Part shown: positions 1 through 64,000 of the stretch, piece after piece | How positions within the stretch are numbered: position 1 is the first letter of the stretch | Layout of the letters: every line of letters begins with the position of its first letter | DNA from: Planctomyces sp. SH-PL62 | Lineage (GTDB): Bacteria; Planctomycetota; Planctomycetia; Isosphaerales; Isosphaeraceae | Length of the DNA: 64,000 bases | Direction of reading: 5' to 3' | NCBI RefSeq assembly: GCF_001610895.1 | Contig: NZ_CP011273.1 | Location: 1,240,001 to 1,304,000 of the forward strand | Notes under the pieces: generated by a model | What the model saw: only the letters and a program-made list of their open reading frames with translations | Databases searched by the model: none | What the model was told of the DNA's origin: nothing | Position numbers and translations under genes: made by a program

Positions 1-538
1 CCAGCTCCTTGCCGGTGCCGGTCTCGCCGTGGATCAGGACGGTGGAATCGACCTGGCCGACGTGCTGGATCAGGTCGAAGATCCGCCGCATCTTGGCGCT
101 CTGCGAGACCATCGTGTGGAAGCTGTAGGTCCCCCGGAGCTGGTTGCGGAGCTGCGCCAGACGATCGACCAGATGCCGCCGCTCCAGGGTCCGCTCGACC
201 ACCAGGCGGAGGTGCTCGGCGTCGTAGGGCTTGCGCAGGAAGTCGTCGGCCCCGGCCTTCATGGTCTGGAGGGCCTCCGACGTGTCGCCGTAGGCGGTGA
301 CGACGACGACCCCCACCGGCACGCGCCGCTCGCGGAGGGTCGAGAGCAGCTCGAAGCCGCTCATGTCGGGCATTTTGAGGTCGGTGACGACCAGGTGGAA
401 GACCTGGTCGCGGAGCATCTCCAGCGCGGTGGCGCCGTCATACGCCGCTTCGATCTCGTACCCCTCGGGCTCGAGGATCTGCCGCAGGTGGTCGCAGCTC
501 AGCTTCTGGTCGTCGACCGTGAGGATCCGGCGTTTCAT
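1..538 (-). CDS. Sigma-54-dependent response regulator (NtrC type), 3' part cut by window edge
   Basis: I read this by translating the minus strand from ATG at 538. The first ~120 residues are a CheY-like receiver with the acidic pair D9-D10, phospho-acceptor D53 in 'VVTDLKMPDMSG', and the switch lysine in 'LRKPYDAEHL'. After a linker, the start of a sigma-54 AAA+ domain follows, with Walker A 'GETGTGKE' just before the window edge. The family (NtrC/AtoC/ZraR) activates RNA polymerase-sigma54 in response to a partner histidine kinase. The rest of the AAA+ domain and any Fis-type DNA-binding domain lie outside, so target and partner are unknown. It is followed upstream on the same strand by the HtrA-like gene. 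Confidence 0.92.
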   Translation of the reverse strand, partial: MKRRILTVDDQKLSCDHLRQILEPEGYEIEAAYDGATALEMLRDQVFHLVVTDLKMPDMSGFELLSTLRERRVPVGVVVVTAYGDTSEALQTMKAGADDFLRKPYDAEHLRLVVERTLERRHLVDRLAQLRNQLRGTYSFHTMVSQSAKMRRIFDLIQHVGQVDSTVLIHGETGTGKEL

Positions 539-615
539 GGCTCCATCCTTCCGCCGTAGTCGTCGTCGTGTGCTGATTCCATGCAGGACGGAACGGTCCT
601 CGTCCATTTTTGCCG

Positions 616-1764
616 CTAGTGGTCCGATTTGGGAAGGTCCGACCCCGCCTTTGGATCGTTTTTCGGCGTCTCCGCGGGGGGCGGCTCCTGAACGCGGGAG
701 TCGATGGTGCGATCGGGCGTCGGCGGCTCGGGTGGGACGGGCGAGGGGCGAGACTCGCCGGGGCGGGGGGCGGTGCGGATCTTGACCTCCAGCGTCTCCT
801 CGCCTCGAACGACGGCGAGGGTCAGCTCGCGGCCCACCGGCGCGAGGTCGATCGCCCGCTGGAGCGCGAGGGCGTCGCGGACCTTGCGGCCGTCGACGGC
901 CGTGATGCGGTCTCCCGCCTCCAGGCGGGCGAGCGCGGCCGGGCTGTCCATCGCCACCCCGGTCACGACGGCCCCTCCCAGGGTCGGCGAGAAGTCTCCC
1001 GGAAGCCGTCGCGCGGGGGCGAGCTGGACCCCGAGATAACTCCTCGGCCGTCCCCCGCCGTCGCCGAACGCGGCGACCGCCGCGCGGATGTGGTCGGAGG
1101 TGATCGCCGTCGGGAAGGTTCCAAGGTGCCGGACGTCGGCCGTCGGCCCTTCGCCGGGGAGGCTGATTCCCACCACGCGTCCGTCGTGGTCCACCAGCGG
1201 GCCGCCCGCGGTCTCGACCGTGACGAGGGCGTCGATCGCGAAGGGGGCGACTTCGAAGTCCGCCTCGTCGCGCGAGCGGACGGAGGCGACGATCCCCGAC
1301 GAGGCGAGGAGCCGGCCTGTCGCCGAGCGTCCCAGGGCGAGGATCTCGTCACCGAGTTGCAGGGCGGTCGAGCCGCCCAGATTCGCGGCGGCGAGCCCCG
1401 GCGCCGCCGGATCGATCTGGAGGACGACGAGCTTCGTGGCCGGGTCGGCGAGGAAGATTCGTCGGGCCGGCCGGATCGAGCCGTCAGGGAGGACGACCTC
1501 GATTCGCTGGTCGCCGAAGGTCGCCTCGCCGGTCGTCGCGACGAGCCCCCGGGCTGCGTCGACCACCACGCCGGAACTGGAGAGGGGCTCGCGGAAGCCG
1601 TGCCGCGTCGATCGCACCGAGACGACCGAGGCCTCGACCGCGGCGGTCGCCCCCCGGATCGCCGCGGCTCGCGAGTTCGTCGCCTCCTGCGCCGGGGCGG
1701 CTTCCGGCGAGGCGGCCAGGGTTGCCAGGACGATCAGCCCGCGACCGAGACGACGGCTCGACAT
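616..1764 (-). CDS. HtrA/DegP-like protein with PDZ domain, catalytic triad lost (pseudoprotease)
   Basis: 382 aa from ATG at 1764, chosen because a GGAGGC Shine-Dalgarno lies 6 nt upstream and the protein then begins with a signal peptide (about residues 1-26, ending 'APAQ'). Residues ~35-210 follow the trypsin-like S1C fold, and ~245-345 form a PDZ domain ('SYLGVQL ... AGDRITAVDGRKV'). All three catalytic positions are changed: the His site reads 'LVATTGEAT' (G79/E80), the Asp site 'DPATKLVVL' has K111, and the Ser site 'ETAGGPL' has A186 where proteases have GNSGGP. The C-terminus is Pro-rich. It is therefore probably a periplasmic binding or scaffold protein. The fold call is firm; loss of activity is inference from the substitutions. 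Confidence 0.87.
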   Translation of the reverse strand: MSSRRLGRGLIVLATLAASPEAAPAQEATNSRAAAIRGATAAVEASVVSVRSTRHGFREPLSSSGVVVDAARGLVATTGEATFGDQRIEVVLPDGSIRPARRIFLADPATKLVVLQIDPAAPGLAAANLGGSTALQLGDEILALGRSATGRLLASSGIVASVRSRDEADFEVAPFAIDALVTVETAGGPLVDHDGRVVGISLPGEGPTADVRHLGTFPTAITSDHIRAAVAAFGDGGGRPRSYLGVQLAPARRLPGDFSPTLGGAVVTGVAMDSPAALARLEAGDRITAVDGRKVRDALALQRAIDLAPVGRELTLAVVRGEETLEVKIRTAPRPGESRPSPVPPEPPTPDRTIDSRVQEPPPAETPKNDPKAGSDLPKSDH

Positions 1765-1891
1765 GATGGGGCCTCCGAGACGGGCTTCGCGACGCCGAAG
1801 CGGCTCGCACCCCGCGCCCGTCTCGTCGATCCTAACGTCGTGCGGCGGGCGGTCGCAATCGATCGGCCTCCGCACGAGCTTCGACGGATCG

Positions 1892-3241
1892 TCATCGGAT
1901 CGGCGCCCGGTCGCGCGGCCGGGGCTCGGGCTTCGCGGGATCGGCGGCCTTTGCGTTCGGTTTGTCCTTCTCGGGGCGGTTCTCCAGCTTCTCCTCGACG
2001 GACTGGCGGAGGACGGCGGGGCTGACGAAGGGGAGGGCCTTGGTGCGACGGCCCCCCTTGAGGGCGACGACGACGGGCTTGGCCTGGGGGTCGTTGGGAG
2101 CCAGGGTGACGGTCTTCTTCTCCTCGGCGGCGTCGCCCTCGTGGGTGATCGTCTCCAGGGTCAGGCGGGTGGTCGGCTTCGCGGGGTCGGTGGCGATGGG
2201 CATGATCCGGACGGTGTAGTCTCCGTCGAAACCGCGCGGGCAGACGTAGATCTCCTCCGGTCGGCGCCCCAATCCGTTCTTGATGAGCGCCCCGCCGAAG
2301 ACGGATCGGGGCATGGCGTAGGCGACCGTCGCTCCCAGGGGCTCCTCGACGACGAGGTCGTAGTCGGCGTCGCCGTCCCAGGTCAAACGGATGTAGACGT
2401 CGCGGGCCTCGGCGGCGGGGAGGGAGGCCAGGAGCGTCTCGGCCTCGTCGGCGCGGCCTTCCTCGGTCAGCGTCTTGGCGAGGATCTCGGCCTGCTTGCG
2501 GCTCTCGGTCCGGAAGTACTCGTCCTGCCCGGGCCAGCCGAGGGAGAGGAGCTTGTCGATCGACTCGGCCATCCGCTTGGGGTCGCGGGTCTTCTGGGCC
2601 AGGTTGATCGACATGGCGAGCGGCTCGGAGCGATGGGGGACCTTCTCGGCGGCCTCGTCGAGCAGGGGGCCGACGCGGTCGGTGAAGCCCTTGAGCAGCA
2701 GCTTGTCGGCGGCGCTGACGAGGTGGTTGGGGTTGTGCGAGCGCTGGGCGAGATCGGCGGCGTAGTTGAGGGCGGTCTTCATGTCCTCGGGCTTGCCGCC
2801 GTTCATCTCGATGGCCAGGGCGAGGGCCTCGTACATCCAGAACTCGGCGTTCTTGGGCCGCTGCTGGAGGTAGCCGAGGATGGCGGCGTGGACCTCGCGG
2901 GCCTTGCCGCTGCGGTTCAGCAGGCGGACGGTCTCATGGAGCTCGTCGGCCGTCTCGTCATGCTTGCGGAAATATTCGGACCAGAAGGCGTAGGGGTCGC
3001 CGCCGGGGGTGGGCTTGGCGTTCGAGGGCTCGCCGGTGATGGGGATGAGACCCTCGCGGGCCGCGCGGCCGGTGGGGGCGGGGCGGACCCTGGGATCGGC
3101 ACCGGTCGAGCCGGCTTTCGGCGTTTGATTCTTCTCTAGAACGCCGGCGGGATCAGCCGGTTTGCGACCGGACTGATCCCGCGGGACGTCGTTGGAAGGA
3201 CGATCAGCGGCACCCCTGAGTGGGGTCAGTTGCTTTTTTTT
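1892..3241 (-). CDS. TPR-like plus DUF2135/YfaP-like protein: downstream half of a frameshifted gene
   Basis: An open frame runs from inside the A9 tract at 3234-3242 to a stop at 1892 (~448 codons). It contains no ATG, GTG or TTG codon before the ATG at 2836, so ordinary initiation would discard ~135 codons that read as normal protein ('PYAFWSEYFRKHDETADEL'). It lies in the -1 frame relative to the gene ending at 3226. The content is a Pro-rich linker, TPR-like helices ('AAILGYLQQRPKNAEFW' onward), then a beta-rich segment with 'LTWDGDADYDLVVEEPLGA', which resembles the Asp-rich strand of DUF2135/YfaP-type domains, and a charged Pro-rich tail. It is most likely the C-terminal half of the upstream protein, joined by frameshifting or by correcting a homopolymer error. 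A separate protein from 2836 (314 aa) is the alternative. Function is unknown. Confidence 0.75.
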   Translation of the reverse strand, partial: KKKQLTPLRGAADRPSNDVPRDQSGRKPADPAGVLEKNQTPKAGSTGADPRVRPAPTGRAAREGLIPITGEPSNAKPTPGGDPYAFWSEYFRKHDETADELHETVRLLNRSGKAREVHAAILGYLQQRPKNAEFWMYEALALAIEMNGGKPEDMKTALNYAADLAQRSHNPNHLVSAADKLLLKGFTDRVGPLLDEAAEKVPHRSEPLAMSINLAQKTRDPKRMAESIDKLLSLGWPGQDEYFRTESRKQAEILAKTLTEEGRADEAETLLASLPAAEARDVYIRLTWDGDADYDLVVEEPLGATVAYAMPRSVFGGALIKNGLGRRPEEIYVCPRGFDGDYTVRIMPIATDPAKPTTRLTLETITHEGDAAEEKKTVTLAPNDPQAKPVVVALKGGRRTKALPFVSPAVLRQSVEEKLENRPEKDKPNAKAADPAKPEPRPRDRAPIR

Positions 3242-3242
3242 T
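3211..3242 (-). promoter_or_regulatory. Candidate -1 frameshift/slippage site: A9 run followed by hairpin
   Basis: On the coding (minus) strand, positions 3242-3234 are nine A. In the zero frame this reads CAA AAA AAA AGC AAC TGA, which contains the slippery heptamer A AAA AAA. Eight bases after the heptamer a hairpin follows: ACCCC (3226-3222), loop ACTCA, GGGGT (3216-3212). The spacing suits -1 frameshifting, and A9 is also a transcriptional-slippage tract (the Thermus dnaX case). A missing base in the assembly would look identical. Confidence 0.45.
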
Positions 3243-4950
3243 GCATCAGCGCGCTGGCGGGGTCGTCCTGGGCCGGAGTCGCGGGGATGGACATCATGCC
3301 CATACCGCCGCCCATGCCGCCGCCCATGCCGCCGCCCATGCCGCCCATGCCGCCGCCCATGCCGCCCATGCCGCCGCCCATGCCGCCGCCCATGCCGCCC
3401 ATACCGCCGCCCATGCCGCCGCCCATGCCGCCGCCGCCGCCGCCCATGATGAGGGAGATCGGGATGAGGGCGAGGTCGGCGACGGGGTAGACGCGGATCT
3501 CGGTCTGCTGGTCTTCGGACTCCTGCGACGTGATCATCAGGAAGCCGTCCTTGACCGTGTAGGTCAGGCCGATCTGGCGAAGCATCAGGCGGAGCGTGGT
3601 CTTGAGCGGGACGCCGTCGAGGTCGATCGAGACCGGGGAGGTCACGGTCTTGTCGGCTTCATTGAGGCCGATCGGATCGACGTAGATCGGGATGCCGCTG
3701 TCGGCCGGGGTCTGGGTGGCCTGCTTGACGTACTTGAGGACGTCTTCCAGCGGGGTTTCGTTGGGGAAGTTCATCGCCAGGGGCTCGTCGAGCTTGGCGA
3801 GGATCTGCTTGGTCTTGGGGTCGCGGTCGAAGACGTCGACGGCCTTGCCGTAGCGGGCGATCCGGCGCTCGGAGAGCGAGCGGAAGAGCCGGGCGTCGGG
3901 GTATTCGATGATCTTGTCGTCGGGGAAGGGGACCGCGGCGCGGGCGACGTCTTGCATCGTCAGCATGAAGCGGTATTCCTTCAGCTCCTCGAACTGCCGC
4001 TCCTGGGAGAGGAAGCCCATGGTGGTGGAGACGAACATGCCGGCGTAGGGGGCCGGGTTCTCGTCGCTGTAGGGGAGCGTCCCCTTGTGCATCAGCGCCC
4101 TGGCGTGCTGCGAGAGGAGCCGGGCGTCGTAGAAGGGGGCGGTGGCCAGGGCGATGTTCCCCATGCCGCCGTTGTAGAGGGTGTTGTAGACCCCCTCGCC
4201 CATCAGCGTGTCGAACTGCTCCATCATCGCCTTGATGGTCTCCTGGTTGGAGACCAGCTGCGACAGGCCGCGGTTGCGCTGCTCGGCGGCCGACTCGACC
4301 CGCTGGCGCTCGATCCGCTCGGCGACGATGCGTTCCTCGTCGCGGATGGTCGAGAGGTACTGGGCCTGGATGCGGCGGTCGAGGTCGTTGCGGACGGACT
4401 CGGGGACGTTCGAGGCCGACCGGACGACGTTCTGGGTCAGGCGGAGGGCGTCGAGGGCGGCTTCGGGCTGGCCGTTGCGGACCATCTCGCGGGCCGCGCT
4501 CAGGCGCTGCTCGACGTCGCTGGTGAGCTGCTGGCGGGCGATGGCGTCGTACCGTTCCGACTCCTCGAGCGTCGCCCGATTGTTGGGGCCGGCGTCCGGC
4601 GGGGCGGGGGGCGTGGGCTGCGCGGCCTCGGCGCCGGGGCCGGAGGCGGCGACGCCGGGGGCCGGCGGGGCGGGCTCCTGCAGGGCCACCTTCAGCAGCC
4701 GTTCCTGCGCCGCCCGGGCTTCGTCGAGGCCCTTGGTCGCGTCGGCGTTGCCGGGGTCGATCTCCAGCGCCTTCTGGAAGAAGGACTGCGCCATCCCGCC
4801 GGCGCCCTGCGCCAGCGCTTGCCGCCCGAGATCCGTCAGTTGGTCGGAAAGCGGCGGGGCATCGTCGCCGCGCGATGCGGCCCCGGACAGCAATACGCCG
4901 CCCAGGGTCAGCAGCCCGGCACCTTTCCACAGTCTCGCGGTTCGGGACAT
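3226..4950 (-). CDS. Secreted TPR protein with STN-like domain and Gly/Met-rich tract
   Basis: 574 aa. A signal peptide covers about residues 1-27 ('GLLTLGGVLLSGAASRG'). It is followed by one TPR-like pair ('AQSFFQKALEIDPGNADATKG'), a long helical region, and at ~385-475 a compact alpha/beta domain resembling STN/secretin short domains ('TPLEDVLKYVKQAT ... IYVDPIGLNEADKT ... SIDLDGVPLKTTLRL'). The same domain is on the tails of the sigma factors at 33153-34490 and 40514-42418. Residues ~500-550 are an almost pure Gly/Met repeat. The stop at 3226 follows immediately after the A9 run, and the -1 frame continues open to 1892, so the mature product may be ~1020 aa. It probably acts in the periplasm or at the cell surface; its role is unknown. 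Confidence 0.85.
   Translation of the reverse strand: MSRTARLWKGAGLLTLGGVLLSGAASRGDDAPPLSDQLTDLGRQALAQGAGGMAQSFFQKALEIDPGNADATKGLDEARAAQERLLKVALQEPAPPAPGVAASGPGAEAAQPTPPAPPDAGPNNRATLEESERYDAIARQQLTSDVEQRLSAAREMVRNGQPEAALDALRLTQNVVRSASNVPESVRNDLDRRIQAQYLSTIRDEERIVAERIERQRVESAAEQRNRGLSQLVSNQETIKAMMEQFDTLMGEGVYNTLYNGGMGNIALATAPFYDARLLSQHARALMHKGTLPYSDENPAPYAGMFVSTTMGFLSQERQFEELKEYRFMLTMQDVARAAVPFPDDKIIEYPDARLFRSLSERRIARYGKAVDVFDRDPKTKQILAKLDEPLAMNFPNETPLEDVLKYVKQATQTPADSGIPIYVDPIGLNEADKTVTSPVSIDLDGVPLKTTLRLMLRQIGLTYTVKDGFLMITSQESEDQQTEIRVYPVADLALIPISLIMGGGGGGMGGGMGGGMGGMGGGMGGGMGGMGGGMGGMGGGMGGGMGGGMGMMSIPATPAQDDPASALMQKKSN
3296..3450 (-). repeat. Tandem GGC/ATG repeat encoding a Gly-Gly-Gly-Met tract
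   Basis: On the + strand the unit is ccgcccatg with ccg insertions, repeated about 14 times. It encodes GGGMGG(M) units within the gene at 3226-4950. Such a tract can expand or contract by replication slippage. The regular Met spacing might bind soft metals, but nothing else in the sequence supports that. Confidence 0.85.
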
Positions 4951-5490
4951 GATCGATGCTCTCCAGCAGAAGGGATCACCGGCGCCATGACCGGTCTGGG
5001 CGCTAGGTGTTTACTCATCGCATTTGACGGAATCGCCGATGGCGCGGCGGAAGGCCGTCGCCGGGCGATCCGGATTGAACTCTGGCCGGCCCGACCGGGA
5101 TGGACGCGGGGCTCGTCGGCCCCGCGGCCGATCGCAGACCTTGGGCGTTGCTGATCCTAGGCGGTTCCTCGTATTCCCATGAGGCGGTTCGATGCTGGCT
5201 TCGTTCGGCTCGTCGTCAACCATTATGCCACACGGTTTCCGGCGCGGCCAAACCGGGGGCGGCGAATGGTCCCCGGGCCTCGCGCGACCTGCGTCCCAAC
5301 AAGACGAACGGCCTCCCGCGTTTCTTCGATCCCCCGGCCGATTTCCGGACGAGACGCCCCTTGGCGGCCCATTTTGACAAGCCGGCGGTCCCGTCCTACT
5401 AAATTGACATCCGGCGAGGATGGGACCGAGCCGGTCGCCGCCCTCCCGAACCGAGCATCGCCGTCCTCGAGGGCGGCCGGAGGTTTCCCG
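4951..5490. other. Intergenic, divergent promoter region
   Basis: 540 bp between the divergent genes starting at 4950 (minus) and 5491 (plus). It must hold promoters for both. I see no convincing sigma-70 boxes, no repeat and no credible additional gene. Open frames here lack ribosome-binding sites and protein-like composition. Confidence 0.6.
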
Positions 5491-5921
5491 ATGAGCGATA
5501 TCCAGGACGACCCCAAGCCGGGCGAGGCGAAGTTCGACTTCTCGGCCTTCCCGCCCAACACGGTTTTCCACGAGCGACGGCTCGGCAGGGAGCGGCGCGG
5601 CCCGTTCCGGGCTCGCGGCGCCGCCGACGCCCCGGCCGAACCGCGCCCCCCCGGCCCGCCGAGCGCCGGGAGAAGAAGGAACGTCGTAAGCGCATCGACC
5701 CCACGACGTTCGAGAAGCAGTACACCGACGATGAACTCGAATTCATGAACGCGATGCAGCGATTCAAGGAACTCGCCGGCAAGTCGTTCCCATCCTATGG
5801 CGAGGTGATCAAGGTCGCCGTCGGCCTCGGCTATCGCAAGTCCGTCGACGATTCGCCGCCTCCCGTCTTCGACGAGGAGGCCAGCCTCCTCCTGTTCTCC
5901 CGGATGGAACAGGACGCCTGA
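5491..5921 (+). pseudogene. Small conserved-looking hypothetical protein, frameshifted in a C7 run
   Basis: ATG at 5491 has a GGAGG 7 nt upstream. The first ~52 codons read well ('MSDIQDDPKPGEAKFDFSAF', then 'NTVFHERRLGRERRG'), after which the frame becomes Pro/Arg-rich noise. In the -1 frame from ~5655 a normal sequence appears: 'AERREKKERRKRIDPTTFE', 'QYTDDELEFMNAMQRFKEL', ending at the TGA at 5919-5921. The switch falls at or near the C7 run 5646-5652, and one extra base there restores a single protein of ~143 aa. It is cytoplasmic-looking, charged and helical. Function is unknown. Either a real frameshift or an under-called homopolymer. Confidence 0.7.
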
Positions 5922-6041
5922 GCCCGCCCCCGACAGGGTCGGCGCCCTCGACTTCGAAACGACCGACGCGGCGGACGCCGGGGAGATCCCTCGACGGCCG
6001 CCGCGTGTTCGTTCCTAGGGATGCAACCCGTCGGCGAATTC

Positions 6042-7142
6042 TCAGCGGGTCGCGGCGGTCGTGTGCGAGGCCGTAACCAGGGCCGGCCCGGTCAGGACGT
6101 TCACCCAGGCGCTGAGGGCCTCGCGGGTCAGGCGGACGGCCCGGTTCACGTCGGGCGTCACGATAGGCTCGGAGCTGACCAGGGTCGCGACGGCCGGTTC
6201 CTCCGGGGCGAACACGTCCGCCGGCAGCATCGCCAGGCCGGTCTCCTCGGCGACGGGGGCCGCATGGGCCTCGGTCCGGGGCTGGGGAGTCGCCGCGAAC
6301 GCCTCGGGGGCGGGGGCCGACTCGTCGATGAGCGGGGCCGCGAAATACAGGTCGGCGCTCTGTTCCATCGCTTCGAAGCCGGGAAGCAGGGCCGGTTCCG
6401 CAACGATCGAGGCGGGGGCTTCCGCGAAGATCGCCTCGGGGAGCGTCGAGGGCGTCGGCTCGACGATCGCCACCGACTCGGCTTCCGCGACGGGGGCGAG
6501 GTCGGCCTTGAGGGTGAAGTCGTCGTCGAAGTAGAGGTTCTCCGAGGACTCAAGGGCGGCGAAGGCCAGGGCCAGGCTTTCCCGGGCCTCGGCCTCGCGG
6601 AGTCCCTCGGCGAAGGTCTCGACCAGCCGCGTCCCGGCGGCGCCGAAGCGATCCCACGCCAGCCGGGCCAACTCGTCGGGCCGGACGACGGGGGCGACGA
6701 ACGCGTCCGGCGCGGGGGCCGTCGCCGCGACGACCGGGGCGGGAATCTTCGTCGCGACCAGATAGTCGTCGAGCTTGGGGAGGGGGAACGGGACCGCCGA
6801 CGCGACGACCTGCGAGGAGGTCCGTCCGGCGAGCATCTCGGCGCGGTGGCGGGGGGAGGTCGGATGCGGGAGCGCGATCGTCGCAACCCGAGGCGCGACC
6901 GCCGGCTCGACCGCCCGGTGGCGACGGGCGAGGCGGGCGGCGCGAGCCCGCTCCATCTCCGCCGCGAGCAGGTCATGGATCACGACGTACTGCTTCTCCT
7001 CCCCCCGCCGGACGTCCATCTCAGCGAGCCGGGCGTTCATCCACTTCTGCGTGGTGTCGACCCAGCCTTCAATCTTGGGCCAGGCGGGAAGACCCAGCCC
7101 CAATCCCGCCACCAGACTGACCAAGACAAGCCGCAGCGTCAT
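6042..7142 (-). CDS. Membrane-anchored Ala/Pro-rich hypothetical protein
   Basis: 366 aa from ATG at 7142, preferred over ATGs 30 and 48 bases upstream because a GGAG motif precedes it by 8 nt and the protein then opens with a hydrophobic segment ('LRLVLVSLVAGLGLGLPAW'). This is either a signal anchor or a signal peptide. Next comes a charged helical stretch ('KQYVVIHDLLAAEMERARA'). The rest is acidic, Ala/Pro-rich and low in predicted structure, with recurring short motifs such as 'SSENLYFDDDF' and 'QSADLYFAAPL'. I recognise no family. It is probably a cell-envelope protein. It has no operon partner: the next gene (7493) is divergent. Confidence 0.75.
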   Translation of the reverse strand: MTLRLVLVSLVAGLGLGLPAWPKIEGWVDTTQKWMNARLAEMDVRRGEEKQYVVIHDLLAAEMERARAARLARRHRAVEPAVAPRVATIALPHPTSPRHRAEMLAGRTSSQVVASAVPFPLPKLDDYLVATKIPAPVVAATAPAPDAFVAPVVRPDELARLAWDRFGAAGTRLVETFAEGLREAEARESLALAFAALESSENLYFDDDFTLKADLAPVAEAESVAIVEPTPSTLPEAIFAEAPASIVAEPALLPGFEAMEQSADLYFAAPLIDESAPAPEAFAATPQPRTEAHAAPVAEETGLAMLPADVFAPEEPAVATLVSSEPIVTPDVNRAVRLTREALSAWVNVLTGPALVTASHTTAATR

Positions 7143-7492
7143 CGGTCTATCTCCGGATCGTGTCGGATTCATCGTGTTCCGCTCTTCCATGCCAGTTCGG
7201 ATGCAAGCGAGTGGGGTTTCCTCTTGGCTTCTTGTTAAACAGTATCGACGGGGCTCCTCGGTTGCTTTACGGAGTATCGAGAAAATGAGTGCTTTGGGAG
7301 TCGTGCGGCCTTCTTGATGAACAGGGGGTTGGGGTTGTCAGGGTGGTTGGGTTGGTCGCCTTCCGGTTTGGCGGGAGGGATTGCGCCCGGGTTCGCGTGG
7401 TCAAGACGGGCGGAACGCTCTAAGATTGGCCCCATTCGCGTGTTCGAAAATCTTCCCCGGCGGGGCCGGGGGCGTCGTGGAGTGCGTAAGAC
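7143..7492. other. Intergenic, divergent promoter region
   Basis: 350 bp between the divergent genes at 7142 (minus) and 7493 (plus). It is slightly lower in GC than its neighbours. I see no repeat, hairpin terminator or extra gene in it. Confidence 0.6.
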
Positions 7493-8476
7493 ATGGGCAA
7501 GGCGGTCCTGGTCACCGGGGCGGGGGGGTTCATCGGCAGCCATTTGACGGAACGCCTGGTGCGTCTGGGACATCGCGTCCGCGCGCTGGTGCGTTACAAC
7601 GGCCGGGACGATCGGGGCCATCTCGACGACCTGCCGCGGGACGTGCAGTCCGAGATCGAGGTGCATCGGGGCGATTTGAAGGACTCCGACGCCGTTTTCC
7701 GGGCCGTCGAGGGCCGCGAGCAGGTGTTCCACCTCGGTGCCCTGATCGCGATCCCGTACTCGTACCAGAACCCGTACGACGTGGTTCAGACCAACGTCAA
7801 CGGCACCGCGCACGTCCTGGACGCCTGCCGGCGGTCGACGACGCTGGAGCGGGTGGTGCTGACCTCGACTTCGGAGGTCTACGGCACGGCCCGGTACGTG
7901 CCGATCGACGAGAAGCACCCTCTGTGCGGGCAGTCGCCCTACGCGGCGACCAAGATCGCCTCGGACGCACTCGGCGAGAGCTATTTCCGCTCGTTCGAGA
8001 CCCCGGTCTCGGTCCTCCGGCCGTTCAACACGTTCGGCCCCCGCCAGTCGGCCCGCGCGATCATCCCCACGATCATCAGCCAGGCGCTGAGCCGTCCCGT
8101 GGTGAAGCTCGGCCGGCTCGACCCCCGTCGCGACCTGACCTACGTCAAGGACACCGCCGAGGCGTTCGTGGCGGTCGCCTCGTGCGACGCGGCCCTCGGC
8201 CGGGTGGTGAACGTGGGGAGGGGCTCGGACGTGAGCATCGGCGACCTCGTCGAGAAGATCGGCGCGATCCTCGGCCGGACCCTGGAGGTCGAGACCCAAT
8301 CGGACCGTCTCCGCCCCGCCGCCAGCGAGGTCGAGCGGCTGCTCGCCGGTACCGCGCTGGCGCAGCAGCTCTGGGACTGGCGGCCCCGCTACAGCCTGGA
8401 AGACGGCCTGGCCGAGACCGTGGACTGGATCCGCGACCACCTCGACCGCTTCCGCCCCGACGTCTACACGACCTGA
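7493..8476 (+). CDS. NAD-dependent sugar dehydratase, SDR family, LegB-like
   Basis: 327 aa, extended short-chain dehydrogenase/reductase. The NAD-binding glycine motif is near the N-terminus ('VLVTGAGGFIGSHL'), and the catalytic Tyr-Lys pair is in 'SPYAATKIASD' with the upstream Ser/Thr in 'LTSTSEVYGTARY'. The run 'LIAIPYSYQNPY', 'RPFNTFGPRQSARAIIPTI' and 'RRDLTYVKDT' matches the LegB-type 4,6-dehydratases that act on nucleotide-linked amino sugars in legionaminic-acid-type pathways. The substrate here is inference. No other nonulosonic-acid genes are next to it, and it is followed by a DHH phosphoesterase 56 bp downstream on the same strand. ATG 7493 has a GGAG upstream. Confidence 0.9.
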   Translation: MGKAVLVTGAGGFIGSHLTERLVRLGHRVRALVRYNGRDDRGHLDDLPRDVQSEIEVHRGDLKDSDAVFRAVEGREQVFHLGALIAIPYSYQNPYDVVQTNVNGTAHVLDACRRSTTLERVVLTSTSEVYGTARYVPIDEKHPLCGQSPYAATKIASDALGESYFRSFETPVSVLRPFNTFGPRQSARAIIPTIISQALSRPVVKLGRLDPRRDLTYVKDTAEAFVAVASCDAALGRVVNVGRGSDVSIGDLVEKIGAILGRTLEVETQSDRLRPAASEVERLLAGTALAQQLWDWRPRYSLEDGLAETVDWIRDHLDRFRPDVYTT

Positions 8477-8532
8477 ACTCGAAGCCGGAACGTCCCCATT
8501 CCAACACCGTAGATTATGGATCGAGCCCGACG

Positions 8533-9531
8533 ATGATCGACTGGACCCCGCTCGCCGACCTGGTGGAGAAGTACGACCGGTTCCTGCTGACGACCCACAT
8601 CCGCCCCGACGGCGACGCGCTCGGATCCGAGGTCGGCATGGCGGGCCTGCTCCGCCAGAAGGGGAAGGACGTCCGGGTCGTGAACACCAGCCGGACCCCG
8701 CCGCGGTACGACTACCTCGACCCGGACGGCACGTTCTTCGAGCATTTCAGCAGCCTCCCCGCCGGCAGCCTCGACGATCGCGAGGTCGCGGTGATCCTCG
8801 ACTTGTCCGCGTGGTCGCAGCTCGGCGACATGGCCGATTTCTTCCGGGGCTTCCGGGGGCCGAAGGTCGTCGTCGACCACCACGTCAGCCAGGACGACCT
8901 GGGGGCCGTCTTCCTCAAGGACACGTCGGCCGAGGCGGCCGGGACGCTCGTCATGCGGGCGATCAAGGCGCTCGGCGGCTCGTTCACGAAGGAGGTCGCC
9001 ACCGGCCTGTTCACGGCGATCGCCATGGACACCGGCTGGTTCCGCCACCCCAACACCAAGCCCTCGACGCTGCTCGCCGCGTCCGAGCTGATCGAGGCCG
9101 GCGCGGAGATCGATCGGATCTACCGCGACCTGTTCGAGCGGAACACCCTGGCGGGCCTGCGGCTGACGGGCGAGTTCCTCGCCGGGATGAAGACCGACCT
9201 CGACGGCCGCGTCGCCTACTCCACCGTCTCGCTCGAGGACCTGGAGCGGACCGGGTCGATCCCGTCCGACACCGAAGACCTGGTCGACTACACGGTGAGC
9301 CTGCGCGGGGTCGAGATCGGCCTGCTCCTGATCGAACTCCCGCATGGGGGAGTGAAGGGCTCGCTGCGGTCTCGCGCCGGGGCCGATTGCGCCCGGATCG
9401 CCGCCGAGTTCGGGGGCGGCGGGCACAAGGCGGCCGCCGGGTTGAGCCTCCCCGGCCCGCTCCCGGTGGCCGTCGACCGCGTCCTCGCCGCCGTCCGCAA
9501 GGCTCTTGATCCGACCTCGGTGGGCGCGTAA
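8533..9531 (+). CDS. DHH/DHHA1 phosphoesterase, NrnA-like (nanoRNase/pAp phosphatase)
   Basis: 332 aa from ATG 8533. The same frame is open further upstream, but that part overlaps the dehydratase gene and is not protein-like. Metal-binding motifs are 'THIRPDGDALGSE' near residue 25, a central Asp region, and 'VVVDHHVSQDD' (the DHH signature). The C-terminal DHHA1 domain has 'GGGGHKAAAG', which binds the substrate. The family degrades short oligoribonucleotides and dephosphorylates 3'-phosphoadenosine 5'-phosphate in the cytoplasm. All the expected motifs are intact and the length is typical. Probably co-transcribed with the gene before it. Confidence 0.92.
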   Translation: MIDWTPLADLVEKYDRFLLTTHIRPDGDALGSEVGMAGLLRQKGKDVRVVNTSRTPPRYDYLDPDGTFFEHFSSLPAGSLDDREVAVILDLSAWSQLGDMADFFRGFRGPKVVVDHHVSQDDLGAVFLKDTSAEAAGTLVMRAIKALGGSFTKEVATGLFTAIAMDTGWFRHPNTKPSTLLAASELIEAGAEIDRIYRDLFERNTLAGLRLTGEFLAGMKTDLDGRVAYSTVSLEDLERTGSIPSDTEDLVDYTVSLRGVEIGLLLIELPHGGVKGSLRSRAGADCARIAAEFGGGGHKAAAGLSLPGPLPVAVDRVLAAVRKALDPTSVGA

Positions 9532-9736
9532 GGATAGACCTCGGAATCGCGAGCGCCGCGGGCACGCTCCCTCGGCGTCCGTCGCCTCGATCCCGGTCTC
9601 CGGCGACCCGCTCTCGCCCAGACCCGCCTCCGACCGCCGGACGCCGCCGGGCTCCTTCCTCCACGAGGAGGGCCGACGAGCGTCCGCCCCCGCCTCCACG
9701 CCGCACGCGACCCCCCACCTTGTTGAGGCCCCCCGC

Positions 9737-10270
9737 ATGAATCGACGCGATTTCCACCGTCTGGGGACGAGGTTCCTGGGCGCGCTGGTCAAGCTGACGG
9801 TCGCCGTGCCTGCGGCCGCCTTCCTCCTCAACCCATTGCGAAGGACCGGTAAGGCCGCGGACGCCGACGCGTTCGAGGGCCTGGTCCCGCTCAGCCGGCT
9901 CAAGGTCGGCGTCCCCCAGTCGTTCGGCATCGTCCGCGATCAGGTCGACGCCTGGGTCAAATACCCGCAAGAGCCGGCCGGCTCGGTCTGGCTGGTGCGC
10001 CAGCCCGAAGGGGTCGAGCCCGCCGTGATCGCCTACTCCGCGGAGTGTCCCCACCTGGGTTGCGCGATCAACCTCATGGGCGACGGCAAGAGCTTCATCT
10101 GCCCGTGCCACACCAGCGCCTTCGACCTGGAGGGGAAGCCTTTGAATCACGTCCCGCCGCGACCCATGGACCGGCTCGACGTCGAGCTGAGCCGGGACGA
10201 CGACCCCGAGGTCCGCGTCCGCTTCCAGCGTTTCCGGACTCTGGCCGAGGAGCAGATCCCCCTTGCGTAA
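9737..10270 (+). CDS. Rieske [2Fe-2S] iron-sulfur protein of a cytochrome bc complex
   Basis: 177 aa from ATG 9737. The N-terminus has a twin-arginine-type motif ('NRRDFHRLG') and one hydrophobic anchor ('VKLTVAVPAAAFLLNPL'), as expected for a Rieske protein exported folded by Tat. The cluster ligands are in 'CPHLGC' and 'CPCHTSAF', two Cys and two His with the disulfide Cys pair also present. It overlaps the next gene by 8 nt, so the two are translationally coupled. The family passes electrons from quinol, at the outer face of the membrane, to cytochrome c. The haem-b subunit is the next gene, and no separate cytochrome c1 gene is seen. Confidence 0.95.
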   Translation: MNRRDFHRLGTRFLGALVKLTVAVPAAAFLLNPLRRTGKAADADAFEGLVPLSRLKVGVPQSFGIVRDQVDAWVKYPQEPAGSVWLVRQPEGVEPAVIAYSAECPHLGCAINLMGDGKSFICPCHTSAFDLEGKPLNHVPPRPMDRLDVELSRDDDPEVRVRFQRFRTLAEEQIPLA

Positions 10271-12059
10271 CACCCTCGTCGACTGGATCCAGGACCGCAC
10301 CGGCCTCTACGGCCCCTTGCGGTCGATGCGGGACGAGCCCCTCCCCGCCGGCCCCCGCTGGGGGTACGTCTGCGGCTCCGCCCTCCTCGCCATCCTGCTC
10401 ATCCAGGCCTTCACCGGCCTGATGATGATGACGGCCTACAGCGCCTCGTCGTCGACCGCGTGGGGGAGCGTCTTCTACATCGAGAAGCAGATGTGGATGG
10501 GCTGGTTCATCCGGGGCCTCCACCACTTCGGCGCCCAGACCGTCATGGTCCTTTTGGGCGTCCACCTGTTGCAGGTCCTCTTCGCCGCCGCCTACCGCGC
10601 GCCGCGCGAGGTCAACTGGTGGATGGGCCTCATTCTTATGACGCTTATCCTGGCGTTCAGCCATACCGGCTATCAACTTCCCTGGGACCAGAAGGGCTAC
10701 TGGGCCACCAAGGTCGTCACCAACATCATGGGGGGCGCGCCGGTCCTCGGTCCGTACGTCAAGACGGCGGTCGTGGGTGGGGCGGAGTACGGCAATCAGA
10801 CCGTGACCCGGTTCTACGGCCTGCACGTCGGCATCCTCCCCGTGCTCCTGGCCGTCGTCCTGGGCGCCCACCTGGCGCTTCGTTACCGGCACGGCCTGAA
10901 GCCCCCCGCGAATGCGACCGCACCCCCCGCCGGGACCCCCCTGGCCACCTACTTCCCCGACCAGACGTTTCGCAACTCCCTGATCGTCACGGCGATCCTG
11001 GGCGTGATGGTCGGCCTGGTCCTCTGGGAAGGGGGGGCGCCGCTCGACGCCCCGGCCGACCCGTCCAGCTCGGACTATCCCGCGCGGCCGGAGTGGTTCT
11101 TCCGGTTCCTTTTCCAGATGCTCAAGCTGTTTCCGGGCCGCCTGGAGTGGGTGGGGTCGATCGCCATCCCCGGGGCGCTGATGACCACGCTGGCCCTGCT
11201 GCCGCTCCTGGACAAGATCCTGCCCTCGAAGCCGCTCCACTTCCTGGTCTGCTCGGGGGTCTTCGCCCTGGCCGGCGGCGCCGGCTACCTGACGATCGAG
11301 TCGTTCCGCGAGGACATGGCGAGCGAGTCGTTCCGCGAGGCTCGCGAGAAGGCCGATGCGGCCACCGATCGCGCGCTCTACCTGGCGGCGCATCCCGACT
11401 TCGGCGTGCCTCCCGAAGGGGCGAGCTATCTGATGCGGCTCGACCCGCTCACGCGAGGCTCGGCGCTGCTCGAGAAAAACTGCCTGGGCTGCCATCGCCT
11501 GGGAGGCGAGGGGGAGGGGGACCAGTCGGCACCCGACCTGAAGGGCTTCGGCTCGTACGCCTGGGTCCGGGGCCTGCTGGAGAAGCCCGACGCTGACGCC
11601 TATTTCGGCAAGACGCCCGAATGCGACGGCATGACCGAGTGGAAGAACGCGTCGAAGCTCGACGCCAAGCAGCTCGATCAGGTGGCCGAATTCGTGGCGA
11701 CGTTCGCCGCGATCCCCGCCGACCAGACCGTCGACGAGTGGCTCAACACGCCGGGCGTCGTCGACCACCCCGGCAACGACCTCTTCGTCAAGGAATGCGG
11801 CTCCTGCCACATGATCGACGGCTACACCGAGGGAGGGATGCGAGACGCCCCCGACCTGTTCGCCTGGGGGTCGCCCCGCTGGATGAACAAGATGATCCGC
11901 AAGCCGGGGGCGGCGGACCTCTACGGCTTCCTCGAGGAGAAGCAGCGGATGCCCGCCGCGACTCCCGAGAATCTGAACGAATCCGACCTGAGCATGATCG
12001 TCCGCTATCTCAAGGACGACTACCTCAAGCCTGAAGCCAGTTCCGCCGCGCGGCCCTGA
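10263..12059 (+). CDS. Cytochrome b (N- and C-terminal parts) fused to a di-haem cytochrome c domain
   Basis: 598 aa from TTG 10263, which overlaps the Rieske stop codon by 8 nt. Residues ~1-210 are the four-helix haem-b core, with His pairs in 'GLHHFGAQ'/'GVHLLQ' and 'FSHTGYQLPWDQKGYW'/'GLHVGILP'. The C-terminal cytochrome-b helices contain 'PARPEWFFRFLFQ', the PEWY-type quinol-site motif. After residue ~400 come two haem-c sites, 'CLGCH' and 'CGSCH', separated by ~115 residues, each followed by a Met-containing cytochrome fold. With the Rieske protein this makes a quinol:acceptor reductase in which the fused domain replaces cytochrome c1. A perfect hairpin follows at 12068. Confidence 0.95.
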   Translation: MRNTLVDWIQDRTGLYGPLRSMRDEPLPAGPRWGYVCGSALLAILLIQAFTGLMMMTAYSASSSTAWGSVFYIEKQMWMGWFIRGLHHFGAQTVMVLLGVHLLQVLFAAAYRAPREVNWWMGLILMTLILAFSHTGYQLPWDQKGYWATKVVTNIMGGAPVLGPYVKTAVVGGAEYGNQTVTRFYGLHVGILPVLLAVVLGAHLALRYRHGLKPPANATAPPAGTPLATYFPDQTFRNSLIVTAILGVMVGLVLWEGGAPLDAPADPSSSDYPARPEWFFRFLFQMLKLFPGRLEWVGSIAIPGALMTTLALLPLLDKILPSKPLHFLVCSGVFALAGGAGYLTIESFREDMASESFREAREKADAATDRALYLAAHPDFGVPPEGASYLMRLDPLTRGSALLEKNCLGCHRLGGEGEGDQSAPDLKGFGSYAWVRGLLEKPDADAYFGKTPECDGMTEWKNASKLDAKQLDQVAEFVATFAAIPADQTVDEWLNTPGVVDHPGNDLFVKECGSCHMIDGYTEGGMRDAPDLFAWGSPRWMNKMIRKPGAADLYGFLEEKQRMPAATPENLNESDLSMIVRYLKDDYLKPEASSAARP

Positions 12060-12067
12060 ACCGCCTC

Positions 12068-12098
12068 GCGGGACGCGCCGGTCCTCGGCGCGTCCCGC
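12068..12098 (+). terminator. Strong hairpin after the cytochrome bc operon
   Basis: A perfect 12-bp stem, GCGGGACGCGCC (12068-12079) with GGCGCGTCCCGC (12087-12098), and a 7-nt loop begin 9 bases after the stop codon. The following bases (tgcttgctttcg) are only weakly T-rich, as is common in GC-rich genomes. Confidence 0.75.
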
Positions 12099-12651
12099 TG
12101 CTTGCTTTCGAAATCCAGCTCGTCGAGGCGTCATCCGGTCGGGACGGCCTCGCCGGGCCCGCGTGCGCCGAGAGCCTCGGGTTCCCATATCGTCGCCCGG
12201 CTCGGAATCCGGCCGCGAGGCGTCTGATGCACTCGGGCTCATCTGAACACCGGGGGGACGGGATTCCGGATACCCCGCTTCCCCTCGGCAAAGCGAGCCC
12301 TCAAATTCAACGTAATCCGGCGGTTTCCCTGGAAATTCGCTTGATATCGGGGTGGTGGGACGGATAGACTCCACCGGCCTTGAACGCTCGGCCCACGGAG
12401 GGGAACGCAGAGTTCGGACAGGCGATCGACCCCTCTCCATCCGGCCCACCCGATACACCCGACGACCTCCTTGGGTCCTCGTTTCGAGCCCGTGGTCCCC
12501 ATCGCGACCCGGCTCCGTCAAGCCTTCGTCGATCCTGCAACTGCGCGGTCCTTCGACTCGCGTCCCCGGCGGCTCCGCGCCCCGGCGTGCGCCTCGGGGG
12601 AAGGGAACGGATTCCGCCAAGCCTCAAACCACCATCGGAAGGGATTCCGCC
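12099..12651. other. Intergenic, no gene seen
   Basis: About 550 bp between the cytochrome terminator and the C26-like gene. Open frames exist on both strands but lack ribosome-binding sites and protein-like sequence. It should hold the promoter of the gene at 12652. I see no repeat. Confidence 0.55.
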
Positions 12652-13419
12652 ATGAACCACCGACCCCTCATCGGCATCAACATGGATCTCCGGGATTCGG
12701 GCAAGAGCCGTACCCCGCACAGCCTGGCGTCCACGGGCTACTACGACGCCCTGCTGACCGCCGGTGCCCTGCCGATCATGATCCCGCCGTTCACCCGCGA
12801 GAGCGACATGCTCCCGATCCTGGACAAGCTCGACGGCGTGGTCCTCACCGGCGGCGACGACCTCGATCCCCGCAAGATGGGCCTGTCGCCCCACCCGTCG
12901 GTCAACGTGATGTGCGAGCGTCGCGAGCTGTCCGACCGGCTCCTCTGCAAGCTGGTGCAGCAGGAGAAGATCGCGACGCTGGGGATCGGCCTGGGCATGC
13001 AGGAATTGAACGTGGTGGCCGGCGGCGGCCTCTTCGTCCACCTGCCGGAAGACCTGCCCAAGTGCATCCCCCACTACGATCCCCACGGCGGCGCCCACCG
13101 GCACACCGTGACGATGCGCCCCCGCACCCGCCTGGCTGAGATCTACGGCCCGGGCGAGGTCCGCGTCAGCAGCTACCACCACATGGGCGTCCGCAAGCTC
13201 GCGCCGGGCTTCCGCATCGCCGCCCTCGCCCCCGACGGCCTGATCGAGGCCTACGAGGGCAAGGACGCGAACTGGTGGGTGGTGGGCGTCCAGTGGCACC
13301 CGGAGAACGAGGGCCACATCTCGCTCGACATGCAGCTCATCGAGGCCTTCGTCGAGGCCGCCGGCGAGGCCAGGCATTCCGCCACGCACGCCACCCCCGC
13401 CCTCGCCCGCGTCGGCTGA
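12652..13419 (+). CDS. Peptidase C26 / class I glutamine amidotransferase-like protein without the nucleophilic Cys
   Basis: 255 aa from ATG 12652 (GGAAGG upstream). The fold is that of gamma-glutamyl-GABA hydrolase (PuuD) and related class I amidotransferases: 'RPLIGINMD' at the start, 'LDGVVLTGGDDLDP' for the oxyanion strand, and the His-Glu pair in 'VQWHPE' (H216, E218). The nucleophile elbow, normally G-I-C-R-G, reads 'LGIGLGMQELNVVAGG', so position 113 is Gly instead of Cys. The His and Glu remain, but thiol hydrolysis should be impossible. It may bind a gamma-glutamyl compound or have a non-hydrolytic role. It is a single gene between two terminator-like hairpins. Confidence 0.88.
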   Translation: MNHRPLIGINMDLRDSGKSRTPHSLASTGYYDALLTAGALPIMIPPFTRESDMLPILDKLDGVVLTGGDDLDPRKMGLSPHPSVNVMCERRELSDRLLCKLVQQEKIATLGIGLGMQELNVVAGGGLFVHLPEDLPKCIPHYDPHGGAHRHTVTMRPRTRLAEIYGPGEVRVSSYHHMGVRKLAPGFRIAALAPDGLIEAYEGKDANWWVVGVQWHPENEGHISLDMQLIEAFVEAAGEARHSATHATPALARVG

Positions 13420-13448
13420 CGCCTCACGCCGGCGGATCCCAAAACTCC

Positions 13449-13490
13449 GAGACGGCCTCGCGACCTCCCGACAGGGCGCGAGGCCGTCTC
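13449..13490 (+). terminator. Hairpin terminator after the C26-like gene
   Basis: A perfect 14-bp inverted repeat, GAGACGGCCTCGCG (13449-13462) and CGCGAGGCCGTCTC (13477-13490), has a 14-nt loop and starts 30 bases after the stop codon. A short T-containing stretch follows (gcgtttcg). Confidence 0.75.
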
Positions 13491-13678
13491 GCGTTTCGAA
13501 TCCGATCCCGGCGCGCGGGTTGCAACTGGGGCGAACTTCGGGCGGTCGGGGGTTGGACGCCGTCGGTCCCTGCCCTAAGATCGCAACGTTACGAACGTGG
13601 ACCCGGCCCGGAATCGACGCCGCCGACCGTCGGCCTCGTCGTCCCGAGCCTCGTTCCGCCCGCGGAGACGCCCCAGCC

Positions 13679-14767
13679 ATGACCGATTCGAGAACCGGCG
13701 GCGACCGTCCTCGGACGCCGTCCTTCCCACCGCTCGCGGCGATCCTCGTCCTGCTCGCGGCCGCTCCCGCATCGCTGAAGGCCCAAAGTTCGACGGCCCC
13801 GGCCCCGGTCGCGGCGTCTCGCATCCACGCCCTCGGCCGGATCGAGCCCGCGACCGGCCTGATCACCATCGGCTCTCGGCCGGGCCAGCGGATCGAAGAG
13901 ATCAAGGTCGCCGTGGGCGACGACGTGGCCGCCGGTCAGGTCCTGGCCATCCTCGAAGGCCGCACGGAGGCCGAGGCGCAACTGGCGATGGCCGAGCTGA
14001 ACAAGCGGAAGGCCGACTTCCAGCGGGCCGCGGCGAAGGACAAGCTCAACCTGGAGCGAGCGCAGTTCGACAAGACCCACCCCCCCCGACTGCAGGCGGC
14101 GACCAAGGTCGCCGAGCAACTCCGGAAGCTGCTCGACAAGGCCACGCCTCTATACAACCTGGGCTCGCTGGCCCCGGGGGTCGTCGACCGGGCGAAGCTC
14201 GAAGAGGAAGGTCGATTTGTCGAACTCGTCGCCAAGACGACTCAGGCCGAGCTCGACAAATCGCTCCTCGAAATCGAGGCCGAACTGACCGCGCAGAAGC
14301 GAAAGCTGGAAGACGCGCAGGTCGCGGACGACAACCCGGAGTTCCAACTGGCCGACGCCCAGATCGCGCTGGCGAAGGCGGCGCTGGAGCAGACCCAGGT
14401 CGTCGCGCCCCGCGCCGGGAAGGTGCTCGACGTGATCGGCCGCGCGGGCGAGGTCGGCTCGGGACAGCTCCTGGTGATGGGCGACGTCTCGGCGATCGTC
14501 GCCGTGGCCGAGGTCTTCCAGACCGACGCGCCCCGCGTGAAGGAGGGGGACGCCGCGACGGTCTCCATCCTCGGCCGGGAGATCCCGGGCAAGGTGACTC
14601 ACGTCGGCTCGCTGGTCGGGCGGAACCAGGCCGCGAGCCTGGACCCCCGGGCCCTGAAGGACGTCCGCGTCGTGAAGGTTCGCGTGGCGCTCGACGAGCC
14701 CGGGCCGGCGTCGCGACTGATCAACATGGAAGCGGAAGTGGCCATCACCCCCGGCGGGGGGGGCTGA
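13679..14767 (+). CDS. ABC exporter adaptor, HlyD/DevB-type membrane fusion protein
   Basis: 362 aa from ATG 13679. A hydrophobic N-terminal segment ('LAAILVLLAAAPASLKAQ') serves as signal or anchor. The lipoyl-like half ('RIEEIKVAVGDDVAAGQVL') is followed by a long coiled coil (about residues 95-235, Ala/Lys/Glu-rich), the second lipoyl half ('VVAPRAGKVLDVIGRAGEV'), and a beta-barrel domain. This order is the standard MFP layout, and its closest recognisable type is DevB of DevBCA exporters. It spans the periplasm between the inner-membrane ABC transporter and an outer-membrane channel. It is the first gene of a four-gene operon. No TolC-like gene is in the window, and the substrate is unknown. 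Confidence 0.92.
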   Translation: MTDSRTGGDRPRTPSFPPLAAILVLLAAAPASLKAQSSTAPAPVAASRIHALGRIEPATGLITIGSRPGQRIEEIKVAVGDDVAAGQVLAILEGRTEAEAQLAMAELNKRKADFQRAAAKDKLNLERAQFDKTHPPRLQAATKVAEQLRKLLDKATPLYNLGSLAPGVVDRAKLEEEGRFVELVAKTTQAELDKSLLEIEAELTAQKRKLEDAQVADDNPEFQLADAQIALAKAALEQTQVVAPRAGKVLDVIGRAGEVGSGQLLVMGDVSAIVAVAEVFQTDAPRVKEGDAATVSILGREIPGKVTHVGSLVGRNQAASLDPRALKDVRVVKVRVALDEPGPASRLINMEAEVAITPGGGG

Positions 14768-14769
14768 TC

Positions 14770-16020
14770 GTGGCGACGTTTCGGTTCGGATTACGCAACC
14801 CGCCGCTCGCCTGGCGCAACGTGGCCCACGGCGGCCGTCGGTCGCTCGCCGCGATCTCGGGGGCGGCGTTCTCGCTGACGATGGTCCTGCTCCAGCTCGG
14901 ATTCCTCCAGGCGGTCCGGATCACGGCCACGAACAATTACGACGTCCTGGATTTCGACGTCCTGCTGACGTCGTCGCGGTACGAGCAGTTCTACGGGCCG
15001 GGCTTCCTGCCGCTGGAACGGCTTCGGCAAGCCGAGGGCCTGGACACGGTCGTCGAGGCGACGCCGCTTTATGCGAGCTTCGCCCTCTGGCGATGCCCGC
15101 CGAACCCGCTCGACGACCCGCCGGATGACTCCGCGCCGCAGCCGGGGGCGCTCTCGCGCTGGCTCGCCGGGTCGGCCGCCCCCCGCCCGCTCCAGCGCCG
15201 GCAGCTTTACGTCCTGGGATTCGACCTGGACCACCCGCCGTTCCACTCCCCGATCCTGGAGTCGATCGAGGCGGACAAGGCGAGGATGCGGGTGCCGAAT
15301 CGCGTCTTGCTCAACGAGCTGTCCAACGCGGACTTCGGCTGGCAGGTCCGGGACCGCTACCACGACTGGGAGCTGGAGGAGACGGCCGTCGAGGTCGTCG
15401 GCGGCTTCCCGATGCTCCGGGGCTTCGCGGCCGATTCGACCGTGCTTTGCTCGGACGACGACTTCGTGCGGATCTGCGGCTACGAGTCGCGCGAGACCAC
15501 GAATTTCGGGCTCCTCAAGGTCCGGGCCGGGACCGTCGACGAGACCGTCGCCCGGCTTCGGGAGACCCTGCCGCCCGACGTCCGCGTCGAGTCTCGAGCG
15601 GCGATCCTGGCGAGCGAGGTCGACCACTGGGTCAACCAGACCTCCACGGGGCAGCTTTTCGCGATCGGCGTGCTGGTCGCCATGGGCGTAGCCGCCGTGG
15701 TGGTCTATCAGGTGCTGTCGAACGACGTCCGCGAGCACCTTCCCGAGTATGCGACGCTCCAGGCGATGGGCTATTCGACGCCCCGGCTGGCGGGGATCCT
15801 GGTCTTCCAGGCGGTGCTTTACATGCTGATTTCGTTCGCCCTCGCTGTGGTGATCGCATACGTCGTGTACCAGGCGACCGAGACCCTGGCGGGCATCCCG
15901 ATGTTGCTCACGCGGCGGAACCTGGCGCTGACCTTCGCCCTGGCGGTCGCGGTCGGCGCGGTCACGGGGGCCCTGACGGTGAACCGGCTGCGTGCCGCAG
16001 ACCCCGCCGACCTGTTCTGA
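14770..16020 (+). CDS. ABC exporter permease 1, DevC/FtsX-like
   Basis: 416 aa from GTG 14770, three bases after the stop of the adaptor gene. The frame is open further upstream only as an overlap with that gene. One N-terminal membrane helix (~residues 28-50, 'SLAAISGAAFSLTMVLLQL') is followed by a large periplasmic domain (~50-300) and three C-terminal helices starting at 'LFAIGVLVAMGVAAVVVYQ'. This is the FtsX/MacB topology. 'EYATLQAMGYSTPRLAGIL' is the typical cytoplasmic coupling segment contacting the ATPase. It is similar in length and plan to the next gene but clearly diverged, so the two probably form a heterodimer. Confidence 0.92.
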   Translation: MATFRFGLRNPPLAWRNVAHGGRRSLAAISGAAFSLTMVLLQLGFLQAVRITATNNYDVLDFDVLLTSSRYEQFYGPGFLPLERLRQAEGLDTVVEATPLYASFALWRCPPNPLDDPPDDSAPQPGALSRWLAGSAAPRPLQRRQLYVLGFDLDHPPFHSPILESIEADKARMRVPNRVLLNELSNADFGWQVRDRYHDWELEETAVEVVGGFPMLRGFAADSTVLCSDDDFVRICGYESRETTNFGLLKVRAGTVDETVARLRETLPPDVRVESRAAILASEVDHWVNQTSTGQLFAIGVLVAMGVAAVVVYQVLSNDVREHLPEYATLQAMGYSTPRLAGILVFQAVLYMLISFALAVVIAYVVYQATETLAGIPMLLTRRNLALTFALAVAVGAVTGALTVNRLRAADPADLF

Positions 16021-16088
16021 ATCGGAATCGCAAACGGAATCCCCGGCGGCCCCGACGGCCGCCCGTCCCCGTCGACGGACCCCCCCGC

Positions 16089-17258
16089 ATGCAACCCGGC
16101 CGCAACGTCCACCTGGCCTGGCGGAACCTCACCGAGCACAAGCTCCGGCTGCTCGCGTCGGTCGCCGGCGTCGCGTTCGCCACGACCTTGATGTTCATGG
16201 AGAACGGCTTCCGCAAGTCGATCCTGGACAGCATGGTCAACGTGATCGAACGGATCGACGGCCAGGTGGTCATCGTCAGCCGGACCCTCTACACCCTGTC
16301 CGTGCCGTTCCCGTTCCCGCTGGAGCGGATCGTTCAGGCGCGGGACGTCCCAGACGTGGCCTCGACCAGCCCGCTCTACACGGTGACGCGGTCGTCCTAC
16401 TGGCGCAATCCCGAGACGAACGAGGAGGAGCGGATCTGCGTCGTCGGCTACCCGCCGGAGGACGACCTGCTGGACGTCCCCGAGTTGAAGGCGGCCCGCG
16501 CACTGTGGAGCCGGCCCAACACGGCGATGGCCGACGAACGGTCGCGCGAGCAGCAGTTCGGCGTCTTTCGGGAGGGCCAGGTCTCCGAACTCTCGGGCCG
16601 CCGGTTCGAGATCGTGGGGACGTTCTCGCTGGGGATCAACGTCCAGACCAACGGCAACCTGGTGGTGAGCGATCGGAACATGATGACGGCGTTCCCCGAG
16701 CTGGACGGGCCGTCCCTGATGGACCGCAAGGTGCAGGTCGGCGTCGTCCGCATCCGTCCCGGCGCCGACCCCCGCCGGGTGTGCGACGCCCTGACCGCCT
16801 CGCTGCCGCCCGACGTCCGGGTGCTCACCCTGGACCAGTTCATCGCCCGCGAGCGCGACTTCTGGGATAAGGTGGCCCCGATCGGCACGGTCTTCTACAT
16901 CGGCGTGGTCATGGGATTCATCGTCGGGTCGGTGATCTGCTATCAGGTGCTCTACTCCGACGTCAGCGACCGGCTCCCGGAGTTCGCGACGCTCAAGGCG
17001 ATCGGCTACTCCAACTTCGCGCTCTACCGGGTGGTGATGACGCAGGCCCTGTACCTGGCGCTGCTCGGCTATGCGGCGGGGCTGGTCGTCAGCTTCTTCC
17101 TGTTCCAATGGGTCCAGCGGTTGACGGGCTTGCCGATGGACGTCTCGCGGAACAACCCGTACCTGATCCTGGCGCTGACGGTCGCGATGTGCCTGGGCTC
17201 CGGACTCTATGCGGCGCGTCGGCTGATCTCGGCGGACCCGGCCCAGCTCTTCGCTTGA
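16089..17258 (+). CDS. ABC exporter permease 2, DevC/FtsX-like
   Basis: 389 aa from ATG 16089, 68 bp after permease 1. It has the same FtsX plan: helix 1 near residues 18-40 ('RLLASVAGVAFATTLMFME'), a periplasmic domain, then three C-terminal helices with 'IGTVFYIGVVMGFIVGSVI' and the coupling segment 'EFATLKAIGYSNFALYRVV'. It ends 'RLISADPAQLFA', echoing the 'RLRAADPADLF' end of permease 1, so the pair arose by duplication. DevBCA systems normally have a single DevC that homodimerises; two tandem, diverged copies suggest an obligate heterodimer. Confidence 0.92.
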   Translation: MQPGRNVHLAWRNLTEHKLRLLASVAGVAFATTLMFMENGFRKSILDSMVNVIERIDGQVVIVSRTLYTLSVPFPFPLERIVQARDVPDVASTSPLYTVTRSSYWRNPETNEEERICVVGYPPEDDLLDVPELKAARALWSRPNTAMADERSREQQFGVFREGQVSELSGRRFEIVGTFSLGINVQTNGNLVVSDRNMMTAFPELDGPSLMDRKVQVGVVRIRPGADPRRVCDALTASLPPDVRVLTLDQFIARERDFWDKVAPIGTVFYIGVVMGFIVGSVICYQVLYSDVSDRLPEFATLKAIGYSNFALYRVVMTQALYLALLGYAAGLVVSFFLFQWVQRLTGLPMDVSRNNPYLILALTVAMCLGSGLYAARRLISADPAQLFA

Positions 17259-17283
17259 CCAAAGAATCCGAGGAGGGATCCAC

Positions 17284-18453
17284 ATGAGTTCGGCCACGCT
17301 CACGACGACCATGACCCGCGCCGTGAACCTGCCCGCCGGCGGCGACGTGGTGATCCGCGCCGTGGGGGTGAACTACGCCTACGGCGCCGGCGACACCCGG
17401 ACCCAGGTCCTGTTCGACAACCATCTGGAGATCAGCCGGGGCGAGGTCGTGATCATGACCGGGCCGTCGGGCTCCGGGAAGTCCACCCTCCTGACCCTGA
17501 TCGGCGCCCTCCGCAAGATGCAGTCGGGCTACCTGGAGGTGCTCCACAAGAACCTGTCCAGGGCCGGCGAGGCGGAGCAGGTCGACCTGCGGAAGGACGT
17601 GGGGTTCATCTTCCAGCAGCACAACCTGTTCTCCTCGCTCTCGGCGCTCGAGAACGTGCGCATGGCCACGGCGCTGAAGCCGGCGTCGGTCGGAGAGATG
17701 AACCGCCGTTGCGTCGACATGCTGACGCGGCTGGGGCTCGGAGACCGCATCCACCACCGGCCCGCCGAACTCTCCGGCGGCCAGAAGCAGCGGGTGGCGA
17801 TCGCCCGGGCGCTCGTCAACGAGCCCAAGATGGTCCTGGCCGACGAGCCGACCGCCTCGCTCGACGCCGAGTCGAGCGGGGTCGTGCTCGACCTGCTCCG
17901 CGGCCTGGCCGACGGCCCGACCCGGACGACGATCCTCCTGGTCACCCACGACCAACGGGTCATCGACAAGGCCGACCGGATCGTCAACATGGTGGGGGGC
18001 CGGATCGCCACGAACTCGCTCACCAAGGTCGCCGTGCGGATCGTCCGGGCCCTGGCCGCGTCCCCCTTCCTGGAAGGGCTCGGCGAGGCCACTCTCTCGC
18101 GGCTCGCCAACGCCATGACCGTGGAGACCCGCGTCCCGGGCGAGACGATCGTCGCCGAGGGGACGGAGTGCGACCGCTTCTACATCATCGGCTCGGGCGT
18201 GGCCGACGCCTACCAGGACGGCCGGTACGAGGAGGAGAAGTGCTACGGCGAGAGCTTCGGCATGATCTCCTCGTACTTCAAGCGGCCGGTCCCTGAGACC
18301 GTGACCGCGAGGACCGAGATGGAACTCTACGTCCTGACGAAGGACGACTTCCTGGCGGCGCTGGCCGAGGACCAGTCGTTCGAGACCCGGATCCGCAACC
18401 TTCTCGCCGGCGCGTCGTTGGCCGCCCCGCCGCCGGTCCCGACCACCCCCTGA
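17284..18453 (+). CDS. ABC exporter ATPase (DevA/LolD-like) fused to a cyclic-nucleotide-binding domain
   Basis: 389 aa. Residues ~22-245 are a MacB/LolD/DevA-type ATPase: Walker A 'GPSGSGKST' (60-68), Q-loop 'IFQQHNLF', signature 'LSGGQKQR' (163-170), Walker B 'MVLADEP' (183-189) and H-loop His222. Residues ~255-370 form a separate CRP/EPAC-type cNMP-binding domain ('LSRLANAMTVETRVPGETI', 'FYIIGSGVADAY', 'YGESFGMISS', then Arg334), roughly keeping the Gly-Glu...Arg phosphate-binding cassette. Exporter ATPases of this class normally end after the nucleotide-binding domain, so the fusion implies gating by a cyclic nucleotide or a structural role. It is the last gene of the operon, 25 bp after permease 2. 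Confidence 0.93.
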   Translation: MSSATLTTTMTRAVNLPAGGDVVIRAVGVNYAYGAGDTRTQVLFDNHLEISRGEVVIMTGPSGSGKSTLLTLIGALRKMQSGYLEVLHKNLSRAGEAEQVDLRKDVGFIFQQHNLFSSLSALENVRMATALKPASVGEMNRRCVDMLTRLGLGDRIHHRPAELSGGQKQRVAIARALVNEPKMVLADEPTASLDAESSGVVLDLLRGLADGPTRTTILLVTHDQRVIDKADRIVNMVGGRIATNSLTKVAVRIVRALAASPFLEGLGEATLSRLANAMTVETRVPGETIVAEGTECDRFYIIGSGVADAYQDGRYEEEKCYGESFGMISSYFKRPVPETVTARTEMELYVLTKDDFLAALAEDQSFETRIRNLLAGASLAAPPPVPTTP

Positions 18454-18514
18454 CCGCGGCGCGCGTCCGATCGACGCCTTCCGCCCCATTCCCACCTGAC
18501 CCGAGGGTTCGCTG

Positions 18515-19942
18515 ATGAACCGATCGCCGTTCCAGATCGCCGCCCTGCTCCTGTCGATCGCCTCCCCCACCCTGGCGCTCGCCGCCGAGCCGGTGGCCGT
18601 GGGGGTCGCCAAGGTCGACGTGACGCCCACCCACCCCGTGCTGCTCACCGGCTACGGCCATCGCGTCGGCGAGCACGAGGCCGTCGACGCCCCCATCTCG
18701 GCCCGGGCGCTGGCCATCGGGGACTCCGATCCCGTGGTCCTCGTCGCCGTTGAGAACTGCGGCGTCCCGGCGCCTGTCGTCGCCGAGGCCCGCCGCCTGA
18801 TCGCCGAGAAGGGGGGCTTCAACCCGGCCCGACTGGTGGTCGCCTCGACCCATACCCACAACGCGCCCTCGCTCGTCGGCTACGCCCCGCTGATCTGGGA
18901 AGGTCGCGAGACGCCCGAGCAGCATGAGCGGGTCGTCGCCTACACGCGATGGCTGACCGACAAGATCGTCGAGGTCGCCCTGGCGGCCGTCCGCGATCGC
19001 AAGCCGGCCGAGCTCTCCTGGGGCCAGGGCCGCGCCAAGTTCGGCGGCAACCGCCGCTGGATGAAGGACGGCCAGTGGATCGGGTTCGGGTTCGCCGAGA
19101 AGGCCCCGGTCGACCACAGCATGCCCGCGATGTTCGCCCGCCGCGACGGCGAGCTCGTCGCCGTGTGGGCCAACTACGCCTGCCATTGCACCAGCGCCGG
19201 GTCCGAGAACCGCGTCGGGGGCGACTGGGCCGGGTTCGCCGCGACCGACATCGAGCAGGACGCCCCGGGCGCCACGGCCCTGATCACCATCGGCTGCGGC
19301 GCCGACGTCGGCCCCCAGCCGACCGGCAGCATCGACCTCTCGCGCCGCCACGGCCGCGCCCTCGCCGACGAGGTCGCCCGCCTCGCGAAAACCTCGCTCA
19401 CCCCCCTCGAGGCCGCCCCGGAGGTCGTCGAGAAGACCATCGAGCTCCCCCTCGAAACGACGTACGACCGCGCCCACTGGGAGAAGGAGGCCCGGCGCGA
19501 GGGCTTCGAGGGCCGACACGCCAAACGGATGCTCGCCCAGCTCGACCGCGACGGCAAGCTGCCGTCGGCCGTCCCGTACCCGATCGCGACCTGGCGGTTC
19601 GGCGACGACCTGGCGATCGTCTTCCTCCCCGGCGAGGTGACCGTCGACTACGCCGTCCGGCTCAAGCGCGAGATGGACTGGACCCGACTCTGGGTCAACG
19701 GCTGGAGCAACGACGTCCCCGGCTACATCCCCTCGCGGCGCATCCTGGCCGAAGGCGGCTATGAGCCCGACTTCTCGCAGATCTACTACGGATGGCCCTC
19801 GCGCTACAACCCGGCCGTCGAGGACCTCCTGATCTCGACCGTCGAATCCCTCCTGGGCGACACCTACCAGCGGACGGCCGCGACGCCCGAGCCGGACTTC
19901 CTGCTCGTCCCCGAGGCGCTCATCCCGTCGATGAAGAAGTAA
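18515..19942 (+). CDS. Exported neutral/alkaline ceramidase-like protein
   Basis: 475 aa. It has a signal peptide of ~24 residues ('IAALLLSIASPTLALAAEP'). The mature part follows the N-terminal domain of neutral/alkaline non-lysosomal ceramidases: 'VGVAKVDVTPTHPVLLTGYG' near the start, the zinc-binding 'ASTHTHNAPS', a further His in 'ANYACHCTSAG', and 'PGEVTVDYAVRL' late in the protein. Many planctomycetes carry multiple such proteins, often with unproven substrates. At ~450 residues it is shorter than true ceramidases and lacks their C-terminal domain. Amide hydrolysis of a lipid or other amide is plausible but inferred. A REP-like hairpin follows and probably ends the transcript. Confidence 0.85.
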   Translation: MNRSPFQIAALLLSIASPTLALAAEPVAVGVAKVDVTPTHPVLLTGYGHRVGEHEAVDAPISARALAIGDSDPVVLVAVENCGVPAPVVAEARRLIAEKGGFNPARLVVASTHTHNAPSLVGYAPLIWEGRETPEQHERVVAYTRWLTDKIVEVALAAVRDRKPAELSWGQGRAKFGGNRRWMKDGQWIGFGFAEKAPVDHSMPAMFARRDGELVAVWANYACHCTSAGSENRVGGDWAGFAATDIEQDAPGATALITIGCGADVGPQPTGSIDLSRRHGRALADEVARLAKTSLTPLEAAPEVVEKTIELPLETTYDRAHWEKEARREGFEGRHAKRMLAQLDRDGKLPSAVPYPIATWRFGDDLAIVFLPGEVTVDYAVRLKREMDWTRLWVNGWSNDVPGYIPSRRILAEGGYEPDFSQIYYGWPSRYNPAVEDLLISTVESLLGDTYQRTAATPEPDFLLVPEALIPSMKK

Positions 19943-19966
19943 CCACCCGAGTCGGGCCGTTCACGT

Positions 19967-19988
19967 CCTTCCCCCACCAGGGGGAAGG
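19967..19988. terminator. REP-like perfect hairpin between convergent genes
   Basis: CCTTCCCCC (19967-19975), loop ACCA, GGGGGAAGG (19980-19988): a 9-bp perfect stem 25 bases after the ceramidase-like gene and before the convergent DUF4038 gene. The sequence matches the first hairpin of the REP-like elements at 32.7-33.0 kb and 46.5-48.2 kb, and a degenerate copy of the rest follows to ~20035. Confidence 0.7.
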
Positions 19989-20042
19989 CATGATCGCGTC
20001 AGCATTCCTTCTCCCATCTGCCCCCTCATCCGGCGTTTGGGA

Positions 20043-21485
20043 TCAGTCCCCCGTGAGCGGTCGGCCCGGCGGCGGGAAGTTTCGGGAGGCGTCGTCGAGG
20101 ACCAGGATCCAGTCGAGCGCTTCGCCGGGGGCGGGGGGGCCGAATCGACGCTCGCCTTCGTTGGGGAACTCGCCGATCGACTCGGCCTCGCCGGTGCGGG
20201 GGTTGAACCACCAGGCGCGGACCTTGGGCCCCTTGACGACGTCCATTCTGACCGAGAACGCCCGGCCGACCGGCGCGTAGATCATGGCGTAGGAGCCGTC
20301 GCGGTCGCGGGTGGCGACGAAGCGGTAGCGGCCCGCGCCGGGCACGGAGGTCGGCACGCGATCGGCGACGATCAACGAGTCGTCGGGGATGCGCGAGGCC
20401 GTCGGTCGCGACTCGATCAGTCGGCGGCCGTGCTGCATCTGGGCTGCGCCCGGGTCGTCGAGGGCCTCATGCCAGGGGAGGAGCGGGTTGTTGATCGGGG
20501 GGCGTCCCGGCTGCCACATCTGCCAGACCGAGTGGTGGCCGTAGGTGTGGCCGCAGGCCCCGGAGAAGAGGTCCCAGTAGAGCGGCCGGCGCACGTCGGC
20601 GGCGATCGAGTGGCCGTTGCGATCGGCCTTGAACGAGATCGGATGGGCCTCGTAGAGCGGCTCGCCGTCGATCACCGGCTTCGGGGGCAGGAGGTCGTAA
20701 TCCGGGCGTGTGTGGTCATACGTGCCGGTGTAGTCGGTATTGTGGCCGTTCTGCCGCATGTTGAACGAGAGCCAGTCCGCGTCGTGGAACCACCGCGACG
20801 AGCCCTGGCCGCCCGTCGGATGGAAGCTGATCAGCCTCCGTCCGCCGTCTCCCCGCCGCAGGCCCCGCGCCATGGATTCGATCAAAGCCTTCTGGTCGTC
20901 GTTCTCGACGTTGCGGTCGCCGCCGAGGATCCAGATCACCCCCTTGCCGCCGTACCGCCGGCCGAGCCATTCGCCGTACTTCCCGGCGTTCTCGGCGTTG
21001 AACAGCGGCTTGCCGTCCTTGATCGGCTCGTGCCAGTAGCGTCCCCAGGTGGGCAAAAATCCGATGGTCAAGCCGAGGGCGTTGGCGCGGTCGACGATGA
21101 AGTCGACGTGGTCCCAGTAGTCGTCGCTCGGGCCGTCGCTCACCGCCGGCCGGGCCGGGTCGAGGTCGACCAGGGGGAGATGGCCGTAGGCGTTGGGCGT
21201 GGAATGGCCGTCAAGCTCGGCGAGGGCGACGGCCTGGATGACCGTGAACCCCTTGCGGGCGCGGTCGCTCAGGTAGCGCTCGGCCTCCCCGCGGTCGAGG
21301 CGGTGGAACAGCTCCCAGGCGGTGTCGCCCAGGTAGAAGAAGGGCTCGCCGTCTTCGGCCAGCAGGAGACGGCCGTCGTCACTGACGCGGGCCGGGAACC
21401 TGGACTTCGGCTCGTCGGCCCGAGCGGGGGCGAGGGTGAGGGAAGCCAGCGCGGCGACCAGCAGGATCCTGGGGAGCGGAGTCAT
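20043..21485 (-). CDS. Exported DUF4038 / apiosidase-like glycoside hydrolase
   Basis: 480 aa from ATG 21485, chosen because it opens with a signal peptide ('[19 protein letters not shown]'); the frame is open upstream but not protein-like. Residues ~30-370 form the TIM-barrel of the DUF4038/GH140 family: '[15 protein letters not shown]', '[19 protein letters not shown]', '[16 protein letters not shown]', '[14 protein letters not shown]'. Asp in 'GGDRN' and Glu in 'DGEPLYE' are the likely catalytic acids. The C-terminal ~90 residues match the putative collagen-binding domain usual for the family ('[19 protein letters not shown]'). It probably hydrolyses plant or algal polysaccharide side chains outside the cytoplasm. 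The substrate is unproven. Confidence 0.88.
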
Positions 21486-21613
21486 GGGCGGTGCTTTCCG
21501 GCCCGAGGCCGTGGGAAAGGCGCATGACGAAGGGTCGTCGGACCCCGCCATTTCGGCGCGACCGACGACCCCTCGGTGGTTTCCGCACGTTTTACGCGAA
21601 CCGGCGGCCGACT

Positions 21614-22969
<1,356 letters not shown>

Positions 22970-23080
22970 TCACTCGTTTCCGATCCCGGGGGCCGGTCGG
23001 TCCGAGTCAGGTCTGCTGATGCGCCCGTCCCAGCCGGGTGACGGGGCGCCCTCCATCGTAGACCGGCATCCCTCGCGCGG

Positions 23081-25912
23081 TCAATTCGCAGCGGCCCGCC
23101 GCATCGGGGCGAGACGACGCGCCGAGGCGGCGGGGGGGCTCGGTTTGGGGATCGTTCCCGCGCCCGAGGCCGGGCTTCGAGACATCTGGGCCAGCCGGAA
23201 GCGATGCGGGCCGGGACTCGTCGTCAGGGGGTACTGGTAATACTCGGCCGCCCCGGTGGCGACGTCGATCCGGAAGCCGGGCTCCTCGCGGACGTGGAGA
23301 CGGGTCCCTTCGGGCGTCGCCTCGATCGAGTCCAGGGTCCAGGATCGTGAGCTGCCGTCGCCGTGCTCCACGAACAGGGTCCGGCCGGCGACCGCGAGGT
23401 CCTCCGGCAATTTCCCGGGGGTGAGGAACCAGCCGCGCCCCCGCTCGCTCGATTCGCGGGTCGCGGCGGTGATCGTCCCTCGGAGGCCCTTGTGGGAGAC
23501 GAGGCGGCCGGCCGCCTCCACGAAGGAGCCGCCGGCCAGGACGACGTCGTCGCCCCGGACCCGCACGGCCAGGCCGTCGGTGGCGACGTACCGGCCGTTG
23601 GCGAGCTGGACGCGGACGGGGGTCCCGGCGGTGCGGTTGAAGACCAGATGCTCGGAGCCTTCCGGCGATTCGACGAGCACGACGACGGCCTCCCCGATCG
23701 ACTCGACCCGGCCGACCCGGTCCAGCGGCGCGAGGCCGGGGACCATCGGTTCGAAGACGGTGACGAAGACCGAGGCCAGGTTTCCGCCGTCCTCGGTGCG
23801 CCGACGGACGATCAGGCCGGAGCGGCTCGACGCCGCCTGCGCGGCCTCCGCGCCGGCCGCCGAGACGTCGGCGGAGTCGGCCGTGACGAGCGTCGCGGGC
23901 ATGTCTCCCAGCAGGTGCAGCTTCAGGGGGGCGGCGGGCGACGGCCCTCCGAGAGAGACCTGGGTGGGGCCGGAGACGGCCGCCTGGAGCCGGGGGCGGA
24001 ACTCGCCGTAGGCCTGGACGAACCAGCGGCCTTCCTCGGGTCGGGCTTCGGGCAGGAACGTGATCGAAGGGGGCAGGAGGCTCCCCGCCGCCGGCGACGA
24101 GGCGGAGTGGGGCCGCCACGCCTCCTTGCGGCCGGGCGCGGCGTGGAAGATCTGGTCGTGCTGGAGCCCGCCGTCCACCTCGAAGATCGACACGGCGTAG
24201 GTCCGCTCGGCCGAACGGCTCAAGAGGAAGGTCTGGCGGTATCGGCTCGTCGAGATCGGATAGGCGAAGCGGTCGGCGGCGGTGACCACCTGGAAGTCGG
24301 GGTCGGCGGCGAAGAACTTGAAGTCGCTGCCGGGCGTCGGGATCCGCGCGGCCTGGGGCGTCTCGCGCTGGTTGAGGCCGTCGACGACCACCGTGTTGTG
24401 GCTGGCGGTGGCCAGGTCCCAGCCGTTGGCCGTGGGGGGCCGCTCGTCCAGGTCGTCGATCAGCGGGACCCCCCCCGCGCTCAGGCGGAAGGCGAGCCGG
24501 GGGGAGCGGCGATCGGTCAGCCCGTCCGGGCCTCGAAGCTCGACGTCGAGGGAGTGAGGGCCCTCGCCGGCGGAGAGGAGGGCGAGCCCCGCGCCCCCGA
24601 GGAGCATCGGCCGACGCGACGCCTGGTAGCTGGCCTCCACGGGCCAGGAGACGCGCTGGACGTCCTGATCCGGGGGCCGCGAGGGGACCGCCGCGCCGGC
24701 GACCCTCGCCAGGTCGATCAGGGGCAGGGTCGACTTGCCGACGACTCCCTTGTCGGCCCCGGCGCCCGCCAGGCCGTCGATCCAGCCGTCGAGCAGGCCG
24801 AGCACGCGGCGATGGCCGAGGACGTCGCCGCTCCGCCAGAAGCCGTCGTGGTAGAAGCCGCGGCGGGTGAATTCGTCGATGCGGGCGAGGGCCTCGCGGA
24901 CCATCGCGTCGCTGCCGACCAGCCGGCCGACGCTGAGGAGGCCCCGGTAGACGTGGAGCGAGTCCTCGGTGTAATCGTCCGGCTGGCGGCTGGACAGCTC
25001 GGCCGAGGCGACGAAGAGGTCCTCCTCGATCGTCCGCTTCGGGTCGTCGCATTCGAGCAGGCGGCCGGCCTCGGGCCAGTCGGCCCCGTCGCGGAGGAGG
25101 CTGTAGGCGAGCAACAGGTTCATGGGCGTTTCAAGGCTGCCGTTCCACTCCCACTTGCCGGTCTGGAAGCCGCGGCGGTACGGCGGCGGCACGCGGGCCG
25201 GGAGCAATTGCTTGGCGATCCCCGGCTGGTCGTTGTGCATCGCGTATTTCGGATAGACCTGGGCGAACCGCAGGATCAGCGCCGCGGCCGCCTGCGCGAG
25301 CTTCGGGTCGCGCTCGGCCGGCTTGGATTCCGACCAGCGGACCGCCGCGTACAGGGCGGCCTTGGAAAGGAAGGCGCGGGCCTCGTAGTCGCGCTTGGCG
25401 TCCAGGTAGAGGCGTTCGTCGGCGTATCCGGCCTTCTCCAGGACCACGACGTGATAAGGGTAGGCGTGCCAGACGTTCGGCAGCACTTCCACCTTCTCGG
25501 TCGGGACGAGGCCGTCGGCCTTGTTGGGGACGGGGAAGGCGGGGCTGGGGAAGGTCCCCTTGCACTTGCGGCACTCGACCACCTTGGGCTGCTCGATCGA
25601 CCAGGCCAGGGGGTCGTTCCGTTCGGGCTCGCCGCAGGCCGGGCAGGCGCAGAATTTCAGGCCGGACTGCACGGGGACGAGGTCGGCGAGTTCCTTGGGC
25701 GACAGCTTCAGCAGGGCCTGGGCCTGCGGCCCCCCCCAGAACCGATCCTGCCATTCCTTGGGGAGCCGGACGGCCCCCAGGGGAGGGTTGGAGGGCGTCG
25801 CCTGGGCCTTGGCCTCGACCGGGACCCAGAGGGCCGCAAGCGTCGCGGCGGCGAGCGCGAATCCCAACAGGCCCGAGAGGGCTCGGCGCGGACGTGGCGG
25901 TCGGCGATTCAT
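23081..25912 (-). CDS. Exported heparinase II/III-like polysaccharide lyase
   Basis: 943 aa. It has an N-terminal signal peptide ('GLLGFALAAATLAALWV', about 34 residues). Near residue 90 a zinc-ribbon-like pair of motifs appears ('CACPACG' ... 'CRKCKG'). Residues ~120-400 are helical, matching the (alpha/alpha) toroid of heparinase II/III and alginate lyases. The beta-sandwich half contains the family hallmark 'SHNTVVVDGLNQRE' and 'RYRQTFLLSRSAERTYAV'. Its likely role is cleavage of uronic-acid-containing polysaccharide in the periplasm. The exact substrate cannot be told. ThiC lies 129 bp downstream on the same strand but is probably independent. Confidence 0.85.
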   Translation of the reverse strand: MNRRPPRPRRALSGLLGFALAAATLAALWVPVEAKAQATPSNPPLGAVRLPKEWQDRFWGGPQAQALLKLSPKELADLVPVQSGLKFCACPACGEPERNDPLAWSIEQPKVVECRKCKGTFPSPAFPVPNKADGLVPTEKVEVLPNVWHAYPYHVVVLEKAGYADERLYLDAKRDYEARAFLSKAALYAAVRWSESKPAERDPKLAQAAAALILRFAQVYPKYAMHNDQPGIAKQLLPARVPPPYRRGFQTGKWEWNGSLETPMNLLLAYSLLRDGADWPEAGRLLECDDPKRTIEEDLFVASAELSSRQPDDYTEDSLHVYRGLLSVGRLVGSDAMVREALARIDEFTRRGFYHDGFWRSGDVLGHRRVLGLLDGWIDGLAGAGADKGVVGKSTLPLIDLARVAGAAVPSRPPDQDVQRVSWPVEASYQASRRPMLLGGAGLALLSAGEGPHSLDVELRGPDGLTDRRSPRLAFRLSAGGVPLIDDLDERPPTANGWDLATASHNTVVVDGLNQRETPQAARIPTPGSDFKFFAADPDFQVVTAADRFAYPISTSRYRQTFLLSRSAERTYAVSIFEVDGGLQHDQIFHAAPGRKEAWRPHSASSPAAGSLLPPSITFLPEARPEEGRWFVQAYGEFRPRLQAAVSGPTQVSLGGPSPAAPLKLHLLGDMPATLVTADSADVSAAGAEAAQAASSRSGLIVRRRTEDGGNLASVFVTVFEPMVPGLAPLDRVGRVESIGEAVVVLVESPEGSEHLVFNRTAGTPVRVQLANGRYVATDGLAVRVRGDDVVLAGGSFVEAAGRLVSHKGLRGTITAATRESSERGRGWFLTPGKLPEDLAVAGRTLFVEHGDGSSRSWTLDSIEATPEGTRLHVREEPGFRIDVATGAAEYYQYPLTTSPGPHRFRLAQMSRSPASGAGTIPKPSPPAASARRLAPMRRAAAN

Positions 25913-25979
25913 CCGTGAAGGTCTCCGGGATTCGTCGCTCGGGGCGTCGAGCGGGCCGGCGCGGCGGGGCGGTCGGGAG

Positions 25980-26294
25980 TCAGCCGGCGGGGTCGGGGGG
26001 CGTCGAGGGGGCCTCGTCGGGGGCGTCTTCGAGGTCCGTGTCGCGACGATCGGGGTCGAGCCGGAACAGGCGGATTTCGCCCATGACCTCGCCGACCTCG
26101 AGCTTGAGGCGGTCGCGGTTGGCGCGCGCTCGGGCGAGCTGCGCGTCGCGGTGCTCCGGGCAGGCCAGGCCGTAGTTCTTCAACTCGCGGCGGGGTCCGT
26201 CGCTCCAGAGAGCGCCGGCCTTGTATACGGCCGTCTCCTCGCAGCCGGGCGCGGAACAGACCGGCCGGTAGCGGAAGCGTGTGGGCGGCTCCAT
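25980..26294 (-). CDS. Small Cys/His-rich hypothetical protein
   Basis: 104 aa from ATG 26294, which is preceded by GAGGAG at about 10 nt; the frame extends upstream but only as Pro/Ser low complexity. 'PVCSAPGCEETAVYKAG' followed ~25 residues later by 'LACPEHRDAQ' gives a Cys-Cys...Cys-His set that could bind one zinc. The second half is charged and helical, ending in an acidic Pro-rich tail. I do not recognise a named family. It lies between the heparinase-like gene and the parvulin gene, all on the same strand. Confidence 0.75.
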   Translation of the reverse strand: MEPPTRFRYRPVCSAPGCEETAVYKAGALWSDGPRRELKNYGLACPEHRDAQLARARANRDRLKLEVGEVMGEIRLFRLDPDRRDTDLEDAPDEAPSTPPDPAG

Positions 26295-26491
26295 CCAGCG
26301 GCGCTCCTCTTCGCGGTTCGACCCGGGCTTCGGTCCCGGGCTGGGGTCAGGATACCCCGGAGGCGCTTTCAGGGCAACGGCGACCAGGGCCGCAGGGCGG
26401 GATGGGACGAGGTGAGGCGGGCTGGACGCAAAAGGGAAAGGGAGGGGGAGAGGGGAAGCAGAAGGAGAAGGAGAAGGGACGGAAGCCGGCG

Positions 26492-28377
26492 TCACCGGCT
26501 GATCTGGCGAGGGTCGCTCTCGGTGCCGTCGAAGATGGTGGTGATGAACGTCTTCTTGCGGATGGTGGCGAGGAGGGCCCGGCGCTCGTGCTCGGTCTTC
26601 TCGGCCTGGAGGACGCGGCGGATCTTGTCTTGCAGCTCGGCGAACGAGGCGGGGCCGCCCGCGCGTCGAGATTCGACGCGGACGATATGGAAGCTCGAAG
26701 GTCCTTCGATGACGTCGCTGGCGGCGTTCAGGGGGAGCGACTCGATGGCCTGGTTCACCTCGGCCACGATGTAACTGCCCGGCGCGGTCTCCATCAGGCC
26801 GCCGTCGGCCTTGATCCGGCTCGGGCCCTCGCTCTCGGCGGCGGCCAGGGCGGCGAAGTCCTCGCCCTTGCGGAGGCGCAGGAGCAGGGCGTCGATCTTG
26901 GCGCGGGCCTCGGCGGGCGAGGCGTGGCGCGCCTTGTCGACCAGGATCTCGCGCCAGACGATCGCGGCGGAGCGGAGGTTTTCCTTGTCGTTGACGTGCT
27001 TGTTGTAGTACTCCAGCATCTCCGGGAGGCCGACGGCGATCTTGCCGCTCAGCTTCTGCTGCATGAAGACGTGGGCGAGGAACTCCTGCCGGAAGGTGTG
27101 CTTCATGGCGTCGAGCGACCGCCCCGCCTCCTCGAGCTTCCGCTTGAGCTGGGTCTCGTCCTCGGCGAAGTTCTGGCGGAGCAGGGGAGAGAGCTCCTCG
27201 TCTCGCCAGTACTTGTCGGCGGCGTCCTGGAGGCGGGTGATCTGCTTCTCGTCCTTGAGCTGGTGCTTGGCCTCCTGGATCAGCAGGGTGCGCTCGATGA
27301 GGGAGGCCAGGACGTACTTGGCGATCGTGTTCTGCTCCTCGCGCGAGAGCTGTCCGGGCTTGCCCCCCTGCTTGCGGATGACTTCCTTGACGGCCGCGAC
27401 CAGCTCGCGGAGCGTGATGACCTCGTCGCCGACGCGGGCCGCGGCGCGGCCCGCCTCCTTCCAGTTGGCGTCGTCGACGACGTCGACCGCGGGGGCGGTC
27501 GTCGTCGCGGAGACCTGACGGACGGCGCCGTCGCGAGGCGCGGACCGGCGCAACGCCGTGGGCGGAGCCGCCGGCTCCGGCGCGGCGGGTTCGAGTGGGG
27601 GGCCGGGGCCAGGGCCGGACCCTCTTCGGCTGGAGCCGGAGCCGGGGCCGGGGCTGGCTCGGGGGCCGGAGCGGCCTTGGGCTTCTCCTCGATCGCCGGC
27701 ATCAACTCGGGACTCGGCCCCAGCAACGGATCGCCTTCGGGCTCGGCCGGAGCGGGAGCGGGAGCCGGGGTGGGCGCCGGAGCCGGGGCGGGCGCCGGCG
27801 CGTCGGCGGCTTCGGGAGCGGGGACGTCGATCGCCGGCATCAGCTCGGGGCTCGGCCCCAGCAGGGGATCGCCTTCGGGCTCGGCGAGGGCGGCGGCGGC
27901 GGCAGCGACGGGAGCCGGCGTCGGCGTCGGCGTCGGCGTGGGATCGGCTTCGAGGGCCGGGGGGAGCGGCGGCGCGTCATCGGCCGCGACCGGGAGTTCG
28001 GCCGGCGCGAAGCCTTCGGCGGGCTCGGCCGTCGGGGCCGTCGCAAGCTCGCGCGGCGGATCGCTCCATCGGGTTTGCGAAGCGGCGGGGACGGCGGCGG
28101 CGGGACGGCCGTCCGACGCGGCCACCTTGGGCGCGAGGCCCGTCTCGGGCCGCTTCGAGATCAACGGGTGGCCCGACCAGTTTGGGTTGGCCGGGTCGGG
28201 GAGCGTGGTCTTCGCCACGGACGGCGCCGTCCCCCGGTTGATCGTGTCGTGGATCGACGGCACCGCCTCCATCCCGACCGGCCCGTCCGCCGTCTCGGGC
28301 AGCCGCGCGGATCGCGATTGCGCGCAGCCGCCGACCGCGATTCCGACCAGGGCGACTGCGAGGATCTGTCTCTTCAT
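26492..28377 (-). CDS. Lipoprotein-anchored parvulin-type peptidyl-prolyl isomerase, frameshifted in a C6 run
   Basis: Two overlapping frames make one protein of ~628 aa. From ATG 28377 (GGAG upstream) comes a lipoprotein signal ('LAVALVGIAVGGC', Cys20 the lipid site) and a long Ala/Pro-rich linker containing two copies of 'EPEGDPLLGPSPELMPAI'. The second part, in the -1 frame to 26492, continues 'AALRRSAPRDG'-like linker into a SurA/PrsA-type chaperone: helical N-domain ('VGDEVITLRELVAAVKEVI'), then a PpiC parvulin domain ('AIVWREILVDKARHASPAE', 'GEDFAALAAAESEG', 'SSFHIVRVESRRAG'). One extra C in the run at 27597-27602 joins them. It would assist folding of exported proteins. Either the gene is broken or the assembly lacks a base. 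Confidence 0.85.
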
Positions 28378-28698
28378 GCTTCCGTCTCCATCCTTGGAGA
28401 GCCGCAGCCCCGGCGCGCGGTGCGGACGGGCTCGTCCGCCGGACCTCGACGGCCCGGCTCGCGACGGCCGATCGCCACGCGTCGCCTCCACAAATCGGCT
28501 CGCTCCGAAGCCGGCCCCGCGAGATAGGTCCGGGGTCGCGTCGGATTCCGTCGGGATCGTCGAATCGAGGACGAGGGGTACGCGGAATCCCGCGCAGCGC
28601 AAGATAGCGGAATCCCGATTCCGGGCAAGGTCGATCGGCGGGCCGCCTCGCGATTCGCGACGGCCCGCCGATCGGCTCGTTTCGGGGAGGCGGCGGGA
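28378..28698. other. Intergenic, no gene seen
   Basis: 320 bp between the Gfo/Idh/MocA gene (ending at 28699) and the start of the parvulin lipoprotein gene, both on the minus strand. It should contain the promoter of the lipoprotein gene. No repeat or clear hairpin is seen. Confidence 0.5.
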
Positions 28699-30027
28699 TC
28701 AGACCCGCCAGGCCTCGCGGAAGGGGCGGGTGCGCAGGCCGTTCGCCTCGTCGTCGTTCACGAAGGCTTCCTTCACCGGGTCGAATTCGAGCTTTCGACC
28801 CAGGATCCAGGAGGAAGCGGCGGCGTGGCAGGCGATGTGCGATCGCCGCATGACCTCGGCGTTGGCCGCCGGCTTCTCGCGAGACTTGATGCAGTCCAGC
28901 CAGTTCCGCGCGTGGGCGCCCACGTCGAGTCCGCTGTCGTGGCCGCCGGAGGGGAGGTCCTTGATCTTGGATTTGAGCCCGCCGGGCTGGATCTCGACGC
29001 CGCCGTTGTCGCCGGTCTCGACCCAACCCTCCTCGCCGACGAACCGGACCGGGCAGGTGCCCAGCGAGGTGATCCAGCCGGTGCGCTCGCCGAACGGGGT
29101 CTTGAGGAAGTCGAGGATCAGTTCCACGCCGTTGGCGTATCGGGCCGTGATCCGGGTCTCGGACGGCTCGAACGAGATCGGCGTGGTGGCGTCGGCGTCG
29201 TTCGCCCACTGGCAGAGGTCGACGGTGTGCGCGCCCCAGTCCAGGAGTCTGGCGCCGGAGTCGAAGTCGTACTGCCCGCGCCATCGGCCCTCGACGTAGG
29301 CGTGGTTGTAGGGCCGCCAGGGGGCGGGGCCGAGCCAGAGGTCCCAGTCGACCACGTTGCGGTCGGGCGTGGGCTCGCCGGGGAGCCACTGGGTCTCGAT
29401 CGAGGGGGTGTAGACCGAGGCGTAGAGGGTCTTCAGCTTGCCGAGCTTCCCGGACCGCGCGAGGTCCACGGCGAACCGGAAGTTCGGCACGCTCCGGCGC
29501 TGGGTCCCGGCCTGGAAGACCCGGCCGGTCTCCCGGATCGCGTCGGCGAGCTTCTGGCAGAGCTCGATGGTCAGTCCGCAGGGCTTCTCGCTGTAGACGT
29601 CCTTGCCGGCGCGGGCGGCCAGGATCGAGGCGTGGGCGTGCCAGCGGTCGCCGGTGGCGATGAGCACGGCGTCCACGTCCTTCCGGTCGAGGACCTCGCG
29701 GAAGTCGTGGAGCGACGCGCAGGCTTGGTCGCCGTAGTGCTCGTCGACCCGGGCCTTGGCCGCGTCGCGCCGCTTGGCCTGGACGTCGCAGACGGCGACG
29801 CAACGGACGTCCTTCTGGGCGAGCATCGGCCCCAGGTCGTACGTGCATCGCGGGCCGTAGCCGATCACCCCGAGGCCGATCCGCTCGCTCGGCGCGACCG
29901 CGCCCCCCTTGCCCAGCGCGCTCGCGGGGACGATGGTCGGGAAGCTCGCGGCGGCCCCCCAGGTCGCGGCCGTCGTCAGGAAGCCTCGACGGCTGGAACC
30001 GGACCTGGCGTTCACGTCGTTGGTCAT
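28699..30027 (-). CDS. Gfo/Idh/MocA-family oxidoreductase with Tat signal
   Basis: 442 aa. A twin-arginine signal ('SSRRGFLTTAATWGAAASF') precedes a Rossmann domain ('IGLGVIGYGPRCTYD', 'CVAVCDVQAKRRD', 'DAVLIATGDRWHAHASI') with the family motif 'EKPCGLT'. The C-terminal half is the substrate-binding alpha/beta domain ('LDWGAHTVDLCQWA' carries the Asp/His region). This exported subfamily is greatly expanded in planctomycetes. It is thought to oxidise or epimerise sugars with a tightly bound NAD(P), but the substrate cannot be read from sequence. It is divergent from the substrate-binding protein at 30202. Confidence 0.92.
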   Translation of the reverse strand: MTNDVNARSGSSRRGFLTTAATWGAAASFPTIVPASALGKGGAVAPSERIGLGVIGYGPRCTYDLGPMLAQKDVRCVAVCDVQAKRRDAAKARVDEHYGDQACASLHDFREVLDRKDVDAVLIATGDRWHAHASILAARAGKDVYSEKPCGLTIELCQKLADAIRETGRVFQAGTQRRSVPNFRFAVDLARSGKLGKLKTLYASVYTPSIETQWLPGEPTPDRNVVDWDLWLGPAPWRPYNHAYVEGRWRGQYDFDSGARLLDWGAHTVDLCQWANDADATTPISFEPSETRITARYANGVELILDFLKTPFGERTGWITSLGTCPVRFVGEEGWVETGDNGGVEIQPGGLKSKIKDLPSGGHDSGLDVGAHARNWLDCIKSREKPAANAEVMRRSHIACHAAASSWILGRKLEFDPVKEAFVNDDEANGLRTRPFREAWRV

Positions 30028-30201
30028 TCTCGGGTCCTCGGCGGCTAGGGAAGGGGGACCGTCCTCGCACTCCGCCGACTTTAGCCCGCCCGGGCCGCCC
30101 GATCAACGCCCCGCATCGCCCGCTTGACGCGGCCCCGGTCGGCCCTTAAGTTCGATGACTTCTGTCAGAGATCGGCTCCGAGGCTCGTGCGGAGGCTTGC
30201 G

Positions 30202-31233
30202 ATGCGCCAGGTGACTCTCGGTTTGCGGCTCGCGGGCTTCTCCCTCCTGGCGGGCTTCGGGCTCGCCGGGGTGGCGAGGGCCGAGGATGGGTCGGTCGTG
30301 GTGTACTCGGCGCTCGACCGCGAGTTCTCGGACCCGATCCTCAAGGACCTGGCCGGGCGTGAGGGCCTGAAGCTGCGGCCCAAGTACGACGTCGAGAGCA
30401 CGAAGACGGTCGGCCTGGTGAATGCGATCGTGGCGGAGTCGGTCAACACTCGCTGCGACCTGTTCTGGAACAATGAGATCCTGAACACGATCCGGCTCAA
30501 GCGGAAGGGGCTCTTGAAGCCCTTCCAGCCCTCCGCCGCCGGCGACGTTCCCGCGACGTTCAAGGACCCGGACGGCACCTGGTATGGGTTCGCGGCCCGG
30601 GCGCGGGTGCTGATCGTCAACACCCGGTTCGTCCCCAAACCCGAGCGTCCGCGGGGGATCGCCGACCTGGCCTCGTTCCGCTGGAACGGCAGGGTGGGGA
30701 TCGCCAAGCCCCTCTTCGGCACCACCGCGACCCACGCCGCCTGCCTCTTCGCCGCCTGGGGCGACGCCAAGGCCAGGGACTACTTCAAGAGCCTGAAAGC
30801 GAACGACGTCCGAGTCCTCGCCGGGAATCGCCAGGTCGCCGCGGCGGTCGCCTCGGGCCAGCTCGCCTTCGGGCTGACCGACACCGACGACGCCATGCTG
30901 GAGGTCGAGGCCGGCGCGCCCGTCGAGATCATCTACCCGGACCGCGAGCCCGGCGGCCTCGGGACCCTGTTCATCCCCAACACGCTCGCGTTCGTCAAGG
31001 ACGCCCCCCACCCCGAGGCCGCCCGCAAGCTGGCCGACGCGATCCTCTCCTCCGAGGTCGAGAACCGCCTGGCCGACGGCCCGAGCGCCCAGATCCCCCT
31101 CCTCAAGTCCGCCACCCGGCCCGCCCGCGTCGAGACCCCGGCCACCATCCCCGCCATGCAGGTCGACTTCCAGGCCGCCGCCGACGCCTGGGACCGCGCC
31201 GCCGCCTTCCTGGCCCAGGAGTTCGCCGACTGA
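30202..31233 (+). CDS. Periplasmic substrate-binding protein, iron(III)/FbpA-like, orphan
   Basis: 343 aa from ATG 30202 (GGAGG 7 nt upstream; upstream in-frame ATG at 30124 lacks this and delays the signal peptide). Signal peptide 'LRLAGFSLLAGFGLAGVARA'. The mature part fits the type 2 periplasmic-binding fold of Fe(3+) binders: 'VVVYSALDREFSDPIL', 'DLFWNNEILNTIRL', 'GVA.. RVGIAKPLFGTTATHAA'-type hinge region and 'AFGLTDTDDAMLEVEAGAP'. No permease or ATPase gene is adjacent, so its transporter must be elsewhere or it functions alone. The metal ligands typical of FbpA (paired Tyr) are not obvious, so iron is a weak inference. Confidence 0.87.
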   Translation: MRQVTLGLRLAGFSLLAGFGLAGVARAEDGSVVVYSALDREFSDPILKDLAGREGLKLRPKYDVESTKTVGLVNAIVAESVNTRCDLFWNNEILNTIRLKRKGLLKPFQPSAAGDVPATFKDPDGTWYGFAARARVLIVNTRFVPKPERPRGIADLASFRWNGRVGIAKPLFGTTATHAACLFAAWGDAKARDYFKSLKANDVRVLAGNRQVAAAVASGQLAFGLTDTDDAMLEVEAGAPVEIIYPDREPGGLGTLFIPNTLAFVKDAPHPEAARKLADAILSSEVENRLADGPSAQIPLLKSATRPARVETPATIPAMQVDFQAAADAWDRAAAFLAQEFAD

Positions 31234-31756
31234 CCGACCGGGCCCCCCGAATTGGCTTCGATCGCGGCGGCCCGAAATCGAAGCCGTTCGACTTAAGAGT
31301 CTTATAGGAAAAGGTTTAAGGTGTAGGATTCGGCTTCGCTCGGCGATTTTCGCTAGTTCCGTGTCCCCGATTCGACTGCCGGGAGGGCCGCCGCCTCGGG
31401 CCTCCTCCGGTCGGCATCCGAATCGGCTTCCCGGCCTCGGGGGCTCGGCGCGGGCCGGAATCGGCTTCGTAAATTGGGTTCGATCGCCGGCGCCCGCGTG
31501 CCTGGGGTTCGTTGTAAGTCTATTTGCATTCGGGTTTTGTCGCTCGCGCCGGTCGCTGGAAATTGGCTTCGTTCGCGCACTTTTGATGAGTCCCGCGCAC
31601 CTGGATTCGCGCCGTGGGCTGGGATCGCGTCGACCGGCGGGTCGGGGAGGGGCGGCGATCGACGCAATCCCTCAAGGGTAAGGATGCACATTCCTCGGCG
31701 ACTGCGAATCCGGGGCCGGGAGCCGACTGGTAAGGATCGGCGCGGAGTTCGCGGCT
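31234..31756. repeat. Lower-GC intergenic stretch with recurring AAT(T/C)GGCTTCG motif
   Basis: 520 bp without a credible gene. The 11-mer core AAT[TC]GGCTTCG or a close variant occurs at about 31250, 31327, 31420, 31459 and 31560 in direct orientation, and once inverted at 31277 (atcgaagccg). Several copies are followed by TCGC or TCGATCGC. The part from 31290 to 31330 is notably AT-rich for this window (ttaagagtcttatagg). The function is unknown; it could be a decayed dispersed repeat or a protein-binding array. Confidence 0.5.
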
Positions 31757-32395
31757 TTACCGGACGATCGGCGACGGCCCCGGCCTGTCGTAATTGCTCA
31801 GGAACGTGGGGACCGAGACGCCGACCGAGGGGAGGGAGTTCCAGCTTCTCATCCCCGGTCGGGTCTGGACCATGTAGGCCCAGTGGCCGACCTGGGCGCC
31901 GGACGACGTGAGCGTGAACATCTGGTTCTCCATCGTCCACTGGCCATGCTTGCGGGTCATCTGGCCGTAACCCTGGACGACGTTCTCCGACGACGAGAAC
32001 GACAGGAGCAGCCGACCTTGCGGGGTCACCGTGCCCACCAGGGCCGAGCTGGTGGGCTCGCCCGACCCCAACTGCGAGACGGTCTCGCCCCAGAAGTAGC
32101 CGTTTCGATAGCCGCTGATGTGATAGACCGTCTGGTCGAGCACCGGGACGAGGGCGCCCGAAGCCGGATCGAAGATCGTCGCCGAGAGGTTGGGCGTCGG
32201 CACGTACCAGGTGGTGTCGGCCAGCCAGGACCACCGTCCGGCGGTGACCCTCGGGGCCGCGACATGCCGGGCCGAGGCGATCTCCGCCGCTCGATTCGCG
32301 ATCGGGGCCCTGGGCGTCGTGGAAAGGAGCAGGCGACCTTCAAGCGACTCCAGGGCGAGCCGAGGCCGACGCCGACGGGGAGGGGAATCCAGCAT
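31757..32395 (-). CDS. Hypothetical exported protein with planctomycete N-terminal motif
   Basis: 212 aa. The N-terminus 'RRRRPRLALESLEGRLLLS' is the basic-then-LExLExRxLLS segment found at the start of many large planctomycete extracellular proteins, where it acts as an export-related tag. The remainder is a single beta-rich domain ('WLADTTWYVPTPNLSATIF', 'YHISGYRNGYFWGETVSQL', 'GTVTPQGRLLLSFSSSENV'), reminiscent of lipocalin-like or small beta-barrel domains, but I cannot name a family. It is a lone gene between two repeat-filled intergenic regions. Confidence 0.8.
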   Translation of the reverse strand: MLDSPPRRRRPRLALESLEGRLLLSTTPRAPIANRAAEIASARHVAAPRVTAGRWSWLADTTWYVPTPNLSATIFDPASGALVPVLDQTVYHISGYRNGYFWGETVSQLGSGEPTSSALVGTVTPQGRLLLSFSSSENVVQGYGQMTRKHGQWTMENQMFTLTSSGAQVGHWAYMVQTRPGMRSWNSLPSVGVSVPTFLSNYDRPGPSPIVR

Positions 32396-33152
32396 GGTCG
32401 TTGTTCTCGCGTGGAAGGGGCCGGGCGGCGGACTCGGCCCCGAGATGCGACTTCGCGATGCCCGACGAGGCGCGGAGGGATTCCGATCCGCCTCGATGAC
32501 AATCTAGAGCATCGAACGTCGACGTGCGGAGCAAACGCCCGGAAATTCCCAATCGCGCCGGAACGATCCGACCATGTAGGACGCAGCCCGGCCTCTCGGT
32601 CGGGGATACCCCATGAGCGGGCGGAGCGGAACGGTCCTCCCCCTCGCGTGGGAAGACAGCCGCGAGCACCCTCGGGATTCGCAGTCCGGCCGCCTGAAGC
32701 GCCGATGGTTTCCGTGCTCAATATTCGTCTTCCCCCCTCGCGGGGGAAGACAGACCCCGCAGGGGTCAGATGAGGGGGAGGACCAGCACGGGAACCGCCG
32801 GGATTCGCGATCCGGCCGCCCGAGTTAACTCCGACGGTTCTCCTGCTCGTCCCCCCCCATCCGTCCCTGCGGGCCACCTTCCCCCGCGAGGGGGGAAGGA
32901 CGTGACGACGGGGAGGACGAACACGAACGCCGTCGGAATCCGCAGTCCGGCCGCTTGAAACGCCGGCGGTTTCCGTGCTCGTCCCCCGTCATCCGGCCCT
33001 GCGGGCCACCTTCCCCCGCGAGGGGGGAAGGACTTGATGATTCCGGACGCCCCTGCCGACGGTTTTCGTTCTCGTCGCCCTCCCGCGAAGGGAGAACGAT
33101 GAATGTGTGCTCGCCTCTCAATGTTCTTGACGGAGCAGGGCGGGGGCCACGT
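32396..33152. repeat. Intergenic cluster of REP-like palindromic elements
   Basis: At least three copies of one element fill this 757-bp gap, with a degraded copy near 32636. The plus copy is 32728-32778; inverted copies are 32846-32900 and 32979-33032. Each has a first hairpin (CTTCCCCC, 4-5 nt loop, GGGGGAAG), a second small hairpin (such as GACCCC-GCA-GGGGTC or GGCCC-TGC-GGGCC), then GGATGAGGGGGA. The DNA between copies also repeats (a cgcagtccggccgc block and a ggtttccgtgctcg block). No gene is seen. Confidence 0.75.
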
Positions 33153-34490
33153 CTACTTTTTCATCAGTTCGATGAGCTCGTCGAGCTTCTCTTCGACGGC
33201 CTTGATGCGGTGTCGCGCGGTCCTGTCCTCCGAATCGATGTGCACCATGCCGTATTCGACGTGGTAGTCGAGCCCCAGCCCGTTCAGGCCGCTTTCGAGG
33301 GCCGCGCCGATGGTCAGGCCGCCGACCGCCTGGACCGGCGAGGTCAGCGTGACGTCCGCTTTGGAGAGGCCCACCGGATCGACGTGGATGCCGATTCCCG
33401 AGTCGTCGCCGGTCGCCGTTTTGGCCTTGATGATTTTCAGGAGGTCTTCGAGGGGTGTCCCGTCCGGGATCTCGAAATCCCTCGGCCGGCGCAGGGCGTC
33501 CCGGGCCGCCTTCCCCCTGGCCGCGACCTGTTCGGGGGCGGGCCTGTTCTTCAACAGTTCCCTGATGTGTTCACGTTGCTCGGCCGGCAGGTCGTCCCCG
33601 GCTTTCACGATCGGGGCAGGCGCGGGCGGGTTCGCAGGTCGTTCCGCCTTCTCCGTCCCTGCCTGCTGGGCGAGCACGACGGAGCCGACGAGGCCGAGGG
33701 CCGCCAGCGAGGCGAGGGCGAGGGGCTTCCAGGATGAGAGGCTCATGGCGAGGATCGCTCCTTTCGCGAGCGAGGAGACCGAGCCGGGGAGGGACGAGAG
33801 CGAGCCGGCGGCGGCCTGGGCCAGCACGGTTTCGACGAGGCCGGCGGGCGGCCCCGCGAGGGCGAGCGATCCCGGCGCGGCGACGCCTCGCCGCGCCAGC
33901 CGAGCTTCGAGCCGCTTTCGGCCGCGGTGCAGTCGACCGCGCAGGGCGGGCTCGGAGATGTCGAGCGCCCGCGCGGCCTGCTCGTAAGAGAGCCCTTCCA
34001 GGCCGCAGAGGATGATCGGGCATCGATAGCGTTCGGGGAGCCGGTCGATCTCGGCGTGGATCGGGGCGGTCGCGTCCGGGGCCGGGTCGCGGGCGGCGTG
34101 GCTCGATAGGGACTCAGGATCGACGGGCCGGACGCGGGCCGATCGGCGGGCCGAACGTCGCCGCGCCCGCCGCGCGACCCGGAGCGCGACGCCGTGCAGC
34201 CAGGGGCCCAGGGAATCGGCCTTGCGGATCTCGTCGGCCCGGCGGATCAGGACCAGGAAGACGGCCTGGAACGCGTCTTCCGCCTCGCCCCGGTCCGGGA
34301 CCAGGCCGCGGCAGACCGCGAGGACCATCGGCCCGTGCCGCTCGACCAAAACGCGGAACGCCTCGCCGGAGCCGACCGAGCGGGAACGGTAGAGTTCCAG
34401 CAGGCGGGCGTCGGATCGCTCGCCGAGGACGCCCAGGGTCAGCAGCACGCCCAGGGGGTCGGCGGGCGTCGTTCGGGTCGGGGTCGTCAC
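33153..34490 (-). CDS. ECF sigma factor with transmembrane segment and C-terminal STN-like domain
   Basis: 445 aa from GTG 34490, chosen for a GGAGGAGG site about 9 nt upstream. Sigma region 2 is 'SGEAFRVLVERHGPMVLAV' through 'EDAFQAVFLVLIRRAD' and 'LGPWLHGVALRVARRA'; region 4 is 'LPERYRCPIILCGLEGLSY' to 'SEPALRGRLHRGRKRLEAR'. A membrane helix follows ('PLALASLAALGLVGSVVL', about residue 270), then a Pro-rich linker and an STN-like domain ('DGTPLEDLLKIIKAKT', 'GIGIHVDPVGLSKADVTL', 'GLDYHVEYGMVHIDS'). The predicted topology puts sigma in the cytoplasm and the STN-like domain outside. It is divergent from the thioredoxin gene at 34667. No anti-sigma gene is adjacent. Confidence 0.9.
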   Translation of the reverse strand: MTTPTRTTPADPLGVLLTLGVLGERSDARLLELYRSRSVGSGEAFRVLVERHGPMVLAVCRGLVPDRGEAEDAFQAVFLVLIRRADEIRKADSLGPWLHGVALRVARRARRRSARRSARVRPVDPESLSSHAARDPAPDATAPIHAEIDRLPERYRCPIILCGLEGLSYEQAARALDISEPALRGRLHRGRKRLEARLARRGVAAPGSLALAGPPAGLVETVLAQAAAGSLSSLPGSVSSLAKGAILAMSLSSWKPLALASLAALGLVGSVVLAQQAGTEKAERPANPPAPAPIVKAGDDLPAEQREHIRELLKNRPAPEQVAARGKAARDALRRPRDFEIPDGTPLEDLLKIIKAKTATGDDSGIGIHVDPVGLSKADVTLTSPVQAVGGLTIGAALESGLNGLGLDYHVEYGMVHIDSEDRTARHRIKAVEEKLDELIELMKK

Positions 34491-34666
34491 GATCCGGGCC
34501 TCCTCCTCTCCATCCGGTCGAATCCACCTATAGTGCCCGCCGGGGGGCGATCCTCGCGCGGATTCCTCGAGATTTCGGCAAAACTCTTTCGATACGCCCA
34601 TGACGGCTGTTACAGTCGTACGAGGTTGGTTCGCGTCGAGTCCGATCAACTTTCCAGGAGGTCGCC

Positions 34667-35656
34667 ATGAGGATGACGGGGGCCGGATCGTCGGGACGAA
34701 CGCTGGCGGTCGTCGCGTTCGGGGGCGTGCTGCTCGCGGGGTTCGCCGTCGGGGCGGACGGACCGGGCGGGAAGGAGTCGATCTATGACGCCAAGGCCGA
34801 CGCTCGCGCGGGGGTCGAGAAGGCGGTCGCGCAGGCGAAGAAGGACGGCAAGCGCGTCTTGCTGATGTTCGGCGGCGACTGGTGCGGCTGGTGCCACAAG
34901 CTGCACACGCTGTTTCGCGAGAACGGCGAGATCGCGCGCCTGCTCGCCTACGAGTACGCGCTCGTGATGATCGACACCGAGGCCCCGAACGCCCAGGAGT
35001 ACCTGAAAGAGGCTTCGAAGGGGCAGGACGGGGTCGGCTATCCGTTCCTCGCCGTGCTCGACGCCGACGGCAAGCTCCTCGTGGGCCAGAAGACCGACCC
35101 GCTGGAAGAGGGCGACCATCACGACCCGGAGAAGGTCAAGGCGTTCCTTGACAAGTGGAAGGTCGAGCCGAAGGACGCCGAGGCCGTGGTGAAGGACGCC
35201 CTGGCGCAGGCCTCGGCCGGTGACAAGCGCGTCCTCCTGACCTTCGGCGCGCCGTGGTGCGGCTGGTGCCACCGGCTCGAAGACTACCTGGCCCGGCCCG
35301 AGATCGCCGGGGCCCTCGCCGACGACCTCGTCGTCGCCAAGGTCGACATCGACCGCATGACCCACGGCCAGGAGGTGATGAAGCGTTATCGCCCGGAAGC
35401 CTCCGGCGGCATCCCCTGGTACGTCGTCCTCGACGCCAAGGGCGAGGCCCACGGCACGGCCGACGCCGACTTCGGCAACATCGGCTACCCGTTCGAGCCC
35501 AAGGAGATCGACGCCTTCCTGAAGCTCCTCGACTCCCAGCGCAAGCTGGAGCCCGCGCAGCTCGACACCCTCCGCAAGGGTCTCGAATCGGCCGCCGAGG
35601 CCATCAAGGCCGAGCAGGCGAAGCGCCGGGCCGAGACGGTCAAGAAGGCGGGCTGA
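34667..35656 (+). CDS. Exported protein with two thioredoxin-fold domains (CGWC)
   Basis: 329 aa from ATG 34667, with AGGAGG six bases upstream. Signal peptide 'VVAFGGVLLAGFAVGAD'. Two tandem thioredoxin domains each carry a CGWC active site: 'FGGDWCGWCHKLH' near residue 70 and 'FGAPWCGWCHRLEDYL' near residue 200, with cis-Pro regions 'VGYPFLAVLDADGKLL' and 'SGGIPWYVVLDAKGEA'. This DUF255/DsbD-gamma-like type reduces or oxidises protein disulfides outside the cytoplasm. It shares its promoter region with the divergent sigma factor, which could regulate it. A strong hairpin follows at 35670. Confidence 0.92.
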   Translation: MRMTGAGSSGRTLAVVAFGGVLLAGFAVGADGPGGKESIYDAKADARAGVEKAVAQAKKDGKRVLLMFGGDWCGWCHKLHTLFRENGEIARLLAYEYALVMIDTEAPNAQEYLKEASKGQDGVGYPFLAVLDADGKLLVGQKTDPLEEGDHHDPEKVKAFLDKWKVEPKDAEAVVKDALAQASAGDKRVLLTFGAPWCGWCHRLEDYLARPEIAGALADDLVVAKVDIDRMTHGQEVMKRYRPEASGGIPWYVVLDAKGEAHGTADADFGNIGYPFEPKEIDAFLKLLDSQRKLEPAQLDTLRKGLESAAEAIKAEQAKRRAETVKKAG

Positions 35657-35669
35657 TCCGGCTCGAGCC

Positions 35670-35712
35670 CTCCTCCTCATCCTCCCCCGAAGGCGGTCAT
35701 GATGAGGAGGAG
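35670..35712. terminator. Bidirectional hairpin terminator between convergent genes
   Basis: CTCCTCCTCATC (35670-35681) and GATGAGGAGGAG (35701-35712) form a perfect 12-bp stem with a 19-nt loop, 13 bases after the thioredoxin gene and 20 bases beyond the end of the convergent gene at 35733. Confidence 0.7.
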
Positions 35713-35732
35713 TTCATGTCAGGGCGTGAGGA

Positions 35733-36014
35733 TCAGGTGGTCGGCACCTTCTGGCCAGAATTCCTGACCCGCCAGAGCCGCACCAGGTCGATCAGCAGTC
35801 CGGCTGAGGGGACCGCGACGACGCACAACCAGAATCCGAAGCCGCGGAGCGACCGATCGTCGCCGAAGGCTGCGAAGATCGCGGCGATCGCGAGATAAGG
35901 GATCGAGCAGAAGCCGAGACGGACGGCCGTGCGCCGGAGGATGTCGCGGGAGCTTCGAGGAGGCAGGAGGTCGGCCGGGCGCAGTCCGAACAGGTTTCGC
36001 CGCTGGGGGTTCAT
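35733..36014 (-). CDS. Small two-helix membrane protein
   Basis: 93 aa. A basic N-terminus ('RRTAVRLGF') is followed by two membrane helices ('CSIPYLAIAAIFAAFG' and 'FGFWLCVVAVPSAGLLIDLV') joined by a short charged loop, with a basic C-terminus, so both ends should be cytoplasmic. No known family. It lies 16 bp downstream of mfd on the same strand and is probably co-transcribed with it. Confidence 0.7.
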   Translation of the reverse strand: MNPQRRNLFGLRPADLLPPRSSRDILRRTAVRLGFCSIPYLAIAAIFAAFGDDRSLRGFGFWLCVVAVPSAGLLIDLVRLWRVRNSGQKVPTT

Positions 36015-36030
36015 GGACGGGCTTCCTCTC

Positions 36031-39000
36031 TCAACGCTTGGCGCCCAGGAGTTCCTTGAGGAGCGCCACGAGGTCTGGGGTGGTGACCGGATCTTCGCCG
36101 AGGGGGACGTAGGCTTTCTTGGCGTCGACGATGCGGATGCGGCCCTTGTGGCGTTTGGCGAGGGTCTCGATCTTCCGGGCGTTGCGGTAGGTGAAGACGG
36201 CGTACTCGCCCTCGACGTGGATGCGGTCGATCTTCCAGCCGCCGGCGAGGATGCGGATCTCGGCCTCGGCCAGCAGGTTCTCGGAGGGCTTCGGGGGGGG
36301 GCCGAAACGGTCGTTCAACTCCTGGCGGAAGTCGGCCAGATGGTCGAGGCTGCGGAGGCGGGCAAGGCGGCGGTAGAGCTCCAGCTTGAGGCGCGGGGCG
36401 GGGACGTAGTCGCGCGGGAGGTAGGCGCGCCACTTCAGCTCGACGGAGCAGTCGAACATCGGCTTGTCGGGCTGCTTGGTCGCGGAGCGCACGGCCGATT
36501 CGAGCAGCGTGCAGTACAGCTCGTAGCCGACGCTCTCGATGTGGCCCGACTGCTCGGCCCCCAGGATGTTGCCGGCGCCCCGGATCTCCAGGTCGCGGAG
36601 GGCGATCTTGAACCCGGCGCCGAGCGAGGTGAACTCCTCGATCGCCTTGAGGCGCTTGACGGCGTTGGGGGTCACGGAGCGATCCGATTCGAGCATCAGG
36701 TACGCATAAGCGCGATGCTTGAAGCGTCCCACGCGGCCCCGGAGCTGGTGGAGGTCGGCCAGGCCGTACTTGTCGGCCTCGTTGATGAAGATGGTGTTGG
36801 CGTTGGGGATGTCCAGGCCGCTCTCGATGATCGTGGTGGCGACCAGCACGTCGAACTCGCGGCGGATGAACCGCATCATCGTCCGCTCCAGCGTCTCGCC
36901 GGCCATCTGGCCGTGGGCGAACTCGACCCGGGCCTCGGGGACGATCGACCTGATCTTGTCGACGATCTGCTGGATGTCGTGGATCCGGTTGTGGACGAAG
37001 TAGACCTGGCCGTTGCGGTTCAGCTCGCGGTTGATCCCGCGCTTGATGGTGTCCGGGTCGAACCGGAGGATGCGGGTCTCGATGGCCTTGCGGTCGGAGG
37101 GGGGCGTCTCCAGGTTGGAGATGTCGCGGATGCCCAGCAGGCTCATGTGCAGGGTGCGGGGGATCGGCGTGGCGGAGAGGGTCAGGACGTCGACGGTCGA
37201 CCGCAGGGTCTTGAGCCACTCCTTGTCCTCGACGCCGAACCGCTGCTCCTCGTCGACGACGATCAGGCCCAGGTCCTTGAAGGCGACGTCCTTCTGGAGG
37301 ATCCGGTGGGTGCCGATGAGGATGTCGACCTTCCCCTCGGCGGCCCGCTTGAGGATGTCCTTGACCTCGGACTTGGGGCGGAAGCGGTTGACGGCCTCGA
37401 TGACGAACGGGAACTCCCCCATCCGCGCGGCGAAGCTGCGGTGGTGCTGTTCCGAGAGGATCGTGGTGGGGACGAGCACGCCGACCTGCTTGCCGGCGTC
37501 GACCGCCTTGAACGCCGCGCGGATGGCGACCTCGGTCTTGCCGTAGCCGACGTCCCCGCAAATGAGGCGGTCCATCGGCCGGGTCTGGGCCATGTCCTCC
37601 TTGATCGATTCGATCGCGGCGAGTTGGTCGGGGGTCTCGTCGAACGGGAAGGCGGCCTCGAACTCGGCCATCCAGTGGCTGTCCTCGGCCGGGTAGGCGA
37701 ACCCCGGCTGGCTGGCGCGGTCGGCCTGGATGTCGAGCAGCTCCTGGGCCAGGTCGACCACGGCGTCGGCCACGCGCTTCTTGCGCTTCTCCCAGGCGGA
37801 GGAGCCGATCTTGGAGAGCGGGGGCGCGATCTTGCCGCCGCCGACGTACTTCTGGACGAGGTCGATCTTGGCGATGGGGACGTAGAGCCGGGTCTTCTCG
37901 GCGAACTCCAGGAGGAGCGTCTCCTCGGCGTGCTCGTCCGTCTTGTCGACGAACTGCAGGCCGAGGTAGCGCGCGATCCCGTGGTTGACGTGGACGACCA
38001 GGTCCCCCTCGTTCAGGTCGAGGAAGCTGTCGATCGCGCGGGTCTCGTAGCGTCGTCGCGAGGTCGTCCGGCGGACGTCGGCGCGGGCGAACAGCTCGTG
38101 GTCGGCGATGACGAGGGTGGCGGCGTCGGCGAGGTGGAAGCCGGCGCGGATGCGCCCCACGGCGGTGGTCAAACGGCCGCCCCGAGACGGCTCGGAGTCG
38201 GCGAAGATCTCGCCGAGCCGTTCGGCCTCGGCGGCGTTGTGGCAGGCGATGAGGACGCGATCGTTCCCCGCGACCGACTCCAGCTCGGCCTTGACCTTCG
38301 TCAGCTCGCCGGAGAACCGCTCGACGCTCTCGATCCGCAGGTGGCAGGTCGTCTCCAGCGAGTCGGCCGCGAGGGCGGAGAGGGCGATCGTCGGCCGTCG
38401 GATCAGGCGTTCGAACGTGCTCTCGACCGAGTAGAGCCCCCGGAGGTCCTCGGCGCGGGCGAGGTAGTGCCGGCCTTCCTCGCGAAGGTCGGCGGGCTCG
38501 AACAGGACGACCCAGGTCCCTTCGGGGAAGGCGTCGGTCGCCGGGCCGAAGTCGTCGAGGTGGGCGTCGTCGAACGTCGGCGGGACGGCGATGGTCACGT
38601 TCTGCCAGCGGTCGAGCGAGCGCTGGGTCTCGGCGTCGAAGGGCCGGATGGACTCGATCTCGTCGCCGAAGAACTCGATGCGGACGGGGTCGGAGGCGTC
38701 GGTGGGGAAGACGTCGAAGATGCCCCCCCGCATGCTGAACTCGCCGGGGACCTCGACGACCTCGACGCGCTGCATGCCCCGATCCATCAGCCACGACCCC
38801 AGCTCGTCGATCGGGGCGACGTCGCCGACCTCGAGCCGGCGCGACATCCGGCGGAGGACGTCGGGCTTGGGGACCGGCTGGAGCAGGGCCTGGATCGACG
38901 TGACCACGACCTTCGGCGGCAGCCCGCCGGCCAGCCGGCCGACCGCCCGGACGCGGGCTCCGAAGACCTCGTCGCGGGCGTCCTGCTCGCGAGGCAGCTT

Positions 39001-39318
39001 GTCCCAGGCGGGGAGGACCTCGGGGGCCAGGCCGGAGAAGACGGCGACGTCGTCGCGGAAGTCGTCGACGTCGCCGACGTGGGGCAGGACGACGACCAGG
39101 GTCGCGGGAGCGTGCGGCGCGAGGGCCGCGGCGATGAGCCCCGAGGCCGAGCCCCAGGCCCCGTCGATGGTGGCGGCCCGGCCGTCCCGAAGCGCGGCGA
39201 CGACCTCGGGGAAGCCCTCCGCCTGCTGGATCAGCCGCGTCAGGTCCTTCAGGTCGCCGGCCTTGTCGGGCGCGGCGACGGGTGCGGGAGCGGGGCGTCT
39301 CGACGAAACCCTGGGCAT
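36031..39318 (-). CDS. mfd: Transcription-repair coupling factor Mfd
   Basis: 1095 aa, the expected length. The N-terminal UvrB-homology part is degenerate as usual. The RNA-polymerase-interacting domain follows ('NEGDLVVHVNHGIARYLGL' region), then the RecG-like helicase with Walker A 'GDVGYGKTEVAIRAAFKA', motif II 'VVDEEQRFGVEDKEWLK' and motif III 'LTLSATPIPRTLHMSL', 'QLRGRVGRFKHRAYAYL' (motif VI), and the C-terminal TRCF domain. Mfd removes stalled RNA polymerase from damaged DNA and recruits UvrA. The start at ATG 39318 gives 'MPRVSSRRPAPAPVAAP', a short extra tail; the family region begins near residue 20. Confidence 0.97.
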   Translation of the reverse strand: MPRVSSRRPAPAPVAAPDKAGDLKDLTRLIQQAEGFPEVVAALRDGRAATIDGAWGSASGLIAAALAPHAPATLVVVLPHVGDVDDFRDDVAVFSGLAPEVLPAWDKLPREQDARDEVFGARVRAVGRLAGGLPPKVVVTSIQALLQPVPKPDVLRRMSRRLEVGDVAPIDELGSWLMDRGMQRVEVVEVPGEFSMRGGIFDVFPTDASDPVRIEFFGDEIESIRPFDAETQRSLDRWQNVTIAVPPTFDDAHLDDFGPATDAFPEGTWVVLFEPADLREEGRHYLARAEDLRGLYSVESTFERLIRRPTIALSALAADSLETTCHLRIESVERFSGELTKVKAELESVAGNDRVLIACHNAAEAERLGEIFADSEPSRGGRLTTAVGRIRAGFHLADAATLVIADHELFARADVRRTTSRRRYETRAIDSFLDLNEGDLVVHVNHGIARYLGLQFVDKTDEHAEETLLLEFAEKTRLYVPIAKIDLVQKYVGGGKIAPPLSKIGSSAWEKRKKRVADAVVDLAQELLDIQADRASQPGFAYPAEDSHWMAEFEAAFPFDETPDQLAAIESIKEDMAQTRPMDRLICGDVGYGKTEVAIRAAFKAVDAGKQVGVLVPTTILSEQHHRSFAARMGEFPFVIEAVNRFRPKSEVKDILKRAAEGKVDILIGTHRILQKDVAFKDLGLIVVDEEQRFGVEDKEWLKTLRSTVDVLTLSATPIPRTLHMSLLGIRDISNLETPPSDRKAIETRILRFDPDTIKRGINRELNRNGQVYFVHNRIHDIQQIVDKIRSIVPEARVEFAHGQMAGETLERTMMRFIRREFDVLVATTIIESGLDIPNANTIFINEADKYGLADLHQLRGRVGRFKHRAYAYLMLESDRSVTPNAVKRLKAIEEFTSLGAGFKIALRDLEIRGAGNILGAEQSGHIESVGYELYCTLLESAVRSATKQPDKPMFDCSVELKWRAYLPRDYVPAPRLKLELYRRLARLRSLDHLADFRQELNDRFGPPPKPSENLLAEAEIRILAGGWKIDRIHVEGEYAVFTYRNARKIETLAKRHKGRIRIVDAKKAYVPLGEDPVTTPDLVALLKELLGAKR

Positions 39319-39413
39319 CGGAGGCTCTTCGCGGGGAAAACGTCGCCGCCGATCCCGCGGATCAGGACGGTCGCCTGGTCGGCTTTCATTCTAGGCGAAC
39401 GGTCCGCCGCCGC

Positions 39414-40298
39414 CTACTCGACCCGCGTCTGCAATCGCCGCGCCGATCGGCTTCGAACACGAGCGCCCCGCGCGGCCGCCGTCGGGGCGGGGGGCGTGGG
39501 GTGGGCGACCTGGGCCCGGGGACGGGCCGCCCGCCTCGCCATCCGGTCGAGGGCGTCGATCAGGTCGTCCATGGCGCAGGGGAGGTCCAGGCAGGCCGCC
39601 GCCCCGGCTTCTCGCGCCTGGGTGACGGCGGAGCGATCGGCGAAGCCCAGCAAGGCCAGGACCGGCCCCAGCCGGGAGCGACGTTCCAGGCGCTCCTCCC
39701 ATCGCGGCTCCAGGACGGGCACGTCCCAGACCGTCAGTCGGGGGCCGTCCGCGGGGAGGTCGCCGTCCGGGCTCGCGGCGAGGGTGGGGGCGTCGGCCGT
39801 CCGATAGCCGCCCCGGTCGCAGGCCTCGCGCAAGACCTGGCGCAGCTCGTAGTCGGTGCTGACGACCTCGACCGGGAGCGTGTCGGCCGGCGTCCGCTTC
39901 GCCCGCGCCGGGACGCAGCCGAGCATGCGTTCGAGCTGACGGGGGAGCGTCTCGGCCGCGGTGGCCTCGGGGGTGACCAGCTCGACCAGGCTCGCGCAGC
40001 GCTCGATCTCGGCGTAGCGGACGAAGGGGCTCACGCAAAGCACGATGCGGGGCCAGTCCTCAGCCTGCAGCCCGCGTCGGAGGTCTTCCAGGCGGGAGAC
40101 GTCGGCGGCGGTGAGCCGCGATCGGTGGAGGACCAGGATCTTCGGCCTCGCCCCGGCCTCGAAGGCCCGGCGGGGGAGTTCCGCCCCCTGCTGCTCGCAG
40201 GGGATCAGGTCGAAGCCGGACAGCGCCTCGGCGATGTCGGCGACCCAGGGGTCGCTCAGGTCGCCCGCGAAGCCGATCGTCGGAGCGGTCGTATCCAT
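39414..40298 (-). CDS. Protein with two degenerate receiver-like domains
   Basis: 294 aa from ATG 40298 (GGAGGG about 7 nt upstream). Each half resembles a CheY receiver in pattern. The first spans ~1-110 ('TIGFAGDLSDPWVADIAEA', 'PKILVLHRSRLTAADV', 'RIVLCVSPFVRYAEIERC'). The second spans ~135-265 ('VVSTDYELRQVLREACDRG', 'LTVWDVPVLEPRW' with an Asp at the phospho-site strand, 'LLGFADRSAVTQAREAGAA', 'CLDLPCAMDDLIDALDRMA'). Phosphorylation residues are not fully kept: the conserved Lys before Pro is replaced in 'LDLPC' and the acidic pair is missing. It may be a pseudo-receiver that only binds partners. It is divergent from the ECF sigma factor at 40514, sharing 215 bp. Confidence 0.72.
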   Translation of the reverse strand: MDTTAPTIGFAGDLSDPWVADIAEALSGFDLIPCEQQGAELPRRAFEAGARPKILVLHRSRLTAADVSRLEDLRRGLQAEDWPRIVLCVSPFVRYAEIERCASLVELVTPEATAAETLPRQLERMLGCVPARAKRTPADTLPVEVVSTDYELRQVLREACDRGGYRTADAPTLAASPDGDLPADGPRLTVWDVPVLEPRWEERLERRSRLGPVLALLGFADRSAVTQAREAGAAACLDLPCAMDDLIDALDRMARRAARPRAQVAHPTPPAPTAAARGARVRSRSARRLQTRVE

Positions 40299-40513
40299 CG
40301 GCGTCCCTCCATGTCCGCCCCCACCCGTCGGCGTCGCGCAGAGCGAGACCGAGAGTCGAGTGGGGATATCCCTACCACGTTCCGTCCTTCCAGGCAACCG
40401 GGAATCGCCGCGTCGCCGCCGCGTCGGGCCCGGGGAGTCGATTCCGAGAATTTTCGTATCCGAGGGCCTTCCTCCGGGCATGATGAGAGGACCGACCAGT
40501 GCGAGGAGACGCC

Positions 40514-42418
40514 ATGAGCACCGATCCAGGGGTTGCGACCCGAATCCAGACGCTGTTCGAGTCGGGGACGTTGAGCGGGCTCTCGGGGCGCGAGCTGCTC
40601 GACCGATTCGCGACGCACGGCGACCAGGCCGCGTTCGAGGCGATCGTCGCCCGCTACGGGCCGATGGTCCTGGGGGTCTGCCGACGCCTGCTGCGCGATC
40701 CCTCGGACGTCGACGACGCCTTCCAGGCGACGTTCCTGGTCCTGGTCCGTCGGGCCAGGTCGCTGGGGACGGACGACGTGGTCGCCGCCTGGCTGCACGG
40801 CGTCGCCTCGCGGGTGGCGCGGCGGGCGCGGGCCGACCGAAGTCGGCGGGAGGCTCGCATGCGGACCGGCCTCGACTCCGATTCCCATTCCCATTCCCAT
40901 TCGGTCGCGCCCTCGTCGCCCGACTTCGCGCTGAAGGCGGTGATCGACGAGGAGATCGAGCGCCTGCCGTGGAAGTACCGCGCCCCGGTCGCCCTGTGCT
41001 ACCTGGAGGGGCTGACTCACGAGTCGGCCGCGAGCCGGCTGGGCTGGCCGCTGGGGACCGTGAAGGGCCGCCTGGCTCGCGCCCGGTCGCTGCTGGGCTC
41101 GCGTCTGACTCGTCGCGGAGTCTCCACCAGCTCGGTCGCGATCGCGGGCTCGCTCGCCCTGGATCGCCTGGGACGGGCCGCTGTCCCGAACCCACTTCGC
41201 CTGGCCGTCGTCCGCGCGGCCCTTCGGATCGTCGGGGGGAGTCCCTGGCGATCGGTCGTCTCCCTTCCCGTCGTCCATCTCGCCCAGGGAGTCCTCACGT
41301 CCATGATCTTCACGAAATTGAAGTCCGCCGGGGCTCTCGTCCTGGCCTTCGGCCTGCTCGCCGCGGGGGCCCAGGTCGCCGCCCGCCAGCCGGGAGACGA
41401 GCCCCGGCCCGATGTCGAACAAACCCGACCGCCGGCGACCAGGCCCGAGCCCGAGGTCGCGCCCATGCTCCAGGGCTTCGTGGGGCGGGTGCCGGTTTCG
41501 ACCCCCTCGCCGGAGGACCGATTCCTGGACGCCGCCCGGCGCGCGTTCCTGGAGGCGGCCGAGGACCACGCCGGCGGCCGGGCCTCCCTCGATCGGGTCT
41601 ACCGGGCGTCCCGGCTCCTGCTCGACGCGCAGAAGGACCGGGCGGAGACCGAGGAGGGCCGCAAGGCCGCGTTCGCCGAACACCTGGATCGGATGCGCGT
41701 GGTGGCGCAGGCCGACCTTTCCCGCGCCTCCGGCGACGCGGGCTCCTCGCACTTCGCCGAGACCCGCGCGATGCTCGCCGAGGCCGAGCTTTGGATCGCT
41801 CGGGGCCAGGACGAACGGCGCCCGCCCCAGCCTCGGGACGGCGGCACGAGCGACGCGAAGGGCGATCCCTCCGATGCGGAAGGGGAGCGGAACCCGAAGT
41901 CGGCGGCGATCCTCAAGAAGCTGGATCAGCCTCTCGCCATGAACTTCCCCAACGAGACGCCCCTGGAAGACGTTCTCAAGTACGTCAGGCAGGCGACCCA
42001 GGGAGAGCACGACGCCGGGATCCCGATCTACGTCGATCCGCTCGGCCTCAACGAAGCCGACAAGACCACGACCTCGCCGATCTCGATCGACCTCGACGGC
42101 GTCCCGCTCAGGCGGACGCTGCAACTCCTGCTGAAGCAGCTCACCCTGGTGTATTTCGTCGAGGACGGGATGGTCGTGATCACGTCGACCGAGTCGGGCC
42201 GGAACGGCCTCGGCCCCGAGATGGCCAGCCCGTCCCCCCTGGAGCAGGAGCTCGACAGGGCCTCCCGAGGCGAGATGACCCTGGACGAGCTGAAGGCCTT
42301 CTCCGAAAAGCTCAAGGCCATCCAGGAGGTTCGGACGCTCAACGAGAAGTTGAATTCGAGCCCGCCTTTTACCGGCGGCGGGATCGGCCCGCATTCGCCT
42401 TCGACGCCCTCGCAGTGA
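40514..42418 (+). CDS. ECF sigma factor with transmembrane segment and long tail ending in an STN-like domain
   Basis: 634 aa from ATG 40514, preferred over GTG 40499 because AGGAG lies 5-10 nt upstream. Sigma region 2: 'QAAFEAIVARYGPMVLGVC', 'VDDAFQATFLVLVRRARSL', 'VVAAWLHGVASRVARRARA'. Region 4: 'LPWKYRAPVALCYLEGLTH' to 'PLGTVKGRLARARSLLGSR'. Between them a Ser-His-Asp repeat is encoded by tandem attccc. A membrane helix is at ~275 ('GALVLAFGLLAAGAQVAA'). The tail then has a helical domain (~340-450) and an STN-like domain at ~480-570 ('NETPLEDVLKYVRQATQ', 'IPIYVDPLGLNEADKT'), nearly the same sequence as in the secreted protein at 3226-4950. The C-terminus is helical. Probably membrane-anchored and directly sensory. 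Confidence 0.92.
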   Translation: MSTDPGVATRIQTLFESGTLSGLSGRELLDRFATHGDQAAFEAIVARYGPMVLGVCRRLLRDPSDVDDAFQATFLVLVRRARSLGTDDVVAAWLHGVASRVARRARADRSRREARMRTGLDSDSHSHSHSVAPSSPDFALKAVIDEEIERLPWKYRAPVALCYLEGLTHESAASRLGWPLGTVKGRLARARSLLGSRLTRRGVSTSSVAIAGSLALDRLGRAAVPNPLRLAVVRAALRIVGGSPWRSVVSLPVVHLAQGVLTSMIFTKLKSAGALVLAFGLLAAGAQVAARQPGDEPRPDVEQTRPPATRPEPEVAPMLQGFVGRVPVSTPSPEDRFLDAARRAFLEAAEDHAGGRASLDRVYRASRLLLDAQKDRAETEEGRKAAFAEHLDRMRVVAQADLSRASGDAGSSHFAETRAMLAEAELWIARGQDERRPPQPRDGGTSDAKGDPSDAEGERNPKSAAILKKLDQPLAMNFPNETPLEDVLKYVRQATQGEHDAGIPIYVDPLGLNEADKTTTSPISIDLDGVPLRRTLQLLLKQLTLVYFVEDGMVVITSTESGRNGLGPEMASPSPLEQELDRASRGEMTLDELKAFSEKLKAIQEVRTLNEKLNSSPPFTGGGIGPHSPSTPSQ

Positions 42419-42605
42419 GGGCCGATCGGGCTTGACCCGGACCACGAGGCGAGGGCGACTCGCCGAGCTTTTTCGAGACTCCTCACTCAACTCCACCACC
42501 TTGAGGGGCCGGGAGACGGCACCCCAGGATCTTCCGTCAGAATTCGGTGGGGCTAGGTGAGGAGTGTCGCTATTTCCGAATCGTTTTCGACGAGTCGCCC
42601 GCGTC

Positions 42606-43544
42606 TCAGAGCGGCTCGATCTCCACCTCGGATTCCAGGCGTTCGACGGTCTCGGGGTCGATCGCGCCGGCGTCCCAGACGGCGGCGTTGGCGGCGGCGC
42701 AGGCGACGGCGTGGCGGAGGATCGCCTCCGGTTCGGCCCGCTTGAGCCAGGCGTCGACCAGGCCGGCGAGCATCGAGTCGCCCGAGCCGATCGGGTTCCT
42801 GACCTCGATCTCGGGCGGGACGGCCTCGTAGAGCGTCTCGCCGAACTGGATCAGGGCCGGGTCGGGGCCGTCGGTGACGATCCCGCAGGCGACCCCCCGG
42901 CGCTTCCAGTCGCGCAAAAGGCCGACGACGTCCTCGTCGTCGACGGTGCTCCGGCCGAGCCGCATCGCGGCCTCGCGGCGATTCATCTGGATGGCCGTGG
43001 GCCAGAAGCCCCAGATGGCCTCCAGCGCCGGGCCGTAGGTGTCCAGAAAGACCGGAATCCTGCGGGCGCGGGCCAGGGAGATCAGCTCGCTGTACACGCC
43101 GTGGGTCGTGTGGGACGGGCTTGACCCCGAGAGCGTCAGCGCCTCCACGCCGGGCTCGGACAGCGCCCGCTCGACCCGGGCGACGAGTTCGTCGGCCTCG
43201 GCCTGGGCGATCTCCGGGTCGGGGTCGAAGAACGCGGTCTGATCGGTCGTCCCCTCGGTCGCGACCGTCAGGATCACCCGCGTCGGCGAGTTCGTCTCCA
43301 CGAGGATCGGGTCTAGCCCGTCCTCGCTCTTCAGGAGGGAGTGGCAGGTCTCGCCGGCGGCCCCCCCCAGGAACGTCACCGGCGTCGCCGACCGCCCCAG
43401 CCGCTTCAAGGCCCGGGCGACGTTGTTCCCCTTGCCGCCGACCACGTCGCGGATCGCCTTGCCGCGCACCGAGTCGCCGGGCTTCCAGGCCGGGACCACC
43501 AACGTCCTGTCCAGACACGGATTCAACGTCACGCACAAGATCAT
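42606..43544 (-). CDS. PfkB-family hexose kinase, 1-phosphofructokinase-like
   Basis: 312 aa from ATG 43544, where the family start 'MILCVTLNPCLDRTL' appears; upstream codons are not protein-like. Motifs are 'VVGGKGNNVARALKRLG' (sugar-binding GG-KG-N motif), 'ETNSPTRVILTV' and the ATP/catalytic signature 'NPIGSGDSMLAGL', where Asp is the general base. Members phosphorylate fructose-1-phosphate, tagatose-6-phosphate or fructose-6-phosphate. Without a PTS or fructose operon nearby I cannot assign the exact sugar. A stand-alone gene, convergent with the sigma factor. Confidence 0.9.
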   Translation of the reverse strand: MILCVTLNPCLDRTLVVPAWKPGDSVRGKAIRDVVGGKGNNVARALKRLGRSATPVTFLGGAAGETCHSLLKSEDGLDPILVETNSPTRVILTVATEGTTDQTAFFDPDPEIAQAEADELVARVERALSEPGVEALTLSGSSPSHTTHGVYSELISLARARRIPVFLDTYGPALEAIWGFWPTAIQMNRREAAMRLGRSTVDDEDVVGLLRDWKRRGVACGIVTDGPDPALIQFGETLYEAVPPEIEVRNPIGSGDSMLAGLVDAWLKRAEPEAILRHAVACAAANAAVWDAGAIDPETVERLESEVEIEPL

Positions 43545-43758
43545 AAGAATCGAACCATCAAGGGATGGGATGAATCTTGCGGATCGGGCGGACCGATTCC
43601 ACCCTGTCGACCAGCCCCCCATTGTCGCGGCCGACGCCCGAAGGGCAACCGTCGAGCCCCGAAACTCGGGAACCGCGCGGGTCGCCGGCGCCTATCGAGA
43701 CCCCCCGGCGCGCGATACGCTCCGGTTGGGATTCCTTCCCGGATCGAGGGTTATCGCG

Positions 43759-46512
43759 ATGAACGGCACGCCGGTACGTCGGGGATTGGGCTTTCGAGCG
43801 TGGGTCGCGTCGTTGGCGGTCGGGGTCGTCCTGTCGGGGCGATCGCAGGCCGAACCGCTGAAGGTCTACGTCTCCAACCGGGGCGATGACGCCTGGTCGG
43901 GACGGATCGCCGACCCGAAACCGGGGGGCGGCGACGGTCCCCTGGCCACGCTGGAGAAGGCCCGCGACGTCGTCCGGGGCCTGAAGACGCTGCCCGAGGC
44001 CCGCGAGGGGATCGAAATCCTGATCCGCGACGGGGCGTATCCCCAAGCGCGGACGCTCCGATTCGACAGGGAGGACGGCGGCTCGGCGGCGGCCCCGATC
44101 GTCTATCGCGCTTTCCCCGGTGAGCGGCCGATCATCCGAGGCGGCCGCGCGATCGAGGGGTTCGCCCCACATGAGGGGAAGGTCCTCAAGGCCGACCTGA
44201 AGGCCCAGGGGTTCACCGACCTTGGATTCCGCGAGCTGTTCTTCGACGGCGTCCGCCTGCCGCTGGCCCGATACCCGAACTTCGAGGCCGACAACCCCTA
44301 CGGCGGCGGCTGGGCGTTCGCCGACGGCGAGCGCGTGCCGATGTACCAGGACGTGCCCGGCGAGGTCCGCAACACGCTCCATTACAAGGCGAAGGACGCG
44401 AGGGGCTGGAAGAAGCCCGAGGAGGTGGAGGTCTTCGTCTTCCCCCGCTACAACTGGTGGAACAACATCGTCCCGATCCGTTCGATCGACGCTGAGAAGC
44501 GGCTGATCACGCTCACCGCCGACGCCTCATACCCGATCCGTCCCGGCGACCGCTATTACTTCCGGGGAGGACGGGAGGATCTGGACGCGCCCGGCGAATG
44601 GTACGTCGACCGTGAGTCCGGCGTGCTCTACCTCTGGCCCCCCGCGCCGCTCGACGAGGGCCACGTCGTCGCGGCGCCGGTGGTCGAGGACCTGATCCGG
44701 GTGGAGCCCGGCGCGGCGCACCTGACTTTTCGGGGCCTCACCCTGGAAGCCTGCACCGGCGCGGCCGTCTCGATGCAAGGGACGGAATCCTGCGCCGTGG
44801 CGGCCTGCACGGTCCGGGGTGTCGGCGATTACAACCACGGCGCCCTGAGCGTTTCCGGCGGCTCGGGCAATCGGATCGTCGGCAACGACGTGTCGGACGT
44901 CGGCTCGCACGGCGTCTCCCTGAGCGGAGGCGATCGGGTCTCGCTGACCTCGGCCGACAATCAGGCCGTCAACAATTACATCCACCACGTCGGCGTCCTG
45001 TACAAGCACGGCGTGGGGATCTCGATGGAAGGCGTCGGCAACGTCGCGGCCCGAAATCTGATCCACGACGGCCCGCGCATGGGGATCCTGTTCAGCGGCA
45101 ACAATCTGCTGCTGGAAGGCAACCACATCCGCCACATGAACCTGGAGACCGAGGACACCGGCGCCGTCTACACCGGCGGGCGGGACTGGATCTCGTCGCG
45201 AGGGACGGTCATCCGCCACAACCTGATGCACGACATGCTCGGCTTCGGCAAGGATTCCAGGGGACGCTGGGTCTCGCCCCACTTCGCCTGGGGCGTCTAC
45301 CTGGACGATAACACCGGAGGCGTCGACGTCATCGGCAACATCGTCTATCGGTGCTCGCGGGCCGGGCTGCATCTTCACAACGGCCGCGACAATCGCATCG
45401 AGAACAACATCTTCGTGGATAACGGCCCGCAGCAGTACGAGTATTCGGGGTGGACGGTGAACCACTCGTACTGGAAAGACCACCTGAAGACGATGCTCGA
45501 AGGGTACGCGAAAGTGATCGACAGCCCGGCCTGGAAGGGGATGCGGGGGATGTCCACCCGTCCCCAGGACGCCCCCTTGCCGGACGGCCGGATCATGACC
45601 GGCAATGAGTTCGTGCGGAACATCGTCGCCTACGCCGACCCGGACGCCGCCCTCGTCCGCACCAACGACGTCCCGTTCGATCACAACACGTTCGATTACA
45701 ACCTGGTCTGGCATCACGGCCTGCCCATCAAGACCGGCCAGCGCAAGGCCGGGGCAGTCGTCTCGGGCGAACTGGTCCCCAACGCCGATTTCGCGCGCGG
45801 GGAGCTTGGCGAACTCCCGACCGACTGGCAGTGGCAGATCCGCACGCCGACTTCCAAAGCCGGGCTCGTGGACGACGGCGGCGAACGGGCGCTTCGCATC
45901 GAGGCCGCGTTCGACGAGTCGAAGGAGCGGGACAACTACCCGATCGTCGTCAGCAGCCTGTTCCCGGCGAAACCTGGAAGCAGCTATCGCCTGCGAGCCT
46001 CGTTGCGCGCGTCGAACCCCGACGTGCGCGCGCAGGTCATGCTGCAAGGCTACGAGGCGGGTGCCTTCTTCTGGGCGAACTCTCCGAACGAGGCGAAGGT
46101 GGGGACCGAATGGAAGGAGGTCGAGTTCGTCTTCGCGATCCCGGCGCCCGGCCGGTCGGGTTATCACCCGACGATGAAGGACTTCCGGGCGCGGATCGAC
46201 TTCCCCGCGAAGGAGGGCGCCCTGTTCGTCCGAGACGTCTCGATCCACCAGGTCGAGACGCTCGACGAGTGGGCGTCGTGGCGGGCGATGGGGATGGACG
46301 CGCGTTCGATCGTCGCCGATCCGGGATTCGTCGATCCCGCACGCGACGACTTCCGGCTCAAGCCCGATTCGCCCGCGTTCCAGCTCGGCTTCAAGCCGAT
46401 CCCCGTCGAGTCGATCGGGCCCTACCAGGACGAACTGCGGGCGTCCTGGCCCATCGTCGAGGCCCCCGGCGCGCGCGAGCATCCGGTGCGGACGCCTGAG
46501 AGCGTCGACTGA
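43759..46512 (+). CDS. Exported right-handed parallel beta-helix protein (carbohydrate-active-like)
   Basis: 917 aa from ATG 43759. Signal peptide 'WVASLAVGVVLSGRSQAEP'. 'VYVSNRGDDAWSG' opens the typical start of planctomycete/Bacteroidota beta-helix proteins (DUF1565/PbH1 type). Residues ~290-640 are the helix itself, with repeating 'N-x-I-x-x-N' rungs ('NRIVGNDVSDVGSHGVSLS', 'NLIHDGPRMGILFSGNNLL', 'NRIENNIFVDNGP'). Residues ~700-850 look like a carbohydrate-binding beta-sandwich ('YRLRASLRASNPDVRAQVM'), followed by a final beta-helix-like tail. It probably binds or cleaves a polysaccharide outside the cell. The catalytic type is not readable. Confidence 0.88.
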   Translation: MNGTPVRRGLGFRAWVASLAVGVVLSGRSQAEPLKVYVSNRGDDAWSGRIADPKPGGGDGPLATLEKARDVVRGLKTLPEAREGIEILIRDGAYPQARTLRFDREDGGSAAAPIVYRAFPGERPIIRGGRAIEGFAPHEGKVLKADLKAQGFTDLGFRELFFDGVRLPLARYPNFEADNPYGGGWAFADGERVPMYQDVPGEVRNTLHYKAKDARGWKKPEEVEVFVFPRYNWWNNIVPIRSIDAEKRLITLTADASYPIRPGDRYYFRGGREDLDAPGEWYVDRESGVLYLWPPAPLDEGHVVAAPVVEDLIRVEPGAAHLTFRGLTLEACTGAAVSMQGTESCAVAACTVRGVGDYNHGALSVSGGSGNRIVGNDVSDVGSHGVSLSGGDRVSLTSADNQAVNNYIHHVGVLYKHGVGISMEGVGNVAARNLIHDGPRMGILFSGNNLLLEGNHIRHMNLETEDTGAVYTGGRDWISSRGTVIRHNLMHDMLGFGKDSRGRWVSPHFAWGVYLDDNTGGVDVIGNIVYRCSRAGLHLHNGRDNRIENNIFVDNGPQQYEYSGWTVNHSYWKDHLKTMLEGYAKVIDSPAWKGMRGMSTRPQDAPLPDGRIMTGNEFVRNIVAYADPDAALVRTNDVPFDHNTFDYNLVWHHGLPIKTGQRKAGAVVSGELVPNADFARGELGELPTDWQWQIRTPTSKAGLVDDGGERALRIEAAFDESKERDNYPIVVSSLFPAKPGSSYRLRASLRASNPDVRAQVMLQGYEAGAFFWANSPNEAKVGTEWKEVEFVFAIPAPGRSGYHPTMKDFRARIDFPAKEGALFVRDVSIHQVETLDEWASWRAMGMDARSIVADPGFVDPARDDFRLKPDSPAFQLGFKPIPVESIGPYQDELRASWPIVEAPGAREHPVRTPESVD

Positions 46513-46540
46513 GAGTCTTTGGCTTCTCCGGACCATAACG

Positions 46541-46558
46541 TCCTTCCCCCCTCGCGGG
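46541..46558 (+). repeat. Left half of a REP-like element interrupted by the IS; holds left target duplication
   Basis: tccttcccccctcgcggg is the first arm of the REP hairpin. Its last 11 bases, cccctcgcggg (46548-46558), recur at 47865-47875 on the other side of the IS, giving an 11-bp target-site duplication. Joined across the IS, the two sides rebuild a normal REP element. Confidence 0.85.
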
Positions 46559-47864
46559 CTTTCAGGGGGAGGTATCGATTTTCATCAATACTTCGGGGGG
46601 CGGGGCGGCGTCGCGCGGCGGGCCGGGCCAGGGCTCCGGGAGGAAGCGGCCGGCGGGGTCGGCCCCCCCGATCCAGGCCCGCAGGACGGCGGCGCCCCCC
46701 AGCAGGAAGGTCGACCAGCGCCGGGGCTTGGGGGCGGCGGCCGGCCCCGGCCCCGGCTCGGGCTCGGGTCGATCGGCGGCGTCGGCCGCGCCGCCGACCT
46801 CCAGCGTCCACAGGGTCGCCAGGGCCATCGCGGCCCACAGCCGGGCCGCCCGCGCCGGGTCGGCCATCCGGCTCCGCTCCCACCGCCAGCCGTCGCTCTT
46901 GATCTTCTTGAACGAGCACTCGATCCAGGCCCGCACGGCGTACCAGGACGCGTCGGCCTGTTCCGGCGGCAGGTCGGTGAGGATCAGCCAGGGGTCGGCG
47001 CGGCCCTCGTCCCACCGCGCCAGCAGCGTGCAGTCCAGCCGCGCCTCCTTCGTCTTGAAGGCCTGGCCGCGGGCCCGGAACCGGGCCCCGTGCCGCGGGG
47101 CCAGCTCGGGCATCCGCGCCCATCGGCCCCCCTGGGGCCGGAAGCAGCCCCGGGCCCTGGCCCGCATCAGCGGGTGCCAGCCCAGCTCGACGATCGCCCG
47201 GAACAGGCCCGACGACTCGATCCCCCGGTCCGACAGGACGAACACGCGTCGGTCCGGCCCGACGTGCTCGCGGAGCAGGCCCAGGAGCCGCTTCCAGTGC
47301 GGGTTCCAGGCCCCCGGCTCGTTCCCCGGCAGGACCGCCCAGGCGACCGGCACGGCGCACGACCGGTAGAGCGCCGCGACGCACAGGACCGTCATCCGAT
47401 CGCCCAGCGCGGTGGCGTCGACGGCCAGGGCCAGGGGGCCGTCGCCCCAGCTCGAGAGGACCCAGCCCAGCAGCGGGCCGAAGCAGGCCTCGGGATCGAG
47501 CTCGCGGCGGGACCGGCCCCGCTTCGAGGCGGCCGGGCGGTAGAACTCGCGGAGCCGCTGGCGGACCGTGCCGGGCCCCACGTCCAGCAGGGCCGCCAGG
47601 TGGACGGCCACCCGGTCCAGCCCGCCGCCGCGTGCCAGGATCATCCCGAGGCTGTACCAGGCCAGGACCCGGGCCTGGCATCGCGACAGCGTGGGGAACC
47701 GAGTCGCGACGCGGTCGGACCAGCGGTACAGTAGTTCGGGGCGGGGCATGGCTCCTCCCGGTCGAACAGCGGTCAGCCCTGGTAAGCCGTCCGCTATAAA
47801 CCGGGACCGTGCCCCGTTCCACACCCCTCTCCCATAAACCGGACGAAATACCTCCCCCTGAAAG
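46559..47864 (-). mobile_element. Complete IS4-family insertion sequence
   Basis: 1306 bp bounded by perfect 17-bp terminal inverted repeats: CTTTCAGGGGGAGGTAT at 46559-46575 and its exact complement at 47848-47864. It carries one intact transposase gene and an 11-bp target-site duplication (cccctcgcggg), within the usual 9-13 bp range for IS4 elements. The element sits inside a REP-like palindrome, and both ends are undamaged, so the insertion looks recent and possibly still active. Confidence 0.92.
46562..47749 (-). CDS. IS4-family DDE transposase
   Basis: 395 aa from ATG 47749, directly after GGGAGGAG. The DDE acids are visible: 'LAVDATALGDRMTVL' (first Asp), 'VFVLSDRGIESSGL' (second Asp) and 'WYAVRAWIECSFKKIKSDGW', which has the IS4 Y-(2)-R-(3)-E-(6)-K signature with the catalytic Glu. 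The N-terminal helical region ('RVLAWYSLGMILARGGGLD') should be the DNA-binding part. The Pro-rich C-terminus is unusual and its TGA stop lies inside the left inverted repeat. The frame is intact, so it should be functional. Confidence 0.93.
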   Translation of the reverse strand: MPRPELLYRWSDRVATRFPTLSRCQARVLAWYSLGMILARGGGLDRVAVHLAALLDVGPGTVRQRLREFYRPAASKRGRSRRELDPEACFGPLLGWVLSSWGDGPLALAVDATALGDRMTVLCVAALYRSCAVPVAWAVLPGNEPGAWNPHWKRLLGLLREHVGPDRRVFVLSDRGIESSGLFRAIVELGWHPLMRARARGCFRPQGGRWARMPELAPRHGARFRARGQAFKTKEARLDCTLLARWDEGRADPWLILTDLPPEQADASWYAVRAWIECSFKKIKSDGWRWERSRMADPARAARLWAAMALATLWTLEVGGAADAADRPEPEPGPGPAAAPKPRRWSTFLLGGAAVLRAWIGGADPAGRFLPEPWPGPPRDAAPPPEVLMKIDTSP

Positions 47865-48160
47865 CCCCTCGCGGGGGAAGGTGGTCCGAAGGACCGGATG
47901 AGGGGGAAGACGAGCATGAGAGCCGTCGGCGTTTCGGGCGGCCGATCTGCGAATCCCGATGGCCTTTGCGCTCGTCCCCCCCCTCATCTGACGCCTTCGG
48001 CGTCTGTCTTCCCCCGCCAGGGGGGAAGATCGTTATTGAACACGGAGCCCGCTGGTGATTCGGGCGTCTGGACATCGAATTCCGACGGCGCTCGTGCTCG
48101 CCCTCCCCTTTATCCGACCCCTTCGGGGCCTGCCTCCCCGCGAGGGGGGGTGGCGTCGGA
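47865..48160. repeat. REP-like elements flanking the IS and filling the intergenic gap
   Basis: 47865-47875 is the right target duplication. 47876-47912 completes the interrupted element, with its second hairpin GGTCC-GAA-GGACC at 47883-47895 and then GGATGAGGGGGA. A second, inverted copy runs 47974-48030, with hairpins GACGCC-TTC-GGCGTC (47990-48004) and CTTCCCCC...GGGGGAAG. A third, weaker copy lies at 48098-48153 with CCCC-TTC-GGGG (48118-48128). No gene lies in this gap. Confidence 0.75.
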
Positions 48161-48219
48161 GACCGTGCCGACTTGACCTTCGGAGACCGACTCTGGTCAA
48201 GCGGCCCAGTCGGGCCGGG

Positions 48220-49593
48220 TCAGGCGCGGAGGCCCCGGCGTTGGTCCCAGTAGAAGAAGATCCCGACGGCGCCGGTCAGGAGGGCGACCAACGCCAGCAC
48301 GGCGAAGGCGCCCGACCAGCCGAAGGCCACGGAGACCTTCGCCATGAACAGCCCGGAGAGCATCGCGCCGATGTAGCTGACGCCGTCGATGATCCCGGCC
48401 GCCGCCGCCGAGCCCTTCTTGCCCCCGAAGTCGAGGGCCACGGCGCCGGCCAGGAATGAGTACGGGCCGACCAGCAGGAATCCGATCAGGGCGACGACCG
48501 CCGCCGGCCCAAACGCCGTCCCGTGGGGGACCCTGATCGCCAGGAAGAACAGGGCGACCGTCGCCGCAAGCAGTCCGGCCGCGATCACCAGCGCCCGGCC
48601 CCCCCGGCCCAGCCTGTCGCTCAGGAATCCCACGAGGAGGACCGAGATCCCCCCGAAGAACGGGAACCAGGCGCTCTTGTCGGCGGCCTCGGCGTCGGTG
48701 AAGCCGAGGTCGTCCTTGAAGTAGAGCGGCGTCCAGTTCTGGAACGTCTCGCGAAGCAGCGTCAGGCCGATGGAGAGCAGGCAGGCGCACCAGAAAGCCC
48801 GGCTGCGGAACAGCGGGCCCAGGATGCTCGCCAGCCCGCTCGACTTCGCCTCCGCCCCCTCCCGGCCGAACAGGTTGTCCGGGTTCGGCTCGGGCTCGGG
48901 CTCGCCCACGTCCGCCGGGCTCTCGCGCAGGAAGATCAGGTTGAGGACGAACATCGCCCCCAGCACGGCGGCCGTCGTGCAGTAGATCCCCCGCCAGGTG
49001 AAGTCGTAATCGAGGAGGATCTTCATAAACTTGCGCGAGAGCGCGTCGCCGAACAGGTAGCTGAGGCTGACGAAGCCCATCACCGTCCCGAACCGGTTGT
49101 ACGGGAACCATCGCGAGACCACCCGGACGATCCCCACCCAGCCCAGCGATTGCGCGAATCGATTCCCCACCGAGGTCGCCAGGAAGGCGGGGAGCGTCCC
49201 CCCCAGCGCGAACGCCAGGGTGAAAAAGATCGAGCCCAGCATGCCCGCCAGGTAGATCCGGCTGCCCCCCAGGCGGTCGGTGACGCCGCCGCCGAGGAAC
49301 TTGCCGGCCGCGTAGGCGAGCGCGCCGATGGTGATGATTGAGCCCAGGCCGATCTTGGCGTCGTCCGGGCTCATGCCCCCCCGCGCCAGCTCCTCGCGGA
49401 TCATCGGGGCGCAGACCGGGAAGTTCGACCGGCAGAAGTAGTACCCCGTGTAGCCGGCCATCAGGAGGGCGACGGTCGCGACCTGGCGGCGGGCCAGGCG
49501 GGGGTTGCGGACGGGGGGCGCAGCGTCGGTGGTCACGTCGGATCCCTGGAGTCGGCCTCGGGCGACGCGGTCGTCGCGCGACGCCTGGGTCAC
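48220..49593 (-). CDS. MFS transporter, organophosphate:phosphate antiporter (OPA) type
   Basis: 457 aa from GTG 49593, whose GTG overlaps the TGA of the preceding thioesterase gene (GTGA). A second GTG at 49536 is an alternative start closer to the first helix. Twelve hydrophobic segments are arranged in two halves around a charged central loop ('EPEPNPDNLFGREGAEAKS'). The N-terminal 'GYTGYYFCRSNFPVCAPMI' and 'GKFLGGGVTDRLGGSRIYL' match the GlpT/UhpC type of the OPA family, which exchanges phosphorylated sugars or glycerol phosphate for phosphate, or senses them. The substrate is unknown. Confidence 0.9.
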   Translation of the reverse strand: MTQASRDDRVARGRLQGSDVTTDAAPPVRNPRLARRQVATVALLMAGYTGYYFCRSNFPVCAPMIREELARGGMSPDDAKIGLGSIITIGALAYAAGKFLGGGVTDRLGGSRIYLAGMLGSIFFTLAFALGGTLPAFLATSVGNRFAQSLGWVGIVRVVSRWFPYNRFGTVMGFVSLSYLFGDALSRKFMKILLDYDFTWRGIYCTTAAVLGAMFVLNLIFLRESPADVGEPEPEPNPDNLFGREGAEAKSSGLASILGPLFRSRAFWCACLLSIGLTLLRETFQNWTPLYFKDDLGFTDAEAADKSAWFPFFGGISVLLVGFLSDRLGRGGRALVIAAGLLAATVALFFLAIRVPHGTAFGPAAVVALIGFLLVGPYSFLAGAVALDFGGKKGSAAAAGIIDGVSYIGAMLSGLFMAKVSVAFGWSGAFAVLALVALLTGAVGIFFYWDQRRGLRA

Positions 49594-50051
49594 GTTCGGG
49601 GGAATTCGCGGCCTTCGAGGGCCTCGATCGCCAGGCGGAGCGGCTCGGGGACGCGGGTCGGCCGTTGGGCCTTGTAGTCGAAGACGACCAGCGTGGACGT
49701 CCCCTCGGCGGCGAGAGCCCGCTGATGCTCGCTGAAGATCTTGTGCTCCAGCGTGATGCTGGCGACGCCGATCCGCGCCACGCGGACGCCGACGTGGACC
49801 GTGTCCGGGTACGTCAACTGCCGTCGGTAGTCGTTGGCGATCGACGCCAGGATCGGCCCGATCCCGGCCTCCCGGTGCAGGGTCATCAGCCCGACCTTCT
49901 CCGCGTAGGCGATCCGGGACGTCTCGTACCAGCGGAAATAGGTGACGTGATTGACGTGGCCGAAGGGGTCCTGTTCACCCCACTGCACGGGGAGCGCGAC
50001 CGCCACGCGGAAATCCGCGAGCAAAGCCCGCATCTCGGTCGACGTGCTCAT
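49590..50051 (-). CDS. Acyl-CoA thioesterase, hotdog fold (YbgC/4HBT type)
   Basis: 153 aa from ATG 50051. The hotdog signature 'VQWGEQDPFGHVNHVTYF' holds the catalytic Asp and the family H-V-N; 'RWYETSRIAY' and 'YRRQLTYPDTVHVGVRVAR' follow. The family hydrolyses acyl-CoA or 4-hydroxybenzoyl-CoA in the cytoplasm. It overlaps the transporter gene by 3 bases in the GTGA arrangement, so the two are translationally coupled. The long frame open upstream (to 51470) is not protein-like and belongs to the opposite reading of the permease gene. Confidence 0.9.
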   Translation of the reverse strand: MSTSTEMRALLADFRVAVALPVQWGEQDPFGHVNHVTYFRWYETSRIAYAEKVGLMTLHREAGIGPILASIANDYRRQLTYPDTVHVGVRVARIGVASITLEHKIFSEHQRALAAEGTSTLVVFDYKAQRPTRVPEPLRLAIEALEGREFPRT

Positions 50052-50173
50052 CGCGATCCGGCGCCCCTGGTGGTCACGTCCCGACGTCGCCGCGCCCTCG
50101 GCGCGACTTCCGGGAGAGGCCCCGATGATAACGTCCGCCCGCGCCGGAGTCGACGGAGGGGCGCCGCCTCGTC

Positions 50174-51292
50174 TCAGGTCGGCGACTGCCGCGCCCTCGC
50201 CTCGGAGTCGGCCATCCGCTTCTTCCAGACCTCGATCAGGGCCATGCTGACGGCGACGATCGCCGGGCCCAGGATCATCCCCGAGAGCCCGAAAATCGCC
50301 AGGCCGCCCAGGAACGACAGCAGCGCGGGGACGTCGTGCATGCGCATCCGCTGCCCGACCAGCCGTCCGTAGACGAAGTAGCCGAGGATGACGAAGGTGA
50401 GCAGCCCCCAGCCGACCAGCACGCCCGCCGCGAGCCATCGCCCGGTCGCCGCGAGGTAGACGGCGGCGGGCCCCCAGATCAGGCCGGCGCCCACGATCGG
50501 CAGGACGCTCAGGACGAACATGACCATCGTCCAGAGCACCGGGGCGGGCAGGCCGATGAACCAGAACAGCAGCCCGAAGCTCCCCGCGCTGAGCACTCCG
50601 GTCACCAACGTGGCGTAGAGGTTGGCGTGGACCGAGTCGCCGGCGCGGTGGATGATGAAGTCGCTCTCGGGCCGGGTGATCGGCAGCAGATCCTGGACCT
50701 CGCCGAGGAACGCGCGAGGGTCGCGGAACAGGTAGTAGAGGATGAACGCCGCGACCAGGAACTGGATGGCCGCCACCGCCGACACCTGGGTCAGCCCGGA
50801 GACGTACTGGGCGAGGAAGCCGGCCGACTGCCTCGCCTGCTCCTCGACGTCGAACCCCTTGTCCTTCAGCCAGCCCAGCCCTCGGCCCACATACGGGACC
50901 CTGGCCATGGACGCCTCGACCCCGCCGTCCTCGTCCGTCTGCTTCTGCAGCTTCTTGACAGCGGCGCCGGCCTCGGCGGCGAGGTTGTAGACGGTGAAGC
51001 CGCCGATCCCCACGATCAGGGCCACCACCAGGCTCGTGCTCGCCGCGGCGGCCACCGACGGCCAGGGGATGTAGCGACGCAGCCGCACGTGCATCGGCCA
51101 GGCGAGGATCGCCAGCGCCACCGCCCAGGTGATCGACGGCAGGAACGGGACGGCCAGCATCACGCAAAGGCCCAGCAGGACGACGGTGAGGGCGACCATC
51201 GCGAAGATGCGGAGCCCTTCGCCGGCCTTGGGCCGGCCGGCCGGTGCAAGCTCGGTGGCCGCCCCCGTGGGGCGATCGCTGTCGGATGTCAT
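50174..51292 (-). CDS. AI-2E family (PerM-type) membrane permease
   Basis: 372 aa. Hydrophobic segments start at ~30 ('MVALTVVLLGLCVMLAVPF') and ~55 ('TWAVALAILAWPMHVRL'), followed by the long family amphipathic region (~100-180), then the C-terminal block of five or six helices ('FLVAAFILYYLFRDP', 'GVLSAGSFGLLFWFIGLPA', 'LPIVGAGLIWGPAAVYLA', 'LLSFLGGLAIFGLSGMILG'). The last motif, 'P.L.GPA..A', is characteristic of the family. Members include TqsA (autoinducer-2 export) and Na+/H+ antiporters, so the function is not fixed by sequence. Confidence 0.9.
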   Translation of the reverse strand: MTSDSDRPTGAATELAPAGRPKAGEGLRIFAMVALTVVLLGLCVMLAVPFLPSITWAVALAILAWPMHVRLRRYIPWPSVAAAASTSLVVALIVGIGGFTVYNLAAEAGAAVKKLQKQTDEDGGVEASMARVPYVGRGLGWLKDKGFDVEEQARQSAGFLAQYVSGLTQVSAVAAIQFLVAAFILYYLFRDPRAFLGEVQDLLPITRPESDFIIHRAGDSVHANLYATLVTGVLSAGSFGLLFWFIGLPAPVLWTMVMFVLSVLPIVGAGLIWGPAAVYLAATGRWLAAGVLVGWGLLTFVILGYFVYGRLVGQRMRMHDVPALLSFLGGLAIFGLSGMILGPAIVAVSMALIEVWKKRMADSEARARQSPT

Positions 51293-51485
51293 GGTTCGGC
51301 TTTCTGCTCTCGGAAGACCAGGGGCGGTCGGCTCCGGCTCGCCATCGGCGGCGGCGGACGCGACGGCGCGCGGCGGCCCGCGGACGAGGCCGTCCGCGCG
51401 GGTCGGCGATGCCGCGCGACACCCTTCGGCAATATGAAAATCGGATGCCGACGGCGAACCGAATTTCCAATCGGCGAGCAGCGGC

Positions 51486-52157
51486 TCAGTCCGGCTGCTT
51501 CCAGAGCAGGGTCCAGTGGCGGTCGGAGGTCCTCGACACGCAGCCGGCCGGCAGGCCGACCGTGGCGGCGAGCATGGCCGCCTCCTCGACGGTCAGCGCG
51601 GCGTGGAGCGAGGCGCGGAAGAGTTCGCGGGCCTCGGCCGACTCCCCGGCGGCGTACTGCTCGACGAGCGCCGCGAGCGTCTCCTCGTCGTCCGGCCGGG
51701 CGAGGTCGCGGATCATCAGCGTGCCGCCCGGCTCGAGATGCTCGAACATCGTCGCGAGGGCGGGGGCGGGGTCGGGGATGTGGTGGATGATGGTGTTGGA
51801 GATCACGGCCTCGAAGCGGGCGTCCCCCAGCGAGTGCGGGAGCTTGGCGTCGCCGGGGATGAACCGGATGCGGTCGGCGAGGCCGGCCTCCTCGACGTTC
51901 CGCGCGGCCCGTTCGAGCATCGCCGGGGCCAGGTCGACGCCGACGATCCGCGCCATCGGGTCGGCGAGGGCCAGCGCGATGGGGATGCGGGCGGTGCCGG
52001 TCCCCACGTCGACGATCTCGCCACCCCGGCAGGGTCCGTGGGCGGCGAGGAAGTCGGCCGTGAAGCGGTCGTTGACCGCCCGATGATCCATCGCGTCGTA
52101 CTGGGCGACCTCGTCGGGCCCTTCCATCGACTCGGGTTCGAGGATGCGCGGGATCAT
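51486..52157 (-). CDS. Class I SAM-dependent methyltransferase
   Basis: 223 aa from ATG 52157, chosen because AAGGAG lies 8 nt upstream. SAM-binding motif I is 'GGEIVDVGTGTARIPIALA', motif II 'ARIVGVDLAPAMLERAARN', motif III/IV region 'IRFIPGDAKLPHSLGD' and 'FEAVISNTIIHHIPDPAPA'. The C-terminal region ('LTVEEAAMLAATVGLP') is typical of small-molecule methyltransferases of the UbiE/BioC/Methyltransf_11 type. The substrate is unknown. Confidence 0.9.
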   Translation of the reverse strand: MIPRILEPESMEGPDEVAQYDAMDHRAVNDRFTADFLAAHGPCRGGEIVDVGTGTARIPIALALADPMARIVGVDLAPAMLERAARNVEEAGLADRIRFIPGDAKLPHSLGDARFEAVISNTIIHHIPDPAPALATMFEHLEPGGTLMIRDLARPDDEETLAALVEQYAAGESAEARELFRASLHAALTVEEAAMLAATVGLPAGCVSRTSDRHWTLLWKQPD

Positions 52158-52200
52158 CGGGCGGCTCCTTGGCTCAAGGATCAAGGATGGGGACGCAAGC

Positions 52201-53064
52201 TCAGAGGGCGCGGAGCGCCTTGTAGGCTTCTTCCAGGCAGGCCCGGACGTCGTCGGCCGGGTTCTCCTCGTTCTCCTCGTACTCCAGGGCGACGAGGCCC
52301 TTGTAGCCGTTGGCGGCCAGGACCTTGAACAGGCCGGGGTAGTTGAGGTCCCCCTTGCCCAGGATGGTGAAGTGCTCGGCGTCCTTCACGTCCTTCAGGT
52401 GGACGCCGAAGACGCGGTCGCCGAAGACCTCGGCGGCGCGGACGGGGTCTTCCTTGGAGCGGAGGAAGTGGCCGGCGTCGATGCAGCAGCCGATCCTGGG
52501 GCTGTGCCCCTCGATCGCCTTGGCGATGACGTCGATCTTGTCGTAGCGGTGACCCGGCCCGTGGTTGTGGATGCCGACGCCGATGCGGAACTCCTCGACC
52601 AGCTTGTCCAGGTCGTCGAAGCTGTCCGGGTCGGGGTCGGCGGAGAGGTACTCGATCCCCATCTTCTTGGCGAACTCGAACGGCTTGCGATTGTTCGGGT
52701 CCCCCTTCTTGAACGGGATCACGCCGTAGCCCACCACCTCGACGTCGGCCCGCTTGAGCAGGGCCTTCGTCTTCTCGATGGCGTCGGCGTCCTCGGTCAT
52801 GGGGATGTGGCCGGGGTAGGCTTCCCAGTAGTGGATGCCCAACTCGCGGGAGACGGCCAGGGCCTTCTCGACGCTCGACTTACCCCCCTCCTTGTAGCCC
52901 CGGAGCGAGTAGCTCTGGAGGCCGAGGCGGAAGGGCGCCTTGGCGAAGGCGGCCCCGAGCGAGCCCGCCCGCAGGGGGCGTCCGGCGGCCAACGCGCCGA
53001 GCGCTGCGAGGCCGCCGCCCAGGAGGCCGCGTCGGGAGAGATTCGCGTCGCGTTGCGTGGACAT
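52201..53064 (-). CDS. Exported sugar phosphate isomerase/epimerase-like TIM barrel
   Basis: 287 aa from ATG 53064, with a twin-arginine signal ('LSRRGLLGGGLAALGALAA'). The mature part is an AP-endonuclease-2/xylose-isomerase-type barrel: 'FRLGLQSYSLRGYKEGGKS', 'VGVGIHNHGPGHRYD'-type strand, 'IGCCIDAGHFLRSKEDP', 'VFGVHLKDVKDAEHF' and 'GLVALEYEENEENPADDV'. The Glu, Asp, His and Glu positions of the metal site (such as in 'DAGHF' and 'EYE') are present. Exported members are numerous in planctomycetes and are often linked to Gfo/Idh/MocA enzymes. The sugar substrate is unknown. Confidence 0.9.
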   Translation of the reverse strand: MSTQRDANLSRRGLLGGGLAALGALAAGRPLRAGSLGAAFAKAPFRLGLQSYSLRGYKEGGKSSVEKALAVSRELGIHYWEAYPGHIPMTEDADAIEKTKALLKRADVEVVGYGVIPFKKGDPNNRKPFEFAKKMGIEYLSADPDPDSFDDLDKLVEEFRIGVGIHNHGPGHRYDKIDVIAKAIEGHSPRIGCCIDAGHFLRSKEDPVRAAEVFGDRVFGVHLKDVKDAEHFTILGKGDLNYPGLFKVLAANGYKGLVALEYEENEENPADDVRACLEEAYKALRAL

Positions 53065-53789
53065 CGTGGGATTCCGTGGGTTCCAGCAGGCCGAAGGGGC
53101 GAACGAGCCGCCCGACGAGGGACGGCGAGACGCCCCGCCGCTCACCCCCGCTCCTGCCTGCGAGGCTACCCCACCGCCAGCCACGTCGCCAGGCCCTACC
53201 CCAGGCGGGATGCGTCGCCCCCGAAGGTTCGACGGATCCCCCGGCCGCCAAGAAGCCAGTCGCTCCTCGAGTCGGCCCCGACTCCTCCTCACCCTTCCCA
53301 ACAACCCCCAACCCTCGACCGCCCCCGATCCCGCCCGCGCTCCCGGAGTTGCGGGTTGCCTGGCTTGGATGCCCGGCAAATTGAACCGGCTCCGCGCCCC
53401 CCTCGCGCCGGCTCCCCGACTTCTCCAGACCATCCTTCTCAGGCGCCTGGCCCGCTCCGACCTCCTGATCTCGTCGGTGATCATGGATCGCATCGCGGTC
53501 GGCTCCAAACCGGTCGTCGATCCGCCCTGAAGTCCTGAAGCATCTCTTCGAGATCTTCGACCGTCTCGAAAACGCTCGTTTTTGAGATCATCCGTCGAGG
53601 GATGGGCGTTCGTCTTCGCGTGGCCCAGTCGCCGGACCTCGGGATTGTTGGGCACGCCGACCATGCCGAATAGGTATCGCATGCGTCGTCCGTATCGACG
53701 GATGAGAGTACGGCTTTCGCAAAGCCAACGGCCGTGTCGAGTAGGCCGGACACAAGCTGGCAGCTAGCCGAGCCCGCGACGTCGGGGTT
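53065..53789. other. Gene-poor intergenic stretch, with palindrome copy 1
   Basis: 725 bp. The first part (53065-53540) is Pro/Arg-coding noise in all frames with no ribosome-binding site. From 53540 the GC falls and a 26-bp palindrome copy (53563-53588) appears. A minus-strand open frame at 53481-53753 (90 codons, containing 'ISKTSVFETVEDLEEMLQD') spans the palindrome but has no start signal. It may be a remnant, but I do not call it a gene. Confidence 0.5.
53563..53588. repeat. Palindrome GTCTCAAAAACG-CT-CGTTTTTGAGAC, copy 1
   Basis: gtctcgaaaacg ct cgtttttgagat, a 26-bp near-palindrome (10 of 12 pairs), located 202 bp downstream of the Imm8-like gene. It is one of three copies bracketing the island. 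Confidence 0.8.
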
Positions 53790-54152
53790 CTAAACGGCGC
53801 TCATACCCTCGTATTCCCAGTCCAATCGGTGCCGCAATTGTTGCACTATCGCTTCCCAATTCGGCCCTGTTACGGACGACACATAGTTACGCAAAACACG
53901 GTCAATACTCTCCGGCTCGAACGATTCGACGATGAATCCCCGAAAGGTTCGCTCCCCCCGAGCCCTCGCGTGCGAAGCCATAGACGGCGTGGACACGTTC
54001 GCCTGGAACATCTCGGAGCCTGGCTCTGCCTCGGGGCCGATGTCCAGCGTGAAGCAGCCGTGTCCATCCTGCGGCTGAGTTCGGTCCGCCGAGACGAACG
54101 CGTCCCAGTCGAGAAAGTCGTTCGGCTGGATTCCTTTCAGTTCAGCTCTCAT
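53790..54152 (-). CDS. Imm8-like immunity protein
   Basis: 120 aa from ATG 54152 (an ATG four codons upstream at 54164 is also possible; neither has a good Shine-Dalgarno). The pattern fits immunity protein 8: 'RAELKGIQPNDFLDWDAF', 'FTLDIGPEAEPGSEMFQA' (IGP...G-E-F), 'NVSTPSMASHA' (TP), 'RGFIVESFEPESIDRVLR', and the ending 'NWEAIVQQLRHRLDWEYEG' (W-E). Family members neutralise polymorphic toxins delivered to rivals. No toxin gene is seen in the window, so it is either an orphan immunity gene or protection against neighbours' toxins. GC and codon use are lower in GC than surrounding genes, suggesting acquisition. Confidence 0.8.
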   Translation of the reverse strand: MRAELKGIQPNDFLDWDAFVSADRTQPQDGHGCFTLDIGPEAEPGSEMFQANVSTPSMASHARARGERTFRGFIVESFEPESIDRVLRNYVSSVTGPNWEAIVQQLRHRLDWEYEGMSAV

Positions 54153-54164
54153 GCCGTATTGCAT

Positions 54165-54529
54165 CCAAGCTCAGCAGGCCGGCCCGCCGAGTGGTATCTC
54201 GATGATACCCGAGGAGTCGGCCCAATGATTGGCTCCCGACCGCCGTGCCAGCGAAGCTCTACCTCAAATGCCACCGCCGCGGTTGGTCGCAACGGTCCGG
54301 GTCGGCCCTGTCCCTACCCCAGCCCCTAGGTCCAAGGATGCGCCCTCGGACTCTGTCTCAAAAACGCTCGTTTTTGAGACGGGGCCAACGGCCTCGCAAG
54401 GGTCGCCAATCGTGCCACATAGGGTGTCGCCCGGAGCAGCCATATGCACATAAGAGAATGGACTTCCGCGGAGGGCACAGGGCATGTCGGGTAGGCTAGT
54501 CGCTAGTTGGCTGGATAAGGTCGGGCGAA
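54165..54529. other. Spacer between the two island genes
   Basis: 365 bp of lower-GC DNA containing palindrome copy 2. No gene with a ribosome-binding site is seen. A minus-strand frame read through here is only the frameshifted extension of the DUF7691-like gene. Confidence 0.55.
54355..54380. repeat. Palindrome copy 2, perfect
   Basis: GTCTCAAAAACG (54355-54366), CT, CGTTTTTGAGAC (54369-54380): a perfect 12-bp stem with a 2-nt centre. It lies between the two island genes, 150 bp downstream of the DUF7691-like gene. Confidence 0.9.
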
Positions 54530-55085
54530 TCAACCATTGGCGACAGTGACGAATGCCTTCCCATGATCCAACGCCCACTTCAACTGGTAGACGAGAGTCT
54601 GTCGCCCTTCTTCGATGCTCGGATCGTCGTGAGATAGATCCACATCGGAGAGCCGCTTGTACTCGTCGGCTACCTGCGGGGGGGGTGAGGAATCGCACAT
54701 AGGGGGTGTCGCCCCAGGCGGGCACGGGCAGCGGCAACTGGCCGTTGAGCAGGGGCGAATCGATCTCCAGGTCTTCCGGGTCGCCAACCTCGTCGAAGTC
54801 GTCTTCCGGGACGGGGATGACCTCTCCGAAGTACTCGGACAGGATATCGATGGCGTAGCCGTAGAGGAAGCGTGACCGCTCGGGGGCTCGGCAGTCTCCG
54901 TCGATGAGGTCGGCCAAGGCTTGCCGTAAGGAATAGCTCGGCGGCTCGTCTTCCTGGAGGTCGAACGACTCGATCGTGCTGGCGGCTGCCTCGACGATCC
55001 TCCCTAGCAAGTCGCCGTCTCGGGAGCCGAACGCGGCCCGCATAAGGTCGAGGTCTACGGCATAGGCAGTACCGTTGATCGCCAT
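54530..55085 (-). pseudogene. DUF7691-like protein, frameshifted in a C8 run
   Basis: ATG 55085 has AGGAGAG at 8 nt. The first ~133 codons read well: 'MAINGTAYAVDLDLMRAAFG', 'LRQALADLIDGDCRAPE', 'RFLYGYAIDILSEYFGEVI', 'DTPYVRFLTPP'. At the C8 run (plus-strand G8, 54678-54685) the correct continuation moves to another frame: 'QVADEYKRLSDVDLSHDDP', 'LVYQLKWALDHGKAFVTVA', ending at 54530. A C7 run would restore one protein of ~184 aa. The N-terminal pattern resembles the DUF7691 family of unknown function, which I place with moderate certainty. It is paired with the Imm8-like gene on the same strand and lies in the same lower-GC island. Confidence 0.7.
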
Positions 55086-55091
55086 AGTCAT

Positions 55092-55867
55092 CTCTCCTAC
55101 CGAGCGGGGATTCTCCGTTTCGCTCGAATATCCTACAAGCCACCAACCACGGATGGAACACGCCCCCGTTGGGTCGTTCGGACGTGGCTTTTGACACTGC
55201 CATCATGGATATACCCCAAGCGGCACGAGGTCGATACCCCCCTCGTGGCGACCGGCTTGACCGTCTCAAAAACGCCCGTTTCTGGGACGCCTGGGAAAGA
55301 GACCGCGAGACCAGGCACGCAGGGCCGAAATCCGTCCCGATAATCGTCCCACAATCAGCGTCTCGAAACCTTGCCAGTCCGGTTGAGTTATGAGACGAAT
55401 CCTCGGTGCCTGCGACGTGGAGCGCCATGCCGATCGGGGGCGCCCGAGTCTCGACCCAGGAATAGAACCTAGGAATAGGCTTTGGTGGCCCTGCACTTTG
55501 GTCGGGTCGGTTTGGACGAGGCAGATGGGGGTTGGACGGTGACTCGGAAAGGAAAGATCGAAGGCTCTCTGTCGGAGGCATCGACCCCCGGAGTCCGGCC
55601 TGGGCATGGCCAGGTCGACGAGGGGCGGGTGGGCTCCCTCGGCGCGCGGGGAAACGGGGGCCGCGTCCGAGCGAAAAGCGTGGCGGGTCGGGCTGAGAGC
55701 GTCGGTGTTCGAACCGGCCGGGGGCTCGAAGTGGGCGTGGGGGTGGGGGTCTTGGCTTGCCCCACGGCACGGATTCAGGCCGCTTGTGGACGTCGGAACG
55801 GCTCGGGTATGATCCCGGTTGGCGGTGGATGGCTGCGTCGCGACCTGAGTCGAGTCGAGGAGGCGTC
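55092..55867. other. Intergenic stretch with palindrome copy 3, no gene seen
   Basis: 776 bp between the divergent DUF7691-like and FHA genes. The first half has the low GC of the island and palindrome copy 3. The second half returns to high GC, with G-rich simple sequence near 55730-55760 (gtgggcgtgggggtggggg). Open frames here have no start signals and read as low complexity. Confidence 0.55.
55263..55288. repeat. Palindrome copy 3, diverged
   Basis: gtctcaaaaacg cc cgtttctgggac, pairing at 10 of 12 positions, about 175 bp upstream of the DUF7691-like gene. The three copies are spaced 792 and 908 bp apart. Confidence 0.75.
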
Positions 55868-56473
55868 ATGGATCCCACGCGCGAGAGTTTCGGGACCCTG
55901 ATCCCCGTCGGGGGAGGGGACCCCATCCCACTGGTCAAGGCGGAGCTGACGGTCGGTCGGCGGCCGGCCTGCGACATCCGGCTGGATTTCGAGAACGTCT
56001 CGGGCAAGCACGCGGTCCTGACGCTGATCAACGGGCTCTGGCACGTCCGGGACATGGCGAGCACCAACGGCACGAGCGTCAACGGCTCGCGGCTGAGCAG
56101 CCCGCATTCGGTCATGCCCGAGGACGAGGTGGGTTTCGCCGGACACCTCTTCACCCTGGACTACGTCCCCAGCGGCCCGGAATCGCTGATCTCCAGCCAC
56201 CAGACGCTGGAGGAGGACGTGCAGGACGAGCGCCGGCGGCACTCGCTGATGGAGCTGGCCGGGCTCGACACGGACGCCAAGGCCCCGCGCGTCAGCCGGC
56301 CCAAGACGGCCCCCGTGGCGATCGAGCGGCTCTCGGTCGACGAGGCCGAGTTCGACGACACCGTCCCCAAGCACTTCAAGCCCAAGCCCGCCGCCAAGGC
56401 CAAGAAGAAGGCCGAGGATGAGGACGACTTCCTCAAGCTGATCGAGGACGAGGTCGTCAAGAAGCCGGAATGA
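55868..56473 (+). CDS. FHA-domain protein
   Basis: 201 aa from ATG 55868 (GAGGAGG upstream). Residues ~10-100 are a forkhead-associated domain with the phosphothreonine-binding residues in order: 'LTVGRRPACDIRLD' (Gly-Arg), 'VSGKHAVL' (Ser..His) and 'ASTNGTSVNG' (Asn-Gly). The C-terminal half is charged and Lys/Glu-rich ('KPKPAAKAKKKAEDEDDFL'). FHA domains bind phosphothreonine proteins made by Ser/Thr kinases, which are abundant in planctomycetes, but no kinase is adjacent. It is cytoplasmic, with no signal or helix. Confidence 0.92.
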   Translation: MDPTRESFGTLIPVGGGDPIPLVKAELTVGRRPACDIRLDFENVSGKHAVLTLINGLWHVRDMASTNGTSVNGSRLSSPHSVMPEDEVGFAGHLFTLDYVPSGPESLISSHQTLEEDVQDERRRHSLMELAGLDTDAKAPRVSRPKTAPVAIERLSVDEAEFDDTVPKHFKPKPAAKAKKKAEDEDDFLKLIEDEVVKKPE

Positions 56474-56658
56474 TCCACATTCCGAGCGGGCCGACGAGAA
56501 AGTTTGGTCGGTCGACCCGGGAACGTCGCTTAACTTCGACATGAGATGAGGCGGCTCCAACATCCCGGGCGTCGAACTTTTTCCGCGTCGGCCGTGCCGG
56601 CGCCTGACGCTCCGGGGTCGGACGAGACGCCTCCCATCTTGAACGGGAGACGAACGCG

Positions 56659-57333
56659 ATGAACACGCTGAGCAAGTCCCTTCTGGCGTTGGGCCTGGCG
56701 GCCCTGATGACGGCTCCCGCCTCGGCCCAGCAGCGGCGCGGCCCCGGCGGCCCCGGCTTCGGTGGCCGCGGCCTGGGCGTTTCCATGCTCCTGTCCAACT
56801 CCGGCGTCCAGGATGAGCTGAAGCTCGACGACGCCCAGAAGTCGAAGGTCCAGGAGGTCGCGGCGGCGGCCCGCTCGAAGTTCGAGGCGGCCCGCAGCGA
56901 GACCGAGGGCCTGCAAGGCCAGGAGCGGATGGCCAAGGTCCGCGAACTCACCAAGGGCGTCGACGCCGAATCCCTCAAGGCGGTCTCCGAGGTCCTCAAG
57001 CCCGAGCAACTCGCCCGCCTGCACGGCATCCACTACCAGGTCGCCGGCGCGTCGGCGTTCCAGGACGAGGCGCTCCAGAAGAAGCTCGACCTGACGAGCG
57101 AGCAGAAGTCGGCCGTCGACGAGATCATCACGGCGTCCAACTCCGAGCTTCGCGGCCTGTTCCAGGGCGGCGGCGGCGACCGCGAGGCGATGATGAGCAA
57201 GATGGCCGAGCACCGCAAGGCGACCCTCGCCAAGGTCGAGGCCAAGCTCACCGCCGAGCAGAAGGCCGAATACGCCAAGCTCCTCGGCGCCCCGTTCGAG
57301 CTCAAGTTCGAAGGTCGCGGCCCCGGCCGCTGA
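56659..57333 (+). CDS. Exported helical protein with LTxEQ motifs
   Basis: 224 aa. Signal peptide 'LLALGLAALMTAPASAQ' is followed by a Gly-rich segment ('RRGPGGPGFGGRGLG'). The remainder is three similar helical stretches ending in Gln/Lys-rich motifs: 'LKLDDAQKSKVQEV', 'LKPEQLARLHGIHYQ', 'LDLTSEQKSAVDEI' and 'LTAEQKAEYAKLL'. The pattern resembles the LTxxQ repeats of periplasmic CpxP/Spy proteins, though homology is uncertain; such proteins act as stress sensors or chaperones. Gene context gives no hint. The C-terminus is short and basic. Confidence 0.82.
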   Translation: MNTLSKSLLALGLAALMTAPASAQQRRGPGGPGFGGRGLGVSMLLSNSGVQDELKLDDAQKSKVQEVAAAARSKFEAARSETEGLQGQERMAKVRELTKGVDAESLKAVSEVLKPEQLARLHGIHYQVAGASAFQDEALQKKLDLTSEQKSAVDEIITASNSELRGLFQGGGGDREAMMSKMAEHRKATLAKVEAKLTAEQKAEYAKLLGAPFELKFEGRGPGR

Positions 57334-57442
57334 TCGACGAGCGAGGTCGAGACCGAGACCGAGCCAGTCCGACGCAAGCCTTCGCGGGCGGGGAGGGTCC
57401 ATCCCGGACCTTCCCCGTCCGCGTCGTCGTTTCGTCGTCGGG

Positions 57443-59284
<1,842 letters not shown>

Positions 59285-59797
59285 GGTCGAGGCCTCCGCG
59301 CGTCGGTCGGTCGGTCGGTCGGACGGTTAAGGCGACGGCCGTGCGGGCCGTCGACCCCCAAGGCTTCTATACTCGGCGAGATCGTCATGTGTCAATGGAT
59401 GGGCCGCGGCCTTCGGGCGGTCCGCGGAAATTCCTCAAGTTCGCCGGGGAAAGTGCGATTGACAGGAAAGTCCGAGCGACCGATACTTTCGCCGACGGAC
59501 CGGGGCGACCGGCCCCTACACCAAAAAGGACCCTCCACCGGATGGCGCCGGGTCCTTGGGAGCCGGGTGGGAACGCTGGCTGATTCTCGCCCGACGATCG
59601 ATCTCTCTCGCCCGATCCGCATTCGGACGCTGTTTCGCAACCTAGGGACGAGCCCACAAGGACGGGGGCCTGGCGCGCAACGCATCGCGACGTTGAAAGC
59701 CCGTCACAACTTGTCGGCCCTTCTGTCTGACATCTGACGACCCGATCGATCGGCGCTCCAGGCGCGTCTCGAATCTTCACCACGGATGGAACCTGCC
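59285..59797. other. Divergent promoter region with TCGG tandem repeat
   Basis: 513 bp between glmS and the epimerase gene. (TCGG)5 lies at 59303-59322, in the glmS leader about 20 bases upstream of its start. Open frames over this gap have no ribosome-binding sites. The rest shows nothing recognisable. Confidence 0.6.
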
Positions 59798-60727
59798 ATG
59801 CGAATCCTCGTCACCGGCGGCGCCGGCTACGTCGGCTCCACGTTGGTCCCGATGCTCCTCGAACAGGGCCATCGGGTCCGGGTCATGGACAACCTTCGGT
59901 TCAGCGGCCAGGGGCTCCTCCCCTGCTGCCAGAACCGCCACTTCGAGCTCCAGCAGGGGGACGTCTGCGACCCGGCCGCGGTCAAGAAGGCCGTCGACGG
60001 CGTCGACGCGATCATCCACCTCGCGGCGATCGTCGGCTATCCCGCCTGCAAGAAGGAGCCCCAGCTCGCCCAGGCGATCAACGTCGAGGGGACGCGCAAC
60101 CTGCTGGAAGCCCGCTCCCAGGACACGCGGTTCCTGTTCGCCTCCACGGGGAGCATCTACGGCTCGATCCCGGACTACATCTGCAACGAAGACACGCCGC
60201 GGTCCCCGATCACGCTCTACGGCGAGACCAAGGCCACGTCCGAGGAGCTGGTGCAGAAGGCCGGCAACGGCCTCTCCTATCGCTTCGCGACGGCCTTCGG
60301 CGTCAGCAACCGCATGCGGCTCGACCTGATGCCGAACGACTTCACGTACCAGGCCGTGAAGAATCGCAACCTCATCGTCTACGAGGGCGGCTTCAAGCGG
60401 ACCTTCGTCCACGTCCGCGACATGGCCCGCTCGTTCATCTTCGCCCTGGAGCGCTGGGACGACGTGAAGGACGACGTCTACAACGTGGGCCACGAGAGCA
60501 TGAACTTCACCAAGGAGGAAGTCGCTCGCAAGGTCCTGGAGCATACGGACTTCTACCTCCACTTCGCCGAGGTCGGCACCGACGCCGACAAGCGCAACTA
60601 CGAGGTCTCCTACGAGAAGATCCGCGCCAAGGGGTTCGAGACGACCATCGACCTCGACCGCGGCATCTCCGAGCTGGTCCGCGCCGCCCAGCTCATCTCG
60701 TTCCAGAACCCGTTCGCGAACGTCTGA
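59798..60727 (+). CDS. NAD-dependent epimerase/dehydratase, extended SDR
   Basis: 309 aa from ATG 59798, where the family start 'MRILVTGGAGYVGSTLVPML' appears; ATG 59786 would add only four residues. The NAD-binding glycines are in 'TGGAGYVG', and the catalytic Tyr/Lys in 'TLYGETKATSEE' after the 'FASTGSIYG' Ser. 'HLAAIVGYPACKKEP' and 'RTFVHVRDMARSFIFALE' are typical of nucleotide-sugar epimerases or dehydratases. The following gene is a glycosyltransferase, so a surface-polysaccharide role is likely. The substrate is not readable. Confidence 0.9.
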   Translation: MRILVTGGAGYVGSTLVPMLLEQGHRVRVMDNLRFSGQGLLPCCQNRHFELQQGDVCDPAAVKKAVDGVDAIIHLAAIVGYPACKKEPQLAQAINVEGTRNLLEARSQDTRFLFASTGSIYGSIPDYICNEDTPRSPITLYGETKATSEELVQKAGNGLSYRFATAFGVSNRMRLDLMPNDFTYQAVKNRNLIVYEGGFKRTFVHVRDMARSFIFALERWDDVKDDVYNVGHESMNFTKEEVARKVLEHTDFYLHFAEVGTDADKRNYEVSYEKIRAKGFETTIDLDRGISELVRAAQLISFQNPFANV

Positions 60728-60885
60728 GCGATCGCGAGTCGTCCGGGGGGGCGCGTCGCGACCCTCCCGGGCCTCCTTCGCCGCCCGACGCGTCAGGCCC
60801 CGCCGACGCGTCTTCGCGGACTCTCTCCCCACACCCTGATTTCCATCCTCCTTGCGGGCCGCGACGGTCCGGGTGAACGACTCCC

Positions 60886-62298
60886 ATGGTGAACCGCAAA
60901 CTCTGGTTTCGCGGCGGCCCCGAGGCGGCGCGGCCGGCGGCGCAGCGCCCGCACGCCTTCGGAATCGCACAGGACGCGACGGCCGACGAACCCGAGCCCG
61001 GACCGGCTCGAGTGCGGCCGGGCAAGCGGATCCTCCTCATCAACCAGTACTACTGGCCCGACCACGCCTCCACGGCGCAGCACCTGACCGACCTGGCCGA
61101 GTCGCTGGCCGACCGCGGCTTCGAGTGCCACGTCCTCTGCGCCCAGAGCCGCTACAAGCCCGGCGACCCGGCGCCCCCCGCCGAGGAAGTCCACAACGGC
61201 GTCCACATCCACCGCGTGCCGGCCACCTCGCTGGGGCGCAAGAGCACGCTGAGCCGGATGACCGACTACCTGAGCTTCTACGCCCGGGCCGTCGTCAAGG
61301 CGTTCCGACTCCCCCGCTTCGACCTCGTCGTCACCCTGACCACGCCGCCGATCATCGGCCTGGTGGGGACGCTCCTCCGTCGCATGAAGGGCTCGACGCA
61401 CGTCTGCTGGAGCATGGACCTCCACCCCGACGCCAGCCTCGCCCTGCGCCGGATGTCGCCCCGCAACCCGATCGTCCGGTCGCTGGCCTGGCTGAGCGAC
61501 GCCGTGCTGCGGCAGGCCGACCGCGTGGTGGTCCTGGGCCCCTACATGGCCGACCGGATCCTGATGAAGAGGGTCCGGCCCGACCGCATCGTCACGATCC
61601 CGGTCTGGAGCCGCAAGGACGAGGTCTACCCGGTCGCCCACGCTTCGAACGGCTTTCGGAAGAGGCTCGGGTTCGGCGACGAGCTGGTCTGCATGTACTC
61701 CGGGAACCTGGGCCTGGCCCACACGTTCGACGAGTTCCTGGAGGCGGCCCGGCGGCTCCGCGACAAGAAGGACGTGGTCTTCCTCTACATCGGCGGCGGA
61801 CCCAGGCTCGCCGAGGTGAAGGCGGCCAAGGAGCGAGACGGGCTCGACAACGTCCGCATCCTGGACTACGTGGCCCGCGAGGAGCTGCACCTGTCGCTGT
61901 CGACGGCCGACGTCCACCTGATCTCGATGCGGCCGGAGATGACCGGGATCGTCGTGCCGGGCAAGCTCTACGGCATCATGGCGGCCGCGCGACCGGCCCT
62001 GTTCGTCGGCCCTCCCCACTGCGAGTCGGCCGACCTGATCCGGCGCTCCGGCGGCGGCTTCGCGGTCCCCTTCGGCGACGCCGACGGCGTCGTCGCGGCC
62101 CTGGAACGGCTCCGCGCCGACCGCAACCTCGCCCGGCAGATGGGCGAGAAAGCCCGCCACGCGTTCATCGCCTCGCACGAGATGGGGCCCTGCTGCTACC
62201 AGTGGTTCGAGCTGGCCCGAGGCCTGGTCACGCCCACCAGGCCGGCCTCGCACGCCGTCGCCGTCCCGTCGAGGGCGGGGGCGATCGAAGTCGGCTGA
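60886..62298 (+). CDS. Glycosyltransferase family 4 (GT-B fold)
   Basis: 470 aa. About 50 extra residues precede the family start 'ILLINQYYWPDHASTAQHL'. The N-terminal Rossmann domain contains 'DLVVTLTTPPIIGLVGTLL', close in pattern to WcaI/colanic-acid-type transferases, and the C-terminal donor-binding domain has 'VCMYSGNLGLAHTFDEFLE', 'VVFLYIGGGPRLAEVKAA' and the E-x7-E-type 'MTGIVVPGKLYGIMAAARP'. It transfers a sugar from a nucleotide donor in exopolysaccharide or O-antigen assembly. It lies 158 bp after the epimerase, on the same strand, probably in one operon. Confidence 0.9.
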   Translation: MVNRKLWFRGGPEAARPAAQRPHAFGIAQDATADEPEPGPARVRPGKRILLINQYYWPDHASTAQHLTDLAESLADRGFECHVLCAQSRYKPGDPAPPAEEVHNGVHIHRVPATSLGRKSTLSRMTDYLSFYARAVVKAFRLPRFDLVVTLTTPPIIGLVGTLLRRMKGSTHVCWSMDLHPDASLALRRMSPRNPIVRSLAWLSDAVLRQADRVVVLGPYMADRILMKRVRPDRIVTIPVWSRKDEVYPVAHASNGFRKRLGFGDELVCMYSGNLGLAHTFDEFLEAARRLRDKKDVVFLYIGGGPRLAEVKAAKERDGLDNVRILDYVAREELHLSLSTADVHLISMRPEMTGIVVPGKLYGIMAAARPALFVGPPHCESADLIRRSGGGFAVPFGDADGVVAALERLRADRNLARQMGEKARHAFIASHEMGPCCYQWFELARGLVTPTRPASHAVAVPSRAGAIEVG

Positions 62299-62384
62299 GC
62301 CCGGACCGGACGAGACGGCCTCCGGGCCTCGTCGAAACGTATCGAAGATCGTCTCCAGCCTCAGTCTCTCGGGAGGAACGCGTC

Positions 62385-63368
62385 GTGGAGCTTCGCAGCC
62401 GCGGAACCAGCCTACTCGCCTTGACCCTGTTCGCCGCGACCGCCGCCGGCCTGTCGGCGCAGACCGCTCCGACCGAGAGCGTCGCCGACATCCAGAACCG
62501 CCACGACCGCGCCCTCGTCCGCGAGCTGGGCGAGTACCTGATCCGCAACCCCAAGGCCGAGGACCGCGACCAGGCCTACGCGGCGCTCTTCAACAAGGCG
62601 ATCGAGCACGACTGGTTCGCCGAGAACCAGGAGGCCGCCGAACGCTACCTGAAGGACGACCCCGAAGGCCCCGTCCGCGCGCTCGCCCAGATCATCGCCG
62701 TCATGGCGAAGGCCCAGGCGAAGCAGTTCCCGGACGCTTTGGCCCGCTATCAGGAGCTGATCCAGGGCCTGAACGCGGCCGAGCAGGAGGAGTTCGCCGT
62801 CAGCTTCTCGGAGACCTTCGCCATCTCGGCCGTCGTGGCCGGCGAGGTCGACGTCGCCGCCCAGGTCTATCAGAGCCTCGCCGCCAAGTTCCCCGAGAGC
62901 GCCGCCGTCCGGCAGAAGGCCGAGACCGAACTGGCCCGACTCGCCCGCGTGGGACGCCCCGCGCCGAACGTGGAGGCCCAGGATCTCGAAGGGAAGACCG
63001 TGCGGCTCGCCGACTTCCGGGGCAAGTTCGTCCTGGTCGACTTCTGGGCGACCTGGTGCACCCCCAACCTCGTCGAATTGCCGCGACTCCAGGAAGCCCA
63101 CCGCAAGTACCACGACGCCGGCTTCGAGATCGTCAGCGTCAGCCTGGACGACACCCGGACGGCCGTCGTCGACTTCGTCAAGGCCCGCAAGATCCCCTGG
63201 GTCCAGCTCCACAACGCCACGGCCGGCGTCGACCTGATCGACGCCTTCGGCGTGAGCTCGATCCCGGCGAGCTACCTCGTCGACCCCCAGGGGAACGTCG
63301 TCCGGCTCGACCTCCGCGGCGGCGCGCTCGACGAGGCGCTGGCGAAGCTGATCAAGACGGGTGGCTGA
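62385..63368 (+). CDS. Exported thioredoxin-fold (TlpA-like) protein lacking the second active-site Cys
   Basis: 327 aa from GTG 62385 (GGAGG about 10 nt upstream); the longer open frame upstream overlaps the glycosyltransferase. Signal peptide 'LLALTLFAATAAGLSAQ'. Residues ~35-180 are helical repeats (TPR-like). The C-terminal ~140 residues are a TlpA/AhpC-TSA domain ('VGRPAPNVEAQDLEGKTVR', 'FRGKFVLVDFWATWC', 'FGVSSIPASYLVDPQGNVV' with cis-Pro). The active site, normally WCxPC, reads 'WCTPN': the resolving Cys is Asn, leaving one thiol. It cannot act as a classic disulfide reductase; a binding or monothiol role is inferred. Confidence 0.87.
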   Translation: MELRSRGTSLLALTLFAATAAGLSAQTAPTESVADIQNRHDRALVRELGEYLIRNPKAEDRDQAYAALFNKAIEHDWFAENQEAAERYLKDDPEGPVRALAQIIAVMAKAQAKQFPDALARYQELIQGLNAAEQEEFAVSFSETFAISAVVAGEVDVAAQVYQSLAAKFPESAAVRQKAETELARLARVGRPAPNVEAQDLEGKTVRLADFRGKFVLVDFWATWCTPNLVELPRLQEAHRKYHDAGFEIVSVSLDDTRTAVVDFVKARKIPWVQLHNATAGVDLIDAFGVSSIPASYLVDPQGNVVRLDLRGGALDEALAKLIKTGG

Positions 63369-63410
63369 GGCCGGCCATCGCGGGAGGATCCAAAACGCCG
63401 GCGGCCGTCC

Positions 63411-64000
63411 TCACCCGGGGACGGCCGCCGGTTTCGCTTCCGGTTGGATCAGGTCGGGATCGAGCCCGGCCTGATCGTCCCCCGCTCGCTCGTTTGCAGA
63501 CCGGGCCCGCCGCACGGCCTTCGTGTACAGCATGTTGAACACGAAGGTGAAGAGTAGCGACAGGGTGATCGCGACGGTGGCCGGGCCGGAACCGGCGTCG
63601 TTTTCGAAGGCCCCCGAGGCGGCGATGATCCCGACCAGGGGCGTCGCCGAGAAGATCATCGCGGGCCGGGCGTCCCCGTTCATCACGTTGCCGATCGACA
63701 CGATCGTGATCACGCCCAGGATCAGCGGCAGGACCCAGGCCACGAACAGGAAGAGGCCGAAGTAGTTCGAGGCGCGGCGGCCGAACCGGATCAGGAAATA
63801 CTGGCAAGCCAGCCCGAAGTAGGCGACGACCAGGACGCCGTTCGCCACCGCCAGCGGGAATCCGCCTCGGGTCGGGACGTTGCGCGCGGCCGTCTCGGAA
63901 ACCGTGGTGCCCAGGATCGACCCCGCGACCAGCAACACGCCGCAGATCGCGACCAGGATCGGGCGGTTGGGGGCGAAATCGCTCCAGACCGAGGGACGCG
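63411..64000 (-). CDS. Integral membrane protein, 5' part cut by window edge
   Basis: The minus-strand frame is open from the window edge to a stop at 63411 (at least 196 residues, reading from 'SVWSDFAPNRPILVAICGV'). Five hydrophobic segments are visible ('ILVAICGVLLVAGSILG', 'AVANGVLVVAYFGLACQYF', 'NYFGLFLFVAWVLPLILGV', 'AMIFSATPLVGIIAASG', 'TVAITLSLLFTFVFNMLY'), then a basic cytoplasmic tail. I cannot name the family. A GTG at 63938 is a possible internal start but the frame clearly continues beyond the edge. It is convergent with the TlpA-like gene. Confidence 0.72.
   Translation of the reverse strand, partial: RPSVWSDFAPNRPILVAICGVLLVAGSILGTTVSETAARNVPTRGGFPLAVANGVLVVAYFGLACQYFLIRFGRRASNYFGLFLFVAWVLPLILGVITIVSIGNVMNGDARPAMIFSATPLVGIIAASGAFENDAGSGPATVAITLSLLFTFVFNMLYTKAVRRARSANERAGDDQAGLDPDLIQPEAKPAAVPG

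Follow-up and report, generated by a model that had tools for sequence, protein, structure and literature searches.

What is the palindrome that stands three times around two small genes in Planctomyces sp. SH-PL62, a soil planctomycete that probably belongs to the genus Paludisphaera, and how did these genes come to lie between its copies? We address this question for the window, a stretch of 64,000 nucleotides (NZ_CP011273.1, positions 1,240,001 to 1,304,000), starting from its sequence and extending the comparison to related genomes, to Tn3-family elements and to bacteria beyond the Planctomycetota. The features of the locus are collected in Table 1.

Three palindromes in an acquired island

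An initial annotation of the window had described a lower-GC island in which an Imm8-like and a DUF7691-like gene each have a palindrome on both sides. This description held, as both genes match the respective Pfam families and GC inside the island is ~0.59–0.63, compared to 0.66–0.74 in the surroundings. The three palindromes have 2, 0 and 2 mismatches, in window order, and are spaced 792 and 908 bp apart. Dinucleotide-preserving shuffles gave an expectation of 0 such palindromes, and a scan of the entire genome (6.78 Mb) detected only these three copies at ≤3 mismatches, showing that the palindromes are real, non-random and confined to the island; a genome-wide scatter without any link to such genes was not seen.

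Table 1 Features of the palindrome island (window coordinates; a dot marks features listed without a strand)
Feature	Position	Strand	Details
Acquired island: candidate cassettes, res platform and tnpR remnant	53200..55777	.	Approximate ends, from synteny
Distal site I copy	53563..53588	+	Central CT, GTCTCGAAAACG-CT-CGTTTTTGAGAT
Imm8-family gene, cargo of outer candidate cassette (CT...CT)	53790..54164	-	Pfam PF15586, E 3.9e-15
Imm8 cassette 5' end module	54329..54354	.	Homology at -26..0 from site with L041, L044
Middle site I copy	54355..54380	+	Central CT, perfect palindrome
DUF7691 cassette 3' end module	54381..54512	.	Common to L047 (74%) and L045; homology begins at site edge
DUF7691-family gene, cargo of inner candidate cassette (CT...CC)	54530..55091	-	Pfam PF24740, E 4.3e-15
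DUF7691 cassette 5' end module	55210..55262	.	Common to L045, 79.7% over -53..0 from site
Proximal site I (platform site)	55263..55288	+	Central CC, right arm degenerate
Accessory part of res with GTCTCGAAA-type repeats; subsites II/III putative	55289..55402	+	Alignment; like Comamonas L020 and Tn3 element L114
Serine resolvase (tnpR) start remnant, MPIGGARVSTQE*	55427..55465	+	12 codons; 11/17 residues match L052

The three copies are not equivalent: the left two share a CT centre, while the rightmost combines a CC centre with a degenerate right arm and is followed by ~115 bp of conserved sequence. All three central dinucleotides are read on the same strand. Nor is the island fixed and identical across relatives, since it is missing at the syntenic locus of three of them. 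In one (G029), the equivalents of window positions 53199 and 55778 are only 70 bp apart, compared to ~2.6 kb in the window, and in two others (G030 and G028) the flanking matches at the same locus are separated by 193–447 bp. No copy of the Imm8 gene was found in the five congeners searched.

The DUF7691 reading frame appears broken at a run of eight G (54678–54685), through either a true mutation or a sequencing error, and its C-terminal part goes on in another frame to position 54530. A repeat, CACATAGGG(G)TGTCGCC, occurs at 54416–54427 and 54696–54707. Part of the gene is thus echoed in the 3' tail of its own cassette, and, judged by sequence, this tail is perhaps the leftover of an earlier DUF7691 copy.

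The palindrome and the res region of Tn3-family transposons

Scanning genome contigs, we found the exact palindrome in unrelated bacteria as well. At nine non-planctomycete loci, a small serine recombinase gene starts 63–466 bp from the exact palindrome and reads away from it, and the GTCTCGAAATC / GTCTCG repeats of the conserved 115 bp of the window are also present in the intervening sequence of Comamonas (L020). Because this order of site, repeats and recombinase reproduces the anatomy of a resolvase locus, with site I, subsites II and III and then tnpR, the palindrome is, by its sequence context, the crossover site I (12+2+12 bp) of a Tn3-type res region, and not a terminator. As in Tn3-family res, site I is joined by accessory sequence, window positions 55263–55402 aligning with the res regions of L020 and of a Tn3-family transposon (L114); the assignment of subsites II and III in the window is putative. 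Intact TnpA and TnpR are absent from the window, where just the 12-codon start of tnpR is left. This stub is weak when taken alone (tblastn E 0.1); its position matches that of tnpR at three further loci (L089, L090 and L103), and in two other genomes (G001 and G002) longer decayed copies of tnpR occupy the same place.

This anatomy bears on the suggestion, also made initially, that the palindromes might be transcription terminators. Bidirectional terminators, or RNA hairpins of another kind at the ends of genes, would agree with the intergenic position of the sites and with the stem that they could form; however, no T tract follows the stem, a terminator scan made no call, the sites are found on the 5' side of genes and not just on the 3' side, only three copies exist in 6.8 Mb, and in unrelated bacteria the sites are upstream of serine recombinase genes. 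We regard this explanation as highly unlikely. Palindromic ends of the IS200/IS605 type were dropped as a candidate once the palindrome was found beside serine recombinases. In a Fibrimonadaceae metagenome-assembled genome, two near-identical copies of the palindrome lie 82 bp apart (L017:998–1105), with no recombinase detected nearby.

The format of the sites also speaks to a second alternative, a classical integron or an array of XerC/D (pdif) modules worked by a tyrosine recombinase. Such systems share the logic of genes that stand between directly repeated recombination sites, but the sites are 12+2+12 palindromes next to serine recombinases and res subsites, and the Paludisphaera genomes searched gave no integron integrase (TIGR02249) hit above cut-off. 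A centre of two bases agrees with serine rather than tyrosine recombinases, and the dif format is 11+6+11. On inspection, the sites are near-perfect palindromes without the R and L box pattern of attC. No IntI gene was found beside an array, TIGR02249 exceeding its cut-off only in G001, distant from the array. Together, this leaves a tyrosine-recombinase array with very little probability. The G001 hit is itself a true integron integrase of an Isosphaeraceae genome (G001:C1:4625479–4626441), far from the res-site unit of that genome.

Among 45 Isosphaeraceae genomes, seven contain matches to the palindrome, with 14 in G031, seven in G029 and none in three other congeners. A sample of 392 Planctomycetota genomes yielded only the genome studied here and one weak half-match; within the sampled Planctomycetota, the palindrome is thus restricted to Isosphaeraceae. 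Viral contigs held no palindrome, and carriage by phages or other viruses was dropped.

Empty and loaded elements and their junctions

In Isosphaeraceae, 14 loci share the layout site I(CT)-gene-site I(CC)-res, with different genes. Central dinucleotides are CT/CC in 13 of these 14 units and TT/CC in one. When placed in a common orientation, both arms are conserved in CT copies, whereas CC copies have a conserved left and a variable right arm, and the ~115-bp conserved sequence is found 3' of the right (CC) copy in 12 loci. CT sites differ from their consensus by ~4% mismatch, compared to a difference of ~20% or more in homologous flanks. Arrays with two CT sites occur in the window and at two further loci (L038 and L040). 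The same sites around different genes in relatives support the earlier proposal that the palindromes are recombination sites between cassettes, while the accompanying idea of an immunity-gene array failed, as cargo elsewhere is varied: a DUF1697 protein, a carboxylesterase, an amidohydrolase, a SulP-like protein, kinase/sigma-factor genes and small proteins of no known kind. At many sites, including L038:17793, L045, L046 and L114, a motif close to AAAGGGRRTTATCYYYGGCAAA lies in gene orientation between the site and the cargo gene, a possible promoter or operator carried by the cassettes.

Identified cargo genes have their 5' end on the CC side and read toward CT, with the exception of L049 (G002:C2, ~4684–8100), where a cassette unit between CC-type and CT-type sites stands in reverse orientation to res and to a decayed tnpR, next to a Tn3 inverted repeat (IR). 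Such an inverted cassette is what a phase switch of the Hin/Gin type, working by an invertible segment, could produce, and the 12+2+12 format resembles hix and gix sites. The orientation of the central dinucleotides is, however, uniform within each array, which favours deletion or insertion; cargo moreover varies from locus to locus, and inverted crossover sites were not found in the window. A phase switch is accordingly very improbable.

Using a sequence model of the res-like region, we searched the family for further platforms. The model found more of them outside its training set, three with an intact recombinase; Tn3 elements with tnpA were among those with intact recombinases. One locus (L114, G013:C626) is an apparently complete Tn3-family transposon with 39-bp IRs at 97%, res, and intact tnpA (PF01526, E 1.3e-147) and tnpR genes. 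Its passenger, a methyltransferase gene with its 5' end toward res, lies between two site I copies, since a site-I-like sequence, GTCCCGATTCGG-AG-GGTTTTCGGGAC, sits 8 bp inside the far IR; this outer site is only ~15/24 identical to the consensus, and the two centres are again unlike (AG/TG). A mini-element (L050) shows the order IR-8bp-CT-amidohydrolase-CC-res-IR, and three empty mini-elements (L121, L122 and L123) the order IR-7bp-one site I-res. One of these resides in the genome studied here (L122, G000:C1:5462248–5462975; L122:7248–7975) and contains IRs, one decayed site I and res without a recombinase. Compared with empty elements, loaded ones thus contain a gene and a further site I in addition, as expected from the insertion of a circle with one site. 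No clear target-site duplications were observed at L050 or L114. Tn3 IRs (~38 bp), present at these two loci, were found neither at the window nor at most Paludisphaera arrays.

All-against-all comparison of the flanks gave 19 pairs with homology on the left only, 22 on the right only and one on both sides. In an independent score of 100-bp flanks, in which pairs above the 99.9% level of random stretches were counted, 41 pairs were one-sided (8 left, 33 right) and one was two-sided, with ~0.4 expected per side. The modules of the window behave alike: the DUF7691 cassette resembles L045 at both ends and L047 at its 3' end, and the Imm8 cassette shares its 5' end with L041 and L044, whose cassettes carry other genes. 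A 2.2-kb block (79%) stops at the site and adjoins the CC copy in L036 and the CT copy in L038. As in integrons, genes plus sites form a series joined at the site, with junctions that stop at site I and tandem arrays.

These junctions could also arise in an ordinary Tn3 passenger module, in which genes beside res site I are swapped between transposons by rare site I recombination or by homologous recombination via res. The outer site I would then be an ancestral repeat near the IR instead of a part of the cassette, and there would be no cassette cycle, a situation comparable to Tn3 toxin-antitoxin modules. Exchange of one flank at res site I has been described (PMC7157771), the elements derive from Tn3, and the genomes with most copies have no cognate resolvase left, all in agreement with this explanation. 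Yet empty elements have one site I and loaded ones two, arrays with two CT sites exist, and one cargo block adjoins CC in one array and CT in another. In addition, no convincing second site was seen in a control set of other planctomycete recombinase loci in which tnpR has a palindrome nearby. An ordinary passenger module is therefore unlikely, although we give it more weight than the other alternatives.

A possible resolvase cassette system and its known counterparts

We consider it probable that the Imm8 and DUF7691 genes are resolvase cassettes on a decayed and now orphaned Tn3 res platform, a serine-recombinase analogue of the integron. At the level of sequence comparison, this is supported by the identity of the site, the res region, the tnpR remnant, the empty and loaded forms, the junctions at site I and the absence of the island in relatives. 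From these we infer that a resolvase made the insertions, via a circular intermediate. The ancestral element would have had the order IR - site I - res - tnpR - tnpA - IR, and a circular cassette with one site I would have recombined with the platform site I, leaving the inserted gene with a site I on each side and with its 5' end facing res. The tandem array CT-Imm8-CT-DUF7691-CC-res would then have formed when a further cassette entered at the outer site.

Serine recombinases join sites whose central dinucleotides match. The outer Imm8 cassette (CT/CT) may thus still be excisable, while the inner DUF7691 cassette is predicted to be locked because its overlap dinucleotides, CT and CC, are unmatched. 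Several observations run counter to the scheme: the distal and proximal dinucleotides differ, which recombination of matched sites alone would not yield, the cassette of L049 is inverted relative to res, the outer site of L114 departs strongly from the consensus, and clear target-site duplications are missing at L050 and L114. The constant CT/CC pair might be explained if the first insertion joined sites with unlike centres and replication of one strand then fixed the product, later cassettes moving by CT × CT exchange.

Ordinary Tn3 resolvases require full res sites on one molecule, and the CT copies are without subsites II and III. Since, in addition, no intact tnpR is near and no IRs are found at the window, the system may be inactive today, although the CT sites have stayed far better conserved than the homologous flanks. 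With the local tnpR destroyed, any present activity would depend on a resolvase supplied from another source. No intact tnpR was found beside any Paludisphaera array, and the two genomes with most cassettes (G029 and G031) contain no close tnpR homologue. A resolvase encoded elsewhere in the genome studied here (G000:C1:5693913), 59% identical to the TnpR of L114, lacks a 12+2+12 palindrome in the 420 bp upstream of it, and no link to the sites could thus be demonstrated.

A broader interpretation is that Tn3 resolvase and res have become a gene-capture platform, so that the integron would have been invented twice independently; site I copies would serve as cassette sites, and their central dinucleotide as an address code in which CT marks mobile cassettes and CC the locked innermost one. 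We put this forward tentatively, as a possibility in which we have distinctly less confidence than in the cassettes themselves. Integrons and dif modules, the best-known shufflers of single-gene cassettes, rely on tyrosine recombinases; testing a serine-recombinase counterpart would take one recombinase and two 26-bp sites, and a second site I 7–8 bp inside an IR offers a signature for searches.

Several known systems share parts of this arrangement. TIMEs are non-autonomous Tn3 mini-elements with IRs and res (PMC4133298, PMC13367494), a kind that the empty mini-elements L121–L123 fit. In TIME-COMPs, genes are carried between two whole TIMEs (PMC13367494), whereas here a single element encloses the cargo, with a site I copy on either side of it; each unit has one res, the second site I is without res, and IRs are absent in most loci. 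The dif (pdif) modules of Acinetobacter likewise place small acquired genes, including toxin-antitoxin genes, between shuffling recombination sites (PMC6449649, PMC13141974), but with XerC/XerD tyrosine recombinases, dif sites and no res platform.

The likeness to integrons and orphan attC clusters extends to a platform site that has accessory sites and lies next to a recombinase reading away, one-site cassettes, cargo with its 5' end toward the platform and orphan arrays. Integrons (IntI, attI, attC), in contrast, use a tyrosine integrase and folded attC sites, as opposed to a small serine resolvase and a double-stranded 12+2+12 palindrome.

Toxin-antitoxin modules of Tn3 transposons adjoin res site I, which is also where they are exchanged (PMC7157771). 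These genes abutting res site I are the closest precedent: in both cases cargo stands against the res site I of a Tn3 resolvase and the exchange breakpoint is at site I. Cargo here differs in having site I on both sides, in perhaps being tandem, in being far more varied and in mostly lacking tnpA and tnpR. In the papers searched, neither genes enclosed by two site I copies nor resolvase-site cassettes were described, an absence that is not proof. Because toxin-antitoxin modules are the precedent and boxing by two sites was not found described, we place the system with the Tn3 res-site passenger modules, as a variant that works like an integron without membership of the integron family.
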